In this document: positions 1 to 64,000 of the stretch, piece by piece
Numbering within the stretch: the stretch's first letter is position 1
How the letters are laid out: each line of letters begins with the position of its first letter
From: Streptococcus pseudoporcinus LQ 940-04
GTDB taxonomy: Bacteria; Bacillota; Bacilli; Lactobacillales; Streptococcaceae
Direction: 5' to 3'
Assembly (NCBI RefSeq): GCF_000188035.1
Contig: NZ_AEUY02000005.1
Coordinates: 1,612,001-1,676,000 of the forward strand
DNA: 64,000 nt
Made by a program: the position numbers and the translations under genes
Notes under the pieces: generated by a model
What the model was told of the DNA's origin: nothing
What the model saw: the letters and a program-made list of their open reading frames with translations, nothing else
Databases searched by the model: none

Positions 1-108
1 ATTTTTCTTAAAGATGGACAGGTTGCTATTACCGGTTCAGTAGATGAGTTGAGAGAAAATCACGCGATGTCCATTGACACTCTCTTTAGAAACACATATA
101 AAGTATAG
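1..108 (+). CDS. ABC transporter ATP-binding protein, C-terminal end (partial)
   Basis: The window opens inside an open frame of 35 codons ending in TAG. The visible peptide (IFLKDGQVAITGSVDEL and onward) has the usual end of an ABC ATPase, where a strand after the H-loop reads DGQ/G followed by a short helix. The ATPase motifs lie outside the window, so the family call rests on this tail and on the ABC-2 type permease that follows 9 bases later. It probably powers that permease. Confidence 0.6.
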   Translation: MFLKDGQVAITGSVDELRENHAMSIDTLFRNTYKV

Positions 109-117
109 GAGGAAGCA

Positions 118-897
118 ATGTTTGGTAAATTATTAAAATATGAATTCAGGTCAATAGGTAAGTGGTACTTTGGATTGAACGCTGGCATAGTTGCAATTGC
201 TGCCATTCTATCCTTGGTTATTAAAATAGTAATCAAGAAAAATCCTGATGTTAGCCTTTTATCAAAATTCTTACCTTTTTCACTTATCCTTATTTTTGGA
301 GCTCTAATTGCCGGCTCTCTCCTAGCTACTTTATTAATTATTATTAATCGGTTTAACAAAAACATTTATGGCCGCGAAGGTTATTTAACAATGACCTTAC
401 CTGTGTCAGAACATAAACTAATTCTAGCAAAATTATTATCCTCAGTTACTTGCAGTTTCTTTAACTTTCTGGTCTTAGTAGCAGCCTTCGCTATTTTAAT
501 CCTACCTCAATTCAATAAATCAGATCTTCTAAATGGCATGAACCAACTATTAAAAGTTGCTCCGCAACATATGAACCTTATCGCCTTTCTTTGCGTGACA
601 ATAGTATTATCAACCCTATCTAGTATCCTTGCTATCTATTTCGCCATTTCAATCGGTCAGTTATTTTCAAATCGCCGTGGCTTAAAAGCCTTTATGGCAT
701 ACTTTATTATCCAACTTACTCTCAGCATTATCTTCACATACATCAACACAAACATTTTAGGACTTGAGTTTGATCAAGAGATTGACTTTACAACCAATTA
801 TTACTTCTTAGTCACTTCTCTAGAAGGACTCTTCCAAATCATTCTCTATTATTTCGGAACCCATTTTATCATGAAATACAAACTCAATTTACAATAA
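118..897 (+). CDS. ABC-2 type transporter permease
   Basis: A 259-residue membrane protein with about six hydrophobic segments (around residues 17-36, 52-78, 105-130, 155-180, 190-212 and 225-250). The N-terminus MFGKLLKYEFRS and the motif NIYGREGYLTMTLPVS are typical of small streptococcal and lactobacillar ABC-2 permeases of antibiotic or bacteriocin export systems. A strong AGGAGG ribosome site sits 5 bases before ATG. It is placed directly behind the ATPase fragment, so the two probably form one exporter. The substrate cannot be told. Confidence 0.8.
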   Translation: MFGKLLKYEFRSIGKWYFGLNAGIVAIAAILSLVIKIVIKKNPDVSLLSKFLPFSLILIFGALIAGSLLATLLIIINRFNKNIYGREGYLTMTLPVSEHKLILAKLLSSVTCSFFNFLVLVAAFAILILPQFNKSDLLNGMNQLLKVAPQHMNLIAFLCVTIVLSTLSSILAIYFAISIGQLFSNRRGLKAFMAYFIIQLTLSIIFTYINTNILGLEFDQEIDFTTNYYFLVTSLEGLFQIILYYFGTHFIMKYKLNLQ

Positions 898-920
898 TCC
901 TAAAACCATTTACAAACGAA

Positions 921-950
921 AAAGGTGGGCATCTGGCCCAACCTTTTTTT
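921..950. terminator. Bidirectional rho-independent terminator
   Basis: The inverted repeat AAAGGTGGGC / GCCCAACCTTT (one bulge) is followed by seven T on the plus strand. It separates the ABC permease from the convergent TVP38-like gene ending at 953. Confidence 0.75.
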
Positions 951-952
951 AA

Positions 953-1564
953 TTAGTTAAAGAAAAATTTAATGATATCTTTTCCAAAAATGAAAAGGTA
1001 ACTGTAACCAATGATCGATATCGGCTTTGCAATCATCATAATCGTCATAAAGCGTTTAACAGACATATTGGTTAGAGCAGTAATCATAACCATAATATCT
1101 GCTGGAGCTATCGGAGAGACCATACAAAAAATAAACAGCTTTTCATAACCAGGAGTCTCCAGTTTTTTTTCATACTTGTAGAAGGTTTTTTTATCAAGAA
1201 AAAGGAGAATAAACTTTTTCCCATAAATTCTAACCAATATAAATAAGATGTAACTCCCAATCAATATCCCAAAATAATTGAGCAAGAAACCTTTGATGGG
1301 ACCAAAAATAAGAAATCCAAAAACAGTTGTTATACCACCAGGAATGACTGGAAAAACAATTTGAAAAATTTGGATAATAATAAAGATAAATGGACCCCAA
1401 AATTTATACTGGTTGATAACATCTTTCAAAACATTTTTATCATTAAATATACCCATCTTATACAACCAGAAAGCTAAAACAAAGGACCCTATGAGAGCTA
1501 TAATTCCCAAAACTTTAAATAGTTGCTGAAAAAAGGCATAGGCTTTTGGATTCTTGATTTTCAT
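953..1564 (-). CDS. TVP38/TMEM64 (SNARE-associated, DedA-like) family membrane protein
   Basis: A 203-residue integral membrane protein with five to six hydrophobic helices. It carries the family-typical PVIPGGITTVFGFLIFG re-entrant segment (about residues 70-90) and a later SPIAPADIMVMITALT segment. The family includes lipid scramblase-like DedA relatives, but its exact role in streptococci is unknown. I chose the ATG at 1564 (MKIKNPKAY) over an upstream ATG in the same frame (1609). A TGGTATGAT extended -10 ends only 6 bases before 1564, so the upstream codons would not be transcribed. No Shine-Dalgarno site is visible, so translation may be leaderless. Confidence 0.75.
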   Translation of the reverse strand: MKIKNPKAYAFFQQLFKVLGIIALIGSFVLAFWLYKMGIFNDKNVLKDVINQYKFWGPFIFIIIQIFQIVFPVIPGGITTVFGFLIFGPIKGFLLNYFGILIGSYILFILVRIYGKKFILLFLDKKTFYKYEKKLETPGYEKLFIFCMVSPIAPADIMVMITALTNMSVKRFMTIMMIAKPISIIGYSYLFIFGKDIIKFFFN

Positions 1565-1570
1565 GCTTTT

Positions 1571-1600
1571 ATCATACCATAAGATAGATAATTTTGCCAT
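1571..1600 (-). promoter_or_regulatory. Promoter of the TVP38-like gene, overlapping the tmRNA promoter
   Basis: On the minus strand ATGGCA (-35, 1595-1600) is followed after 18 bases by TATGAT (1571-1576) with an upstream TG (extended -10). The -35 region shares bases with the tmRNA -35 on the other strand, so the two divergent promoters overlap. Confidence 0.5.
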
Positions 1601-1622
1601 ACGAAACATTTTCTGATATAAT
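1594..1622 (+). promoter_or_regulatory. tmRNA promoter
   Basis: TTGCCA at 1594-1599 and a consensus TATAAT at 1617-1622, with a 17-base spacer. Transcription would start near 1629, giving a 5' leader of about 28 bases that RNase P must remove before the mature end at 1657. Confidence 0.8.
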
Positions 1623-1656
1623 AATTCTTGTAAGTTTTTCTTACCCTTTTAACAAA

Positions 1657-2001
1657 GGGGTTGTTACGGATTCGACAGGCATTATGAGACATGTTCTGCG
1701 ACCCATCGGCAGATGTAAAATGCCAGTTAAATATAACTGCAAAAAATACAAACTCTTACGCTTTAGCTGCCTAAAAACCAGTTAGCGTGACTTCTACAAG
1801 ATTGCTTGTGTCCTGTTAGAAGTCTCAAAATAGCAAGCTACATTTAAGGTATTGTCTACTACCTTAAAAAGAGATTTCTAGACTCGCAAGGTAATGGCTT
1901 GAGTTATGTGTCCTTACCTTGTTAAATCAAGACATAACCTATGGTTGTAGACGAATATGTTGGCAGGTGTTTGGACGTGGGTTCGACTCCCACCAGCTCC
2001 A
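1657..2001 (+). ncRNA. ssrA: Transfer-messenger RNA (tmRNA)
   Basis: The 5' end GGGGTTG pairs with CAGCTCC at 1994-2000. The T-arm GTTCGACTCCCAC near 1981-1993 and the 5' box GGATTCGACAGGC are hallmark tmRNA sequences. The resume frame starts at GCA 1739 and encodes the tag AKNTNSYALAA, ending at TAA 1772-1774. From memory this matches the S. pyogenes tag. tmRNA frees ribosomes stalled on broken mRNA and tags the peptides for proteolysis. The CCA end is not encoded. Confidence 0.97.
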
Positions 2002-2013
2002 TTAAAACTTACT

Positions 2014-2042
2014 AAAACCCTTACCTAAGGGTTTTATTTTTT
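2014..2042 (+). terminator. tmRNA terminator
   Basis: A perfect 10-bp stem (AAAACCCTTA / TAAGGGTTTT) with a 2-base loop sequence, followed by ATTTTTT. Confidence 0.85.
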
Positions 2043-2123
2043 AGACCTTCACTATCACTTAACTTAAACTTGATCAAAATATCTTATAACAGTGACTTTA
2101 TTAACGGAGAAATAATTTAAACT

Positions 2124-2747
2124 ATGAAAAAACGTTCATTCATTCTGACAGCACTTCTTCCCGTCCTTTGCTTTAGTATGGTGGCCTGTGGCAAAAGTTC
2201 CGACAGTAAACCTTCATCTAAGGATAAACCATCTCTAATCGCCAAATCTCAAGAAGCAGCTCCTCATCAAGACAAGCGACTCGCTTTTGAAAACATTCAC
2301 ATTGCTAGTGCTGATCAAGAATTCAAAGGAGGATCCTCTATTGAAGATTTAACTAACTTGTTTGGAAGCCCAAGTAAACATGAAAAAAAACCTGCTGGTA
2401 ATGTTACCCTTGATCATTACACTTGGACATTTGATAAGGTCACTATTCAAGCAAATATGTATCAAAACTCTACCATTGTCAAATCTATTGCCAATTTTGC
2501 CTTTAATAGAAAACCTAAAATTTCTCTAAAAGACTACAACAAACTTCAAAAAGGCATGACCTATAACCAAGTGACAAGAATATTGACAGAGCCAGATGAT
2601 TATACTCATGCGAGTTCTAGCGACAAAATACAACGACAAGCTGTATGGATCAGCGGCTTAAAAGCAAATGCTCAAGGAAGTCATATTAACCTCCTATTCG
2701 AAAACGATAAACTTATCCAACTTAGTCAAAGAGGTCTCCTCAAATAG
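2124..2747 (+). CDS. Predicted lipoprotein with SmpA/BLIP-like (DUF3862-type) C-terminal domain
   Basis: 207 residues. A lipoprotein signal (MKKRSFILTALLPVLCFSMVAC) places the lipidated cysteine at residue 22 (MVAC-GKSS). A Ser/Lys-rich linker follows, then two repeats of the small alpha-beta fold seen in SmpA/OmlA and BLIP. The second carries the KGMTYNQVTRIL and PDDYTH elements that define the fold. It is therefore anchored to the outer face of the membrane. In related proteins this domain binds other proteins, but no partner is known here. It stands alone, with a GGAGAA site 14 bases before ATG. Confidence 0.65.
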   Translation: MKKRSFILTALLPVLCFSMVACGKSSDSKPSSKDKPSLIAKSQEAAPHQDKRLAFENIHIASADQEFKGGSSIEDLTNLFGSPSKHEKKPAGNVTLDHYTWTFDKVTIQANMYQNSTIVKSIANFAFNRKPKISLKDYNKLQKGMTYNQVTRILTEPDDYTHASSSDKIQRQAVWISGLKANAQGSHINLLFENDKLIQLSQRGLLK

Positions 2748-2763
2748 GACTGATATCATAGAT

Positions 2764-2928
2764 AAAGAGGCTGGGACAAAAAGATATTAATTTTTGAGAT
2801 TCCCTGCCATTAATTTTTCCAATTGATAAATGAAACCCAAAAAGCGAACAAAACTCATTTTCTGATACTCAGAATACTGTCTTGTTCGCTTTTTATATTT
2901 AAGCTTAGACTTTTGTCCCAGACTCTTT
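2764..2928. repeat. Nested long inverted-repeat element (about 165 bp)
   Basis: Outer arms AAAGAGGCTGGGACAAAAAG (2764-2783) and its near-perfect complement at 2910-2928 enclose a second pair, AAAAAGCGAACAA (2839-2851) and TTGTTCGCTTTTT (2882-2894). The element is non-coding, could fold into a two-storey hairpin, and could serve as a terminator for the lipoprotein gene. GGCTGGGACAAAA arms of this kind occur in intergenic repeats of many streptococci. I did not see a second copy in this window. Confidence 0.7.
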
Positions 2929-3004
2929 ATTTTGGGGAAATTTTAGCCAATAAGCAAAAAAGCCTAATTTGTGCTCTACTCCAAAAGTTAGACAAATGAT
3001 ATTT

Positions 3005-3042
3005 CCCCTTTTTACTGAACTAATCTAGTGAAAGGGGTTTTT
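3005..3042 (+). terminator. Hairpin ahead of the transposase start (IS-protective terminator-like)
   Basis: CCCCTTTTTACT (3005-3016) pairs with AGTGAAAGGGG (3027-3037) and is followed by TTTTT. Hairpins in this place are usual near the left end of IS elements, where they block read-through into the transposase. Confidence 0.55.
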
Positions 3043-3044
3043 AT

Positions 3045-3434
3045 ATGAAATTAAGTTATAAAGATAAACTGGCAATTTATTATTTAAATAAGTTAGGTAT
3101 TTCTTGAACTCAACTAGAAAGGCAATTGGAGCTAATCCCTAGTCATTTGAAATATACTATTCGACTATCCAACACGGCAGTCCATAAGACGCTTAAAAAG
3201 CTTGTCGGTAGAAATACCCATATTCATTCTTTGAGGACTACTTATGTTTTGTACCCAATCAAGAATAACATCAATGTAGTCCAAGTATCAAAATTGATTG
3301 GACGCACGAATCCCAATACCACTTTGACACTTTACTCTCACTTATTTAAGCAACAAGAAATGGAATCAGTAAATCAAATAAATCATATATTTAGGACAAT
3401 AAAAAAGCCCAATTTAATAGGCTTTTTTGTATGA
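3045..3434 (+). pseudogene. Chimeric pseudogene: IS3-family OrfA N-terminus fused in frame to tyrosine integrase C-terminus
   Basis: From ATG 3045 the frame reads MKLSYKDKLAIYYLNKLGIS, an IS3-family OrfA helix-turn-helix start, then hits TGA at 3105-3107. The same frame continues as TQLERQLELIPSHLKYTIRL (still transposase-like). From about 3165 it becomes SNTAVHKTLKKLVGRNTHIHSLRTTY and ends at TAG 3432-3434. HSLR is the catalytic HxxR box and TLTLYSHL contains the nucleophilic tyrosine of phage-type integrases. Only about 85 residues of integrase remain, without the first catalytic arginine, so it cannot be active. The 102-codon frame from 3126 is an accident of this fusion. Confidence 0.75.
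3401..3429. terminator. Terminator between integrase remnant and tRNA-Arg
   Basis: AAAAAAGCC and GGCTTTTTT flank a short AT loop, and the hairpin is followed by a T run on either strand. It overlaps the last codons of the integrase remnant and could also stop minus-strand tRNA-Arg transcripts. Confidence 0.7.
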
Positions 3435-3440
3435 TTTAAA

Positions 3441-3512
3441 TCCACCTTGAGAGAATCGAACTCCCATCTCAAGAACCGGAATCTTACGTGATATCCATTA
3501 CACTAAAGGTGG
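3441..3512 (-). tRNA. tRNA-Arg (anticodon CCG)
   Basis: The 72-base minus-strand gene folds as a cloverleaf. The acceptor CCACCTT pairs with AAGGTGG, and the anticodon stem TAAGA/TCTTG encloses the loop TTCCGGT, giving anticodon CCG (reads CGG). The T-arm holds GTTCGATTC. CCA is not encoded. The integrase remnant reads toward its 3' end, the usual sign of a tRNA used as an attachment site. Confidence 0.92.
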
Positions 3513-3577
3513 TAACACCATAATAGTATATCACAAAAATTACATTTGTGAAATAGAAATCATAAGTTTTGACTAGA

Positions 3578-3604
3578 AAAAAAGCTAAGAAAATCTTAGC
3601 TTTT
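3578..3604 (-). terminator. rpsA terminator
   Basis: AAAAGCTAAGA / TCTTAGCTTTT stem with a short loop, followed on the minus strand by a T-rich run, directly downstream of the rpsA stop. Confidence 0.8.
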
Positions 3605-3612
3605 AGACGTTA

Positions 3613-4827
3613 TTATAATTCAATATCACCGAATAAATCAGCCATTGAGAATCCAGTTTGAGTTTCTGGTAATTCATAGTCACGTTTAGCTTCACGTTTT
3701 GGACGGCGTGGACGTGATTGGCGTTTTTCACTGTTGTTGCTGTCGTTGTCACCTTCAGCTTGTGCTGGGCGTTCTTCAAGAGCTTTGATTGAAAGTGATA
3801 CACGTTCGTCAGCTGCATTCACCTCAAGAACTTTAACAGTAACTTCTTGACCTACAGAAAGTACATCTTTTGGATTTTCAACACGTTTGTGTGAGATTTG
3901 TGAAATATGAACAAGTCCATCAATTCCAGGTAATACTTCAACAAAAGCACCAAAATCAGTAAGACGTTTTACTTTACCTTCAACAACATCACCTTGAGCA
4001 AGTTTTTGTTCAACACCATCCCATGGTCCAGGAGTAGTTGCTTTAAGTGAAAGTGATACACGACCAGCTTCTTCGTCGATTGATAGAACTTTAACTTCAA
4101 CTTCTTCACCGACACTTACAACTGATTTAGGTGAAACATTACGTTCATGAGATAACTCAGTAACGTGAACAAGTCCATCAACACCACCAAGATCAATGAA
4201 AGCACCAAAGCTAGTTAAACGAGCAACAGTACCAGTCACAACTGAACCTTCAGAAAGTTTTGAAAATACTTCTTCGCGAGCTGCTGCAGAAGCTTCTTCA
4301 ATGACTTCACGACGTGACAAGATAAAACGGTTTTCAGCAGCATCAACTTCTTTAATTTTTGCGTCAAATTCTTGACCTACAAATTTTTCAGTATTGCGTA
4401 CGAAACGAGTATCAATCATTGAAGCAGGAATAAATCCACGTAAACCTTCAAATTCAACTGAAAGACCACCTTTAACAGCGCGAGTTCCTTTAACAGTAAC
4501 TACTTCACCTTCACGACCAATAAGTTTGTCCCATGCTTTGCGAGCTTCTAAACGTTTTTTAGATACTAGGAAAGTAACTGTATCAGTATCCTTACCTACA
4601 ACTTGACGAAGAACAAGCACTTCAACAGTGTCACCAGCTTTAACATAATCATTGATGTCAGCGTCACGATCGTTAGTCAATTCGCGAAGAGTTAAAACAC
4701 CTTCCACACCAGTACCATCAATAACAACGTTTGCTTGACCGTTATCAACTGTTAAAACTTCCGCAGTGACTACATCACCAGGGTTTACTTCGCTAACACT
4801 GTTTAGCAAATCTTCAAATTCATTCAT
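3613..4827 (-). CDS. rpsA: 30S ribosomal protein S1 (four S1 motifs)
   Basis: 404 residues with four S1 RNA-binding domains, near residues 15-88, 105-170, 190-260 and 275-345. Copies 3 and 4 are the clearest ([28 protein letters not shown] and [17 protein letters not shown] with [10 protein letters not shown]). This is the short Firmicutes form, compared with six domains in E. coli S1. After domain 4 comes a basic [12 protein letters not shown] stretch and an acidic ADLFGDIEL end. It aids mRNA loading on the ribosome. AGGAGG precedes ATG by 10 bases. The gene follows tRNA-Tyr and tRNA-Gln on the same strand, with a stable hairpin in its leader. Confidence 0.93.
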
Positions 4828-4845
4828 TCTAAAAAATCCTCCAAC

Positions 4846-4868
4846 AAAAGCAAGCTGTGCTTGCTTTT
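4846..4868 (-). promoter_or_regulatory. Hairpin in the rpsA leader
   Basis: A perfect 9-bp stem (AAAAGCAAG / CTTGCTTTT) with a 5-base loop lies between tRNA-Gln and the rpsA ribosome site, ending about 20 bases before the ATG. It may end tRNA transcription or tune S1 synthesis. The T run is short, so termination would be partial. Confidence 0.45.
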
Positions 4869-4952
4869 GATAACAATATATTTTCTCAAGGTAACCCGCA
4901 ACGACAACAACTCTTATCTTTGACGGTCTCAGACTCTATCTGATACCTCTGA

Positions 4953-5024
4953 CTGGGGTAGCTGGATTCGAACCAACGCATGAGGGAGTCAAAGTCCCTT
5001 GCCTTACCGCTTGGCTATACCCCA
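4953..5024 (-). tRNA. tRNA-Gln (anticodon TTG)
   Basis: 72 bases on the minus strand. The acceptor TGGGGTA pairs with TACCCCA. The anticodon stem AGGGA/TCCCT encloses CTTTGAC, giving TTG, and the T-arm contains GGTTCGAATCC. It lies 8 bases downstream of tRNA-Tyr. Confidence 0.95.
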
Positions 5025-5032
5025 AATAGAAA

Positions 5033-5113
5033 TGGAAAGAGAGGGATTCGAACCCCCGAACCCGAAGGAGCGGATTTACAGTCCGCCGCGTTTAGCCTCT
5101 TCGCTATCTTTCC
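5033..5113 (-). tRNA. tRNA-Tyr (anticodon GTA)
   Basis: 81 bases on the minus strand, with the long variable arm expected of tRNA-Tyr. The acceptor GGAAAGA pairs with TCTTTCC. The anticodon stem GCGGA/TCCGC encloses CTGTAAA, giving GTA. Confidence 0.95.
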
Positions 5114-5173
5114 ATAACAACAAAAACTATTCTACCATAGTTTTATTGCTCACGCAAGTGTTTTTACCCACTT

Positions 5174-5404
5174 TTAGTGATTCAAATTGTAGGTTTCAAT
5201 GATACTTTCAACCGCTTGTTCCAAGGTTTTAAAGAAACTTTCAGCACTGCCGTTATTAACAACCACAAACCTTTCGTCAAGCTCTGCAATTTCACCGACA
5301 AGACGTTTTCCATTTAGTAACTGATAACCATTCACTAGCGTATTTTCAAGTGAAACCTTATGATCAAGAATTTGAATTTCAATTTTTTTATCTTTTTTAC
5401 CCAT
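5174..5404 (-). CDS. Small protein, DUF2969-like
   Basis: A 76-residue soluble protein beginning MGKKDKKIEIQILDHKV and ending ESFFKTLEQAVESIIETYNLNH. The lysine-rich start, the central GKRLVGEIAELDERFVVV strand pair and the amphipathic C-terminal helix fit the DUF2969 family of Lactobacillales, as far as I can recall it. Its function is unknown. I chose ATG 5404 because GAGGTG lies 8 bases upstream; the frame is open further upstream, but that part is hydrophobic and lacks a ribosome site. It lies between ilvE and the tRNA pair on the same strand. Confidence 0.65.
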   Translation of the reverse strand: MGKKDKKIEIQILDHKVSLENTLVNGYQLLNGKRLVGEIAELDERFVVVNNGSAESFFKTLEQAVESIIETYNLNH

Positions 5405-5432
5405 TCTACACCTCGCTTTATCCATTTTACAC

Positions 5433-5464
5433 AAAAAGAAAAAAGCTTGCAAGAGCAAGCTTTG
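5433..5464 (-). terminator. ilvE terminator
   Basis: AAAGCTTGC / GCAAGCTTT stem with a 4-base loop. On the minus strand it is followed by TTTCTTTTTGT. It sits 3 bases after the ilvE stop and overlaps the region upstream of the DUF2969-like gene. Confidence 0.8.
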
Positions 5465-5467
5465 GAT

Positions 5468-6490
5468 TTAATCAACTTTTACAATCCAGCCTTCTGGGGC
5501 CTCAATATCACCAACTTGAATGCCTACCAATTCGTCATATAAGCGGCGAGTTACTGGTCCCACTTCTGTCTCACTGTAAAAAACATGTAAGTGATTGCGA
5601 TACTGAATACCACCAATTGGTGAGATTACAGCAGCTGTTCCACAGGCACCAGCTTCTACAAATTGCCCTAAATCGTTAATTGGAACGTCCCCTTCAATAA
5701 CAGTCATTCCTAGCCTCTTTTCAGCTAATTCGAGAAGAGAATATTTAGTAATGGATGGTAGAATTGATGGACTTAAAGGAGTGATAAACTCGTTATTAGC
5801 AGTAATACCGAAGAAATTCGCAGCACCTACTTCTTCAATTTTAGTATGAGTGGCTGGATCTAAATAAATCACATCAGAAAAACCACTTGCTTTTGCTGCT
5901 TTACCTGGTAACAGCGAGCCAGCGTAATTGCCTCCGACCTTTGCTGCACCTGTTCCAAATGGTGCAGCACGGTCATAATCTTCTGAAACAATAAAATTTG
6001 TTGGCATTAAGCCACCTTTAAAATAAGCACCTACTGGCATTGCAAAGATAGTAAAGATATACTCATCAGCTGGTCTGACACCAATAACATCCCCGATACC
6101 AATTAATAAGGGACGAAGATATAGACTCGCTCCTGTGCCATAAGGTGGCACATAATCTTGGTTTGCTTTGACCACTTGCTTAACCGCTTCAATAAATTGT
6201 TCTGTTGATATTTGTGGCATCAATAAACGGTCTGCCGTCGCCTGTAAACGAGCGGCATTACAATCAGGACGAAAGAGTTGAATAGACCCATCTTTTGTCC
6301 TATATGCCTTTAACCCCTCAAAAGCTTGTTGACCATAATGTAAGGCAGGGGCTGCTTCGGATAGATGTAATGTGGCATCTTCAGTAAGTTGTCCTTGATC
6401 CCATTTTCCATCTTTAAAATAAGAAATATAACGGTAAGGTAATTTATGGTATTCAAATCCGAGATTATCCCAATCTATATCAAGTGTCAT
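5468..6490 (-). CDS. ilvE: Branched-chain amino acid aminotransferase
   Basis: 340 residues, the full length of class IV BCATs of the Bacillus/Streptococcus type. PLP is bound by the lysine in GAAKVGGNYA (K184). The HYGQQAFEGLKAY segment near residue 51 and EVGAANFFGI further on are family signatures. It swaps amino groups between 2-oxoglutarate/glutamate and Leu, Ile or Val in the cytosol, serving both synthesis and breakdown. GAGG lies 8 bases before ATG. It lies downstream of parC on the same strand, with about 120 bases between. Confidence 0.93.
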   Translation of the reverse strand: MTLDIDWDNLGFEYHKLPYRYISYFKDGKWDQGQLTEDATLHLSEAAPALHYGQQAFEGLKAYRTKDGSIQLFRPDCNAARLQATADRLLMPQISTEQFIEAVKQVVKANQDYVPPYGTGASLYLRPLLIGIGDVIGVRPADEYIFTIFAMPVGAYFKGGLMPTNFIVSEDYDRAAPFGTGAAKVGGNYAGSLLPGKAAKASGFSDVIYLDPATHTKIEEVGAANFFGITANNEFITPLSPSILPSITKYSLLELAEKRLGMTVIEGDVPINDLGQFVEAGACGTAAVISPIGGIQYRNHLHVFYSETEVGPVTRRLYDELVGIQVGDIEAPEGWIVKVD

Positions 6491-6586
6491 ATCGTATCCT
6501 CATTTCTGCTTTTATATATTGTATCGTAATTTTCGTGGAAAGCAACCAATGCCTAATTTTTTAATTTTCAGAAAAATACATTTAAA

Positions 6587-6612
6587 CTAAAAAGAACTTC
6601 CGCCCTTTTTAG
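6587..6612 (-). terminator. Weak hairpin overlapping the parC stop codon
   Basis: CTAAAAAG (6587-6594) and CTTTTTAG (6605-6612) form an 8-bp stem that includes the parC TAA. Only three T follow, so termination would be inefficient. Confidence 0.35.
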
Positions 6613-9068
6613 TCAAATCTTGCTGACAATACCTCTTGATCTGAAATAGTATCTGAAATAAAAGTACCGTTACTTGTACGTTCAGACACAGAATAGCCGC
6701 CTAAATCCACTAGGTATTCTTGACCTGTTTTGCTGATAACTAGCAATCTTAAGCTAGCTTCACTATCCGTTTGTGGATCGCTAAATAAATCAATAGTCTT
6801 ATTCGAGGCTAGCCCCTTTACAGCACCAGCTAAGAAAACCCGATGAGGTTTATTTTTTAATTCTCTCAAAACCAATAGTCCCCTATTTGCTCGACTCGTT
6901 TGCGGGATATCCTCTGTTGCCACTCGCTTCAGACTGCCGCGTTGTGTCAGAACAAAGAAACTGTCGGTATATGCTAAGAAAGCGGAAGCAATGTAATCGT
7001 CTTTTTTAAGATTCATGGCTTTCACACCAGCTGTTTTTAAACCTTGAACGGGCACCTCTTCGTTAGAAAAACGAAGGGCATACCCTTGATGTGAAATCAG
7101 CATGATATCTTCAAAAAGGATAGGCTGGACAGCAATAATACGATCTTGCTCATTTTTGAGTTTAGCATACTTAAGCGATTTGGAGCGATAGGTACGCCAA
7201 GGCGCTAGCTCAGCTCTTTCAAAGCGCTTAATTTGACCTAGTTGTGTCACACTGTAGTAAGTGCCAGATTTAAAATCGTCCACAAGCTCGGCGTATAAGA
7301 CTTTTTCATCATTCCCATAGTTGGTAATGGTTTGAGACAAGTGCTCACCAATTTCCTTCCAACGAATATCTTGTAGTTCATGCACAGGACGATAAATGAC
7401 ATTTCCTAGATCCGTGAAAATAAGAAGATGCTGGGTTGTTTTAGCACTGGCTACAAAAATTAAGCTATCATCATCACGTTTACCAATCTCTTCAAGGGTT
7501 GAAGCGTTGAACGATCTAGGACTAGTTCGTTTAATATACCCACCTTGTGTAAGGCTGACAAAGGTCTCTTCTTCTACAATCAAACTAGCAGTATCAATTT
7601 CAATTGTCTCTGCCTCTTTTTGCAATTGTGAACGACGAGGGTTACCAAATTTCTTTTTAACCTCTCGTAACTCACGCTTCATAACATTGTACATGGTAGC
7701 TTCATCGGCGATAATAGCTCTCAAAGTGGTGATTAAGTTCCCAAGTTCTTCTTCTTCATTTTGCAAAGTGACAATATCGGTGTTGGTCAGACGATACAAT
7801 TGCAAAGTAACAATAGCTTCTGCTTGCTCTTCAGTAAAAGCATAGCTGATTTTCAAGTTTTCCTTGGCATCCGCTTTGTTTTCAGATGCACGAATCAGGG
7901 CAATCACTTCATCGAGGATAGAAATAACTCGGATCAGGCCCTCAACAATGTGAAGGCGTTTTTCAGCTTTAGCCATATCAAATTTGGAACGCTCAATAAT
8001 GATTGACTTGCGGTGCGCAATGTAGGAGCTGAGTATCTTTTGAATACCGACTTGATGGGGAGTGTAGTTGTCAATAGCTACCATATTGAAATTGTAATTG
8101 ACTTGTAAATCAGTATACTTCAATAAATAATTTAAAACTGTCTGTGTGTCAGCATCTTTTTTCAGCTCAATCGCAATCCGTAAACCAGATCTATCAGATT
8201 CATCACGAACTTCCACTATTCCAGGAACTTTGTTATTAACACGGACATCATCAATTTTCTTAACTAAAACAGACTTGTTAATCTCGTATGGAATTTCCGT
8301 AACGATAATCTGTTGTTTACCACCTTTTAGCTCTTCAATCTCTGTTTTAGAGCGAACAACTACTCGGCCTTTACCCGTTTCATAAGCCTTACGGATTTCA
8401 TCCTGACCTTGAATAATGCTTCCAGTTGGAAAATCCGGTCCAGGTAAAAATTCCATTAATTTGTCCAATTTAGCTTTAGGATGATCAATTAAATAAACCG
8501 TCGCATCAATCACCTCTGCTAAATTATGAGGCGGAATATCAGTAGCATAACCTGCAGAAATACCTGTAGCTCCATTCACTAAGAGATTTGGATAGGCCGC
8601 TGGTAGAACCGTAGGTTCTTTTTCTGTATCATCAAAGTTCCAAGCAAATGGGACTGTATTTTTCTCAATATCTTCTAACAGATAACCTGAAATTTCCGAT
8701 AAGCGAGCTTCCGTATAACGCATCGCGGCTGGGGGATCTCCATCCATTGAACCATTGTTGCCATGCATTTCAACCAGAATTTCTCGATTCTTCCAATCCT
8801 GACTCATCCTCACCATGGCATCATAAATAGAGGAGTCGCCATGAGGATGGAAATTCCCCATGATATTCCCTACAGATTTTGCAGATTTACGGAAACCTTT
8901 TTCAAAAGTATTTCCATCTTTATACATAGAATATAAAATTCGACGTTGAACAGGTTTTAGGCCATCTCTAATATCAGGTAAAGCCCGTTCCTGAATAATA
9001 TATTTGGAGTAACGCCCAAAGCGTTCTCCCATGATGTCCTCCAAGGACATATTTTGAATGTTACTCAT
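6609..9068 (-). CDS. parC: DNA topoisomerase IV subunit A
   Basis: 819 residues. The N-terminal breakage-reunion domain has its catalytic tyrosine at Y118 (AAMRYTEARLS). The C-terminal half forms the beta-pinwheel, with repeated units such as GGYIKRTSPRSF and RGSLKRVATED. Topoisomerase IV unlinks daughter chromosomes. The quinolone-determining region reads HPHGDSSIYDAM, with S79 and D83 in the susceptible state. The ribosome site (AGG) is weak. The partner parE lies upstream on the same strand, separated by a DUF1232 gene and about 390 bases of non-coding DNA. Confidence 0.96.
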   Translation of the reverse strand: MSNIQNMSLEDIMGERFGRYSKYIIQERALPDIRDGLKPVQRRILYSMYKDGNTFEKGFRKSAKSVGNIMGNFHPHGDSSIYDAMVRMSQDWKNREILVEMHGNNGSMDGDPPAAMRYTEARLSEISGYLLEDIEKNTVPFAWNFDDTEKEPTVLPAAYPNLLVNGATGISAGYATDIPPHNLAEVIDATVYLIDHPKAKLDKLMEFLPGPDFPTGSIIQGQDEIRKAYETGKGRVVVRSKTEIEELKGGKQQIIVTEIPYEINKSVLVKKIDDVRVNNKVPGIVEVRDESDRSGLRIAIELKKDADTQTVLNYLLKYTDLQVNYNFNMVAIDNYTPHQVGIQKILSSYIAHRKSIIIERSKFDMAKAEKRLHIVEGLIRVISILDEVIALIRASENKADAKENLKISYAFTEEQAEAIVTLQLYRLTNTDIVTLQNEEEELGNLITTLRAIIADEATMYNVMKRELREVKKKFGNPRRSQLQKEAETIEIDTASLIVEEETFVSLTQGGYIKRTSPRSFNASTLEEIGKRDDDSLIFVASAKTTQHLLIFTDLGNVIYRPVHELQDIRWKEIGEHLSQTITNYGNDEKVLYAELVDDFKSGTYYSVTQLGQIKRFERAELAPWRTYRSKSLKYAKLKNEQDRIIAVQPILFEDIMLISHQGYALRFSNEEVPVQGLKTAGVKAMNLKKDDYIASAFLAYTDSFFVLTQRGSLKRVATEDIPQTSRANRGLLVLRELKNKPHRVFLAGAVKGLASNKTIDLFSDPQTDSEASLRLLVISKTGQEYLVDLGGYSVSERTSNGTFISDTISDQEVLSARFD

Positions 9069-9460
9069 AAATTAAGGTACCTAGCCCATAAACTGAAAAG
9101 TCAAAATAGAAAATCGCTAGAAAGTCCTTATTTTATAAGATCTAGCTTTTTGACATAGCCTTTAGAGCAGGCGCAATTCCTTTCTGTTTAATTAGAAGGT
9201 TTTTGATTACTACTTACAGATTGGCCACAACAAAAGAATTCAGCTTTTGTTCAGTTCTTTTCTGTTTGTTTAAAAGGGGATTCAAGTAAAACAGTTAGCT
9301 CAAAGATACCATTAAGACTTAAAGTTTTTTCTGAATGGCCACTCAAAACATGATCCCTTACACAAAATATCAAGACAAGCTCTTGCAGTTAATGACCACC
9401 TGAACCTGCCTTGAAAAAACGATTATTTCTTATTAAACCATTTTTCAAGAAGAAAAGAGT
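9069..9460. other. Non-coding stretch between parC and the DUF1232 gene
   Basis: About 390 bases without a convincing gene. I read all frames and found only short open frames that I could not tie to a family, and no clear hairpin with a T run. It presumably holds the parC promoter, but I cannot point to one with confidence. Confidence 0.5.
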
Positions 9461-9874
9461 TTAGTTAGAAAGTACTTGCCGAGCTTTTTTCCACTGGCGG
9501 TAATCCTCAATATCCTTGTAAACCAAATTCCAACAAGTCCCCACAACAAGGGCATCATCTAGTTGGCCAAGAAAAGGGATCCAGTCAGGAATAAAATCAA
9601 TTGGAGATAGAAAATAGATTAGAGCACTCACAATAGCGACAATAGTTCTTCGAGGGACCCGTCTATAATCTCTTTTCCAATAGCTACGAACCATACTAAT
9701 GAGAATAGGCACTGATTTTAATTCTTTTCTGATAAAGGGAATCCACTTAACTCTTTTTTCCAACTTTTCAAGGAAAGATTCCATTTTAGCATCATCTTTT
9801 AGTAAGCGATCAGCCTTATGATACCCTTTTTGCAACTCTTCCATAGCTTGCTTTTTATCAAAATGTGTTTTCAT
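9461..9874 (-). CDS. DUF1232 (YkvA-like) membrane protein
   Basis: 137 residues. The N-terminal half is charged and helical (KKQAMEELQKGYHKADRLL). The C-terminal half has the DUF1232 hallmark, a hydrophobic helix ending in YFLSPIDFIPDWIPFLGQLDDALVV (about residues 92-116). The family is widespread and its role is unknown. GAGGT precedes ATG by 7 bases. It lies between parE and parC on the same strand. Confidence 0.8.
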   Translation of the reverse strand: MKTHFDKKQAMEELQKGYHKADRLLKDDAKMESFLEKLEKRVKWIPFIRKELKSVPILISMVRSYWKRDYRRVPRRTIVAIVSALIYFLSPIDFIPDWIPFLGQLDDALVVGTCWNLVYKDIEDYRQWKKARQVLSN

Positions 9875-10070
9875 AGCTCTACCTCACAAATCTGAAATAA
9901 GACATCATCCAAATTAGGGACAGGCTTATTAATCACTACCCTAAATGTCTAAGTAAATTAATTATTATATACAATTATATAATATTAATCGTAAAGCGAG
10001 AAATTAAAAGTAACCACATTTTAATTTTAAGTAAGGTCTTCTTCTTTTTACCCCAGTATCGGTGTGCTTA

Positions 10071-12020
10071 TCAGAAGACAGTGTTTTCCTCAAGCGTAAA
10101 GGTAACATTGTCTTCAATCCATTGTCTTCTAGGCGCTGCCTTATCACCCATTAAGACAGAGACACGTCTCTCAGCACGCGCTAAATCATCTATAGTTACA
10201 CGAATAAGGGTTCTGGTTTCAGGATCCATAGTTGTTTCCCACAATTGGTCCGCATTCATCTCACCAAGTCCCTTGTAACGTTGTAGCATGGCGCCTTTAC
10301 CAAATTCCCTCCGTAGATCTTCAAGCTCCCCATCTGTCCAAGCATAGGAAACCTTAGCCGTTTTGCCCTTACCTTTGGACATTTTATATAGGGGAGGTAA
10401 AGCAATATAGACATGTCCTTCCTCAACAAGCGGGCGCATGTAACGGTAAAAAAAGGTCAGCAACAAGGTTTGAATGTGGGCACCATCAGTATCCGCGTCC
10501 GTCATAATAATGATTTTGTCGTAATTAATCTCTTCAATCCTAAAATCAGCTCCAACACCAGCTCCAATAGTATAAACCATCGTATTGATTTCCTCATTCT
10601 TGAGAATATCTGTCATCTTAGCTTTTTCAGTATTCAAAACCTTACCCCGAAGCGGTAAAATAGCTTGAAACTTGCGGTCACGACCTTGCTTAGCTGAACC
10701 GCCGGCTGAGTCACCCTCGACTAAGTAAAGTTCATTTTTCTTTGCATTTTTGGATTGGGCTGGGGTTAATTTCCCAGAGAGCAGGCCTTTATCCTTTTTA
10801 TTTTTCTTACCGTTACGAGACTCATCTCGAGCCTTACGAGCAGCTTCGCGGGCGTCACGAGCTTTAATCGCTTTACGGACTAGGTTCGTCGCTAATTCAC
10901 CATTTTCTAGTAGAAAATAAGTCAGCTTTTCAGAAACAATTCCCTCAACAACTGGACGAGCGAGGGGACTTCCCAGTTTATCCTTAGTTTGTCCCTCAAA
11001 TTGCAAATGTTGTTCAGGCACCAAGATTGATAAAACAGCTGATAAGCCTTCACGGTAATCAGATCCCTCTAGGTTCTTATCCTTATCTTTTAAAAGACTC
11101 GTTTTACGGGCATAATCATTCATAACCTTTGTAATAGCAGTCTTCAAACCAGTCTCGTGACTACCGCCATCTTTGGTACGCACATTATTAACAAAGGATA
11201 AAATATTATCAGAAAAACCGTCATTATATTGAAGCGCCACCTGAACTTGGAAATCTTGTTCCTCTCCTTCAACATAAATGACAGGGGTCAACGTTTCCTT
11301 ATCCTCATTTAGGTAAGAGACAAAGTCTTGGACACCATTTTCATAGTGAAATTCTTCTGTAACAGCTTCTTCTCCACGTAAATCTGTCAAAGACATCTTG
11401 ACATCCTTTAAAAGAAAAGCTGATTCTTTAAGCCTCTCTGCAATAGTGTTAAATTTAAAATCAGTCGTTGAAAAGATACTATCGTCAGGCATAAAAGTAA
11501 CTTTTGTGCCCGTTTTACTCTTTGGAGCAGAAGCAATCTTCTTCAGAGTGGATACTGGTTTGCCACCATTTTCAAAGCGCTGCTTATAGACCGAACCATC
11601 ACGAGTAATTTCAACTTCAAGCCATTTAGATAAGGCATTGACAACTGATGAACCAACACCGTGGAGACCTCCTGATGTTTTATACCCACCTTGTCCAAAC
11701 TTACCACCAGCATGTAAGACCGTGAAGATAACTTGCACAGTTGGTATTCCCATCGCATGTTTACCAGTTGGCATTCCCCGTCCACTATCAGCAACACTAA
11801 CTGAACCATCAGCATTAATAGTAACCTTGATTTCGTTACCAAAGCCTGATAGTGCCTCGTCAACAGCATTATCAACAATTTCCCAAATGAGATGATGGAG
11901 ACCGGTTGCATCAGTAGAGCCGATATACATCCCAGGACGTTTACGAACAGCATCTAAACCTTCAAGAACCTGTATCGCATCATCGTTATAATTGGTTATG
12001 GATATTTCTTTTTTAGCCAA
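10071..12020 (-). CDS. parE: DNA topoisomerase IV subunit B
   Basis: 649 residues with the GHKL ATPase domain (VDNAVDEAL, DSGRGMPTG, GGLHGVGSSVVNAL), a transducer domain and a TOPRIM domain (YLVEGDSAGGSAKQGRDR and DADTDGAHIQTLLL). The DTDGAHIQ and RYMRPLVEEG wording marks ParE rather than GyrB. With ParC it separates replicated chromosomes. The start codon is TTG, set by GGAGG 6 bases upstream. It faces the divergent plsY gene, as is common in streptococci. Confidence 0.95.
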   Translation of the reverse strand: MAKKEISITNYNDDAIQVLEGLDAVRKRPGMYIGSTDATGLHHLIWEIVDNAVDEALSGFGNEIKVTINADGSVSVADSGRGMPTGKHAMGIPTVQVIFTVLHAGGKFGQGGYKTSGGLHGVGSSVVNALSKWLEVEITRDGSVYKQRFENGGKPVSTLKKIASAPKSKTGTKVTFMPDDSIFSTTDFKFNTIAERLKESAFLLKDVKMSLTDLRGEEAVTEEFHYENGVQDFVSYLNEDKETLTPVIYVEGEEQDFQVQVALQYNDGFSDNILSFVNNVRTKDGGSHETGLKTAITKVMNDYARKTSLLKDKDKNLEGSDYREGLSAVLSILVPEQHLQFEGQTKDKLGSPLARPVVEGIVSEKLTYFLLENGELATNLVRKAIKARDAREAARKARDESRNGKKNKKDKGLLSGKLTPAQSKNAKKNELYLVEGDSAGGSAKQGRDRKFQAILPLRGKVLNTEKAKMTDILKNEEINTMVYTIGAGVGADFRIEEINYDKIIIMTDADTDGAHIQTLLLTFFYRYMRPLVEEGHVYIALPPLYKMSKGKGKTAKVSYAWTDGELEDLRREFGKGAMLQRYKGLGEMNADQLWETTMDPETRTLIRVTIDDLARAERRVSVLMGDKAAPRRQWIEDNVTFTLEENTVF

Positions 12021-12135
12021 AATGACCTCCAGATTTTTTCATCTTTATAATCTTACAAGTTTTTTGAGAATTTTGCAAAATTATTTTTTTATTATCTAAA
12101 ATCAAGTAAGATTGTCTCTTCTAAAAAAAGCTTTA

Positions 12136-12144
12136 TGGTATAAT
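12136..12144 (+). promoter_or_regulatory. Extended -10 of plsY
   Basis: TGGTATAAT gives a full consensus extended -10. TATAAT at 12139-12144 ends 7 bases before the plsY ATG at 12152, with no recognisable -35 at the usual distance. The predicted start of transcription falls on or next to the start codon. Confidence 0.7.
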
Positions 12145-12151
12145 AAACATT

Positions 12152-12790
12152 ATGAAACTAACATTCTTAATTATTATTGCTTATCTCCTTGGTTCGATAC
12201 CAACAGGACTATGGATTGGTCAGTACTTTTATCATCTTAACTTGAGAGAACATGGTTCTGGCAATACCGGCACAACTAATACCTTTCGCATCCTAGGTCT
12301 TAAGGCTGGGCTAGCTACCCTAGCAATTGATATCCTAAAAGGGACCATTGCCACCTTATTGCCAATCATCTTTGGGGTGACTTTTTTATCACCCATTATT
12401 TTTGGTTTTTTTGCCGTGCTTGGGCATACTTTTCCTATTTTCGCTAAGTTTAAAGGAGGCAAGGCGGTCGCAACCAGTGCAGGAGTAATTCTCGGCTATT
12501 CACCACTCTATGTGCTTTTTCTTGCCCTTATCTTTTTAGCCATTCTCTATTTATTCAGCATGATTTCACTATCAAGTATCTGTACAGCCATTATGGCAGT
12601 TATAACTGTGCTCTTCTTCCCCAGAATGCACTTTCTCCTGAGGCATCCAGATCCTATTTTACTGGTTATTGTCGTTTCACTAGCCACACTCATTATTTAC
12701 CGTCATAAAGATAACATTCGACGCATGAGGTCAAAAACTGAAAATCTAGTTCCCTGGGGACTAAACTTAAGTCGGCAAAAAAAATCATAA
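12152..12790 (+). CDS. plsY: Glycerol-3-phosphate acyltransferase PlsY
   Basis: 212 residues, five membrane helices. It carries the three conserved loop motifs of the family: [26 protein letters not shown] and [16 protein letters not shown]. PlsY moves the acyl group from acyl-phosphate to glycerol-3-phosphate in the membrane, the first step of phospholipid synthesis. The C-terminus is basic and cytosolic. No ribosome site is visible before ATG, and the promoter lies so close that a leaderless mRNA is likely. It is divergent from parE. Confidence 0.95.
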
Positions 12791-12800
12791 TCACAAAAAT

Positions 12801-12831
12801 AATTCCCTTTCAAACGAGAGGGAATTTTAAA
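12801..12831 (+). terminator. plsY terminator
   Basis: AATTCCCT (12801-12808) pairs with AGGGAATT (12819-12826) and is followed by TTAAAA. It has only a short T run, so its strength is uncertain. Confidence 0.5.
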
Positions 12832-12889
12832 ATGATTAAAAACTGTTTAGACTATGATTTTGAAAACTGACGGTTAAATAAAGGTAAGC

Positions 12890-13543
12890 CTAGGCTAACC
12901 AATCAATCGCTTCAAGACCATTAGCTTCGAGAAAATGATTAGTTCTTGAATAGGGATGACTACCAAAAAAGCCACGATAAGCCGATAAAGGACTTGGATG
13001 AGCACTTTCAATCACTAAATGTTTCGCATTGGTAATCAAGTTTTTCTTTTTCCTAGCATAACCTCCCCATAAGATAAAAACGACAGGGGTTTCTTTACTA
13101 TTAGCCACCCTGATAACGGCATCTGTAAAAGGTTCCCAAATTAGGCCTGCATGACCATTTGCCTGGTGTTCAGGAACTGTTAAACAAGCATTCAATAAAA
13201 GTACTCCTTGCTTTGCCCAAGGCAGTAAATCATGATGATTGCGCCGTCCTATATCAGTCTCTAGTTCCTTTAACATGTTCTGAAGAGATGGAGGTGCGGG
13301 TAAGTCATCTGGCACAGAAAAAGATAGCCCCTGTGCTTGTCCAGGACCATGGTAGGGATCCTGACCTAAAATAACGACTTTTGTTTCCTCATAGGGTGTC
13401 TCAACTAAGGAACGAAAGACATTTTCACGTTTTGGGTAGATTGTTCCGGATTGATAAGCCCGATTTAAAAAATGATTGATTTTAGCAAAATAATCATCAG
13501 GAAGAGATTCTTTTATCATCTTATGCCAAGTTGAATGTTTCAT
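12890..13543 (-). CDS. ung: Uracil-DNA glycosylase
   Basis: 217 residues, full length for family 1 UDG. The water-activating aspartate is D62 in GQDPYHG. The uracil-binding and leucine-loop segments are VFILWGGYA and [21 protein letters not shown]. It removes uracil from DNA to start base-excision repair. AAAGGTGA lies 5 bases before ATG. It converges with plsY. Confidence 0.95.
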
Positions 13544-13607
13544 AAGTCACCTTTCTTCTAGAGCAAAAAATTTCATTCTTTAGCTCATATTTTAGCATAT
13601 TTTACAG

Positions 13608-13642
13608 ACAAAAACCTCAGAAACCGATGATTTCTGAGGTTA
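13608..13642 (-). terminator. Terminator of the amino-acid ABC operon
   Basis: AACCTCAGAAA (13613-13623) and TTTCTGAGGTT (13631-13641) form an 11-bp perfect stem. TTT and a T-rich stretch follow on the minus strand. Confidence 0.75.
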
Positions 13643-13650
13643 AACTCTTT

Positions 13651-14313
13651 TTAGTCATTTGGAAGTTGTAACTTATGTTCAAGGTAGGCTTGAAAATTTT
13701 CGAATAAATAACAAAGGGACCAATAAATAAAAGCTACTAAAATGTACATTGACATGTAATCCCATTCCCTACCACCAACAATTTTGGCATTTTGAAAAAT
13801 ATCAGGAACAGTAATCATTGCCGCCAGTGATGAACTTTTTATCATATCAATAACAACATTTCCAAGAGGCGGGATTGCAATCCGGATAGCCTGCGGTAAG
13901 ATAACCTTTTTTATAACTCTTTTTTGAGGCAAGCCCAACGCCTTTGCAGCTTCCCATTGACCTAAGGCAACAGCATTAATAGAAGATCTAAATATCTCTG
14001 AAATATATGCTGAACTCACCAAGCTAAAGCCGATATAAGCGCAGAGCAAGGCAGGTAATTGCAGGTTAAAATAGGGCATCCCAAAGTACAACATAAATAG
14101 CACAACAATCATAGGAACACCACGCATGATTGATACATAAACTTTCACGATTCTTCTGAAAAAGCCATGACGTGATCTTCCTAGGATTGCTAACAGAACC
14201 CCTAAACTGATACCAGTTAAAAAACTCAGTGCCGAGATTCCGATAGTATATGGTAGTCCCGAGAGCACAAACCAGAGACTGTCTTTCATTAATTGAAAAT
14301 CAATAAATTTCAT
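13651..14313 (-). CDS. Amino-acid ABC transporter permease
   Basis: 220 residues with four to five membrane helices of the HisM/GlnP polar amino-acid permease type. The cytoplasmic EAA loop (QWEAAKALGLPQKRVIKKVILPQAIRIAIPPLGN, about residues 130-163) contacts the ATPase. I start at ATG 14313 because the earlier TTG lacks a spaced ribosome site. The binding protein lies 24 bases upstream. No ATPase gene is in the cluster, so a separate ATPase must serve it. Confidence 0.88.
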   Translation of the reverse strand: MKFIDFQLMKDSLWFVLSGLPYTIGISALSFLTGISLGVLLAILGRSRHGFFRRIVKVYVSIMRGVPMIVVLFMLYFGMPYFNLQLPALLCAYIGFSLVSSAYISEIFRSSINAVALGQWEAAKALGLPQKRVIKKVILPQAIRIAIPPLGNVVIDMIKSSSLAAMITVPDIFQNAKIVGGREWDYMSMYILVAFIYWSLCYLFENFQAYLEHKLQLPND

Positions 14314-14337
14314 CGGCAACTATCCATTTCTAATTAA

Positions 14338-15186
14338 TTAATCAACATCTGAAACGTCAATTTTCTTAAAGTCATATTTTTTCTCTTTTGACACATCTTG
14401 GCCAGCAAAAAATTCTTTTGATAGTTTTGTTAAAGTACCATCTTTTTTCATTTCTGCTAAAGTTTTATTGACTTTCTTTTGAAGCTTTTCATTGCCTAAC
14501 TTAATAGCAAAATTTGCTTCTGAAGGGTTATAGTAAACACCTTTTAAGACTTTTACTGGGATGTCAGGAAGGGCTTTACTTGCCATTGATTGAAGGTAAA
14601 AATCGTTTAAGATGACATCAGTTCTACCGTTAGCAACATCTTCTAGATAAACATCATTGGTTACATTATCATAGATGACTAATTTAGCTCCAAACTTCTT
14701 AGCCACTTTCATATATGAAGTTGTTGAAGCTCCAGCAGCTTTTTTACCTTTTAAATCCTTTAATAATTTAATTCCAGAATCATCTGATTGACGAACAATC
14801 ATTGAGCCAAAAGAATATTTATGAGCATCTGTATACAAGAATTTCTTTGCATTCTTACTGTCTTTTTCAATGGAATAACCAGCCATATCAACTTGACTAC
14901 TATTAAGGGCTGAAAGCATGCCATCAACACCCATCTCAGTAAATTTAACCTTCAGGCCTAAACGTTTACCAACCTCTTTGATAATTTCAACATCATAACC
15001 TGTTAACTTATTTTTCTTATCATGGAATGATTGGGGGAAAAGAGTTCCTGAAGTTGCTACTGTCAATTCACCTTTTTTCTCAATTTTATCCCATTGAGCC
15101 TGACCTTGATCCTCTTTTTTTGAGGCACATGCCGTTAAAAGAAACATTGAAAAAGCCAAAGCTATATATGTATACATTTTTTTCAT
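14338..15186 (-). CDS. Amino-acid ABC transporter substrate-binding lipoprotein (family 3)
   Basis: 282 residues. A lipoprotein signal ends in LLTACAS, with the lipidated cysteine near residue 20. The mature part is a family 3 solute-binding protein (GTLFPQSFHDKKNKLTGYDVEII, then KVKFTEMGVDGMLSALNSSQVDM). Such proteins capture polar amino acids or cystine at the cell surface; the specificity is not evident. I use ATG 15186, which has AAGGAG 11 bases upstream, over a GTG four codons earlier. It is the first gene of the two-gene operon. Confidence 0.88.
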   Translation of the reverse strand: MKKMYTYIALAFSMFLLTACASKKEDQGQAQWDKIEKKGELTVATSGTLFPQSFHDKKNKLTGYDVEIIKEVGKRLGLKVKFTEMGVDGMLSALNSSQVDMAGYSIEKDSKNAKKFLYTDAHKYSFGSMIVRQSDDSGIKLLKDLKGKKAAGASTTSYMKVAKKFGAKLVIYDNVTNDVYLEDVANGRTDVILNDFYLQSMASKALPDIPVKVLKGVYYNPSEANFAIKLGNEKLQKKVNKTLAEMKKDGTLTKLSKEFFAGQDVSKEKKYDFKKIDVSDVD

Positions 15187-15225
15187 TAGAAAAAACACTC
15201 CTTTTTTTAATAACTTTAGTATACC

Positions 15226-15253
15226 ATTATACCTTTTATTTCAGTCATGACAA
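15226..15253 (-). promoter_or_regulatory. Promoter of the amino-acid ABC operon
   Basis: On the minus strand TTGTCA (15248-15253) and a consensus TATAAT (15226-15231) are separated by 16 bases. They lie about 40 bases before the start of the binding protein. Confidence 0.6.
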
Positions 15254-15262
15254 TGCTTACAA

Positions 15263-15300
15263 ACAAAGAGAACCTAACCTATAATAGATTCTCTTTGTAT
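15263..15300 (-). terminator. Hairpin downstream of the amidase gene
   Basis: ACAAAGAGAA (15263-15272) and TTCTCTTTGT (15289-15298) form a 10-bp stem with a 16-base loop. It lies just after the amidase stop and before the next operon. Confidence 0.5.
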
Positions 15301-15306
15301 TATATA

Positions 15307-16764
15307 TTAGATTTTCATCTTAAATCGTCCAGCTTCTTCAAAGAGAGAAGCAACCTGTAAGAGCAGGTCTTCACGTCCCTTTGCTGCCATAAATTGAATA
15401 CCTAATGGGTAGTTGTGATTAACCAAGGAAAGAGGTAAGGTTATTGCTGGCTGCCCAGTTAGATTAGCAAGTGGGGTATAGGGGTTGAGAGCTAGACCTT
15501 TTTTAAACATCTCTTTAACGAGCTGTAATTGTTCCTTGCTAGTATAGCTTTCAGCCTGAGCCAATTTTGCCATCAAATCCGAATCAGAATCAAGTTGGCC
15601 ATGTTTGGGAGCAATGTCATGCGTTGTTGGCGTTATCAAGAGATCATATTCCTTATGAAAGCGAGCCATACAGGCACTATAGAGATCCCATTCAGAAATA
15701 ACCTTAGAATAATCTTTGGCCTTTAAATTCTGGCCAGCTTGATAAATGGCCCAAGTCATTGTCTCCATGTCATTTTTTGTAAGAGAACGTCCAAGGGCTT
15801 GCTTAATATCATCAAACATAGCTGCAGTCTCAGCCGCATTCATAAAATAGTAAGAATCAATCAGAGCATCCATATCAAGGGGAAGAGAAGCAAGCCAAGT
15901 TATAGTATGCCCCTTTTTTTCTAAAAAGTTTGCTGTCTCTTCTAAAGCCCTATTGACCTCGTCAGAAAAAGGCCTTCCATCTACTTCTTTACTTAATATA
16001 GCAATAGTTAAGGAGCTAGTCTTTGTATTAAAAAGAGCATCTTCACTTAATAGAGGTAAGGGAAAGGGACCTTCAAATTGACACTCTTGCATATGAAAAA
16101 GGAAGGTTTTCGTGTCCCTTACTGACTTGGTTAAGGCAAAATGAACAGATGCCCCTTGCCAACCACGATAGGAATCAGGCCCTGTTGGGATACGCCCTCG
16201 ACTGGGTTTTAAACCGATTAAACCATTAAAAGAAGCAGGAATTCGAATGGAACCACCTCCATCACTAGCTGCTGAAATGACGGTTATACCTGATGTCATT
16301 AAAGCAGCAGCTCCTCCCGACGATCCCCCAGCATTTCGACTAAGGTCAAAAGGAAGGTTAACAGCACCATTTGCTTTACTATCACTAATGTTTTTGAAAC
16401 CAAATTCTGGAACATTCGTTGTACCTAAAATAATGAAGCCTAAATCCTGCAATTTCTGAACATAGCGGCTCGTCACCCTTGCATAGTTCTTTTGAAAAAG
16501 GACCGATCCTGAAGTCGCTAAGGAACCTGTCAAACTCTGACCTAAATCTTTAATAAAAATAGGAACACCTGCAAAAGGTAAATTCGAAAAATCACGTGTC
16601 CTTGCTTCTTCACGCGCCTCTTCATACCGCCTTGATACGATCGCATTTAAATTAGGATTATGTTTGTTGGCTTGAGCAATCGTTTCTTCTACTAATTCTA
16701 ATGGTGTCACTCGGTGTGTTCTAACAGCATGGGCCATTTCTGTTGCATCTTTAAATGTTTTCAT
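15307..16764 (-). CDS. Amidase signature family enzyme
   Basis: 485 residues. The Ser-cisSer-Lys triad is visible: K72 in FIKDLGQ, the GGSSGG serines at 148-149, and nucleophile S172 in SDGGGSIRIPAS. The length and signature fit stand-alone amidases that hydrolyse small or aryl amides. It is not in an operon with gatB or gatC, and wording such as AGVPIFIKDLGQSLTG points to a broad amidase rather than GatA. GGAGAG precedes ATG by 7 bases. The substrate is unknown. Confidence 0.85.
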   Translation of the reverse strand: MKTFKDATEMAHAVRTHRVTPLELVEETIAQANKHNPNLNAIVSRRYEEAREEARTRDFSNLPFAGVPIFIKDLGQSLTGSLATSGSVLFQKNYARVTSRYVQKLQDLGFIILGTTNVPEFGFKNISDSKANGAVNLPFDLSRNAGGSSGGAAALMTSGITVISAASDGGGSIRIPASFNGLIGLKPSRGRIPTGPDSYRGWQGASVHFALTKSVRDTKTFLFHMQECQFEGPFPLPLLSEDALFNTKTSSLTIAILSKEVDGRPFSDEVNRALEETANFLEKKGHTITWLASLPLDMDALIDSYYFMNAAETAAMFDDIKQALGRSLTKNDMETMTWAIYQAGQNLKAKDYSKVISEWDLYSACMARFHKEYDLLITPTTHDIAPKHGQLDSDSDLMAKLAQAESYTSKEQLQLVKEMFKKGLALNPYTPLANLTGQPAITLPLSLVNHNYPLGIQFMAAKGREDLLLQVASLFEEAGRFKMKI

Positions 16765-16938
16765 TCCAGTACTCTCCAGCTAAATTGGTATAGCTTCAGT
16801 ATAAACCACTTTTTCTGCTAAATCAAAAGAAATCAAACGTGCTGAAAAGTGTTCGTAAGTTGCTATAATAGCTTCTTTCAAGGTTATTACATTTTCTTAT
16901 GTCCTTAAACACTCGACTGGGCTCAACCAACTGATAAG

Positions 16939-17697
16939 CTAATCTTTCTTTTTATGACTCTCCTCTTTACGGATAGCCGTCCAGTAATGAGCGACTTCTC
17001 GGTAGCCTTGGTGTTCATACATCTGACGGTTCTCCTCTTGCGAAATGAGAATAGCAGCTTGAACTCCCTGACTAGCTTCTTTTTGTAATGCAGAGCCAAC
17101 TCCTTTTCCACGGTAGGTTTCTAAAACACTAAAGTCATCCATCTCAATATGGTCACCATAATACCAAGCTGTCACATCTCCAATAATATTTTGGCCATCA
17201 CGTGCGATAAAAATCTCAGCCCCTTCTTGAGGAAGGTTGACTTGCTCCCAATCATACATTTCCTTAGCAAAATTTTCGCCGTAAATGAAACGCTGCTGAT
17301 ACTTGTAATCAAGGTAATCCCTGAAAAAATGCTTACTTAGTCTCTCAATGGTAATGGTATTAACAACTTTCTCACTAAACTTTAGGTCACTTATAGGAGC
17401 TCTAAAAATAAGATGTTTTTCAATCTCAAACTGACTAGCTTCTAAATAAGTGCTCAAGCTTTCCCTGAGCTCCTCATTTTCAGGAAAAAAGACCATTGCA
17501 TAGTCTAGAGGGTAATCTTTTTGCTCCTCTTTTAGATAGTCTAAATCTGCTATTACCTGCTCTAAAGAGGGCAGCGTCTTGTAATCAAGATAATTTGAAT
17601 AGTAACGGTTTTTTAAATGAGAATCTTTAAAATGATAAAAACGCTCCGTTTCTCGGTAAGCCTGACTATAGTCAGTTAAAATAGCTTTATAGGTCAT
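16939..17697 (-). CDS. GNAT family N-acetyltransferase
   Basis: 252 residues, with a C-terminal GNAT fold. The acetyl-CoA loop is VLETYRGKGVGSALQKEA (about residues 190-207), followed by MYEHQGYREVAHYW. The N-terminal 110 residues are a separate, less typical segment, so the protein may have a duplicated or partner domain. ATG 17697 is preferred because AAGGAAGGG lies 10 bases upstream. It lies between pyrE and the amidase gene on the same strand. The substrate cannot be deduced. Confidence 0.75.
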   Translation of the reverse strand: MTYKAILTDYSQAYRETERFYHFKDSHLKNRYYSNYLDYKTLPSLEQVIADLDYLKEEQKDYPLDYAMVFFPENEELRESLSTYLEASQFEIEKHLIFRAPISDLKFSEKVVNTITIERLSKHFFRDYLDYKYQQRFIYGENFAKEMYDWEQVNLPQEGAEIFIARDGQNIIGDVTAWYYGDHIEMDDFSVLETYRGKGVGSALQKEASQGVQAAILISQEENRQMYEHQGYREVAHYWTAIRKEESHKKKD

Positions 17698-17770
17698 ACA
17701 GAATTTCCCTTCCTTTGGTTGCATCCATTATACCAGGAGAAATGTGACTTAAATTCAAAAAGGATATTTT

Positions 17771-18403
17771 TCACTTCATCTGCCAGTTTTCTTGGTCTTC
17801 CTTAAATTTTTCCAGTAAAGCCAATCCTTCAGCGCTAATAAAGCCATTCTCTTTGGCCACTTGAATTAAGAGAGAATAGTTGGATAAGGTCTGCAGCTCA
17901 ATACCTGCCTTATGAAAATTGGCTTTGGCCTTTGGCAATTCGTAAGTGAAGATAGCAAGGACTCCAAGGACTTCTGCCCCTTCTCGCATAGCTGCGGCTG
18001 TAGCATCAAGCACTGAACCACCAGTTGAGATCAAATCTTCAATGATTACCATCTTTTGCCCTTTTTCGATATGTCCTTCCACTTGATTACCCGCGCCATG
18101 TTTTTTTGGCTTACTGCGAATATAGGCAAAAGGTAGATTCATTTTATCAGCAACGATAGCACCATGTGGGATACCTGCTGTTGCTATTCCTGCGATGATC
18201 TCTACCTGAGGATAATGCTTTTTAATGATTCCTACAAAGCCGTCCTCAATTAATGTTCGTGTTTTGGGATAAGAAAGGGTTATCCGATTATCCGTATAAA
18301 TTGGGGATTTTATGCCTGAAGCCCAGGTAAAAGGCTGCTCAGGTTTTAAATAAACAGCTTTAATCTCTAATAATTCAGCAGCAATTTGTCTAGCTAATGT
18401 CAT
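17771..18403 (-). CDS. pyrE: Orotate phosphoribosyltransferase
   Basis: 210 residues. The PRPP-binding loop reads [18 protein letters not shown] (about residues 120-137), and the flexible catalytic loop [14 protein letters not shown] is also present. It joins orotate to PRPP to give OMP in the cytosol. I set the start at ATG 18403 with AAGGAG 8 bases upstream; the frame is open upstream, but that part overlaps pyrF. It is the second gene of the pyrF-pyrE operon, 31 bases after pyrF. Confidence 0.96.
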
Positions 18404-18434
18404 CTTATTCTCCTTATTTCTCTTTAAAAAGCTT

Positions 18435-19127
18435 TTAGGCATTCCATTCCTGTTTAATAGCTTGATAGGCCTCAAAAGGATTTTGGGCTTGGGTGATAGG
18501 ACGACCAACGACAATGTAGTCACTACCAATCATTTTTGCTTCTTTAGGCGTCATCACGCGCTTTTGATCCCCAACCTCTGCTCCTTGAGGCCGGATACCT
18601 GGCGTTACGCAGATAAAGCCTTCTGGTGTTACTTCCTTAATGGCTGTCACTTCATGAGCCGAACAAACCACGCCATCAAGTTGAGCATTGACTGCTCCTT
18701 TAGTATAATGACGAACCGACTCAAGTAATGACGTTTGAATGTTCTGATTCTGACGCATCTCTTCTTCACTGGTTGAAGTTAATTGAGTAACAGCAATTAA
18801 ACGTGTCCCTTGACCAAGTCCCTGACGTGCCTCTTTCAGCATCTCTATGCCACCAGCAGCATGTACAGTAGTCATATCAATCCCCATTTTAGCCAGTACT
18901 TCCATAGTAGCTTTAACTGTATGAGGAATATCATGTAATTTTAAATCAAGAAAAATACTATGTCCTAAAGACTTAAGATAGCGAACTATTTCTGGACCAA
19001 CAGCATAATAGAGTTCCATTCCAACTTTGACGTATAATTTCTCCTCTTCTGGGAAATGCTTTAAGAAAACCTTGACTTCCTCCAAATTGGGGAAATCTAG
19101 TGCAATAATGGGACCTTTTTCAGACAT
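18435..19127 (-). CDS. pyrF: Orotidine 5'-phosphate decarboxylase
   Basis: 230 residues, complete TIM-barrel. The catalytic DxKxxD array is seen in [13 protein letters not shown] (about residues 60-72), and the phosphate-gripping VTPGIRPQG and [10 protein letters not shown] segments follow. It converts OMP to UMP, the last step of de novo UMP synthesis. GAGAGGAAG precedes ATG. It is the first gene after a PyrR attenuator and shares the transcript with pyrE. Confidence 0.96.
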
Positions 19128-19144
19128 TTAACTTCCTCTCTATA

Positions 19145-19245
19145 CAAAAAAACCTTACTCACAGAGAGTAAGGTCACAGAAAATAAAGAGCAAACCGCTC
19201 CTACTTTTACGATGTTAACCTTGAAGCCTCTCTGGACTTTTTAAA
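19145..19245 (-). promoter_or_regulatory. PyrR-dependent transcription attenuator of pyrF-pyrE
   Basis: On the minus strand the leader contains AGTCCAGAGAGGCTT (19224-19238), matching the PyrR binding-loop consensus ARUCCNGNGAGGYU. A terminator follows (ACCTTACTC / GAGTAAGGT, 19152-19174) with seven T (19145-19151), just before pyrF. When UMP is abundant, PyrR binding should favour this terminator. The pyrR gene is not in the window. Confidence 0.92.
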
Positions 19246-19262
19246 GGTATATTATTTCTGTT

Positions 19263-19291
19263 ATTATATCTTATTTAAAAACAGGTGTCAA
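19263..19291 (-). promoter_or_regulatory. Consensus promoter of pyrF-pyrE
   Basis: Minus-strand TTGACA (19286-19291), a 17-base spacer and TATAAT (19263-19268) give a perfect sigma-A promoter. The high basal strength fits control by downstream attenuation. Confidence 0.92.
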
Positions 19292-19379
19292 AGTAAATGG
19301 TTAACTTTCTAACAAAAATCATAGATAAAGATGTCTGTGGGCTAGTAAAAAAGCCCTGCTGAAAAGCAAGACTTGATGT

Positions 19380-19940
19380 TTATCCTTGTATATGTTCAGG
19401 ACTAAACTGAGTTTCAGGAGCCATCTGTTTTGGACTGTGGTAGTGCTTACGAAAGGCCTCTTCTTCAATATTAACCATCTTGATTTGCTCATAAAGAACT
19501 GGTGGTACAGGTACTTCTTTTAAGGACATTGAGATGATTTTTAAAGAAGAAAAAACATCAATCAAGACTCCAAAGACCCGAATCCGCTTATCGCCCAGAA
19601 TAGCTTGAAAAACTTCCTTAGATTGACACAAGGAAATTAAATCGTCCAGACCTTTGACCCATTTATCAACAATCTGAAGGGTTTTATTCATTAATTTGAA
19701 AGCTTTTTCTTCGTACCAAAAAGTGGATTCAATTAAGCGTTGCTGAAAGTCTAAGCCATTAATAGCGGCTACAATATCTCCTAGCTCAGACTGTACTAGA
19801 GCAGGCGGAAAACTTTCTCCCAAAATAGAAGGTGTTTTCTCGACCAGTAATAATTCATCTTTAAAGAGTGTCAAATAGTGAATACTGACCAATAATTTTT
19901 GAATTAAAACTTTGTGACCATCTTGTTCAGTTACACTCAT
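19380..19940 (-). CDS. Hypothetical protein (helical, 186 residues)
   Basis: I do not recognise a family. The protein is soluble, with no signal or membrane segment, and mostly helical (QKLLVSIHYLTLFKDELLLV, AFKLMNKTLQIVDKWVKGL). It ends with a flexible Pro/Gln-rich tail (SPKQMAPETQFSPEHIQG). ATG 19940 has AAAGGATGG 5 bases upstream and its own promoter. It lies between the capsule locus and pyrF on the same strand. It could be a streptococcus-specific housekeeping protein rather than a capsule gene. Confidence 0.7.
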   Translation of the reverse strand: MSVTEQDGHKVLIQKLLVSIHYLTLFKDELLLVEKTPSILGESFPPALVQSELGDIVAAINGLDFQQRLIESTFWYEEKAFKLMNKTLQIVDKWVKGLDDLISLCQSKEVFQAILGDKRIRVFGVLIDVFSSLKIISMSLKEVPVPPVLYEQIKMVNIEEEAFRKHYHSPKQMAPETQFSPEHIQG

Positions 19941-19986
19941 ACGACACCATCCTTTACCATACACTTCGCTCAAAAACTATATTATA

Positions 19987-20015
19987 AATATAACACAAGA
20001 AAATTAAAAGGGCAA
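19987..20015 (-). promoter_or_regulatory. Promoter of the 186-residue hypothetical protein
   Basis: Minus-strand TTGCCC (20010-20015), 17 bases, then TATATT (19987-19992) with an upstream TG. It lies about 45 bases before the start codon. Confidence 0.6.
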
Positions 20016-20051
20016 CGCTAATGCATAATAATTAAGGGATAAAAACAAGCT

Positions 20052-21287
20052 TTAATCACGGTGAAATAAGTCTCTCGTATATACCTTATGTTTAACATCA
20101 TCCAAGCTTGAATCATAACGATTGGCAATAATAGCTTGTGATTTTGCTTTAAATTCAACTAAATCATTGATAATTTGACTTCCGAAAAAAGTAACTGATT
20201 GATCTAGACTTGGTTCAAAAATAATAACTTTAGCGCCTTTGGCCTTTATGCGTTTCATAATCCCTTGGATAGAAGATTGTCTAAAATTATCGCTGTTGCT
20301 CTTCATGGTTAGACGGTAAACACCGATAATAACTTCTTTCTCCTTTTCTGGATTAAAGTCGCTAGATCCTTGGTAAGCACCAGCCATCTCAAGTACTCTA
20401 TCTGCAATATAATCTTTACGGGTACGATTACTATCAACAATAGCTGTCATCATATTTTGTGGCACATCTTTATAGTTAGCCAAGAGCTGCTTAGTGTCCT
20501 TAGGCAGACAGTAACCACCATAACCAAATGATGGGTTATTATAGTGACTACCAATCCGTGGATCCAAACCAACCCCGTCAATAATTGACTTGGTATCCAA
20601 ACCTTTACTTTCAGCATAAGTGTCTAACTCATTGAAATAAGACACTCTTAGAGCAAGATAAGTATTTGAAAAGAGCTTAACAGCTTCTGCTTCCGTAAAT
20701 CCCATAATTAAAGTATCGATATCTTCTTTAATAGCTCCCTCTTGCAACAAGTTAGCAAAGGCAATCGCCTTTTCAGTCAAGTTAGAGTCAGCTTTATCTG
20801 TTCCCACTATAATCCGACTGGGGTATAAGTTGTCATACAAAGCGCGAGATTCTCTTAAAAACTCAGGACTGAAAATGATATTTGCTGTATGATATTTTTC
20901 TCTAACACTTTCTGTATAACCAACTGGAATGGTTGACTTAATCACCATAATAGCATCTTTATTGACAGCCAAAACAGCTTCAATAACTGACTCTACGGCA
21001 CTAGTATCAAAGAAATCACGCTTACTATCATAATTAGTTGGCGCAGCAATAATAACAAATTCTGCATCTGCATAAGCCTCATGAGCAACCAAAGTTGCTT
21101 TCAAATGCAATTTCTTTGTCGCTAAAAACTCTTCAATTTCTTTATCCTGAATAGGAGATTGTTTATGATTAATCATCTCCACTTTTTCAGGAACAATATC
21201 AACCGCTGTTACCTGGTGATGTTGTGCCAATAGGACTGCCATTGAAAGACCAACATAACCAGTACCAGCTACCGCAATTTTTTTCAT
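20052..21287 (-). CDS. ugd: UDP-glucose 6-dehydrogenase (nucleotide-sugar dehydrogenase)
   Basis: 411 residues. The NAD fold starts [13 protein letters not shown], the STIPVGYTE strand lies near residue 118, and the thioester cysteine is C260 in [11 protein letters not shown]. The length and motifs match the HasB/Ugd group, which oxidises UDP-glucose to UDP-glucuronate. It is the last gene of the capsule cluster and overlaps the flippase stop by 4 bases (ATGA), so it should be translated with it. It is less AT-rich than the genes just upstream. The product implies uronic acid in the capsule. Confidence 0.92.
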
Positions 21288-22693
21288 CTACTAAATCCTT
21301 TTATATTTTTTAGTGAATTAATCACACCTGGATTAATAATGACTAATGATATTCCAAATAAAACTAGATAACTTAACAAACCTAAAATCCAATTTTGAAT
21401 TAAAGATGTTAAATAGAAAATTGTTGTAAAAGCTAAAATCATTGTCAAATTAATTTTAGTATTCAAATTCAATTCTTTTGAGAGATACCTATCAACTACA
21501 ACATACCAAATTAATACAGTAACAACTGAAGATGCCGCAATTGCTATCGGTGTTTTCCAAATAAGATAAGCTAATAAATTTAGAACAATGGATAGAACCA
21601 AAATGACGATACTTCTATTAAAATAGACAACGCTTTTTCCAAGAGTCTTGAAATAATTATTGATAATAACGGTAATTGTTGTTGTTATCGGCAGAGTTGG
21701 AAAAATAACTCTAAAAATAAAAAGCGAATCTATATACTTTGGTAATATTGATCTTATTAATACTCTCATTGGAAAGTAAAAACTAAGCATCATAAAAACT
21801 ATAGAAACTGAAAGAAATGTAAACTTTTGATATTTATCTCCAATTTTAGTCACATCAGATCTCTTTAAACTTGGATACAAAACAGTTGAGAATGCAGCTG
21901 TTGCTAATGTAAGGATTGACAACAAATTAAAGGCAAAAGCATAAATTGCATATATTTTATTAGAGAATAGAATATTAACAAATTGTCTATCTAAAGTTAA
22001 TATCAAAGTTGAAATTAAATTGGCAAACATCAAAGGAATACCAATTTTTGAAAACTGCTTAACTGCAGCTATTGTTTCATTCAAAGGTGTAGACTTCCCA
22101 AAAATTATCTCACGGTAGAGATAAATATACCAAACGGTAATGATAAAGTTTGCAATGATTACAAAAATGATATAGACTTTAAAATTCACACTTAATCCGT
22201 AGTGTTTAAATAAATATAACAATACGACTGTTAATATGTTAAAAATAGATTGGGCAATCTTTATAATTGAATATTCTTTAAATCGTTGAGTAATTTCTGA
22301 AATTTGTCTGAAATAACCGATTATGTTTAAAGATATCATATTAATTATCAAAGAAATGATAATAAACTCACTATTACCACTTCTTTCTAAAAGTGCTAAT
22401 AGTAATAAGGGAATAGAGAATAAAATATGTACAATTAGATACCATCTAAAATAACTTCTAAAATCTTCTTTCTCTAATTCTTCGTAATCATTACCGCCAT
22501 ATTTTAAAATAATTCCGTCAATAATCCCGATACTAAATAAACCTAGATATGTTAAATATAAAGTAAACGTTTTAAAGTATCCAAAATCATCTATCGTAAG
22601 AATCATTGGTAATACTAAACCTACTAATAGTCCAGAAAATACAGTAAATGCGTTACTCATCAATACTGCAAGTAGATTTTTTAAAAATTTCAT
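21284..22693 (-). CDS. Wzx-type polysaccharide flippase
   Basis: 469 residues with about 12 to 14 membrane helices in the MOP/oligosaccharide exporter pattern. It begins [32 protein letters not shown], and helix pairs occur throughout. It should move the lipid-linked repeat unit across the membrane for Wzy. It starts right after the wzy stop codon and overlaps ugd by 4 bases. The coding sequence is strongly AT-rich. Confidence 0.85.
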
Positions 22694-23914
22694 TTAATAG
22701 TAAACCCTTTTCTTTCTCACAACAAAATGTACTTTTTCAAAAATAAATTTTATAATTAAGTAAATAATCAAGGTTGCAATAATCGAATAAACTTTAGTTC
22801 TACCAATTGTAAACACACCTTGAAGTAACAACTTGTAATACCCTAATAAGATGAAACTATCACTAATGTGAAATTGTTTTTTATTAACTACAAGTGTAAA
22901 TAAAATACCACACATTATCCCGATAAGAATTGTTCCAACATAGCCCCAGTCAGCATAAAGCCAACCTAAAAAAGTATAAAATCCACGCACCCAAATTCCA
23001 AGTTGATCAGAAAATTTTACACCTCCTGATAGTACACCAAAAGCATACTCACCTAGCATTGGTTTACGAATCGTGTTTACTTCTAGACCAAACATGTAAG
23101 GAGTTTGACCAAAATAATAGATAAGTGAACTTACAGCTGATGAAGAGAATCTCGAAATCGTAACCGAAATTAAATAAGGAATACTAGTAACAATTGTCAA
23201 AAGAAAAATAAGATTAATATATTTTCTACTCTTTTTATTAATATCCTGGTAGAAAAAAACATATAAGGTACCAATGAACATAATAAAGATAGCCATCATA
23301 CCTCGAGAAGAAACATACATATCTATACAAAACTCAGTTAGTCCAACCATTATTAACAGTATTGAACCAAGCGTATACCTGTTGTTTGTTCTTAGTAAAT
23401 TAAATCCAACAATAATTGCTAATAATTGAGTGTAATTTGTAAAAAGTATGGAAAACTTTTCAAAAATATTATTATAAGGAATGACTGCTTGATCTGAATT
23501 CATGACCAAACGATTACTTGCCCATTGTCCAGACGTAATAAGTGGAATAATTTTTCCAAGATAAACAAATACTGTAACAACTGCAAAGAAAAGAAATATT
23601 TTTGCAAAAATAATATAGTTTTCATGCATTTCTTTATCAATTTTTGCAGCATTGAATGACTTACTTTTACTGATAAAAGGAAAGAAAAACAAAATGAAAG
23701 CAACCACCATAAAAGTTACAAGGTCATATGTAATATTGCTGGAATCAAGAACGTAACTGTACTTAAGATATCCTCTAGTTGGAACTAATAACGTTATCAA
23801 AGATATAGCAAAATAAATGAAAACTAAGGCCAAACCTAATAAATTCGTTCTATTTATTATACATCCTAATAATAAAGTCCCTAACATAATTGAATACAAA
23901 ATAATAGGTGTCAT
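22694..23914 (-). CDS. Wzy-type capsule polymerase
   Basis: 406 residues with about 10 to 11 membrane helices and a large external loop between residues 255 and 310 (including [18 protein letters not shown]). This is the pattern of O-antigen/capsule polymerases, which share little sequence. Its position beside the flippase supports the call. It would join repeat units on the outer face of the membrane. Its ATG overlaps the TGA of the acetyltransferase gene (ATGA). Confidence 0.8.
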
Positions 23915-24555
23915 TTCAACTCTTTCTCATCTATTTTATTAATCAGATTCTCTAATTTAGGTAAGTTTGGATTTTTATCTAAATCAGAATAAAATAATTC
24001 AATATTTTCTCTAACAGTATTTTCCGATAATTTAGAATAGTCAAGTTTCATTAATAAATGGGAAATTTTATCAGAAAACCGTTTTTTAATCAATTTAGCA
24101 GGCACTCCACCATAAATTGTATAAGGTGGAACATCTTTTGTAACAACTGATCCAGCAGCAATAACTGCCCCCTTTCCAATTGTGACACCAGATAAAATAA
24201 TGGCATTCGTTCCAATCCATACATCATCCTCAATTATTATGTCACCATTTGAAACTGCTTCATATTTTTCATTTAGAAATCTAACTCTAAATGGGTATGT
24301 CGAAATCTTATTCGTTAAATGCTCTCCGCATACAATAAATTGAACATTGGGTGCAATACTACAAAAGTGACCAATCTTTAACTTATAATTATCTGAATGA
24401 TTAATGATATTTAAAACCCCATATGTAAATTTTCCAACTGAAATTAAATGATAATTTGAAACAGAACCTAAAACTGTCTTATTATGACTATTAGCTTTAC
24501 GCCATTCCCTTTGGTTTTTAAATTTAGCATATCTACTTATAAAAAGATTAATCAT
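23911..24555 (-). CDS. Hexapeptide-repeat O-acetyltransferase (CatB/LbH type)
   Basis: 214 residues with left-handed beta-helix repeats ([36 protein letters not shown], about residues 108-143) and the C-terminal [13 protein letters not shown] typical of CatB-like xenobiotic or sugar acetyltransferases. It likely acetylates a capsule sugar. ATG 24555 has GAGGAAA 4 bases upstream and overlaps the preceding gene by 8 bases. A TTG four codons earlier lacks a spaced ribosome site. Confidence 0.85.
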
Positions 24556-25627
24556 AAATTTCCTCAATCGACTTTTTAACTGCTTCTAAGTAGCCAAGAC
24601 CATATTTTAAATCTGGCTCTAAATGGTTACCTTCCCCCCATTCATTCCAAGATTTAATTATAACTTGTTGCTTCGATCTTGGCTTTGATCTCACTGTTTT
24701 TACAGTCTCTTTTAAGAGGTCAGCAAAATATTTTGGTTTTGCATTATCTAAAATCATTGCATTATTTCCAGAACGTGGAGAATGATCCCAGTTTGGAGCA
24801 ACTACCGGAATGACATTTTCATCTTTTGCTGAATCATCAATCATATATTTAATTGCTTCTTTATATTTAAATACTGTCGGTCTTCTGAAAACTTTTCTTT
24901 TGATAAGTTGCAATACCTTAGAAATCGTTGTAAGCTCGTGATGAATATTTAAAGTGTTATCTTCGAAGACTGCATCAACTCCAATACTCATTATCTTGTC
25001 TTTATTAACTCCCGACATATCTTTACCGACAAAATAAAAGTCACTTAATCCTTCTTTTTTTGCAAGGTTACGCCAAGTATTAATAAAGCTAACAATTTCT
25101 TCATCCGCTAAAGGACTGTATATAATAAAGAATAATTTACCTTCAACTTTATAATATCGTTCATCTTTAAAGATATCTAAGTAAGTGTAAAAATATTTTT
25201 TATAGTCTTCGACTCCTAGATACTTTTGCTCAACTAAGAGCTCATTCGATCCTTTTTTATCCCATTGTTTCTTTTCCCAAGAGTGATTTGCCCAACCCAA
25301 GCAAAATGGAAAATTGATTTCTTTATCATTATAAACTTCTCTTATTGGATTTTGAAGTAGTTCTACTCCATCTCCAAACCAATAATTCCAATAACAAAAT
25401 GCAGTGAGTCCATAATCTTTCGCAAGTTTTGCTTGCTCTTGTCTTGTTTCTTTTACTCGTAAATCATAAAACCCTAAATCAGCTGGTACGTGCGGTTGAT
25501 AGTGATTTTGATATAAAGGTTTTGCTTTTGCAACATTGGTCCATTCAGTAAATCCTTTACCATACCACTTATCATTTTCTGGAACAGGATGGAATTGTGG
25601 TAAATAGAATGCAATATATTCTACCAT
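24548..25627 (-). CDS. WbsX-like (GH99-like domain) polysaccharide protein
   Basis: 359 residues. The N-terminus [24 protein letters not shown] and the later [25 protein letters not shown] and [14 protein letters not shown] segments are typical of the WbsX family found in O-antigen and capsule loci, sometimes fused to glycosyltransferases. The fold resembles GH99 hydrolases. Its role in assembly is not established, and it may act as a glycosyltransferase or modify chains. It has no signal peptide, so it works in the cytosol. GAGAGGAT precedes ATG. Confidence 0.8.
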
Positions 25628-25639
25628 ACTATCCTCTCA

Positions 25640-26566
25640 TTAATCTTTCTTTGAAATGAATGTTTTAAATTCATCATAATCTCTTATATAATCATTTTCA
25701 TCGTAATATTCTGATGCAGCAACACATAGGACAGAATCTTTTTCTAGCCAAAGCATTTCTCTCCAAACAGGTTTATTGATAATAATACCAATTGATGGAT
25801 CAGATAGTTCAATTTCTTCTCTACCATTTTCATCTTCTAGAATTAATTGAATTCTACCATAAGGACAAAACAGCATTTGCTCTAAATTTTTGTGAGCATG
25901 ATATCCTCTTCTAATCCCTTCAGGAACTTTTGAAATAAAATAAATTCTTTTCATATCAAATGGTAAATCGTTCTTTCCTTCAAAGAAAGATAATTCCCCC
26001 GCGCCTAAAGTAGAAATTGTCTTCAAATTAATAACAGGACACCCAGAGACAACTTCTCTTTTATCAATAATATCTCCTTTTAATACTGAAAACCAAACAA
26101 GGTCTTCAATAGTAGAGTATCTTTCTTTTAATTCAGTTGGTACATCTAATACTTCATGAAAATTATGTTTAGTGTAAAATCTTAAAGCTCTACTATTACT
26201 TCTTGAAACACACCAATACACACACTCCAAACCATATTTATCAAAAGCTTGGTTTAATATTTCTTTCATTCCATACCATGAATATCCATGACCCATAGCA
26301 GCTCTACGAACAGAGATTGCTAATTCTGCAGCCTTAACTTCTAAATTAACATGTTTTAAACTAACTGTACCCATGTACTCATCGGTATCATTTGAAATTG
26401 CTAAATGAATATTTTCTTTATCGCTAAAACTCTGTTCAATAAAGTCTTCAGCATCTTTTATAGTCTTATTTTTGAAATTAGAGAATAGATTTTGGGTAAC
26501 ATTCTCATCATGCATCCATTCCAACATATTAGAAGAATCTTCAATTTTCAATTTTCTAAGGTACAT
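25640..26566 (-). CDS. Fusion: GNAT acetyltransferase + sugar 3,4-ketoisomerase (FdtA/QdtA-type cupin)
   Basis: 308 residues in two domains. Residues 1 to about 150 form a GNAT fold (MYLRKLKIEDSSNMLEWM; ISVRRAAMGHGYSWYGMKEIL; ALRFYTKHNFHEV). Residues from about 170 to 308 form a WxcM/FdtA cupin (RIYFISKVPEGIRRGYHAHKNLEQML; PVWREMLWLEKDSVLCVAASEYYDENDYIRDYDEF). The cupin should convert dTDP-4-keto-6-deoxyglucose to its 3-keto isomer. The neighbouring aminotransferase then adds an amino group that the GNAT half could acetylate. The outcome would be dTDP-Fuc3NAc or Qui3NAc. dTDP-glucose and RmlB must come from elsewhere in the genome. Confidence 0.85.
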   Translation of the reverse strand: MYLRKLKIEDSSNMLEWMHDENVTQNLFSNFKNKTIKDAEDFIEQSFSDKENIHLAISNDTDEYMGTVSLKHVNLEVKAAELAISVRRAAMGHGYSWYGMKEILNQAFDKYGLECVYWCVSRSNSRALRFYTKHNFHEVLDVPTELKERYSTIEDLVWFSVLKGDIIDKREVVSGCPVINLKTISTLGAGELSFFEGKNDLPFDMKRIYFISKVPEGIRRGYHAHKNLEQMLFCPYGRIQLILEDENGREEIELSDPSIGIIINKPVWREMLWLEKDSVLCVAASEYYDENDYIRDYDEFKTFISKKD

Positions 26567-26577
26567 ATTAAATTCTC

Positions 26578-27675
26578 CTAATTAAAATTATTCAATGTAG
26601 TAATAACATAGCCAATTTCTTCATCAGTCATGCCATAATAAATTGGAATACTAATTTGAGTATCACTTATTAACTCAGCAACTGGAAAATCACCTTTTTT
26701 ATATCCTAAATCTGAATAACATTCTTGTAAATGCACAGGAATAGGATAATGTCTATTCGTTGAAATTCCATTTTCATTCAAGAAACTTTCAAGTTCCGTT
26801 CGACGCTCTGATCTTATCGAAAAAACATGCCAAACATGACCATGTTCCTCAGGAACAGAAGGTAATACAATATTTTCATTCGTAATTTCATTAAGATATC
26901 TCTGAGCAATAACGTTTCTATTTTGATTCATTTTATCAAGGATTTGCAATTTCGCCAATAAGAATGCAGCTTGTAATTCATCAAGGCGTGAATTATTCCC
27001 TTTATAAATATGATGATATTTATAAAGGGAACCATAGTTTGCATAAGTTCTAACTTTGTCAATTAATTCTTTAGTATTACCTACAACACCACCAGCATCA
27101 CCTAATGCACCCAAATTTTTCCCTGGATAAAAACTGAATCCTGATAAATCACCAAACGACCCTACTTTTTTACCTTTATAAGTTGCACCGTGCGCTTGAG
27201 CACAATCTTCGATAATATATAAATTATATTTATCGGCTAATTCCTTTATACCATCCATATCACATGGTAAACCATATAAATGGACTGGCATAATTGCCTT
27301 AGTATTTCCTGAAATCTGTGATTCAATTTTTGAAACATCAATATTAAATGTTTCTAGATCAGGATCAACTAAAACTGCTTTTGCACCTACATAAGAAACA
27401 GCTAAAGCCGAAGCAATATATGTATTGGCAGGAACAATAACCTCATCTCCTTCTCCTATCCCCAATGCTTTCAAAGCTAACATAAGAGCATCTAAACCAT
27501 TTCCAACTCCGACACAATAATCTGTATTACAATATTTAGCAAATGCTTCCTCAAAGCCCTTATCTTCTTGACCACTAATGTACCAACTACTTTTTAATAC
27601 TCTTTCAAAAGCATTATGTAATTCATCATTAAGTTCAGTTTCCATTGGTAAAAAGCTAACAAATGGTATTTTCAT
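26578..27675 (-). CDS. dTDP-3-keto-6-deoxyhexose aminotransferase (FdtB/QdtB-type, DegT family)
   Basis: 365 residues, full length. PLP motifs include [37 protein letters not shown], and the lysine in [17 protein letters not shown] (about residue 187). The [14 protein letters not shown] wording is that of FdtB/QdtB enzymes, which aminate C3 of a dTDP-3-keto-6-deoxyhexose. It lies directly before the GNAT-ketoisomerase fusion, with 11 bases between, so the three activities are encoded together. It overlaps the preceding glycosyltransferase by 20 bases. Confidence 0.85.
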
Positions 27676-28897
27676 AACTTTCCTCGTTTCTTCTCAAGAC
27701 TTCTTTTAGGTAGTTTTCGGCGACTTCTGTTTCCGAGAATCGTTTCGCGGTTTCTTGAGCATTTTTTTGTATTTCAAATTTGTCATCGGCTTGTAATTTT
27801 TTTATGTCAGCAAAAATGGTACTTAACATTTTTGAATTTCCTTGCTCACATAAAAATCCATTATGTCCATCCTTAATAATTCCATCAACACCACCATTCT
27901 TTGATGCAATAGTGATACAACCACTAAGCATGGCTTCAATATATACCATACCAAATACTTCATTCGAACTTATTAAAGCAAACACATCCGAAGAATTCAT
28001 ATAATCCATAACTTCTTCTCTGGAAATCCTTCCAAGCATTCTAATTTTATCCGAATGAACTGATGATTTAATATATTGACTAATTCTTTCCTCATCTGGT
28101 CCACCACCAATTATTATTAGTTCATCATTATCTTCAGCATGTTCATTAAAGGCATCAATTACTTCAATTAAGTTTTTTCGTTTAATCAAACTTCCAACAA
28201 ATAAATATCTTAAGCCTTTTTTATCAAGTAAACGTTCTGAAATAGGTTGAACATTCATTACCGAGTTATCAGGAACTCCGGAATAACAGATAAATGGATC
28301 ACTATCGAGACTTAAAAGTTTTTTTACCTTTTTACTTTCAAATAGTGATCTAGCACCTATTGCTTTAATATTCTTAATATTTTCTTGGAGTCTATATTTT
28401 TTAAGAGTCATTTCTGTACAATCCCCATGAAAAACAATTGAAGACATACAATCATAATCTCGAGATAAAAGTGAAACTAACTCAGTACTAGGATTGGCAA
28501 AATGTCCCATAACTATATCTGGTTTAAATTTCTTATTATCCAAAATTTGTTTTATTTCTCTACTAATTTTGTTTAAATAGATTCTAGTATATCCTTTTCC
28601 TGGAAGACATTTTAATAATGGTAGCCTAAAAATATTAACCCTATTCTCTACTCTGTGTATTTTTTTTCTAGAGGACATACTTGGAAAAATATTTGATGTT
28701 TTTCCCGCAAGATAGTCTTTTATCTTCGGTGGTATTAAATAAAACACAAATGGGAATTTGCTCGAACAATGAACAATTGTTACATTATGCCCTGCATTTT
28801 TCCAAACATCAGCAAAATACTTTACTGTTTTTGTTGGTTTGTTATCTCCAACATCATCAGGTTGAGGATATAATTGAGTGATGATAAGAATATTCAT
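27656..28897 (-). CDS. Glycosyltransferase family 4 (GT-B)
   Basis: 413 residues. The N-terminal Rossmann half begins [23 protein letters not shown]. The C-terminal half has [34 protein letters not shown] and the EX7E-like [17 protein letters not shown] segment of GT4 retaining enzymes. It adds one sugar of the capsule repeat on the inner face of the membrane. Donor and linkage are not predictable. It overlaps the 3-aminotransferase gene by 20 bases. Confidence 0.85.
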
Positions 28898-28902
28898 GTA
28901 TA

Positions 28903-30138
28903 TTATCTTTCTCGTTTATTTACAAATTTCAATACATCTTCAAATAAATCAACTAAGTGAGGTTGATCATAATCAAGAGCTGTTTTCCTTGCATTTTTAC
29001 CCATCAATTCAAGCTCGTTTTCATCCATAGAATTAATTTTCTTGATTACATCTAAAAATGCTTCTTCCGATTGATTTTCAGTTACAAATCCACAATTGTA
29101 CCTTTCAATCAAATTATAACCAAACTTAGCGTTACAAATTATTGGCTTAGCACTTGCTAGATAGTCAAAAAGTTTACTTTGACTTCCACCATATTTCATT
29201 AGGTTAACTTGCTTATATGTTAAAATATTAGCTGTTGAATTTGATAAAATTACAGGGATATCCTCTTTTAAAATTCTCCCATAAAATTTAATATTTTTTA
29301 TTGATTTTTTTTTACAGTATTCAATTAAAAATTCTAATTCATCACCATTACCAAAAATATGGAAGAAGACATTATTTAACGTTGGATACTGCTGAATTTC
29401 TAATGCAACATCACAAATTTGCTTGATATTGTTTGCTTTTCTTATAGAACCAATATAAACGATATTTTCTTTATCTTTGTCAAAATCAACTGAATTTTTA
29501 TTTTGTTTTAAATATTTATCAGACGATGCAATATCAATACCCATATTAATATGAAAAACTTTATCAAAATTAATCTTTGATTTATATTTTTGTTCTCTAA
29601 CATAATTCGGGCCACCTTCCATTGAGAAAACAAGCGCATCTGTTTTAATATATGCCCATTTTTCAAGAAAGTATAAAAGTTTAATAATAGGATTTGTAGG
29701 ATTGACGTCTGCATACTCTACAATACTCAATGGCCATAAATCTACAATATCCGTAATAATTGGTGTTTTTGGGAAAAAGAGTTTAGCAAAAAAATAAAGA
29801 TAAGCTTCGCAAACTACAATTACATCTGGTTTAGATTTATCACTCCTAAGCTTTAATAACTGTAAAGCAAATGACATCATATTTCTGATTCTATAGAAAC
29901 CATTACCAGCATATTTTGGAGTTTTTAGATATCTATATTTTACAGAGTCAACTATGTCATTATCAGATCCTAGTTGTTCAATCATATCAATAGCAGTATT
30001 ATGTACTGTACTAGCTGAAATAATTGAAACATTGTAATTTCTTTTTGCTAGTTCCTTTCCCCAATTATGATATCTAAGCATTGTATTATATGGAGGTTGT
30101 TGTGCATAATGACAAAAAATCCAAATATTATCAGTCAA
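28903..30138 (-). CDS. Glycosyltransferase family 4 (WbuB-like)
   Basis: 411 residues with a GT-B fold. MTDNIWIFCHYAQQPPYNTMLRYHNWGKELAKR at the N-terminus resembles the WbuB/FucNAc-transferase group, and NIVYIGSIRKANNIKQICD and GSQSKLFDYLASAKPIICNA appear in the nucleotide-sugar half. The start codon is TTG, placed by AGAGGAA about 9 bases upstream. In related loci such enzymes often act just after the initiating transferase, and this one lies next to that module. Confidence 0.82.
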   Translation of the reverse strand: MTDNIWIFCHYAQQPPYNTMLRYHNWGKELAKRNYNVSIISASTVHNTAIDMIEQLGSDNDIVDSVKYRYLKTPKYAGNGFYRIRNMMSFALQLLKLRSDKSKPDVIVVCEAYLYFFAKLFFPKTPIITDIVDLWPLSIVEYADVNPTNPIIKLLYFLEKWAYIKTDALVFSMEGGPNYVREQKYKSKINFDKVFHINMGIDIASSDKYLKQNKNSVDFDKDKENIVYIGSIRKANNIKQICDVALEIQQYPTLNNVFFHIFGNGDELEFLIEYCKKKSIKNIKFYGRILKEDIPVILSNSTANILTYKQVNLMKYGGSQSKLFDYLASAKPIICNAKFGYNLIERYNCGFVTENQSEEAFLDVIKKINSMDENELELMGKNARKTALDYDQPHLVDLFEDVLKFVNKRER

Positions 30139-30141
30139 TTA

Positions 30142-30762
30142 TTAGTTCCTCTCAATTGTGTATCTGTATTCATTCATTTTTCTACCTTCAGGTGTTTCAA
30201 ATGTTCTATACAAAACAAAACCATTTTTTTGGTAAAAATAATTTGCCTTTTCATTATTAATTGCATCAGTCGTTAACTCAATATATGTATATCCTGTAAG
30301 ATCAACAATATTTGGAATACTTTTAATAAGTTGTGAACCAATGCCTGTGTTCGAAGTATTGGTTGTAACACCGATTGATGAAATTTCAATATATTTTTCT
30401 ATTTTACTAGCTTGGCTTGGATATAAGAAAGCCCTTATTAATCTAATAATTCCTTTAGGACTCTTAACACAAGCTTTTAAACCATAATATCCAAAATATA
30501 TCACTTTATATTTTATTAACCATTTATAAAAGCCACTCAAATCTTTAGAATAAGCTAGAAACCCAAGAACTTTTTCGTCTTCTCTAGCAATAATAATTCC
30601 AGATTGATCATGTTCTAAAAAACCTAAATATAAAGTATTTAGGAATCTTTTTCCTAAAAAGGTCAAAAAGAAATTTGGAAAAACATTTAAATGTATCTCA
30701 ACTATTTGCTTAATTAATTCTTTTTCCTTCAACTCTTCAAAAACAATATTTTTATTTTGCAT
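30142..30762 (-). CDS. GNAT acetyltransferase, probably for a 4-amino-4,6-dideoxy sugar
   Basis: 206 residues. The acetyl-CoA site is ISSIGVTTNTSNTGIGSQLIKSI (about residues 127-149), and the fold closes with NEKANYFYQKNGFVLYRTFETPEGRKMNEYRY. It sits one base from the aminotransferase gene (30764), which in turn precedes the initiating transferase. That position suits acetylation of the new amino group, a step usually done by a PglD-type hexapeptide enzyme. Function is inferred from position only. Confidence 0.75.
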   Translation of the reverse strand: MQNKNIVFEELKEKELIKQIVEIHLNVFPNFFLTFLGKRFLNTLYLGFLEHDQSGIIIAREDEKVLGFLAYSKDLSGFYKWLIKYKVIYFGYYGLKACVKSPKGIIRLIRAFLYPSQASKIEKYIEISSIGVTTNTSNTGIGSQLIKSIPNIVDLTGYTYIELTTDAINNEKANYFYQKNGFVLYRTFETPEGRKMNEYRYTIERN

Positions 30763-30763
30763 C

Positions 30764-31978
30764 TTAAATACTTTCTAAAATCGTTTTTAAATTATTAATG
30801 ATATAATCAACTTCTTCATTGGTTAATTTAGTATGTAAAGGTAAAGTCATAGTATTATCGAAATATGTTAAGGCATTTGGAAAATCCTTAATATCAAACC
30901 CCATATTCCTATAGGCTGTTAACATTGGTAATGGTTTATAATGAACATTACAAGCAATACCTACTTCAGCCATTTTTTGAATAACTATATCACACTGTCC
31001 TCTTGATAAGCCATCTAAATGGACAATATAAAGATGCATTGATGATTTATATGAGTTATCTGTTGGTACGTGGACAAGTGGTTTAACAATTGTTCCATTA
31101 AATCCACTATTATATTTTTCAACGATTTCATTTCTTCTATTTAGTAAATCATTGTATCTTTCTAATTGTACTAATCCAATTGAAGCCATAATATCCGTCA
31201 TATTGCATTTATATCCCGGAATTAAAATATCATATTCCCAAGAGCCTATTTTTGTTTTTTCAAGAGCATCTTTAGTTTGTCCATGCAATGAATAAATTTG
31301 AAATTGTTTATATAAATCATCGCTGTCAATTGGAAGGTTTGTATTCCAAGTCACGGCACCACCTTCAGCAGTAGTGAAATTTTTTACAGCATGAAAAGAA
31401 AAAACTGAGAAATCTGCAACTTGACCTATCATTAAGTTATTATATTTTGCACCAAATGCATGAGCACTATCAGATAAGATTGTAATGCGTCCTAATAATT
31501 CTTGAATTGTTGAATTTGGAACAAATTTTTCCTTTTCACTCTCAACAATATCAAACAATTTATCATAATCACATGGAATACCAGCTAAATCAACAGGTAT
31601 TATAACTTTTGTATTATTAGTAATTGATTTTCTCAACTTATCATAATCAAATTGGAAAGAATTTTCTTGAATATCAATAATGACAGGTGTCGCACCAACG
31701 TGTTCAATAACACTACATGATGCCGTATATGTCATTGCTGGTACAATAACTTCATCACCTTTTCCTACTTCAAGAATTCGCAAAACTAATTCCAAACCTG
31801 CAGTAGCTGAATTTAAACATACAACTTTAGTTGTACCAAGATACTTAGCGATTCTTTTTTCTAGTAATTTAGTTTTAGGCCCTGTTGTAATCCACCCTGA
31901 ACGTAATACTTCAGTCACCGCAGAAATCTCAGTTTCAGTAATATCTGGTGGTGAAAAAGGTATATTCATAGTTTTCAT
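30764..31978 (-). CDS. UDP-4-keto-6-deoxyhexose aminotransferase (PglE-like, DegT family)
   Basis: 404 residues. PLP motifs are [40 protein letters not shown], and the lysine in FSFHAVKNFTTAEGGA (about residue 207). FHAVKNFTTAEGGA and SPPDITETEI mark the group that aminates C4 of UDP-4-keto-6-deoxy-GlcNAc (PglE, PseC and relatives). An insertion of about 20 residues near 150-175 (EKEKFVPNSTIQELLG) is present. It lies between the 4,6-dehydratase/initiating transferase pair and the GNAT gene. Confidence 0.85.
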   Translation of the reverse strand: MKTMNIPFSPPDITETEISAVTEVLRSGWITTGPKTKLLEKRIAKYLGTTKVVCLNSATAGLELVLRILEVGKGDEVIVPAMTYTASCSVIEHVGATPVIIDIQENSFQFDYDKLRKSITNNTKVIIPVDLAGIPCDYDKLFDIVESEKEKFVPNSTIQELLGRITILSDSAHAFGAKYNNLMIGQVADFSVFSFHAVKNFTTAEGGAVTWNTNLPIDSDDLYKQFQIYSLHGQTKDALEKTKIGSWEYDILIPGYKCNMTDIMASIGLVQLERYNDLLNRRNEIVEKYNSGFNGTIVKPLVHVPTDNSYKSSMHLYIVHLDGLSRGQCDIVIQKMAEVGIACNVHYKPLPMLTAYRNMGFDIKDFPNALTYFDNTMTLPLHTKLTNEEVDYIINNLKTILESI

Positions 31979-31995
31979 AATAAACTTCTTTCTAT

Positions 31996-32673
31996 TTATT
32001 TAATTACACTAATAACCGTTGAAGCCATAATTTTTAAATCATCAAAAAAATTAAAGTTATAAACATATTCAATATTTCGTTGCATTTTTATGGGTAAAAT
32101 TTTTTCAATATAGGCTTGATCTACGGACAATCCATTTTCTGAATATTTTTTAATGAGGATTTCCTCATCCTTAAATTCTATACTTGAACGAGAAGTAACT
32201 CCTGCAGGCAATAATAACGAAACTTTCATTTCATCTGTATAGTTAAGAACATATTTCAAAACTTCAGGTCTTGCTCCAACAAAACTCATATCACCTTCAA
32301 TAATATTTAATAATTGGGGAATTTCATCTAATCTATATTTTCTGATTATGGATCCAACTTTTGTTATTCTAGAATCATTCTTTGTTGTAACGAGTGAGCC
32401 AATTTTATCAGCATTTGCAACCATGGTTCTAAATTTGTAAATTTTAAAGATTTTTCCATTTTTTGTAATTCGGTCTTGACGGTAAAAAATTGGTCCCTTA
32501 TCTTCAAGCTTGATTAATACACCTAATATTAAAAATATAGGACTAAGTAAAATAACCATAAAACACGCTACAAATTTATCAAAAACTAATTTCAATATTA
32601 AGTCATTTTTTCTTTTTTTTAAGTATAATTCTGCTTTTTGTACTTCTTGGCAATTGAAATAGTCACTGTTCAT
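31996..32673 (-). CDS. Initiating phosphoglycosyl transferase (PglC/WcaJ catalytic-domain type)
   Basis: 225 residues, one membrane-inserted helix (about residues 28-50), then the full small-PGT core: GPIFYRQDRITKNGKIFKIYKFRTM, SRITKVGSIIRKYRLDEIPQL with the DE pair, and GDMSFVGARPE. It moves a sugar phosphate from UDP-sugar to undecaprenyl phosphate, the first step of the repeat unit. It is the compact type, lacking the four-helix N-terminal domain of the usual streptococcal CpsE/WchA, which fits an unusual UDP-diamino sugar rather than glucose. Confidence 0.9.
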   Translation of the reverse strand: MNSDYFNCQEVQKAELYLKKRKNDLILKLVFDKFVACFMVILLSPIFLILGVLIKLEDKGPIFYRQDRITKNGKIFKIYKFRTMVANADKIGSLVTTKNDSRITKVGSIIRKYRLDEIPQLLNIIEGDMSFVGARPEVLKYVLNYTDEMKVSLLLPAGVTSRSSIEFKDEEILIKKYSENGLSVDQAYIEKILPIKMQRNIEYVYNFNFFDDLKIMASTVISVIK

Positions 32674-32682
32674 TGATGAAAT

Positions 32683-34485
32683 TTACTCCTGTTTAGCATT
32701 TTTAATTAAGGTTTCTTTGAGGCCTTTTTCAGATAATTGGCCTAAGCCATTGATAACCATTTCTACTTCTGCCAATGGTTTTGAGGTAACTTTACCAACA
32801 AAGATTTTATCATGAATTTGTTGGCTGACCCGTTCGTCGCTAGAAAGTAATTCTTCGTACAGTTTTTCACCAGGGCGAATACCTGATTCAACGATTTTGA
32901 TATCATCTTCGGTGTGGCCACTCAATTTGATGACCTTTCGGGCCAAATCGACTATTTTAACGGGTTCTCCCATGTCAAGGACAAAGACTTCACCACCTTT
33001 TGCTAAGTAGCTGGCTTGAATAACCAAACGACTTGCTTCGGGAATGGTCATAAAATACCGTGTCATTCGGAAGTCCGTCACGGTTAGTGGACCACCTTTT
33101 TTGATCTGTTCTTTAAATAATGGGACAACACTTCCACGACTGCCTAGAACGTTTCCAAAACGGACAGCGGCAAATTGTGTTTTTCCTGGTTCATTTAAAC
33201 CCGTAACAATCATTTCAGCAAAGCGTTTGGTGGCTCCCATAACATTAGGTGGGTTAACAGCCTTGTCTGTTGAGACCATAATAAAACTAGCTACGCCAGC
33301 TGCTTTAGTCGCTTCAGCAACATTTTTTGTGCCAAAGATATTGTTTTTCACAGCTTCTCTAGGATTAGATTCCATTAGAGGCACATGTTTATGAGCAGCG
33401 GCATGGTAAACCATATCAGGCTTATAAGTCGCCATAAGCTTAAAAATCAAGTCCCGATCTTGAATATCAGCAATGATTGGAACAATTTCGATAGCGTCCT
33501 GATAAGTGTCTTTCAGCTCACGATTAATCAGATAAATAGAATTTTCACCATGCCCCAGTAAGAGCAGCCGTCTTGGCTTAAATTTTGAAACCTGACGGCA
33601 GATTTCAGAACCAATAGAACCACCTGCACCAGTTACTAGAACGGTTTTACCATTGAAAAAATCGGACAATGATGATTGGTCTAAAAGAACTTCTTTTCGA
33701 CCTAGTAAATCTGCAATATCAATCTCTTCAAATTTATTTAGGGAAACCTTACCCATCACAATATTTTCAATACTTGGCATATTGTTTACGGGCACATTTG
33801 CCGTACGACAAATATCTAAGATACTCTCACGCTCTTCCCCCGTTAAACTCGGGATAGCAATGGTTACTTGATTGACTTCGTAGTCAGCCACGATTCTAGG
33901 AATGGCTTGTTTATTCCCAAGAACTTTAATGCCATGCAAGTAGGTTCCGTGCTTGTTGATGTCAGCATCGACAATTCCGACAATTTCAAAATCTTTGCTC
34001 TTATTTAAGACTGTTTGGATGAAGACGCTACCACCTTCACCCGCTCCTACCACTAGAAGACGTCTTTTCTGGTCATTTTTCTTTTTTCGCATCTTAGGAT
34101 TAAAATCGTGATACATGCGCCAAGTCATTCTTGGGATAATCACTAAAAAGGTGCTGAAAAGGTATCCCAGAAAGATAAAACGTCTACTAAAACTATCAAA
34201 ATAGAACAAATCCAGTAAATAAGCCATCAGAGAGGCAACAAATAAGTTGACAATGATTTTAAAGATTATTTTGTAGTCTGTGAAGCGGTTGATGATTGAA
34301 AAGATTCGAAAGTGAATACCAAGAATGGTATAGACAAAAAGAGTCATCAAAAGAGTTATTATCACTTCGCTATTTGTCAAATCTTGACTATAAGCTAATA
34401 GAAAATGATAGGCTGAAATATGAGATATAGTAATCATCAGCACATCTAAAAAATACAAAATCACTCTTTTTTGACTTCTCTTCAT
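32683..34485 (-). CDS. Membrane-bound UDP-GlcNAc 4,6-dehydratase (PglF/CapD/WbpM type)
   Basis: 600 residues: four membrane helices (about 10-125), a CoA-binding-like Rossmann domain (about 145-235), then an extended SDR domain from KTVLVTGAGGSIGSEI. The catalytic motif reads STDKAVNPPNVMGATKR, with Met in place of the usual Tyr. This SMK arrangement is the known mark of PglF/FlaA1-type dehydratases. The product is UDP-4-keto-6-deoxy-GlcNAc for the downstream aminotransferase. It is less AT-rich than the genes after it and marks the 5' edge of the variable cassette. Confidence 0.9.
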   Translation of the reverse strand: MKRSQKRVILYFLDVLMITISHISAYHFLLAYSQDLTNSEVIITLLMTLFVYTILGIHFRIFSIINRFTDYKIIFKIIVNLFVASLMAYLLDLFYFDSFSRRFIFLGYLFSTFLVIIPRMTWRMYHDFNPKMRKKKNDQKRRLLVVGAGEGGSVFIQTVLNKSKDFEIVGIVDADINKHGTYLHGIKVLGNKQAIPRIVADYEVNQVTIAIPSLTGEERESILDICRTANVPVNNMPSIENIVMGKVSLNKFEEIDIADLLGRKEVLLDQSSLSDFFNGKTVLVTGAGGSIGSEICRQVSKFKPRRLLLLGHGENSIYLINRELKDTYQDAIEIVPIIADIQDRDLIFKLMATYKPDMVYHAAAHKHVPLMESNPREAVKNNIFGTKNVAEATKAAGVASFIMVSTDKAVNPPNVMGATKRFAEMIVTGLNEPGKTQFAAVRFGNVLGSRGSVVPLFKEQIKKGGPLTVTDFRMTRYFMTIPEASRLVIQASYLAKGGEVFVLDMGEPVKIVDLARKVIKLSGHTEDDIKIVESGIRPGEKLYEELLSSDERVSQQIHDKIFVGKVTSKPLAEVEMVINGLGQLSEKGLKETLIKNAKQE

Positions 34486-34488
34486 TTG

Positions 34489-35217
34489 CTACTTTCTCTT
34501 TCTTGAACTTTTTCTTACATGTTTTCTTGGTTTTTCTTTTTTACCATAGTTTCCATATGAGCCGTAACTCCCATAGGAGTCAACGGTATGTTCTACTTTA
34601 TTTAAGATGACACCTAGGAATTGGGCACCACTTTGCTCCATTTGTTCTTTGGCCTTTTGCACAAAGCGTCGCTTAATCACACCGGCTTCTGTAACAAGTA
34701 CTGATGCGTCTGCTTTTTGGGCAACGATGGCCGAATCAATAACTAAGCCAATTGGTGGCGTGTCAATAATAATATAATCAAAAACCTCTCTTAAGGTGTC
34801 TATCATATAATTGAAGTTATTATTTTGGAGTAGGGTTGTTGGATTTGGTGGGACCTGTCCTGCAGGTATAATCATCAAATTACTAATATTAGTATGTGAG
34901 ATAACATGTGATAAATCAGCATTCCCTGATAAATAGCTTGATAGTCCCTCATACTTTTCGTCTGATTTAAAAGTTCCTGACATCACGGAATTACGGATAT
35001 CTGCATCAATTAATAGGGTTTTAAAACCTGCATTTGCAAAGGAAACTGCTAAATTGATTGAACTTGTTGATTTTCCTTCACCAGGCTGCACAGAGGTTAA
35101 GACAATTACTCTTAAGTCCCGTCCACTAAATTGGATATTGGTACGGATAGAATTGTAGTATTCTTCTGCTGCTAAAAATAAATCTCTTTTTGATCTAATT
35201 AAATCTAATTGCGCCAT
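34489..35217 (-). CDS. cpsD: Capsule tyrosine-protein kinase CpsD
   Basis: 242 residues. BY-kinase motifs: Walker [10 protein letters not shown] (about 45-53), Walker A' LLIDADIR and Walker B IIIDTPP. The tail holds a tyrosine cluster ([11 protein letters not shown]) before a basic [14 protein letters not shown] end; these tyrosines are the autophosphorylation sites in the family. With CpsC it controls chain assembly, and CpsB removes the phosphates. GAGGTG precedes ATG. Confidence 0.95.
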
Positions 35218-35227
35218 TCTTCACCTC

Positions 35228-35917
35228 TTACAATTTATCAGTATTTGGAACAGTACCTAAGAGGGTCATTCCAAGAACTTCTTCAATATCCTCTGGACGT
35301 TTGATCCGATCATCCAGAACTTCACCAACCACAATAACGATAATAGTAAGCAAAGCACCTAAGAAAAATCCAATAAGGGTATTACGTTGGATATTAGGAG
35401 ATGAGGGACTGGTTGGAAGCTGTGCTTTTTCCAAAGGCGTTACATCTTGCACTTTGGTTACTTTTTTAATCTTTTCAGATGCCGCTTCGCGAATAGAATT
35501 AGCCAAGTCCTTGGCCTCTTGAGGATGGTGATTCGTCACAGAAATTGAAATCACCCGAGTATCAGCAGGAACTGTAACAGCAATCATTTTGCTCAATTGT
35601 TCCGGAGTTAAGGATAAGCCATCACTGGCAATGACATCTTGCATAACATCGCGTGACGTGATGATTTCTTTATAGTCATTTACCAAGTAGCCACCAGCTT
35701 GTAAGTCAGTCGCCGTAAGGTTGTCTGATTGTTGACGATTGATAACATATAAACGTGTTGTTGAGGTATAGGATGGTTTAATCAAGAAAAGCGAAGCCAT
35801 TAGGGCTAGCGTCCCCACAAAGAGTCCCATGAAAAGAATCAAAAATTTCTTATTCCAAAGCTTTTTTAAAAGGCTAAGCACATCAATTTCTATTGATGAC
35901 TGTTCAGTGTTATTCAT
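35228..35917 (-). CDS. cpsC: Capsule chain-length/kinase adaptor protein CpsC (Wzz family)
   Basis: 229 residues with two membrane helices (about 25-45 and 178-198) and an external domain between them. The proline-rich LPTSPSSPNIQRN before the second helix is typical of Wzz proteins. It activates CpsD and anchors it at the membrane. AGGAGA precedes ATG; the gap to cpsD is 10 bases. Confidence 0.95.
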   Translation of the reverse strand: MNNTEQSSIEIDVLSLLKKLWNKKFLILFMGLFVGTLALMASLFLIKPSYTSTTRLYVINRQQSDNLTATDLQAGGYLVNDYKEIITSRDVMQDVIASDGLSLTPEQLSKMIAVTVPADTRVISISVTNHHPQEAKDLANSIREAASEKIKKVTKVQDVTPLEKAQLPTSPSSPNIQRNTLIGFFLGALLTIIVIVVGEVLDDRIKRPEDIEEVLGMTLLGTVPNTDKL

Positions 35918-35925
35918 AATATCTC

Positions 35926-36657
35926 CTATAAATATTCATTATTAATCAAGGTTTCAGGATTTGTTTTAAACAAAGCTCGCGCACGTTTTACCCCATATTC
36001 TTTTTCTACCAAGCGTCTTGCTTCTTTCATAAAAGGAGGGCGTTTTTTTAAATTGTGCATATCAGATGCGACACAGTGAACCACGTTTTCATCTAAAAAG
36101 TAAGCCGCACGTTTTTTAAAGACTTTTAATTTGTCGCCAAATAGCTTTGCCTTAAGGACATGGACACTGTTAATTTGTGTGTAACAGCCCATATTAATCA
36201 ACTCTTTGACCCGGTCTTTGTTAAAAGCTAGGGCATCATAACGTTCAATATGAGCAATAATCGGCGTAACCCCCAACATAATCACTTGAGAAAGAGCAGA
36301 ATGAATCTCTTTCCAAGGAGTAGCCATTGAGAATTCAATTAAAGCAAAGCGCGTACCATTCATTGTTGGCACTAGCTTATTTTCTAACTTTTCAAGAATA
36401 TCATGGGTGTAGTAAAGTTCACCACCATACAGTAGTGTTAAATCTGGGAACAATTTTTCAGCTTCGCGTTTTACTTGTAAAAATTTATTAGCAATATCGT
36501 CTTCAGGTGTTTCAAACATTCCTTTGCGACGATGAGATGTCGATACAATAGTTCGAACACCTTGTCTGTAACTTTCTTCAATTAAGGATAGACTTTCATC
36601 TATCGTCAGTGGACCATCGTCCACATCGAAAACGATGTGGGAATGGATATCAATCAT
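35926..36657 (-). CDS. cpsB: Manganese-dependent tyrosine-protein phosphatase CpsB
   Basis: 243 residues, PHP fold. Metal ligands appear in MIDIHSHIVFDVDDGP, STSHRR, GGELYY, IAHIERYDAL and ASDMHN. It dephosphorylates CpsD and so tunes capsule output. Its ATG overlaps the cpsA stop by 4 bases, implying coupled translation. Confidence 0.95.
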   Translation of the reverse strand: MIDIHSHIVFDVDDGPLTIDESLSLIEESYRQGVRTIVSTSHRRKGMFETPEDDIANKFLQVKREAEKLFPDLTLLYGGELYYTHDILEKLENKLVPTMNGTRFALIEFSMATPWKEIHSALSQVIMLGVTPIIAHIERYDALAFNKDRVKELINMGCYTQINSVHVLKAKLFGDKLKVFKKRAAYFLDENVVHCVASDMHNLKKRPPFMKEARRLVEKEYGVKRARALFKTNPETLINNEYL

Positions 36658-38120
36658 TGATTACCCTCCATTGTTGCTCTAATAGCATCTTTTGCTTGAT
36701 TAAGGCTGGTATCATCTAACTTATACATGTATAAGGCCGAACCTGGCATCGCGTAAGACGGCAATTCTCCTGTTGAACCAGTCCCTGTAACGTCTTGCGA
36801 TGCAATAGAAAAGTGAGCATTATCTTCTAATTGACTATTTGCGATTGTCATCATTTGATTAAGGCTTAGGTTGGTTTGAACCGAATTTTGGATACCTGTA
36901 ATGATAGATGTTGCTTGATTTGGTGACTTAATGCTGCTTAGTTTATTAATAATAGCAGTCACAACACGTTCTTGATTTTTACCACGATCATTATCCCCAC
37001 CTTCAAGAGCATGTCGCTCACGAACAAAGACAAGAGCTTGTTTTGAATTTAAAGAAATCCTTCCCTTTGGAAAATCAATGCCAGCCGCTGAGAAGGCAGT
37101 GTCGTTTTGAACTTCAATGCCCCCTAATAAATCAATCAACTCTGTAAAAGTGGTGAAATTAATCCGAGCATAATTGTCAATTTTAATATCATAAAGATTT
37201 TCTAAGGTTTTCATTGATGTTTCAACACCATAGATTCCAGCGTGGGTCAACTTGTCGAACTGGTTACCACCACCATCAGGAATCTTAACATAAGAATCAC
37301 GTGGTGTAGTTGTTAGCAGCACTTTATGTGTATTCATATTGACGGTCATAATAATATTAACGTCTGAACGTGAGACGGTCGAAATTGGACCATAAGTATC
37401 AATACCACTGATGTAAAGATTATAAACTCCAGATTTATTAACTGGTTTTTGTGAATTAGGAATTGCTTTTTTGATTTTATAAGAATAGATTGTTTTCACC
37501 TTATCTGCGAAGTTTGCATCGTTTTGTTCAAGCAAAGCCATATAGGCACTGTTCATCACCATTGCTTCTGTGCTACCCGATTGCATGTCTTCATAAGCAT
37601 TTTGATAAGAATTAACTTCTTTTGTCGCCAAATCAATATTTTTATCGCTCTTCAAATGGCTTAAAAGCTTTTTGATATTTGACTGGTCCATTTTTAGAGG
37701 AGCCTCAACTGCTTTTAAGGTCTCAACTGAAGAAATAGAACTATTTTTGGGAACAACAATAGACATTTCCACTTCTGAAAAGGAAGCTGTTTTGTTTAAC
37801 TGTGCGGTTAAATCAATAGTAGACTTAAAAGTGAAGAGGACAAGCGCTAAGGCAATATTTACAATGATCATTCCCAACATAGTCAACCACTTTGCTTTTT
37901 TGCTCATAATCAGAAAGAGTGCCAGAAAAAAAAGAGCACTTAAGGCCACACCAATGATTACGTTTAAATGACGAAAAGCTAAAAAGTTATAAGTATACAT
38001 CATAAAGGCCACAGTAAGCGATAATAAGGTATACAGTACAAACAAAGCGCTATTTATAACAGTAAAGGTTCCACTTCCTTGAGGTTTTACACGTTTTTGA
38101 CGTCTTGACGATTCTGTCAT
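36654..38120 (-). CDS. cpsA: LytR-CpsA-Psr (LCP) family protein CpsA
   Basis: 488 residues: a short basic N-terminus, three membrane helices (about 22-110), a DNA_PPF accessory domain and the LCP domain starting near GIDTYGPISTVSRSDVNIIM, with conserved arginines in TTTPRDSYV and FVRERHALEGGDNDRGKNQERV. LCP enzymes link capsule polymer to the cell wall. I chose ATG 38120 (GGAG 10 bases upstream); the frame is open further but runs into the promoter. It is the first gene of the capsule operon. Confidence 0.93.
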   Translation of the reverse strand: MTESSRRQKRVKPQGSGTFTVINSALFVLYTLLSLTVAFMMYTYNFLAFRHLNVIIGVALSALFFLALFLIMSKKAKWLTMLGMIIVNIALALVLFTFKSTIDLTAQLNKTASFSEVEMSIVVPKNSSISSVETLKAVEAPLKMDQSNIKKLLSHLKSDKNIDLATKEVNSYQNAYEDMQSGSTEAMVMNSAYMALLEQNDANFADKVKTIYSYKIKKAIPNSQKPVNKSGVYNLYISGIDTYGPISTVSRSDVNIIMTVNMNTHKVLLTTTPRDSYVKIPDGGGNQFDKLTHAGIYGVETSMKTLENLYDIKIDNYARINFTTFTELIDLLGGIEVQNDTAFSAAGIDFPKGRISLNSKQALVFVRERHALEGGDNDRGKNQERVVTAIINKLSSIKSPNQATSIITGIQNSVQTNLSLNQMMTIANSQLEDNAHFSIASQDVTGTGSTGELPSYAMPGSALYMYKLDDTSLNQAKDAIRATMEGNQ

Positions 38121-38166
38121 GATTTTTTGTCTCCGAATTCTTTGAAATACACAGAAATATAGGTCA

Positions 38167-38195
38167 ATTATAGCATTTCCAAATATAGATTGCAA
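38167..38195 (-). promoter_or_regulatory. Capsule operon promoter
   Basis: Minus-strand TTGCAA (38190-38195), 17 bases, then TATAAT (38167-38172) with an extended TG. Transcription would start near 38160, about 40 bases before cpsA. The 254-bp gap to the divergent cpsY is very AT-rich and likely holds LysR binding sites, though I could not define one. Confidence 0.8.
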
Positions 38196-38334
38196 TTTCT
38201 AGAAACATCATTTTACTATAATTTTTAATCTTTTTAGCGCTTTCTCTAATCTAAATTAAAGATATTTGAATATACAGATATTTATAATTATTCCAATAAG
38301 CCTATTATCAAGGCAACCAAGGCCCTTTCCTTTC

Positions 38335-38363
38335 TTGACTTGAAACTTTAAAGTATTTAAGAT
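38335..38363 (+). promoter_or_regulatory. Promoter of cpsY
   Basis: TTGACT (38335-38340), 17 bases, TAAGAT (38358-38363). The predicted transcript would begin around 38370, only about 5 bases before the cpsY ATG, and no ribosome site is visible. Confidence 0.6.
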
Positions 38364-38374
38364 AGACTGTCATT

Positions 38375-39304
38375 ATGAGATTACAACAATTATATTACAT
38401 TATTAAAATCGTTGAATGTGGCTCCATGAACGAAGCTTCTAAGCAATTATATATTACTCAGCCCAGCCTTTCTAATGCTGTCAAAGATTTAGAAAACGAA
38501 ATGGGAATTGCTATTTTTAACCGAACTCCCAAAGGAATAACCTTAACAAAAGATGGGGTTGAATTTTTATCCTATGCCCGGCAAATTGTAGAACAAACGT
38601 CACTACTGGAAGACCGTTATAAGAATCATAATCGTAACAGAGATTTTTTTAGTGTCTCTTCTCAACACTATGCCTTTGTTGTCAATGCTTTTGTTTCCTT
38701 ATTAAAAAAAACAGACCTGTCACAGTATGAATTGTTTCTTAGAGAAACAAGGACTTGGGAAATTATTGATGATGTCAAAAACTTTAGGTCTGAAATTGGT
38801 GTCCTTTTCCTCAATGATTATAATCGGGATGTTTTATCAAAATTACTTGAGGAAAGTCACCTAACTGCTCACACCCTCTTTAAAACACACCCCCATATTT
38901 TTGTTAGTAAAGACCATCCTTTAGCTAGTAAACCCTGTCTGTCTTTTGATGACTTAGAAGCATATCCTTACCTTTCTTATGACCAAGGCTTACATAACTC
39001 CTTCTACTTCTCCGAGGAAATGATGGCTAATGTGCCACACGAAAAGTCCATCGTCGTTAGTGACCGAGCTACACTTTTTAATTTGATGATTGGTCTCCAT
39101 GCTTATACTGTGGCAAGTGGGGTTTTAAATAGTCAACTCAACGGTAACCAAATCGTAGCCATTCCTCTTGATATGCCAGATATGATTGATATTGTCTATA
39201 TCAAACATGATAAAGCTAATCTTTCTACAATGGGTGAAAAATTCATTGATTATTTAAAAGACGAAGTCACATTTACCCAACCAAACATGCAAAAAGAACA
39301 GTAG
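38375..39304 (+). CDS. cpsY: LysR-type regulator CpsY (MtaR-like)
   Basis: 309 residues. An N-terminal winged helix-turn-helix (MRLQQLYYIIKIVECGSMNEASKQLYITQPSLSNAVKDLE) is followed by the periplasmic-binding-like effector domain. Position and orientation, divergent from cpsA, match CpsY/MtaR of streptococci, which controls methionine transport and envelope traits rather than capsule alone. It lacks a visible Shine-Dalgarno site. It converges on the next gene through a shared terminator. Confidence 0.92.
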   Translation: MRLQQLYYIIKIVECGSMNEASKQLYITQPSLSNAVKDLENEMGIAIFNRTPKGITLTKDGVEFLSYARQIVEQTSLLEDRYKNHNRNRDFFSVSSQHYAFVVNAFVSLLKKTDLSQYELFLRETRTWEIIDDVKNFRSEIGVLFLNDYNRDVLSKLLEESHLTAHTLFKTHPHIFVSKDHPLASKPCLSFDDLEAYPYLSYDQGLHNSFYFSEEMMANVPHEKSIVVSDRATLFNLMIGLHAYTVASGVLNSQLNGNQIVAIPLDMPDMIDIVYIKHDKANLSTMGEKFIDYLKDEVTFTQPNMQKEQ

Positions 39305-39323
39305 AAAACTACTGCTCTTTTTC
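39291..39323. terminator. Shared bidirectional terminator of cpsY and the convergent gene
   Basis: AAAAAGAACAGTAG and CTACTGCTCTTTTT form a near-perfect 14-bp stem with A and T runs on both sides. It contains the cpsY TAG and the last codons of the opposing gene, so both frames end inside the hairpin. Confidence 0.85.
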
Positions 39324-40094
39324 ATCCTTAAGACCTTTCTCAATTAAAGCATTGATTTGATCGAAATAAAAAGGTTCTCGCTGGTAGCTTACACCTGAAT
39401 AGGTTGCTAACTCGATAATTTTCTCTAGGAAAACTTGAGAAGAGAATTTCGTCGTGCGGTATAATTCTTCTTCATCAAAGGCTTTTATCAGATGGGCTAG
39501 CGGATTACGAACCGATTTTTCAAATTGTCGTAAGCTTTTAATTGTTTCCTTGATCTCATGAGGTAAGTCAGATAGGATTAAAAGATCCGTCAGACTCCGA
39601 GACGTGACGTTTCGGCTCTGCCTCTGAGACAAATAGGCTTGGAAAATGGGGAGATTGGCTTCTTGCATTTTTTGAAAATCCCAAGTATCATATTGATCAT
39701 TTTTCGAGTCATGAATAAATGTGTCAAAATGGGGGATTTCTTTTTGGATTAAGGTTAAGAAAAGACGATAAAGAATTGGTGAGACAGCTCTCACAAAATC
39801 AATAATATCCCCGTTTTTCACCTTAACCTCTAAATCCAAAATATAATTAGCAATTTGTTCTTTCTCCAAGTCCTCATTCATAAGGAAAGTGACCTGGTGC
39901 TTAGCTTGTAAGTCTTTTAATCTGGCCTGATTGGCAATCATAAAAGACAGATTTAGTTCCCGTCTCTCTTTTAAAAGCTCTAACAAGAAGAAAGAATCAG
40001 GATTGATACTAGGGATTTCTTTGGCAATTTTAAAGGCGTGATTATAAGCATAGACATCCAAAAGGATGTCTATTGTTTTTTTAAGTTCAATCAT
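39309..40094 (-). CDS. HEPN-motif protein of the deoD-cps junction (Orf14.9-like position)
   Basis: 261 residues, soluble and almost all helical. Near the C-terminus it carries RNPLAH (residues 196-201 from ATG 40094), flanked by helices ([11 protein letters not shown] before, [14 protein letters not shown] after). This is the R-(N/D/H)-x3-H core of HEPN domains, which are often RNases and include the C-terminal half of Csm6. The N-terminal part is not assigned. A gene at this place between deoD and the exopolysaccharide locus is known in S. thermophilus (orf14.9). Catalysis is inferred. Its start overlaps deoD by 8 bases, and a TTG two codons earlier is an alternative. Confidence 0.7.
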
Positions 40095-40800
40095 TTGCAA
40101 TGAGAGTTTCTAGACCTACCTGCATCATATCTGTAAAGGTCGTTTGACGCTCTTCTGCACTAGTATCCTCTGTTGGGTCATTTAAGTTATCAGAAATGGT
40201 CATAATCCCCAAGGCTTTAACATGATGTTGAGCAGCCAAGTAATAAAGGGCAGCTGCCTCCATTTCAATAGCTTTAACTCCTAATTTTCCAAGAGCCATA
40301 TTTCGTTCAGGCATATTTGAATAAAAAACATCAGAAGAAAGCACATTACCAACATGAGTGGTCATACCCAGTTCTCTTGCAATATGATAGGCCTTATCTA
40401 AAAGACCAAAATCCGCAATTTGAGGGAAATCGAATTCAGGAAAGTCATTACGAATGATGTTTGAATTAGTTGCAGCGGCTTGGGCTAGAACTAACTCACG
40501 AACGTGCACCTCTGGGTCGATTGCCCCAGCAGTACCAACACGAATCAAGGTTTTTACACCATAGTCAACAATCAGCTCACGCGCATAGATGGAGATTGAT
40601 GGCATTCCCATCCCAGTTCCCATAACAGATACACGGTGGCCTTTATAGGTTCCCGTGTAACCAAGCATACCACGGATTTCATTAAAACATACAGCATCTT
40701 CTAAAAAGTTTTCAGCAATAAATTTAGCACGTAAAGGATCGCCAGGCAATAAAATTTTGTCAGCAATTTGACCCTTCTCCGCAGAAATATGAATAGACAT
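40087..40800 (-). CDS. deoD: Purine nucleoside phosphorylase, DeoD type
   Basis: 237 residues, the length of hexameric bacterial PNP. Signatures are [39 protein letters not shown] and [15 protein letters not shown]. The catalytic aspartate follows in TISDNLND. It splits purine nucleosides to base and ribose (or deoxyribose) 1-phosphate, the substrate of DeoB. It lies between punA and the HEPN-motif gene. Confidence 0.96.
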
Positions 40801-40979
40801 AATATGATAATACCAAGGGTCTTAAAAGAACTTAGCCACATCAAAAGCTAGTATAAAAGGCCTCTTTTGAAAAAGTCCTTAATGTCAGGTTAAACCAATA
40901 ACCCCACCACCCTTGCCTTTCTTTTGGTATATTTGTTAATCAAAATAATAGTTTTATGTTAACGAGGGGCGAAGTTATT

Positions 40980-41789
40980 TTACAATTCAGCAAGGATTGC
41001 TTTTACTAAGCCTTTGAAATCTTCCTTAATGTGTTCAGTAACTGTTACAACTTCTTCATGGTTTAACTCAGTCTGGAAGCCAGCAGCAAAATTGGTAATA
41101 GCTGAAATTCCCAAAACTTTCATACCTGAGTGCGCAGCCACAATAACTTCAGGAACCGTTGACATTCCTACAGCATCTGCACCCATCATTTTAAAGGCAC
41201 GGATTTCCGCAGGTGTTTCATAAGTTGGCCCAGTTACTCCGATATAGACACCACCTTCAAGCTTAATCCCAAGGGACTCTGCTACTTTGTTTGCTTTTTG
41301 ACGATATTCAGCAGTATAGGCATCTGACATATCTGGGAACCTTGGTCCAAATTCTTCAAGGTTTTCTCCCATTAATGGGTTATTACCCGTCATATTGATG
41401 TGATCAGTGATTGCCATCAAAGTCCCTGGACCATAACCAATACCTCCGGCAGCATTAGTAACAATCACACCCTCACAGCCTAAAGCTTTCATCACACGAA
41501 CAGGGAAAGTAACCACTTCTAATGGATTTCCTTCGTAAAAATGGAAACGACCTTGCAAAGCAATAACTTTACGACCGGACAAATCCCCATAGACTAATTT
41601 ACCTGCATGACCAACTACAGTTGATTTCCCCCAGTTGGGAATATCATTGTAATCAATCACTATGGCATTTTCAATCTCATTAGCTAATTCTCCCAGACCA
41701 GAACCTAAAATTAGACCAAATTCTGGGGCTTGAACACCTTTAAAGGTTAAAAAATCTCTTGTTTCATTAATTTTTGTCATTATAGACAT
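40980..41789 (-). CDS. punA: Purine nucleoside phosphorylase, trimeric (PNP-I)
   Basis: 269 residues. Trimeric PNP motifs: LILGSGLGELA, VVGHAGKLVYGD, GRFHFYEG, VTNAAGGIGYGPG and the base-binding GVTGPTYETPAEI and ADAVGMSTVPE. It takes mainly inosine and guanosine. Having both trimeric and hexameric PNPs in one operon is common in streptococci. AAGGAGAG precedes ATG by 8 bases. Confidence 0.95.
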   Translation of the reverse strand: MSIMTKINETRDFLTFKGVQAPEFGLILGSGLGELANEIENAIVIDYNDIPNWGKSTVVGHAGKLVYGDLSGRKVIALQGRFHFYEGNPLEVVTFPVRVMKALGCEGVIVTNAAGGIGYGPGTLMAITDHINMTGNNPLMGENLEEFGPRFPDMSDAYTAEYRQKANKVAESLGIKLEGGVYIGVTGPTYETPAEIRAFKMMGADAVGMSTVPEVIVAAHSGMKVLGISAITNFAAGFQTELNHEEVVTVTEHIKEDFKGLVKAILAEL

Positions 41790-41804
41790 CTTTGTCTCTC
41801 CTTT

Positions 41805-42212
41805 TTATTTTGGCTGAACAACTTGACCATCTTCCTTAGTAAAAGGACTTGGCAATCTCACGGGTAAAATATCGAGTAATACTTCTGAAGGCCGGCAAAG
41901 CTTTACACCTTTTGAAGTAACTACAATTGGCCGATTAATCAAAATCGGATCTGCCATCATAGCATCAAGCAATTGGGAATCCGACCTGGTAGGATCAGCA
42001 AGATGATGTTTCTCAAACTCGGGAACAGTTGTTCTTAACAAGTCCCGCACTTGAACCCCCATAGCTTTAATCAGTTCCTGTAATTCTTCTCTAGTTGGCG
42101 GAGTCACTAAATACTCTACTATCTCTGGCTCAAGCCCTGCATGCTTAATCATGGCTAAGACATTTCGCGAGGTGCCACAATTAGGATTGTGATAAATACA
42201 TACTTTTTCCAT
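41805..42212 (-). CDS. arsC: ArsC/Spx-like thioredoxin-fold reductase (arsenate reductase, glutaredoxin type)
   Basis: 135 residues. The single catalytic cysteine is C12 in YHNPNCGTSRN, and the anion-binding arginine is in ILINRPIVVT. The spacing fits glutaredoxin-dependent ArsC rather than Spx (no CxxC). No arsR or arsB is nearby, and it sits inside the nucleoside salvage operon between deoB and punA, so a role outside arsenic resistance is possible. Confidence 0.82.
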   Translation of the reverse strand: MEKVCIYHNPNCGTSRNVLAMIKHAGLEPEIVEYLVTPPTREELQELIKAMGVQVRDLLRTTVPEFEKHHLADPTRSDSQLLDAMMADPILINRPIVVTSKGVKLCRPSEVLLDILPVRLPSPFTKEDGQVVQPK

Positions 42213-42225
42213 AATCCCAGGCTGA

Positions 42226-43437
42226 TTAAACTAGGTCTGATAGGAATGATTGACCTATCATAGCTGTCTCAACACCAAAGTTTTCAGCAATGGTAGCTGA
42301 AATGTCCGCAAAGTGTCCTTGAGGGATTACTCCACTTTCTTTAAATGATGGAGAGTAAGCCAATAAAGGAATATACTCGCGTGTATGATCTGTACCCACA
42401 TAAGTTGGGTCATTACCATGGTCTGCTGTAATCAACAGAAGATCATCTTCTTTCATGTGTTCCATGATTTCTGGTAAACGCTTATCAAATTCCTGTAGAC
42501 AATCACGATAACCGGCTGTATCACGACGATGGCCGTACATAGCATCAAAGTCAACAAGGTTAGTAAAGGACACGCCTTTTTCAAACTCAGGTAATTGTAA
42601 TGTCTTGACTAGTGTGTCTACACCATGACTGTTTGATTTATTATGGCCCATATCGTTGGTAATGCCAGAACCGTTGAAAATGTCGTTAATTTTACCAACT
42701 GCATAGGTTGAAATACCAGCATTAGCTAAGTTATTAAGAACTGTATCTTGGAAAGGCGATACCGCATAATCATGACGATTTGCAGTTCGTGTGAAGTGAC
42801 CCGGTTCCCCAACATAAGGGCGAGCAATAATACGACCTAACAGTGCTGGGCGCTCTAAAGTAATTGAACGAGCATATTCACAGATTTTATATAATTCTTC
42901 AAGTGGAATAATATCTTCATGTGCCGCAATCTGTAAAACAGGGTCAGCTGAAGTATAGATAATCAATTCCCCAGTTTCCATCTGACGAGGACCAAAATCA
43001 TCAATAACTGCTGTTCCAGAATAAGGTTTATTAGCTTCGCGAATAACTTTACGGCCAGAAAACTCTTCGATTTTGGTTAAAATTTCTTCAGGGAAGCCAT
43101 TCCAAAACGTATCAAAAGGTTCTGTAATATTCAAGCCCATAATTTCCCAGTGGCCTGTCATAGTGTCTTTACCTAATGATACTTCTTCCAACTTGGTAAC
43201 ATAACCAATTGGATCTTCTTCTTTGGCAACCGTTTTTAATGGAGTCTCACGAGGAATATTCCCTAAGCCTATTTTAGCCATGTGGGGTACATCTAAACCG
43301 ACTTTTTCTGAAATGTGGCCTAAAGTATCAGATGAGCTATCTGCAATACCAGCATTAAAGAACTTGTCAGAATCAGGAGCTGCTCCAACTCCGACGGAAT
43401 CAAGTACAACTAAATGAATACGATTAAATTTGGACAT
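42226..43437 (-). CDS. deoB: Phosphopentomutase
   Basis: 403 residues, alkaline-phosphatase superfamily. The first metal site is [14 protein letters not shown], the phospho-threonine region [11 protein letters not shown], and the second metal set [24 protein letters not shown]. It interconverts (deoxy)ribose 1- and 5-phosphate, linking nucleoside breakdown to RpiA. GGAGAC precedes ATG. Confidence 0.96.
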
Positions 43438-43500
43438 TTTGTCTCCATTCTATGGGAGGTTACGGTTGGCTCCCAAAAACCTATAAAATGATGAACGAAT

Positions 43501-44184
43501 TTAATTTTTAGCAGGTGCTTCAAGAACTTGAACACCCTCTTTACCAGCAACAATGACTTTGTTAACCATACCGTTAAACAAGCCGTGTTCCACAACACCT
43601 ACAGTAGCATCAAGTATCTCAGCAAATGCAACAGGATTCTTAAGGCACTTCATGTCTAAATCAATAATGTAGTTTTGCATATCTGTCACTAGTTTTTGAC
43701 CATCTTTCATACGAAAAGACGGACAGTAACCAGCTTTTTCGAAAACACGACAAAGACGTTCTGAACCGTATTGAACCACCTCAACCGGAACTTTGAAAGC
43801 TCCCAAATTCTCAACCATTTTTGATTCATCAACAACCCAGATATAATCTTTTGTTGGGGTAGCAACAATTTTTTCCATTAATAAGGCAGCACCGCCACCC
43901 TTAATCCCATTAAAGTCCTTGTCAACCTCGTCAGCACCGTCAACAGTAAGATCTATGACATCAATCTCATCAACTGATTTTAAAGGAATTCCTAGTTCTT
44001 GTGCTTGTTTAGTGGTCCTACTAGAAGTAGTCACACCAACAATCTGTAAACCCTCCTCCTTAACCCGACGTCCCACTTCTTCAACAAAGTAATAAGCCGT
44101 CGAACCAGTCCCCAAACCGACTGTCATACCGTCTTTGACATATTGCGCAGCAGTAACACCGGCAATTTTCTTAAGTGCTTCCAT
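43501..44184 (-). CDS. rpiA: Ribose-5-phosphate isomerase A
   Basis: 227 residues. Active-site segments are [41 protein letters not shown] and the DESK in WVVDESKMV. It joins ribose 5-phosphate to the pentose phosphate pathway. ATG 44184 has AGGAGGA 5 bases upstream and is preferred over upstream codons. It leads the rpiA-deoB-arsC-punA-deoD-HEPN run. Confidence 0.95.
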
Positions 44185-44219
44185 GATTCCTCCTGAATAG
44201 TTTTGCATGTTGGAATTAC

Positions 44220-44248
44220 ATTATACCATGAAAGCGCCAACTTGTTAA
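44220..44248 (-). promoter_or_regulatory. Promoter of the rpiA-deoB-punA-deoD operon with a cre-like box
   Basis: Minus-strand TTAACA (44243-44248), 17 bases, then an extended TGG-TATAAT (44220-44225). The spacer contains ATGAAAGCGCCAACT (plus strand 44228-44242), one mismatch from the CcpA cre consensus WTGNAANCGNWNNCW. This suggests carbon catabolite control. Confidence 0.65.
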
Positions 44249-44311
44249 TGAGATTCCCATTTTTTTCATCATTTTTAAATAGCAGAGCAGACAACAGATT
44301 GAACCAAAGCC

Positions 44312-44340
44312 TTGCTTTCTAAACTGACTTATTCTAAAAT
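44312..44340 (+). promoter_or_regulatory. Promoter of mnmE
   Basis: TTGCTT (44312-44317), 17 bases, TAAAAT (44335-44340). The -10 ends 6 bases before the mnmE ATG, so transcription would begin at the start codon. Confidence 0.65.
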
Positions 44341-44346
44341 AAAGGA

Positions 44347-45723
44347 ATGAGTATAACTAAAGAATTTGACACAATTACAGCCATTTCAACCCCACTTGGT
44401 GAGGGTGCAATTGGCATTGTTCGCTTATCTGGAACAGATGCCCTCAAGATTGCTAACACAGTCTTCAAAGGCAAAAACTTACATGAGGTTGCTTCCCATA
44501 CCATCAACTATGGTCACATTATTAATCCAGACAATCAAGAAATCCTTGACGAAGTCATGGTAACTGTTATGTTAGCCCCTAAAACCTTTACCAGAGAAAA
44601 TGTGATTGAAATCAATACCCACGGGGGCATTGCTGTAACCAATGAAATTTTACAACTTTTAATCAAGCAGGGTGCACGTATGGCGGAGCCAGGCGAATTT
44701 ACAAAAAGAGCCTTTTTGAACGGTCGTGTTGATTTAACACAGGCCGAGGCTGTTATGGACATCATTCGCGCAAAAACGGATAAAGCCATGAACATTGCTG
44801 TTAAACAGCTTGACGGCTCCCTATCACAGCTGATTAACAATACCCGACAAGAAATCCTTAATACCCTGGCTCAAGTTGAAGTTAATATTGATTACCCTGA
44901 GTATGATGATGTTGAAGAAATGACAACAGCACTGTTACGTGAAAAAACACAACAATTTCAAGCCTTACTTGAGAATTTACTGCGCACAGCAAAGCGTGGC
45001 AAAATCTTACGAGAAGGCCTCTCAACAGCTATCATTGGCCGTCCTAATGTTGGGAAATCGAGCCTTTTAAACAACTTATTACGTGAAGATAAAGCCATTG
45101 TTACCGACATCGCCGGTACTACACGGGATGTGATTGAGGAATATGTCAATATTAAAGGTGTCCCCCTAAAACTCATTGATACTGCCGGAATCCGTGAAAC
45201 AGATGATTTAGTGGAAAAAATTGGTGTCGAGCGTTCTAAAAAGGTTCTAAAGGAGGCTGACTTAGTTCTCTTAGTTCTCAATGCTTCAGAACCATTGACC
45301 ACTCAAGATCGGCTGCTACTGGAATTAAGCCAAGAAACCAATCGCCTTATCTTACTTAACAAGACCGATTTACCAGAAAAAATTGAAACGGACCAGTTAC
45401 CTTCAGACCTTGTCCCTATATCAGTCCTTCAAAATAAAAATATCGATATGATTGAAGATCGTATCAATCAACTCTTCTTTGATAATGCTGGTTTAGTCGA
45501 ACAAGATGCCACCTATCTCTCTAATGCCCGCCATATTTCACTCATTGAGCAAGCTCTTCAAAGCTTACAAGCCGTCAATGATGGCCTTGAAATGGACATG
45601 CCCGTGGACCTCTTGCAAGTAGATCTTACCAGAACATGGGAAATCCTGGGAGAAATTACGGGCGATGCCGCACCGGACGAACTCATCACCCAGCTATTCA
45701 GTCAATTCTGCTTAGGAAAATAA
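44347..45723 (+). CDS. mnmE: tRNA uridine-5-carboxymethylaminomethyl modification GTPase
   Basis: 458 residues: an N-terminal tetrahydrofolate-binding domain (1-120), a helical domain with an inserted G domain (P-loop GRPNVGKSS at 231-239, DTAG, NKTD) and the C-terminal CLGK at 455-458, whose cysteine is conserved in the family. With MnmG it modifies the wobble uridine of several tRNAs. AAAGGA touches the ATG and is too close to act as a ribosome site; the promoter position implies a leaderless mRNA. Confidence 0.96.
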
Positions 45724-45874
45724 AGCCTTGAAGGTATCCCTAAAACAAAGGCTACTCTAGGGCAAAAGGTAAGCCATTTTCACACTAATAACCTTGATGC
45801 GCACCCGCATAGCAGGTGGTTTGGTGGTTTATTATTTCACACCTTCGGAGGGAAACAGACTAAAAGCTACATAT
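45724..45874. other. Short non-coding stretch with an IS200-like hairpin
   Basis: CACCCGC (45802-45808) and GCAGGTG (45812-45818) with loop ATA form a small imperfect hairpin followed by GTTTGGTGGTTT. Such hairpins resemble subterminal structures of IS200/IS605 elements. No transposase is present, so at most this is a scar. Confidence 0.25.
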
Positions 45875-45914
45875 AATAATAAAAGGAGCCTTGATGAGGC
45901 TCCTTTTATTATTT
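45875..45914. terminator. Bidirectional terminator between mnmE and pepV
   Basis: AATAATAAAAGGAGCC and GGCTCCTTTTATTATT form a perfect 16-bp stem with flanking A and T runs. It serves both convergent genes. Confidence 0.88.
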
Positions 45915-47312
45915 AATCAACTCATAGATAGCTTCCGCATAGATAGCAGCTGATCTATAGATATTCTCTAATGGCATATACTCATTAGCCTGATGCATCG
46001 TGTTTTCATCACCAGGGAACATGGCTCCAAATGCTACGCCACGTTTAAGGAGACGTCCAAATGTTCCACCACCAATAACCTGTTCATAGCCTTCAAGTCC
46101 TGTTTGTTTTTCATAAACCTTAAGAAGTGTAGCAACTAATTCATCATCCATTGGCACGTAATGTGGCACATGTTCATGGCTAGATAGAGTCACTTCTTTG
46201 ATTCCTTTAAGTTGTTCAAGTCCAACTTTGAGTACTTGAGCATCAATTCCTTTTGGATAACGGAAATTTAAGGCAATAGTGTTATCCTCTGAAGTCTTAT
46301 CAAAATTAAAGACACCAGCATTCATACTTAAAGGCCCCATTTTATCATCTGTGTAAGCAAGACCAAGTTTTTTAGCATCAAAATCTTCGTGTAATGTTAT
46401 ACCAGCAATGCGTAAGAAAGCTTCCGCAGGGCCTTCAAATGAAAACTGACTCAAGAATTTAGCTAAAAGCGTTGCCCCATTAATCCCTGACTCAGGTGTA
46501 GAACCATGGGCTGACTTGCCAATAATTGTTACTTCTACTTCTTGACCATGGTCTTTAAGGTCACCTGTTACTTGATGGTCGGCTAAAAATTGTTCAAATG
46601 CTGCCGACAAGACATTAAAAGGATGAGCTGATTCTATTAAAGCGGTAGCTGACTCTGGAACCATATTTTCACGTAGGCCGCCTTTAAAACGGTTCAAGAC
46701 AAAGGCACCGCTATTTTCCCCACCAAAATGAAGGTATTCAGTGATATTTCCTTTTTCACCGTTGATGATGGGAAACTCAGCATCAGGTGAGAAGCCAAAA
46801 TCTGGGTCCTTCAAGCCATTATGGGCAAAATAGTAATCCATGTCACCCCAACCGGATTCTTCGTCTGTTCCAACAACGAAACGAACCTTTTTAGAAACTG
46901 GTAAACCTAGCTCTTTAATAATTTTTAAGGCATAATAACAAGCCAAGGTTGGTCCCTTATCATCTGATGACCCACGCGCATAAAGTTTATTATCTTTAAT
47001 AACAGGTTCATAAGGATCTGTATCCCAACCGCTACCAGCAGGGACAACATCTAAATGTCCAAAAATACCGAGAACCTCTTCACCTTCTCCAAATTCGAAA
47101 TCACCAGCATAGTTATCAATGTTACGTGTTTTGTAACCATCACGTTCAGCCATAGCTAAAAAATGCTCTAATGCTCGAACAGGGCCTGGTCCAAATGGGT
47201 GTTTGTCGTCAGCTAAGGAATCGTCACGTTCTGAATTAATCCGAAGTAACTGAATTAAATCTTCAAGCATTGCTTCTTTACGACTCTCAACTTCAGCTTT
47301 AAAATCAATCAT
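45909..47312 (-). CDS. pepV: Dipeptidase PepV (M20 family)
   Basis: 467 residues. The zinc site appears as GHLDVVPAGSGW, ARGSSDDKGPT and GTDEESGWGDMDYYF; the dimerisation-like lid domain follows; the last ligand is in GGGTFGRLLKRGVAFGAMFPG. It cleaves dipeptides with broad specificity in the cytosol, feeding amino acids from peptide uptake. ATG 47312 has GGAG 8 bases upstream; the preceding TTG is not needed. Confidence 0.93.
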   Translation of the reverse strand: MIDFKAEVESRKEAMLEDLIQLLRINSERDDSLADDKHPFGPGPVRALEHFLAMAERDGYKTRNIDNYAGDFEFGEGEEVLGIFGHLDVVPAGSGWDTDPYEPVIKDNKLYARGSSDDKGPTLACYYALKIIKELGLPVSKKVRFVVGTDEESGWGDMDYYFAHNGLKDPDFGFSPDAEFPIINGEKGNITEYLHFGGENSGAFVLNRFKGGLRENMVPESATALIESAHPFNVLSAAFEQFLADHQVTGDLKDHGQEVEVTIIGKSAHGSTPESGINGATLLAKFLSQFSFEGPAEAFLRIAGITLHEDFDAKKLGLAYTDDKMGPLSMNAGVFNFDKTSEDNTIALNFRYPKGIDAQVLKVGLEQLKGIKEVTLSSHEHVPHYVPMDDELVATLLKVYEKQTGLEGYEQVIGGGTFGRLLKRGVAFGAMFPGDENTMHQANEYMPLENIYRSAAIYAEAIYELIK

Positions 47313-47434
47313 CAATTAGTCTCCTTTATTTCTAAAAAAGTGGATAAGGTGTATTGCCATCAGACAACTTCCTTATCTTACTTAGTCAATTATTATTGCT
47401 ATTATAACACGTTTGAACAGAATTTTCTTACCCC

Positions 47435-48037
47435 TTAACGGCGCTCAATTAATTCGTCGACCGGTAAACGATAGCTAGGTTCAACCACATCATCAGTGTA
47501 ACCAACTGTAATCAAAATTTCTGGACGGAAACGCTTATCAATATCTAATATGTCATTTGTTTTTGTCTTATCGAAACCTAGAATCATATTGGAAGCAATA
47601 TGTTGATCAGTTAAAGCTAAGACTAAATTCATAGCAACCAAACCAGAATTAAATGCTAAGTATTCTGCTCTTTTAAGATCATCAAATTTAGCATAACGTG
47701 GTGGTAAGGTTTCCATATAATAACCAATTAAGTCATCAGGTAGTGATTTGACACCTACCCTTGCTATCTTGCGTGATCTTTGAATCAAATCAGTATCTGA
47801 GAAGAGTGCCACAACATACTGGGCTTGTTCAACCTGTACTTTATTACCAAGAACCATATCCTTAGCTAGGTCAGCTTTTTTATCTTTAACAACAACAAAC
47901 TTCCAAGGTTGAATATTATTAGCGCTAGGCGCCAAGGTAGCAATCTCAATGGCAGTTCGTAAATCCTTGTAGTCAACGGGTTTATCGTTAAAAGATTTTA
48001 CAGCATGTCGTTTTTTGTTTAATTCGAGAAATTTCAT
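47435..48037 (-). CDS. Nitroreductase family FMN protein
   Basis: 200 residues. The FMN-phosphate arginine is in KKRHAVKSFNDKPVD, followed by ATLAPSANNIQPWKFVVV, and GLVAMNLVLALTDQHIASNMILGF. The RPEILITVGYTDD strand closes the fold. Such enzymes reduce nitro compounds, quinones or flavins. It is divergent from the pyruvate oxidase gene, 163 bases away. The ribosome site (GGA) is weak. Confidence 0.88.
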   Translation of the reverse strand: MKFLELNKKRHAVKSFNDKPVDYKDLRTAIEIATLAPSANNIQPWKFVVVKDKKADLAKDMVLGNKVQVEQAQYVVALFSDTDLIQRSRKIARVGVKSLPDDLIGYYMETLPPRYAKFDDLKRAEYLAFNSGLVAMNLVLALTDQHIASNMILGFDKTKTNDILDIDKRFRPEILITVGYTDDVVEPSYRLPVDELIERR

Positions 48038-48200
48038 AGAAAAAATTCCAATCTGTTTAAAGTATTTTCACACTTTATTCTATCATATTTTAGATTATTT
48101 GACCCTTAAAAAGTCACTTATTACTAATTAGTTCTTTTCGTTTACTAAATCCATTTTTAAATTTTAAACTGTAACTATAAAAGATAAGGAGGAAAAAACA

Positions 48201-49946
48201 ATGTCTAAGATAAATGCATCAGATGCCATGATTAAGGTCATTGAAGAATGGGGTGTCAAAACCATATATGGTTTACCTAGTGGTTCTTTTGATTTCACTA
48301 TGAATGTCTTACATAATCGCCAAGACACTATCAGATTTGTCCAAGTTCGTCATGAGGAAGCCGGTGCTTTGGCTGCGGTTGGTGAAGCAAAAGTTACAGG
48401 TAAGATTGCTGTTACCTTTGGTTCTGCTGGCCCAGGAGCTGTACACCTCCTGAACGGTTTATATGATGCAAAGCATGACGGCCTGCCTCTACTTGCATTG
48501 ATTGGACAAGTTCCTACTTCCAATATGAATAAGTCATACTTCCAAGAGTTAAATGAAAACCCAATCTTTGAAGATGTAGCTGTTTATAATCGAACAGTCA
48601 TGACTGCCGAGCAAATGCCCTATGTGGTCGATGAAGCAATCCGCCAAGCTTATGCCCATAAAGGGGTAGCCCTTGTTACTATTCCTAAGGATTTAGGTTG
48701 GCAAGAAATTGAAGATAAGTATACTAGCACAGCCAGCCACTACCAAAAACCAATCCTTCCTGAGCCAAGTCCTTCTTTAGTTGAAAAAGCGCTAGCCATT
48801 TTACAAGAGGCAAAACGTCCCTTGATATATATAGGTCTTGGAACTAAGGGAGCGCGTCAAGATATCATGGCTCTTGCAAAACAATTAAAGGCGCCTATCC
48901 TAAGTTCAGCTCCTGCAAAAGGTATTATCCCAGATAACTTTGATTTATATATGGGTTCTGCAGGTAGAGTAGCTACAAAACCAGGTGTCGAAATGCTACA
49001 AGAAGCTGATACAATTATCACATTCGGGACAGATATGCCATTCCAAGGGCTATTTACGCAGGAAAAAGCCAAATACATACAGGTAGACATTGATGGTACC
49101 AAATTTGGTCGTCGTCATCATGTTGACCTGGCTATTTTAGCAGACGCTAAGAAAACCATAAAGGCCCTTCTGGAAAAAGGAGAAGACTTACCTATTACAG
49201 ACTGGTATCAGGTCGCTATTTCAAATAAAAAAAATTGGGAACAGTGGGTAAAATCCTTTGAAGCGGACACACAAGAACCCCTACGTGTTGAACCAGTCTT
49301 TAAAGCCATCAACGACTTGGCAACTAAAGATGCTATTTTCCAAATAGATGTCGGTAATGTTACCATTGATGCTGTAAGGTACTTAAAAATGAATGATCAA
49401 CAAGCATTCACAACCAGTGGTTGGTATGCAACTATGGGCTACGCACTGCCTGCAGCCATTGGTGCCCAAGCAGCTTTTCCAAACCGGCAAGTCTGGTCAA
49501 TCTCCGGCGATGGCGGTTGGACAATGAATATGCAAGATATTGCCACAGCCGTTAAATATAAGCTGCCAATCATTAACGTTATTTTAACCAATGAAAGTCT
49601 AGGCTTCATAGAAGCTGAACAAGATGATATGCCTCAGCCACATTCTGGCATTGACCTCATTGACATCAATTTTGGTGAGGCTGCAACCGCTATGGGAGCC
49701 AAAGGCTTTGAAGTACGAACCCGTGATGATTTAGAAACTGCCTTTAAGGAGGCCAGTCAAACAGACGGCCCTATCGTTATAGATGTTAAAATCGCAAATG
49801 AACGACCACTTCCTGTTGAACAATTAAAGCTAGACCCTAACACCTTTAGCCCAGAAACAATTAAAAGCTTTACCGAAACCTATAAGGCTCAAGGCTTAAA
49901 ACCCTTCTCTCAACTTCTCAAAGAAGTTCAAGAAAGTCAAAAATAG
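48201..49946 (+). CDS. spxB: Pyruvate oxidase (SpxB/Pox type)
   Basis: 581 residues. The ThDP site has VRHEEAGALAAVGEAKVTG (activating Glu) and GDGGWTMNMQDIATAVKYKLPIINVILTN (metal site). The middle FAD domain covers about 190-340. It oxidises pyruvate with oxygen and phosphate to acetyl phosphate, CO2 and hydrogen peroxide. The wording is closer to Pox/SpxB than to acetolactate synthase; length is about 10 residues shorter than S. pneumoniae SpxB. AAGGAGG precedes ATG. It is alone, with its own terminator. Confidence 0.88.
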   Translation: MSKINASDAMIKVIEEWGVKTIYGLPSGSFDFTMNVLHNRQDTIRFVQVRHEEAGALAAVGEAKVTGKIAVTFGSAGPGAVHLLNGLYDAKHDGLPLLALIGQVPTSNMNKSYFQELNENPIFEDVAVYNRTVMTAEQMPYVVDEAIRQAYAHKGVALVTIPKDLGWQEIEDKYTSTASHYQKPILPEPSPSLVEKALAILQEAKRPLIYIGLGTKGARQDIMALAKQLKAPILSSAPAKGIIPDNFDLYMGSAGRVATKPGVEMLQEADTIITFGTDMPFQGLFTQEKAKYIQVDIDGTKFGRRHHVDLAILADAKKTIKALLEKGEDLPITDWYQVAISNKKNWEQWVKSFEADTQEPLRVEPVFKAINDLATKDAIFQIDVGNVTIDAVRYLKMNDQQAFTTSGWYATMGYALPAAIGAQAAFPNRQVWSISGDGGWTMNMQDIATAVKYKLPIINVILTNESLGFIEAEQDDMPQPHSGIDLIDINFGEAATAMGAKGFEVRTRDDLETAFKEASQTDGPIVIDVKIANERPLPVEQLKLDPNTFSPETIKSFTETYKAQGLKPFSQLLKEVQESQK

Positions 49947-49968
49947 TCTTTTTAAAGTAAGATAAAAG

Positions 49969-50005
49969 AACCTCTACTTATTCTATTGTAAGTAGAGGTT
50001 TTTTG
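49969..50005. terminator. Terminator between spxB and uvrC
   Basis: AACCTCTACTTA and TAAGTAGAGGTT form a perfect 12-bp stem with an 8-base loop, followed by TTTTT. Confidence 0.88.
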
Positions 50006-50010
50006 TAAGG

Positions 50011-51783
50011 CTAACTATTAAAAGATGCCAGCAATGTTTGGGCGACTTTTTGGGGAATGCCCAAGGAGGTAATATCATCTAGACTGGCTTGACGAATAGC
50101 TGTTAGACTCTTAAAATGTTTCAAAAGTACTTGCTTACGCTTTGGACCAAGACCGCCTATCCCATCCAATTTTGAAGAGAATGAATTCTTACTTCGAACC
50201 TGACGGTGGAAGGTAATAGCAAAGCGGTGAACCTCATCTTGAATCCGATGAAGCAAGAAAAAGACCTCTGAATTTCTAGGAAGATCAATGACAGCTAATG
50301 GGTCTCCAAAAAGCAATTCCTGCGTCTGATGCTTATCATTTTTTTGCAAGCCGGCAATCGGAATGGAAAGACCGAGCTGACCATGGACCACCTCTTTTGC
50401 AATATTAACCTGACCAGGACCACCATCAATGATAATCAAATCAGGTGCGATAAGGTCATCTTTTAAAACACGACTATAACGCCTGTAGATTACCTCGCGC
50501 ATACTGGCATAGTCATCTGGACCATGGACTGTTTTAATCTTAAACTTACGGTAATCTTTCTTACTAGCCTTACCATCAACAAAAACCACCATAGCAGCAA
50601 CAGGACTTGTTCCTTGAATATTGGAGTTATCAAAAGCTTCAATTCTTTCAGGACGAGCTATCCCCATTAGTTGTCCAAGGCTTTCAATAGCTCCCTGTGT
50701 TTTCTTCAAATCTTTCTCTAAAAGGTCAAATTTTTGTTGCAAACTAACACGGGCATTTTTTGTTGCCAAGGCAACCAGTTGCTTCTTCTCACCCTTTTGG
50801 GGTTTGATGACTTTAGTAGGAACAATTGCTTCAACCAATTCTTGATCCACCTCAGCAGGAATAAAGATTTCTCTTGGGATAAAGTGCCTTTTATCCTGAT
50901 AAAATTGACCTATATAAGTCAAAAAATCATCTTCTGCTTCATTATAGTAAGGAAACATATTCACGTCCCGCTGTATGAGTTTTCCCTGACGAACAAAAAA
51001 AACTTGCACGCACATCCAACCTTTGTCCACATAGTAACCAAAGATATCCCGATCTTTTAGGTCCTTACTCATTATTCGTTGTTTAGTTCGGAGCTTAGCT
51101 ATCCCAGAAATTAAATCACGAAATTCCGCCGCCCGTTCAAATTCCATATTTTCAGCAGCTAGAGTCATTTTTTCTTTTAGATTATCAACAATTTTATCAT
51201 CTTTACCGTTTAAAAAAAGCTTAACATCTTCAACCAATCCATCCCAGTAAGCTTTGTCAGTATGACAAATCGTATGAGCCTTACATTGCCCCAAATGGTA
51301 GTAAAAACAAACTTTATTGACTGGATTTGTGCATTTTTTAAAAGGGAAAATACGATCAAGTAACTTTTTAACTTCATTAGCTGTATAAGAATCTGGATAG
51401 GGACCAAAATAAAGGCCATCATTCTTTTTAATTTGGCGCGTAATCAGTAAACGTGGAAACAGCTCATTCGTGATTTTGATGAAAGGATAGGATTTATCGT
51501 CCTTGAGTTTAATGTTATACTTGGGCATATTTTTCTGGATCAGATTAATTTCCAAAAGTAGGGCCTCAGTATTTGACCCCGTCACGATAAACTCAAAATC
51601 AGCAATCTCTGACACCAACATCTCCGTTTTAGTGTCATGACTCCCTCTGAAATAAGAGCGAACACGATTTCGCAGATTTTTGGCTTTCCCAACATAAATA
51701 ATAGTGCCATTCTTATCTTTATGTAAATAGCAACCAGGATTGTCTGGTAGCAATTCTAATTTGTGTTTGATCAGTTCATTCAT
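50011..51783 (-). CDS. uvrC: Excinuclease ABC subunit C
   Basis: 590 residues: GIY-YIG nuclease domain ([29 protein letters not shown]), cysteine cluster, UVR segment ([15 protein letters not shown]), RNase H-like nuclease ([30 protein letters not shown]) and terminal HhH pair ([19 protein letters not shown]). It makes both incisions in nucleotide excision repair. AAGGAC lies just before ATG. Confidence 0.96.
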
Positions 51784-51816
51784 GTCCTTATTTTACCAAA
51801 TTTTTAAACTTTTGCC

Positions 51817-51842
51817 CCAAAAAAAAGCTGACCTTATCAGCT
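51817..51842 (-). terminator. Terminator downstream of the HAD pseudogene
   Basis: AGCTGA (51826-51831) and TCAGCT (51837-51842) form a small stem with a run of eight T on the minus strand. It would have ended transcription of the dead HAD gene before uvrC. Confidence 0.6.
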
Positions 51843-51866
51843 CTTATAAATCCGCAGGAAGCTACC

Positions 51867-52066
51867 TTAAGTATCTGTAACCTTTTTCATCACTGCCATC
51901 ACACCACAATCACTACTACTCGACGTGATAAGGATTGCTACTTCCCTAACTTTCTTAGCCACATTTAAGGTGGGAATTACCAGCCATAGCCAACATTTCC
52001 TAATCCTTCTGATTATTTAAGAATATTCCAGACATATCAATAGCAAAGACTTTGAGGCCAAGAGTA
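51867..52066 (-). pseudogene. Cof-type HAD hydrolase remnant with large internal deletion
   Basis: On the minus strand the first frame reads LKVFAIDMSGIFLNNQKD then a stop. This is the start of a Cof-type HAD phosphatase with a decayed DxDGT motif (DMSGIF). It is followed at once by EMLAMAGNSHL, which belongs near the family's C-terminus. After a frameshift come NVAKKVREVAILITSSSSD and CGVMAVMKKVTDT to a TAA at 51867-51869. About 200 of the usual 270 codons are missing. AAAGGAG at 52068-52074 remains as its ribosome site. Confidence 0.75.
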
Positions 52067-52076
52067 ACTCCTTTTC

Positions 52077-52115
52077 TTAAAAAAAGAAGGCTTAAAAGTT
52101 TCCCTCTAAGCCTTC
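52077..52115 (-). terminator. Terminator of the aldehyde dehydrogenase gene
   Basis: GAAGGCTTA (52086-52094) and TAAGCCTTC (52107-52115) form a 9-bp stem with a T run on the minus strand. Confidence 0.85.
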
Positions 52116-52135
52116 AGTTATTTTAGTCAACCCTC

Positions 52136-53509
52136 TTATTTTTTTGGTGTGTAGATTAGGTGTTCGTTGACAAATGCGTTAAAACCTAGTTCACTCAACT
52201 CACGGCCGTAACCTGAATTTTTAATACCACCAAATGGCAGTTCTGGAAGTGAAGCCCAGCCTGAATTGATGAAGGACATACCAGTTTCAATTTTAGCGGC
52301 TACCGCTTCTGCATGTTCTTTATTGCTACTGAAGATTGTTCCACCAAGACCATAATTAGAATCATTTGCCACTTCAATGGCTTCTTCTTCTGAAGCCACT
52401 TTATAGATTTGGCCAACTGGTCCAAAGATCTCTTGATAGTAGATTGGATTATCTTTTGTCAAACCAGCAATAATTGTTGGCATGACAAAGTTACCTGGAT
52501 GGTCAATAGCATCGCCACCGTAAACCAATTCCGCCCCATTGTCAACCGCTAACTTGATTTGTTTTAAAACATCTTCTTTAGCTTGAGCTGATGACAATGG
52601 TGCCAAGCTTGTTTCTGGGTCCATTGGGTCACCCCATTTAGCTGTTTTGAAAACCTTAGTCAACAATTCTTTGAAACGGTCATAGTCTTTTTCAAGGACA
52701 ATAAAGCGTTTTGAAGAGGTACATACTTGACCAGCATTATATAAACGTGAGAAGAAAAGCACTTTTTCTAATTCATCCCAATCAGCATCATCAAGAACAA
52801 TAAAGGCATCATCGCCCCCTAGTTCAAGGGTTGTTTTCTTCAAGTTTTTACCTGCTTCTTCCGCAATAGACGCACCACCACGTTCAGAGCCGGTTAAGCA
52901 GACCCCGACAATACGTTTATCAGCAATAATTGTTGAAACTTGATCATAAGAGACAAAGAGGTTAGTGAAAGCCCCCTTTTCAGCTCCCGCTTCACTAACT
53001 AACTCTTCAAAAGATTGAGCTGACCAAGGACAGATTGAAGCATGTTTTAAGACCATTGGATTACCAACGATAAAGTTTGGCGCAAAGACACGCATGATTT
53101 GATAATATGGAAAGTTCCACGGTTCAACCGCAAGCACAACACCTGTAGCTTGTTTGATGTAGTAGGCTTCGCCACTATCAGTAGCAAGTGGTGTTGCTTC
53201 TAAAAAGTGATCAGCATTATCAGCGTAGTAATCGGCAATATCGGCACAAAGCTCAATTTCACCTTGAGCTTCGGTGAAAAGTTTTCCCATATCTTTGGTC
53301 AAGATTTCCGCATACTTGTCCCGATCACGTCGTAAGATACTTGCAACTTGATGCAATTGCTCCTTACGTTCTTCTAAATGGTCATTCTGACGCCATTCCT
53401 TGTAAAGCTTGTGGGCTCTTTCAAGCACCTCTTCTAATTGTGCATCGCTAGTGTTCTCATATTCTTTAAGAACTTCATTTGTAAAAGGGTAAATTGTTTT
53501 ATAAGCCAT
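52136..53509 (-). CDS. gabD: NAD(P)-dependent aldehyde dehydrogenase (succinate-semialdehyde dehydrogenase-like)
   Basis: 457 residues. The general base is E229 in TLELGGDDAF and the nucleophile C263 in NAGQVCTSSKRF. EPWNFPYYQ and the GGIKNSGYGRELSELG end match the GabD/Sad branch rather than the phosphorylating or GapN enzymes. Without a GABA pathway nearby, the true aldehyde is uncertain. AAGGAGG precedes ATG. A CcpA-type box lies at its promoter. Confidence 0.85.
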   Translation of the reverse strand: MAYKTIYPFTNEVLKEYENTSDAQLEEVLERAHKLYKEWRQNDHLEERKEQLHQVASILRRDRDKYAEILTKDMGKLFTEAQGEIELCADIADYYADNADHFLEATPLATDSGEAYYIKQATGVVLAVEPWNFPYYQIMRVFAPNFIVGNPMVLKHASICPWSAQSFEELVSEAGAEKGAFTNLFVSYDQVSTIIADKRIVGVCLTGSERGGASIAEEAGKNLKKTTLELGGDDAFIVLDDADWDELEKVLFFSRLYNAGQVCTSSKRFIVLEKDYDRFKELLTKVFKTAKWGDPMDPETSLAPLSSAQAKEDVLKQIKLAVDNGAELVYGGDAIDHPGNFVMPTIIAGLTKDNPIYYQEIFGPVGQIYKVASEEEAIEVANDSNYGLGGTIFSSNKEHAEAVAAKIETGMSFINSGWASLPELPFGGIKNSGYGRELSELGFNAFVNEHLIYTPKK

Positions 53510-53536
53510 AATAAGCCTCCTTTTGTTATTAATTAA

Positions 53537-53565
53537 AGTCTATCAGAAAATGATACCGATTTCAA
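53537..53565 (-). promoter_or_regulatory. Promoter of the aldehyde dehydrogenase gene with a consensus cre site
   Basis: On the minus strand TTGAAATCGGTATCA (53551-53565) fits the cre consensus WTGNAANCGNWNNCW at all fixed positions. Its first six bases can act as the -35 (TTGAAA), followed after 17 bases by an extended TGA-TAGACT. CcpA binding here should repress the gene. Confidence 0.6.
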
Positions 53566-53687
53566 AAATACGCTATGGAAATCTAATAATTTCTAAAACA
53601 TTTTAAACTTATCAAAAAAGGACTTAGCACTAAGCCCTATTGGACTAGGAAAGTCAGGACAAATATGCTAGTAATCCCTTAAAACAA

Positions 53688-54386
53688 CTAGGTTTCATTT
53701 AAATGAAGAATGGCTAGGAGCTCTTGATAATGACTAACTTGATAGGTGGCTTGAACAGAACTTTGATTGTCTAAGCATTTGGGATTGTACCAAACCGTAT
53801 CAATACCAGCATTGATCCCCCCTTGAATATCAGCAGTCAGACTATCGCCAATCATTAAAGCTTCTGCTGGATTAAAATTAGGAATTTGATCACCTATCCA
53901 GTCATAAAAAGCTTTATCAGGCTTTTGGCTGCCAGAGGATTCCGAAACAAAAACCTTTTCAAAAAATACTGCTAAACCTGATTTTTCTAAACGGCTAGTC
54001 TGAACCTGACTAAGCCCGTTGGTCGCTGCATAAATAGCAAAACCAGCTGCCTTCAAGGTCTCCAATAAGGCTTTAGCCCCAGGATAACTTTGTCCCTGGT
54101 TTTTAAGATGTGCCTGATACCTTTCTGCCAGATAAACACCATCAACAGTATGACCAAAATGCTCAAATAATTTGGTGAACCGGGTATTAACCAGCTCTTT
54201 TTTACTTAATAGTTTAAGCTCTAGGCCTCTCCACATTGCTTTGTTCATGGGACTATAATAATCTTTATAGGCTTGAATATCTGTTACTTTACATTCTTTT
54301 AACAAGGCAGTTAGTGCCATATCTTCTGCCTTATCAAAGTCCAGTAAGGTGTGATCAAGGTCAAATAATAAAAATTGGTATGTCAT
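53688..54386 (-). CDS. HAD family nucleotidase/phosphatase (YjjG-like)
   Basis: 232 residues. HAD motif I is LLFDLDHTLLDFD, motif II AATNGLS, motif III KPDKAFYDWI and motif IV MIGDSLTADIQGG. The length and helical cap match the YjjG/YfnB group, which removes phosphate from (modified) pyrimidine nucleotides. ATG 54386 has AAAGGAT 6 bases upstream. It stands alone on the minus strand. Confidence 0.85.
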   Translation of the reverse strand: MTYQFLLFDLDHTLLDFDKAEDMALTALLKECKVTDIQAYKDYYSPMNKAMWRGLELKLLSKKELVNTRFTKLFEHFGHTVDGVYLAERYQAHLKNQGQSYPGAKALLETLKAAGFAIYAATNGLSQVQTSRLEKSGLAVFFEKVFVSESSGSQKPDKAFYDWIGDQIPNFNPAEALMIGDSLTADIQGGINAGIDTVWYNPKCLDNQSSVQATYQVSHYQELLAILHLNET

Positions 54387-54538
54387 TGAAATCCTTTCAA
54401 AAGTAATCAAGAGAAATTTTAACCATTATAACACAAAAAAATAGTGAGAGAAAAACGACTAGCTTCTATTATCTCCTATTTGTCTAGCAATACTTAGCCT
54501 TCTTGCTATAACGGCTTATGTTCAACTACTGAAGACTT

Positions 54539-54566
54539 AAAAAAGAGCCTTTTACAGGCTCTTTCC
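54539..54566 (-). terminator. Terminator of the DoxX gene
   Basis: AAAGAGCC (54542-54549) and GGCTCTTT (54557-54564) with flanking A run, giving a T run on the minus strand. Confidence 0.8.
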
Positions 54567-54568
54567 TC

Positions 54569-54967
54569 TTATAGTGACTTGTTTTTTGACAAGAAGTTAT
54601 CGAGACCTAATACACCACTTCCTGTGAAAACAAAAAGCAAGAAAACAAAGGCATACAAAGCTGCTAATTCGCCTTTATTGACTGAAGGCAAGAAAATATT
54701 TCCCGCTAAGCCATGAAACATGACGTATGCAACTGCCATTTGTCCAGAGAGTATAAAAGAAGCTAACCGTGTTCCAAGTCCAATCATTATCAATAAGCCT
54801 GCAAGCAATTCAATAAGGCCACCAATTCCCATTAAAGATGCTAAAGGAACCTTACCACCAAAAAGTCCAAAAACTTTATCTAAGCCATGGAACATTATCA
54901 TATAACCTGCTACAATCCTCAATAATGAGATGGCATAGGGTTGCAAATAAGTCAATTTTTCTTTCAT
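54569..54967 (-). CDS. DoxX family membrane protein
   Basis: 132 residues, four membrane helices. The family signature runs through the first two helices (RIVAGYMIMFHGLDKVFGLFGG, MGIGGLIELLAGLLIMIGLGTRLAS). DoxX proteins are linked to redox and thiol stress in several bacteria, but no function is settled here. AGGAGGAG precedes ATG. Confidence 0.85.
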   Translation of the reverse strand: MKEKLTYLQPYAISLLRIVAGYMIMFHGLDKVFGLFGGKVPLASLMGIGGLIELLAGLLIMIGLGTRLASFILSGQMAVAYVMFHGLAGNIFLPSVNKGELAALYAFVFLLFVFTGSGVLGLDNFLSKNKSL

Positions 54968-55126
54968 AAATAACTCCTCCTAAAGCTTGCTAGTTTATCA
55001 CTAACTATTAATACTTTAGAAACCAGTTTACCTGATTTTAGGACAAGTTGTAAGTCTTATCATGAATTTTTCAGAAATCTTTAAATTATCACTTCTTTCT
55101 TATTCCCCAGCTTGATTCTTGAAAAT

Positions 55127-55160
55127 AAAGAAGCAGCTCAGTTAAACTAAGCCACTTTTT
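55127..55160 (-). terminator. Terminator of the PsiE-like gene
   Basis: AAGCAGCTCAGTT (55131-55143) pairs with AACTAAGCCACTT (55145-55157), allowing G-T pairs. The innermost bases must open to form a loop. T-rich sequence follows on the minus strand. Confidence 0.5.
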
Positions 55161-55776
55161 AATAATCATATTTAATAATTTCAACCCGACTTATCACATC
55201 ACCATGCATTTTATCAACTCTTAAAGCAAGGTTTTCCAAATAAACAACTGATCCAACCGAAACCGTCTTATGGTCAGCTTTTAAGTGACGCATGATCAAA
55301 CTAGCTAGGGTATCTTCTTTTTCGCCTTGAATATGAGTTCGTGCCAGGATATTAACCATTTTCAACTTATAACTACCACGAACCACCATATGAGTCGCAT
55401 TGTCCATTTTGACAAAGAGATACCTACGAATAGCAAACAAAACAGCTACAGCTATAATACCAAAGAGAAAGTTTAACATGTTAGGATGGTCAACAATCAA
55501 CTGACGGGTTAAGGCAAACAAAAGGACTTCAATTACTGTTTTGGGACTAGGGTTTGAAATCATCTTTATCAACTCAATGCCAACTGCTAGTGCCATAGCT
55601 CTAGCCAGAACAAGATCAAATAATTCTAAATCATCTATACTACTAGACATAAAACCAGTCATATCTTGCAAAAGTGCAAAGGCAAAGAAAGCCATAGCAA
55701 GCATCAAGATGAAGGACAAAATCATCTCTAAATAGTCTGAAACTTCTTTTTCAAATTCTTGTAAATATTTTCTCAC
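55159..55776 (-). CDS. PsiE-like membrane protein with C-terminal CorC/HlyC-like domain
   Basis: 205 residues. Four membrane helices (about 15-125) include VIEVLLFALTRQLIVD, which fits the phosphate-starvation-inducible PsiE family. The last 60 residues (DTLASLIMRHLKADHKTVSVGSVVYL, then LALRVDKMHGDVISRVEI) look like the transporter-associated CorC/HlyC fold. The combination suggests an ion-handling role that cannot be specified. The start codon is GTG, with AAAGGAG 6 bases upstream. Confidence 0.65.
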   Translation of the reverse strand: MRKYLQEFEKEVSDYLEMILSFILMLAMAFFAFALLQDMTGFMSSSIDDLELFDLVLARAMALAVGIELIKMISNPSPKTVIEVLLFALTRQLIVDHPNMLNFLFGIIAVAVLFAIRRYLFVKMDNATHMVVRGSYKLKMVNILARTHIQGEKEDTLASLIMRHLKADHKTVSVGSVVYLENLALRVDKMHGDVISRVEIIKYDY

Positions 55777-55851
55777 GAAATCTCCTTTTAATACTGATAA
55801 GTGACCCTGATTATACTATTAGTCTAACATAATTAACCTTTAGAAAATAGT

Positions 55852-57036
55852 TTACTGCTTATGCCCACCTGCCTTTTCAGGATAGGTTTTAAACCAGTCT
55901 TTACTTAGGTTTAAATAAGCCTGACTCCCCAGATTACCATTAATCCGATCATAGGCATGATTTGTAAAAGGAATGATAACCAGTTTATTTGGAATCTTCT
56001 TTTTTGTCAGAACTTGGGCCAAATGGTAGGTAGGCTCCTGAGGAACCAAGGTATCACGCTGTCCTGCCATTAACAAGGTTGGCGGACTTTGGGGTGAAAT
56101 GGCATTTTTAGGCGTCAGTTGAGCATATTTATGAGGCAACTGATCCGGACGTCCTCCTAGATAGGACACAACCATATACTTGGCAATATCTCCCTTAACC
56201 AGGTCACTATTCTCATAAAAAGCTTTGGGACTGGCAACAGGATAGGACACCGCCACCGCAGTTATTTTGGGTAGTCTAGTACCGTCTGCCCATTTATAAA
56301 CACCGCTATTAATTTTATAAGAAAGTTCAAGAGCTAAATTACCACCAGCTGAAACTCCCGTCGTGTAAAGACGTTCAGTCGAACCCCCATAATTTTCAAT
56401 GTTGTTGGCAATCCAGGCAAAACCTTTGGTTAATTGTTTTTCTGTGCTATCAGATAGGTGACGCTCTTTATTAGAAAGGTTATAGTCTAAACTAACCACT
56501 ACGTAATTGTCTCTGGCAAAACTTTTCCAATAGTAAGAATGAGAAGAGCGATGCCCTGCAATCCAACCTCCCCCATGAATATAGACAAGAACAGGCTTAT
56601 TTTTTACATTATTTTCCTTATAATAGACGTTTAATTTGACATCTCCTAATTCCGAGCTACTATAAGTCTTAACATCTACAGAAATACCTGAAGTATCTTC
56701 TACCTGATAGGATTTTAAAAAAGAAATCCCACCACCTAACTGATTAACATGGGTCTGAATCATGAGAATGATATAAATGCCCATCATTAAACTCAGAGAA
56801 GCAATAATGGCATTAACAAGAGGCCACTTACTCTTCTTATGGCTTAATGACACATAAAGACTAATCAAGCATAAGATAAATAAGAGAGGAAGCCAGATGC
56901 GAACATAGGGCACCGTGTAATGGTTAGCAATGGAACCAAGGTAAGGAATGGGAAACAAAGTTGCTAGATTAAAAATAAAAACCGTAAAGACAATGATTTC
57001 TAAACTAAAAAAAACCACCTTTTTAAGCACAGCCAT
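55852..57036 (-). CDS. Membrane-anchored alpha/beta hydrolase (esterase/lipase, HGGGW type)
   Basis: 394 residues. Three to four N-terminal membrane helices (about 5-115) precede an external hydrolase domain. The oxyanion motif is HGGGWIAGH, the nucleophile serine is in TGVSAGGNLAL, the acid lies near GQRDTLVPQ, and the histidine is in NHAYDRI. It is of the BD-FAE/hormone-sensitive-lipase kind and probably acts on the outer face. ATG 57036 follows AAGGTGG. The substrate is unknown. Confidence 0.82.
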   Translation of the reverse strand: MAVLKKVVFFSLEIIVFTVFIFNLATLFPIPYLGSIANHYTVPYVRIWLPLLFILCLISLYVSLSHKKSKWPLVNAIIASLSLMMGIYIILMIQTHVNQLGGGISFLKSYQVEDTSGISVDVKTYSSSELGDVKLNVYYKENNVKNKPVLVYIHGGGWIAGHRSSHSYYWKSFARDNYVVVSLDYNLSNKERHLSDSTEKQLTKGFAWIANNIENYGGSTERLYTTGVSAGGNLALELSYKINSGVYKWADGTRLPKITAVAVSYPVASPKAFYENSDLVKGDIAKYMVVSYLGGRPDQLPHKYAQLTPKNAISPQSPPTLLMAGQRDTLVPQEPTYHLAQVLTKKKIPNKLVIIPFTNHAYDRINGNLGSQAYLNLSKDWFKTYPEKAGGHKQ

Positions 57037-57174
57037 AGTCCCACCACCTTCGTACAAAATCTTTCTATTATTAATAGACTATCAAAAGTTCAGAGGTCCT
57101 GCAAGTCCTAGCTTTATCCCCCAAAATAAGACTAGAAAACAAAAAACTAGCCATTCTCCAATGACTAGTTAGAC

Positions 57175-58194
57175 CTACCAAACCCCTAATAAAACTTGCA
57201 TCAGAAGGCTCACAAAAGTAATTGCACCCCAACAACAAGCCCCTAGGATAATAGCTTTTCCACCACTTTTAACTAATGTCACTAAATTGGTATTGAGACC
57301 AATAGCCACCATAGCCATGACAATAAAAAATTTTGAGAGTATTTTTAAGCTTTCAAATAAAGCTAGGTCCATTCCCAAAGCTGAAATCATGGTTGTGATT
57401 AAGGACGCCACTAAAAAGAAAAGAATGAAGGTCGGAAAGGCTTTCTTCCAATTAAAATCTTTTTGAGCAGGTGACTCTTTCTCTTTTCTGACTTTATAAG
57501 AGGCTAATCCTAAGGTGATAGGAATAATAGCTAGCGTCCGTGTTAATTTAACAATGGTGGCCTCGTCCAGAGTATTAGCCTGGTGCAAAGCATCCCAAGA
57601 AGCTGCAGTTGCTGTGACTGACGATGTATCATTAACAGCTGTACCCGCAAAAAGAGCAAAGCCATGGTTAGACAAACCTAATAGTTGACCCAAACTCGGA
57701 AAGAGAAGAGCGGCAATAATATTAAAAAGAAAAATGACAGAGATGGCCTTAGCAATCTCATCATCTTTAGCACCTATGACAGGTGCCGTTGCCGCAATAG
57801 CTGAACCACCACAAATAGAGGAACCCACTCCAACTAAAGTTGCCGTGTGGGCATCAATTCGTAAGGCCTTTTGCAGGAAAAAAGCGACAAGTAAAGCTGT
57901 CACGATTGTTGATACAATGATAGGTAAAGAAGAAAGACCAACTGCTACAACTTGTGTCAGATTAAGACCAAAGCCTAAAAGAACCACTGCTACTTGTAAG
58001 ATATACTTGGAAGTAAAGGCTATCCCATCTTGGCCTCTATCACGACGGTGGTAAAAGAAAGCAAGAAGCATACCTAATAGGATCCCAAAAACAGGACCGC
58101 CGATAATAGGCACAGCCTGACCTAAGAACCAGGCTGGAATAGCAATCATCAAACAAATGAGAACACCTGGAACCTTCTTCTGGATTAATAACAT
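57175..58194 (-). CDS. YeiH/UPF0324 family putative transporter
   Basis: 339 residues, about ten membrane helices. [59 protein letters not shown] and [14 protein letters not shown] are the conserved segments of the YeiH family (sometimes annotated as sulfate exporters). ATG 58194 has AAGGAGA 6 bases upstream; earlier in-frame codons are not preceded by a ribosome site. Confidence 0.88.
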
Positions 58195-58283
58195 ATCGTC
58201 TCCTTTTCTGCAGACTATTATAAAACTTTTAAGAAAGTTTGTAAATTGTAAAAAGCCTTGCATGTCTACAAGGCCAATGGTGA

Positions 58284-59270
58284 TTAGAGCGCGCCAACAA
58301 TTTGATGAGGTAAGTATTTCTCATCCAGAAGTTTCATCTCCTCTGCCGTCAATACTAGCTTAAAAGCTCCCATAAAATCATCCAAATACTTTTCTTTAGT
58401 GACACCAACAATAGGAGAGTGAATGCCTTTTTGCCAAAGCCATGCCAATGCAACCTGAGCTCGACTACATCCACGCGCTTCAGCCACTTGAGCAACCCGA
58501 TTCACGATTTCCTTATCCTGCTCCTGTGTTTTATCATATTTTGACATCGCCGTCTGATCCGTTTTACTCCTAGCAGTGTCCGCATCCCAATCACGGACAA
58601 GGCGCCCAGCAGCCAAAGGACTATAAGGTACCAAGGCTACACCCGAATCCTGACAATAGGGTATCATCTCACGTTCATCTTCACGATATAGCATATTGTA
58701 ATGGTTCTGCATCACAGAGAACTTGGTCCAGCCATTTTTTTCAGCTATATTTTGGGCTTTTTGGAATTGCCAAGCATACATAGCAGATGCCCCCAGATAA
58801 TGAACTTTCCCAGCCCTAACCAAATCATTCAAGGCCGACATGGTCTCTTCAATAGGTGTATTATAGTCCCACCGATGGATGTAGAGCAAATCAATATAAT
58901 CTGTCCCTAAACGTTCTAGACTAGCATTGACCTGATTAAAGATAGCTTTACGAGACAAACCCTTGGTATTACGGCCTTCATGCTGGCCATCACCAAAAAA
59001 GAGCTTTGTCGCAATAATGACTTCCTCACGATCAGCAAAATCTCTAATCGCACGTCCCAAATATTCCTCACTGGTTCCTGCAGCATAGGTATTTGCTGTA
59101 TCAAAGAAATTGATACCTATATCCAAAGCTTTCTTAATAATCTTGCGGCTGGCCTCTTCATCTAATAACCAGCCTGAATGAAAGCCTTTACTAGCATCTC
59201 CAAAACTCATACAGCCTAAGCACAATTTTGATACTTCTAAACCTGTTTGGCCTAATGTCATATAATCCAC
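58284..59270 (-). CDS. Aldo/keto reductase
   Basis: 328 residues, TIM-barrel AKR. Catalytic tetrad: Asp and Tyr in [12 protein letters not shown], Lys in [11 protein letters not shown], His in LLYIHRWDY. The closing [19 protein letters not shown] segment is typical of AKR11/YajO-like enzymes. The start is GTG 59270, with GAGGAGG 7 bases upstream; the TTG two codons before is too close to that site. It is the last gene of the MerR-adh cluster. Confidence 0.9.
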
Positions 59271-59356
59271 TGGCAAACCTCCTCTAAAAAGATATGATAA
59301 TAATCTCTAAAAACTGATCCTTCTGACCAAATAGCCTTAGCCCGCTTAAAAGCAGA

Positions 59357-59637
59357 CTAAGTTTTTGGCCAGCCAACATAAAAAGCAATGTGGGTCCTAA
59401 TTTCTAACATTTCTTCCTTTGTAACAGCGTTAGCTTTAGCACCTTGCAAATGCTGATCTGACTGTTACACATGCCCACCAGAAATGAGAGCCGATACACT
59501 TACAATAGAAGGCATTTTAGCTGATAGTCGCTCTTCACATGACCAGATTTGGCCAAATAAGATATGGTCACTACATTCCGCAAACTTAGAGGCAAATTCA
59601 CCCTGGACGTCACGGCTCTAGTCACTTTTTCTGCCAT
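59357..59637 (-). pseudogene. Carboxymuconolactone decarboxylase (CMD) family pseudogene
   Basis: From ATG 59635-59637 the minus strand reads MAEKVTRA, then shifts frame to SRDVQGEFASKFAECSDHIL, continues FGQIWSCEERLSAKMPSIV and SVSALISGGHV, meets TAG/TAA stops, and resumes QSDQHLQGAKANAVTKEEM to IRTHIAFYVGWPKT at TAG 59357. This is the CMD fold of AhpD-like peroxidase/decarboxylase proteins, broken by one frameshift and in-frame stops. Its start overlaps the end of the cupin gene by 16 bases, so it was once translated in the same operon. Confidence 0.85.
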
Positions 59638-60053
59638 TGGAAACCTTCTTTTGAGTGTTCAACACTTTGGTATTGCTGATCTGTGACTTCTTCATAAAAC
59701 TGACTCTCCCCTGAGGTAATAGCAATGTGGGAAAACCAAGAGTCTTTACTTGTGCCATGCCAGTGTTTAACCTCTTTATCAGTAACCACCACATCTCCTG
59801 CTTTCAAAGAGCGTGCTTCTTTACCTTCTTCTTGATACCAACCTTGACCTTCTGTTACCAGCAAGATTTGGAAGCCATCTAAATGAACATGCCAGTTATT
59901 ACGACAGCCTGGCTCAAACGTCACCTTACCTACTGAGACTTTTCCATCAGGAGACTTGGCTAATCTATTGAGAAAAGAGTGACCAATGAAAAACTGTCCA
60001 AAAGGATTTTTCTGGCCTATAGCAAAGTGCCCATTTTTCACTTCTTCGTCCAT
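59622..60053 (-). CDS. Cupin-domain protein
   Basis: 143 residues, a single cupin barrel. Motif 1 is FEPGCRNNWHVHLDGFQILLVTEGQGWYQ and motif 2 GDVVVTDKEVKHWHG, retaining the metal-binding histidines. This HxH cupin is usually found next to CMD proteins in aldehyde or quinone response operons. It lies 2 bases after the merR stop and leads into the dead CMD gene. Confidence 0.88.
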   Translation of the reverse strand: MDEEVKNGHFAIGQKNPFGQFFIGHSFLNRLAKSPDGKVSVGKVTFEPGCRNNWHVHLDGFQILLVTEGQGWYQEEGKEARSLKAGDVVVTDKEVKHWHGTSKDSWFSHIAITSGESQFYEEVTDQQYQSVEHSKEGFQWQKK

Positions 60054-60055
60054 AC

Positions 60056-60451
60056 CTATCCCTCACTTTCGTCCTTGTCAAACAATTCATGTTCCCTTGG
60101 GACCACCTTATTATGATAGTTTTCGATTTTATGATTAAGTCGATCCAAAGCCTTTTGCAAAGTATCTATACGACCTTCTAAAGCTTCTTTTTCCTCTTGT
60201 AAAATACTAAGGCGTGCTTCAATAGTGGCATCACCTTGCTCTACCAAACTAATATAATTAATTAAACTTTCAACAGAAACACCTGCACCGCGAAAGAAAC
60301 GGACAAACTCTAAAACATTGACATCGTGTTCTGAAAAGTTCCGAATACCCGACTCACTACGAGCTACTGCGGGAATGAGTCCAATTCGTTCATAATATCG
60401 AATGGTATCAGCCGAAACACCAGTTAAGTTACTTACTTTTTTGATATGCAT
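60056..60451 (-). CDS. MerR family regulator (AdhR/NmlR-like)
   Basis: 131 residues: an N-terminal winged helix (MHIKKVSNLTGVSADTIRYYERIGLI) and a C-terminal dimerisation coiled coil (about 75-115). The layout is that of AdhR/NmlR, aldehyde-responsive regulators. It contains no cysteine at all; in B. subtilis AdhR the sensing residue is Cys52, and here position 52 is Phe. ATG 60451 fits the spacing to GGGAG better than the ATG two codons earlier. It should act at the 19-bp-spacer promoter before adh. Confidence 0.88.
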   Translation of the reverse strand: MHIKKVSNLTGVSADTIRYYERIGLIPAVARSESGIRNFSEHDVNVLEFVRFFRGAGVSVESLINYISLVEQGDATIEARLSILQEEKEALEGRIDTLQKALDRLNHKIENYHNKVVPREHELFDKDESEG

Positions 60452-60462
60452 CCTCATCTCCC

Positions 60463-61503
60463 TTACTGATTAACAATTAGCAATGATTTAATGGCCTCAC
60501 GGTGATCCATGGCCTCGTAGGCAGCTTGAATATCATCTAAGCTAAAGCTTTTAGTGAACACTTTACCTGGATTAATCTTTCCTGTTAAGACAGCTTCAAG
60601 CAGAACTTCTTTATCCCATCTTGTTACAGAAGCTATACCACCACGCAAGCCAACATTCTTCCAGAAAAGGTTATTGGTATTCATGACCTCTTTTTGTGGA
60701 ACGCCGACACGACCAACAATAGCACCTGGACGCCCTAATTGGATGGCCGTTTCAATCGATAATTCTGTGCCAACACATTCCAAAATAGCATCTGCACCCT
60801 CACCATGTGTCAGAGCCATAAGTTTTTCTATGGCTTCTTCACCACGTTCAGCAATAATATCAGTCGCACCAAAGTCTAAGGCTAAAGCTTGACGATCTTT
60901 ATGGCGACTCATAACAATGAGTCGTTTTGCTCCCAAAAGCTTAGCACCAATAACCCCACAAAGGCCAACCGCACCGTCACCCATAACTACTACAGTATCA
61001 CCTTCTTTAACCTCCGCCGTTACTGCGGCATGATACCCAGTAGCCATGACATCTGATAGGGTTAATAAGGAATTGAGTTGCTCTTCAGAATAGTCTGATG
61101 GCTGGCCAGGAATTTTAACCAAAGCCCAATCAGCATTCGTGTAGCGAAGGTATTCGGCCTGATAACCATTATTTTTCCCAGGCACATGGTTGGTACAATT
61201 GCCATCAAAACCGGCTTTACAAGCAGCACATTGTCCACAACCATGAGTGAAAGGAACAATGACAAAATCGCCACTAGCAACATGTGTAACCTCAGACCCA
61301 ACTTCTTCCACAATCCCAATAGCCTCATGGCCTGCATAAGTCCCTGATTCACGAGCTGAAATACCCCGATACCACCATAAATCCGAGCCACAGACACAAG
61401 CTCTGACAATTTTAATAATAGCATCACTGCCTGCCTCAATGCTTGGCTTCTCACGCTCAGTAATAATCATCTTACCGGGCTTAATAAAGGTTGCTGCTTT
61501 CAT
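60463..61503 (-). CDS. adh: Zinc-dependent alcohol dehydrogenase
   Basis: 346 residues, MDR family. Catalytic zinc ligands are C38 (ACVCGSDLW), the GHE at about 61-63, and a later acidic site; structural zinc is held by the four cysteines in CGQCAACKAGFDGNC. The NAD site is VVVMGDGAVGLCGV. It likely reduces toxic aldehydes. GAGGTAAG precedes ATG. It leads the adh-merR-cupin-(CMD)-akr operon. Confidence 0.92.
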   Translation of the reverse strand: MKAATFIKPGKMIITEREKPSIEAGSDAIIKIVRACVCGSDLWWYRGISARESGTYAGHEAIGIVEEVGSEVTHVASGDFVIVPFTHGCGQCAACKAGFDGNCTNHVPGKNNGYQAEYLRYTNADWALVKIPGQPSDYSEEQLNSLLTLSDVMATGYHAAVTAEVKEGDTVVVMGDGAVGLCGVIGAKLLGAKRLIVMSRHKDRQALALDFGATDIIAERGEEAIEKLMALTHGEGADAILECVGTELSIETAIQLGRPGAIVGRVGVPQKEVMNTNNLFWKNVGLRGGIASVTRWDKEVLLEAVLTGKINPGKVFTKSFSLDDIQAAYEAMDHREAIKSLLIVNQ

Positions 61504-61529
61504 ATGCTTACCTCGTTTCTCTTTCTTTC

Positions 61530-61560
61530 ATTATGAACCTTAGAGTCAACTTCAAGTCAA
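61530..61560 (-). promoter_or_regulatory. MerR-type promoter of adh (19-bp spacer with dyad)
   Basis: Minus-strand TTGACT (61555-61560) and CATAAT (61530-61535) are 19 bases apart, the overlong spacer that MerR regulators need. The spacer holds a dyad, CTT-GA-AGT-TG-ACT-CT-AAG. It lies about 27 bases before the adh start. Confidence 0.8.
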
Positions 61561-61697
61561 GAGAAAATACTCATTTAAACTAATATGTCACCATTTTTTA
61601 GACTAATCTCTATTTCTAAAACCTGGTATCATCAGTCTATACTATTTCTAGCAACTACCATCATCACCACTATGATAACTTATCCTTATATAAAAGA
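61561..61697. other. Non-coding stretch upstream of adh
   Basis: AT-rich sequence between the adh promoter and a decayed gene. No open frame or hairpin of note was seen. Confidence 0.4.
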
Positions 61698-62028
61698 CTA
61701 TCTAAAACAATAGCATGCCGCCGTCACCTCTTTTGCTAACCAACTGTTTTCATTGAAGTCGCAGATGATAATCTTCTTATCCCATTGATCAGCTAATGAA
61801 TAGCCCCTAACTTTTCCAGTGAACACAAGCTGGACTCTCATTGACACTCTATAGAAGCTGCTTACATGGCCATAGCTAGTTGCTGTCGTTTTAACTAGCC
61901 ATTTAGTAGTCTCAATGGCTTTATCTCCGACAATAATTTTCTAGCCAAAGTTAATTTTTCTAGCCTAGCCCTTAACATTTGACTTCTACCAGTCATCAAG
62001 ATCACTTTTATCTTCTACAAGGCCTCAT
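61698..62028 (-). pseudogene. Decayed gene behind an intact MerR-type promoter
   Basis: On the minus strand AAGGAGG (62032-62038) precedes an ATG at 62026-62028, but the frame stops after six codons. Further down a run of about 70 open codons reads VGDKAIETTKWLVKTTATSYG, then HVSSFYRVSMRVQLVFTGKV and LADQWDKKIIICDFNENSWL, before stopping at 61698-61700. Stops and frameshifts separate the pieces. I cannot name the family. The ribosome site and promoter show it was a real gene of the same regulon as adh. Confidence 0.45.
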
Positions 62029-62047
62029 TTGCCTCCTTGATACTTCC

Positions 62048-62078
62048 ATTCTATTCCTTGTAGTGGACTCTAAGTCAA
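62048..62078 (-). promoter_or_regulatory. Second MerR-type promoter (19-bp spacer) before the decayed gene
   Basis: Minus-strand TTGACT (62073-62078), 19 bases, TAGAAT (62048-62053). The spacer region carries CTTGTAGTGGACTCTAAG on the plus strand, nearly the same dyad as CTTGAAGTTGACTCTAAG at adh. Confidence 0.7.
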
Positions 62079-62121
62079 GAGGAAAAATAAAAAGAAATAA
62101 AGCCTTCATCTTCATTTCTTC

Positions 62122-62976
62122 CTATTTGCCACTAAAAACTGGGAAAGTAGAATAGTTTCCGTAATCAGTAAATTGAAGCTTGTTCAGTAATGCCATATCA
62201 TGTCGCGAAATGTTAAAGTCAAGCATCATATTGCTTAAGAGGTGCTCTGGATTCTCTGTTTTGGGCAAGGCAACCATGCCAAGTTGATGAACATATTTAA
62301 TACACAAGGAAGCCGGAGAAACAGCATATTTTTTCGCCAATTCTTGGATTGTCTTATCTTTTAGAACCTGACCGTGAGCAATGGGTGAATAAGCCTCTAA
62401 AAGAATCCCCTCCCTTTGACAGTATTCAATTAAGTCAAAGGGAACGTTACCGACATGTGTTAAAATCTGGTTAACCGCTGGTTTTACCTGACCATTCTTC
62501 AAAATATTTTCAATATCTTCTCTTAAAAAATTAGACAGACCGATGGACTTAACTTTACCTGCTTTTTGGGCATCTTCTAAAGCTCGCCAAGCTTCTAAAT
62601 TTCCCTGATCATAATCATTAGTCTTATCCCGCCATTTATTCCAAGGCTGTGGGCTATGGATAAGCATTAAATCAATATCATTGAGGCCTAGTTTATTTAA
62701 GGAAGCATCAATAGATGCAGTGACTGCTTGGTAGCTTTTAAGTTCAGCAGCCACTTTAGAGGTTAGAAAAATCTCTTCTCGAGGAAGGCCTGATAGAAAT
62801 AGTCCCTTACCGACGCCAACTTCGTTGCCATAAGCTTGAGCGGTATCAATATGACGATATCCCAGTTTCAGAGCTTGTGATACAAGAACTTCCGCCTTTT
62901 CATCACTTATCAACCATGTTCCAACACCCAAACTTGGAATACGATTACCATCACTCATTTTAAACGTTTCAATCAT
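62122..62976 (-). CDS. Aldo/keto reductase (2,5-diketo-D-gluconate reductase-like)
   Basis: 284 residues. Tetrad residues: Asp and Tyr in RHIDTAQAYGNEVGVGKGL, Lys in IFLTSKVA, His in LMLIHSPQPW. YSPIAHGQVL and PKTENPEHLLSN complete the cofactor site. It reduces aldehydes or ketones with NADPH. GGAGG precedes ATG by about 8 bases. Its promoter has a 19-base spacer, so it may also answer to a MerR regulator, probably a different one. Confidence 0.9.
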   Translation of the reverse strand: MIETFKMSDGNRIPSLGVGTWLISDEKAEVLVSQALKLGYRHIDTAQAYGNEVGVGKGLFLSGLPREEIFLTSKVAAELKSYQAVTASIDASLNKLGLNDIDLMLIHSPQPWNKWRDKTNDYDQGNLEAWRALEDAQKAGKVKSIGLSNFLREDIENILKNGQVKPAVNQILTHVGNVPFDLIEYCQREGILLEAYSPIAHGQVLKDKTIQELAKKYAVSPASLCIKYVHQLGMVALPKTENPEHLLSNMMLDFNISRHDMALLNKLQFTDYGNYSTFPVFSGK

Positions 62977-63000
62977 CCTACTGCCTCCATTCTTTCCCTT

Positions 63001-63031
63001 ATTATAGCATTGACCCCAGGATCCAGGTCAA
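63001..63031 (-). promoter_or_regulatory. MerR-type promoter of the second AKR gene
   Basis: Minus-strand TTGACC (63026-63031) and TATAAT (63001-63006) are 19 bases apart, and TTGACC...GGTCAA with an inner GGATCC forms a dyad in between. The half-sites differ from those at adh. Confidence 0.65.
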
Positions 63032-63082
63032 GCAGAAAACATAGGAGTGAAAAAAGCTGCTATAATCTCTCTTACAACAGTT

Positions 63083-64000
63083 TTATCTGTGTTCTTTTTT
63101 TAAGAAATGGCCCATACGTTTTTCTATCTTTTTAGTTACTGCTCTTTTACGGTAACCAGTATAATCATGGATAAGCTGGCGAATTGATTTGAGCATGATC
63201 ATTTTTTTAGCTTGATCAATGGAGCGCAAAGAACTGATAACTTTAAAAAAGGTAGCAAATGCTTTTTCATCAAAAGAGAAAGCATTTAAACTCGTGATTC
63301 CACTGGAAATCAGTGTGTCAAAAAAACTATCACAAACCAGTTTCAAGTCTTGTTTTGATAGTTGCTTAGTCCAGTCTTTAAAGGTTTTCTCTAAACTAAG
63401 GCTTAGTTCTGTTTGACTTGGAACAGTAACCAAGCTCCCTTCTGGGTCTACCTGCCAGTTACAGGTTTTATGTTGTAAAAGGCCATAAGCTAAACTCTTA
63501 ACAACTTTAGGTTTGACATCACAGTAGAGCATAACCCCAACTATGGATTCTTGTGGTCTTATAATGACTAGCCTACGACGGACTGCTTTATAAGCCTCCC
63601 TCTGTAAGAGTTTCTCTGGTAAGCCTGGCGAATCTAAGGCATAAATTTTTTTAATCTTTGCTTGAAAAGGAGGCAAAAGAAAACAGGAAGCATAAAGAGC
63701 TAAGTTTCCTCCCTTTGAGTGGCCGGTCACAAAAACCTCCTGAGAAGGGTGCGATCCAATGTAGGAACTAAGGTAGGAAATGGCAGAACGCTGAGCTGGA
63801 ATTTCCGACATATAAGTAAGCTTGAAATCTTCTTTCCAGCCAATCACACTATCATCTGTTCCTCGAAAAACAATCTGAACATGATTAATACTAGGTATGG
63901 TAAAGACCATTGCAGCAAATTGTTTCTCAAATTCTCTATCAACCTCGTTAACGTAGTGGGATAAAGCCAAATCTTGAAAACGTTGAGAGCCTTGCATGGC
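63083..64000 (-). CDS. DUF2974 (Mbeg1-like) lipase-fold protein, partial
   Basis: At least 305 residues, running off the window edge. The alpha/beta-hydrolase elbow GHSKGGNLALYAS holds the serine nucleophile, preceded by VFRGTDDSVIGWKEDF and followed by YALDSPGLPEK. It is a DUF2974 protein. The first in-window ATG (63997) is probably internal, since family members have about 90 more residues at the N-terminus and the frame stays open to the edge. The terminus is basic (KRAVTKKIEKRMGHFLKKEHR). Substrate unknown. Confidence 0.82.
   Translation of the reverse strand, partial: AMQGSQRFQDLALSHYVNEVDREFEKQFAAMVFTIPSINHVQIVFRGTDDSVIGWKEDFKLTYMSEIPAQRSAISYLSSYIGSHPSQEVFVTGHSKGGNLALYASCFLLPPFQAKIKKIYALDSPGLPEKLLQREAYKAVRRRLVIIRPQESIVGVMLYCDVKPKVVKSLAYGLLQHKTCNWQVDPEGSLVTVPSQTELSLSLEKTFKDWTKQLSKQDLKLVCDSFFDTLISSGITSLNAFSFDEKAFATFFKVISSLRSIDQAKKMIMLKSIRQLIHDYTGYRKRAVTKKIEKRMGHFLKKEHR

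Follow-up and report, generated by a model that had tools for sequence, protein, structure and literature searches.

Among the enzymes of dTDP-linked 3-amino sugar synthesis, FdtC is a hexapeptide-type enzyme. QdtC, from the QdtA/QdtB/QdtC pathway of Thermoanaerobacterium thermosaccharolyticum, is described as a left-handed beta-helix (hexapeptide) trimer (PMC2943079). The same source reports that QdtB aminates the galacto isomer as well, and it gives a rule for the isomerases by which retaining enzymes carry Arg and inverting enzymes carry His at the stereo-determining position. Structure titles identify 4zu7 as a QdtA double mutant (Y17R/R97H) and FdtD of Shewanella denitrificans as a solved bifunctional ketoisomerase/N-acetyltransferase (4mzu). 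FdhC is a GNAT protein that acylates Fuc3N with a 3-hydroxybutanoyl group, according to the 5ktc title, to statements in PMC4869667 and to a title cited in PMC12273574. In PseH, another GNAT enzyme, Tyr138 is described as the putative general acid, while acetyl-CoA is reportedly contacted by Asn131 and Ala134 along its beta-alanine/mercaptoethylamine part (PMC4363471). No fusion of a GNAT domain to a ketoisomerase was found in the literature among the matches listed.

We describe such a fusion in a window of 64,000 nucleotides from Streptococcus pseudoporcinus LQ 940-04, the whole stretch of DNA that was analysed. The tmRNA tag of the genome, AKNTNSYALAA, likewise points to Streptococcus. The original prediction, made from the sequence alone, had read the gene as a GNAT acetyltransferase fused to a sugar 3,4-ketoisomerase with an FdtA/QdtA-like cupin half, and had noted that the N-acetyltransferases of this pathway are mostly hexapeptide enzymes, as the fold given for QdtC (PMC2943079) bears out.

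A GNAT domain and a predicted ketoisomerase in one reading frame

The fusion is a single ATG-started open reading frame of 308 amino acids, and both Pfam domains score over their cut-offs, in agreement with the predicted domain pair. Acetyltransf_3 covers residues 2-136 (E 2.1e-15; 58.1 bits against a cut-off of 25.4) and FdtA (PF05523) covers residues 176-303 (E 6.3e-40; 136.4 bits against a cut-off of 23).

25640..26566, minus strand: GNAT-QdtA/FdtA fusion ORF, 308 aa (ORF and Pfam; structure model)
26072..26566, minus strand: GNAT half, residues 1-165, predicted acyl-CoA-dependent N-acyltransferase domain (Pfam, 8-member alignment A1, fold match)
25643..26041, minus strand: cupin half, residues 176-308, predicted sugar 3,4-ketoisomerase (PF05523, QdtA 4o9e as best match, residue table)

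Both folds are visible in an AlphaFold model of the fusion (mean pLDDT 94.2), whose pTM of 0.70 makes the relative placement of the two halves unreliable. The alignment behind this model contained many single GNAT rows with their last 30-40 residues set against the cupin half.

A frameshift or an assembly join as the source of the fusion was rejected on the basis of a full-length relative in a second genome and of the identities at the three codon positions. This relative, whose presence makes an assembly artefact unlikely, is found in the metagenome-assembled genome of the uncultured Clostridiales isolate RUG222 (locus L002), which we take from the isolate name to be of rumen origin. The best segment is 67% identical, and amino-acid identity is 65% in the GNAT half, 56% in the junction and 74% in the cupin half. 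Identities at codon positions 1, 2 and 3 are 0.70, 0.81 and 0.44 in the GNAT part, 0.64, 0.64 and 0.31 in the junction (residues 140-178) and 0.77, 0.93 and 0.43 in the isomerase part. The dS between the two genes is beyond estimation, which we take as saturation. In L002, the fusion is followed, with two genes between, by an FdtB homologue that is 67% identical to that of the window.

The trees of the two halves disagree. The GNAT half falls near L004 and L122 (clade support 0.95; inner L004-L122 node 0.00), and the cupin half lies beside L003 (support 0.99). This suggests, but does not prove, that the two halves came from different clusters.

Distribution of the fusion

The original prediction proposed a survey of the domain pair in public genomes, and the full-length fusion does recur: it was found in two genomes in all, that of the window and L002. 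This count is a lower bound because the scan of genome contigs recovers only relatives that keep one of six short peptides; it yielded 12 loci, one of them with the fusion. The window's own genome was the only one with the fusion among 395 genomes of its order and among 197 genomes of its genus (own included in both). None of the 31 plasmid records and five phage records that matched covered 80% of the query in one place, and no match was found in viral contigs. Likewise, no GNAT match lay in an open frame of more than 260 residues among the matches listed from a profile search of 380 genomes.

Isomerase half and likely product

As predicted, the cupin half is FdtA/QdtA-like, and its closest solved relatives are QdtA 4o9e (E 1.1e-33) and FdtA 2pa7 (E 5.8e-31). 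In fold comparisons, residues 170-308 of the model match QdtA with Z 21.4-21.5 and FdtD with Z 20.4. The catalytic histidine pair is kept in the motif RGYHAHK (H223/H225, corresponding to His49/His51 of FdtA). At the position of FdtA His95, the fusion has R269 (VWREM in the window), that is Arg and not His. At the position of QdtA Tyr17, the window, L002 and L003 all have Ala rather than Tyr, and FdtA 2pa7 has Arg. The QdtA Y17R/R97H double mutant reportedly switches product, so that position 17 would matter. Ala at this position, which departs from both QdtA (Tyr) and FdtA (Arg), counts against a firm assignment of product stereochemistry.

The Arg typical of C4-retaining isomerases, together with an adjacent aminotransferase closest to QdtB, makes dTDP-Qui3NAc the more likely product than dTDP-Fuc3NAc. 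Since QdtB also aminates the galacto isomer, the match to QdtB supports Qui3N and does not prove it. The original prediction had left the product as Fuc3NAc or Qui3NAc; the pathway is supported, and the two sugars are no longer equally likely.

GNAT half

Five residues of the GNAT half, namely G92 and G94 of the GxG loop (AMGHG), N124, A127 and Y131, are invariant in 8/8 relatives (alignment A1). The residue before the GxG loop is Ala in the fusion, where we take Gln or Arg to be usual in GNAT proteins. The spacing of N124, A127 and Y131 (3 and 4) is the same as that of Asn131, Ala134 and Tyr138 in PseH, a match by spacing. A correspondence of W17/M18 with Trp38/Met39 of PseH was dropped because alignment offsets do not support it. 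The original prediction would have been contradicted by a GNAT half lacking acetyl-CoA binding; at the sequence level the five residues are kept, and the CoA site looks intact.

Sequence matches of this half to solved proteins are weak, the best being SpeG (E 4.6e-5). FdhC was absent among the 28 solved sequences matched by the half itself at E<=10. The GNAT profile matched 40 distinct solved sequences (E<=1e-5), and FdhC was not one of them either, whereas the acetyl enzymes SpeG and PseH are matched. The best NCBIfam match is PseH, below its cut-off (39.4 of 93.1 bits). In fold comparisons, SpeG gives the best match (Z 19.7; its structure 6vfn has Z 19.1 with residues 1-169), and PseH 4ri1 (Z 18.0; residues 1-171) and FdhC 5ktc (Z 17.6; 168 residues) are also matched. 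Acetyltransferases for polyamines, peptides and sugars all fall within Z 16-20, so that the GNAT fold alone does not give the acceptor.

Gene neighbourhood and substrate supply

The genes around the fusion are likewise on the minus strand and include the following:

23911..24567, minus strand: hexapeptide acetyltransferase of the Vat/CatB kind, second gene downstream (Pfam; solved-structure matches)
24548..25627, minus strand: WbsX-type glycosyltransferase, next gene downstream in transcription (PF14307)
26578..27675, minus strand: QdtB/FdtB-like PLP aminotransferase, 365 aa (DegT family in Pfam; QdtB as best solved match)
30142-30762, minus strand: separate GNAT directly beside the second aminotransferase (Pfam)
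30764-31978, minus strand: second aminotransferase, PglE/PseC-like (Pfam)
31996-32673, minus strand: bacterial sugar transferase (Pfam)
32683-34485, minus strand: nucleotide-sugar 4,6-dehydratase type, PglF-like (Pfam)

Further minus-strand genes of the cluster are presumably glycosyltransferases and Wzx/Wzy-like membrane proteins. The neighbour that had been called FdtB/QdtB-like is so indeed: its best solved relative is QdtB 3frk (E 2.2e-146, 490.7 bits), followed by 7n63 (395.2 bits). This "next gene" is upstream in transcription, on the same strand, and 11 bases separate its stop from the start of the fusion.

The hexapeptide protein at 23911-24567 was considered as a QdtC and rejected, as it is closer to Vat/CatB (Vat, E 5.6e-27; QdtC only E 1.9e-7 over 52 residues). 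A full-length QdtC-like protein was not found in the genome, where four partial matches were detected (best E 4.1e-12). Genes for RmlA (508 bits) and RmlB (448 bits) are present in the same genome, about 110 kb from the cluster, and we read the ORF between them (L077, 8123-8719) as RmlC. The GNAT at 30142-30762 may be a C4-amine acetyltransferase replacing a hexapeptide PglD.

The GNAT clade is associated with FdtA and FdtB

Separate genes for GNAT, FdtA and FdtB occur together at L003, L004, L008 and L012, and also in G045 and G274, two genomes from the order to which the window belongs. In G045 (L076), the GNAT (7167-7667) and FdtA (7657-8064) frames, with bounds as cut by the script, are arranged as in the fusion and overlap by 11 bases. 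A Tritonibacter mobilis plasmid is annotated with a GNAT, an FdtA and an aminotransferase gene in this order, the GNAT and FdtA genes being six bases apart.

The association was evaluated with the A1 GNAT profile, which was built partly from loci that entered through FdtA, in 380 genomes from a different class of the phylum, that of G423. Flanks were examined for the 22 listed hits above 110 bits and for 18 of the lower hits (72-105 bits), the latter chosen down the ranking with several skipped (e.g., second pieces and a nearly identical copy from a sister genome). FdtA (and FdtB) was found in the flank of 16/22 high scorers and FdtA in that of 0/18 lower hits (Fisher p 1.2e-6), the 16 positives not being independent, since they represent 14 genomes, with five genera (g391, g402, g398, g117 and g348) in two families. 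Some of the positive loci have an interrupted GNAT reading frame (stops or split frames). FdtA was not found at six of the high scorers, L110, L112, L119, L121, L127 and L129, of which the last four lie close to where a contig ends; at L119, FdtB alone was found. Weaker matches to a DegT aminotransferase (36-292 bits) were present near 9/18 controls, which indicates that a nearby sugar aminotransferase is not special by itself and that FdtA is. The GNAT clade is associated with FdtA/FdtB.

GNAT and hexapeptide proteins at FdtA loci

In the phylum sample, 44/398 genomes have some FdtA match (E<=0.001), and matches with E<1e-30 occur at 15 places in 13 genomes, own included. At the 14 other FdtA loci, a hexapeptide protein was found in 10/14 (local profile, E<=1e-4) and a member of the GNAT clade above 100 bits in 0/14. 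The hexapeptide profile was built from L006, L007, L061, L063, L065 and L069, the last four of which are also counted among the ten, and the ten further include L067 and L070, whose proteins reach only 48-50 bits and are encoded 1.6 and 5.3 kb away from FdtA. The best solved relative of the L061 protein is QdtC. The two kinds of protein appear as if they fill one slot, and the GNAT solution is rarer than the hexapeptide one in the phylum sample. One exception to this pattern is L008, which has both a GNAT clade member and, farther off, a hexapeptide protein; the FdtA loci of L005, L009, L011, L064, L066 and L072 have neither kind or only a distant one.

More distant GNAT proteins, not counted in the GNAT clade, stand beside FdtA/FdtB at L068 (5721-6314, minus strand), L010 (8401-9000, plus strand) and L067 (6763-7362, minus strand). 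The sole solved match of the L068 protein at E<=0.001 is FdhC (E 1.5e-4). The window's clade does not match FdhC, so that the two GNAT clades look separate.

Other arrangements of FdtA were also observed. L063 encodes a protein of 387 aa (5317-6480, minus strand) in which an N-terminal FdtA is joined to a C-terminal hexapeptide domain, the reverse of the FdtD order; we read its hexapeptide half as NeuD/PglD-like. Clusters with two FdtA genes are found at L008 (2300-2710, 5335-5751), L115 (337-891, 888-1310) and L113 (4260-4694, 4691-4954); the pairs of L115 and L113 are in tandem, and the second gene of L113 runs off the contig. Campylobacter, too, has a pair of known ketoisomerases, WlaRA and WlaRB, according to structure titles. 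FdtA relatives at L012, L070, L071, L072, L076 and L116 have HAN in place of HAH and Lys at the stereo-determining position, which perhaps points to another product or mechanism. In those of L073 and L074, the catalytic His-pair pattern was not found and Val occupies the stereo position.

Proposed function and alternatives

We consider it probable that the fusion is bifunctional and catalyses two steps in the synthesis of a dTDP-3-acetamido-3,6-dideoxyhexose, in all likelihood dTDP-D-Qui3NAc, for the surface polysaccharide of the cluster. RmlA and RmlB, encoded elsewhere in the chromosome, would supply dTDP-4-keto-6-deoxyglucose. The C-terminal cupin domain would turn this 4-keto sugar into its 3-keto isomer while retaining the configuration at C4, and the separate QdtB-like enzyme would aminate C3. 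The N-terminal GNAT domain would then acylate the C3 amine, most likely with acetyl, in a direct transfer from CoA in which Tyr131 serves as general acid, and the resulting dTDP-D-Qui3NAc would enter the surface polysaccharide made by the surrounding cluster. One polypeptide would carry out steps one and three, as originally proposed, a reading supported by the domains, the kept residues, the neighbours and the model. We infer both catalytic activities, the acetyl donor, the Qui3N acceptor, the polysaccharide destination and any benefit of the fusion.

It is unlikely that pathway and acceptor are the same and that another acyl group, such as 3-hydroxybutanoyl, is transferred, as by FdhC/QdhC. 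FdhC is a GNAT protein with this kind of acceptor (5ktc title), and its fold match over 168 residues is tied with that of PseH (Z 17.6 and 18.0). However, the GNAT sequence matches the acetyl enzymes SpeG and PseH and not FdhC, either with the profile or with the half alone, whereas FdhC is matched by the GNAT that adjoins FdtA/FdtB at L068 and belongs to a different lineage.

The GNAT half could also act on an unrelated acceptor, for instance the C4 amine of a second amino sugar made by the PglF/PglE-like proteins (30764-34485), with the isomerase merely carried along. The cluster does encode a 4,6-dehydratase-type protein and a second aminotransferase, and PseH, the best NCBIfam match even if below cut-off, is a C4-amine GNAT. 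This reading is nevertheless improbable: a separate GNAT directly adjoins the second aminotransferase, the GNAT clade tracks FdtA/FdtB in other genomes, and the GNAT is fused to the isomerase in a fusion that recurs. More improbable still is a non-catalytic or regulatory GNAT half with the hexapeptide protein at 23911-24567 as the real N-acetyltransferase. That protein is encoded two genes downstream and QdtC is of the same fold (PMC2943079), but its Vat/CatB affinity and the retention of the GNAT residues argue against it.

Beyond this locus, we lean towards the view that the unnamed GNAT clade is a dTDP-Qui3N/Fuc3N N-acetyltransferase across several Firmicutes genera, and perhaps also in Alphaproteobacteria, that replaces QdtC/FdtC without shared ancestry. 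Its fusion to the isomerase would be an event separate from those behind the hexapeptide fusions (FdtD and the reverse-order L063), and would suggest that there is an advantage in coupling the first step to the last. The clade constitutes a target for naming GNAT genes of polysaccharide clusters as 3-amino-sugar N-acetyltransferases, which would improve the prediction of Qui3NAc/Fuc3NAc in capsules. With two unrelated folds fused to the same isomerase, intermediate channelling by step-skipping fusions becomes testable against FdtD.

Comparison with known systems

FdtD resembles the fusion in having an acetyltransferase at the N end, a cupin 3,4-ketoisomerase at the C end and the same two steps, and the cupin halves are 35% identical in the fold comparison (Z 20.4). 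It differs in its acetyltransferase half, which matches a hexapeptide enzyme (at 4mzu residues 65-146), whereas that of the fusion has the GNAT fold. The QdtA/QdtB/QdtC pathway shares the closest isomerase and aminotransferase as well as the Arg at the retaining position; in contrast, QdtC is a left-handed beta-helix of which no full-length relative was found in the genome of the window. FdhC of Acinetobacter nosocomialis (5kta/5ktc) is alike in its GNAT fold, and its product is 3-(3-hydroxybutanoylamino)-3,6-dideoxygalactose; it differs in its 3-hydroxybutanoyl donor, in an identity of 14% in the fold alignment, in being unmatched by the GNAT sequence profile and in having been solved as a 188-residue chain without an isomerase half. 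PseH shares the fold, the general-acid Tyr and the CoA contacts. PseH and WecD, both GNAT nucleotide-sugar N-acetyltransferases, differ in acetylating a C4 amine and in having no fused isomerase, as far as described in PMC4363471.

The original prediction therefore needs correction as to novelty: the union of the two steps in one chain is already known from FdtD (4mzu), and a GNAT acting on such an amino sugar, Fuc3N, is known from FdhC. The fusion combines what these two enzymes show separately. What is new, as far as searched, is the pairing of a GNAT domain with the cupin isomerase, along with the apparent replacement of QdtC by a clade of GNAT proteins.
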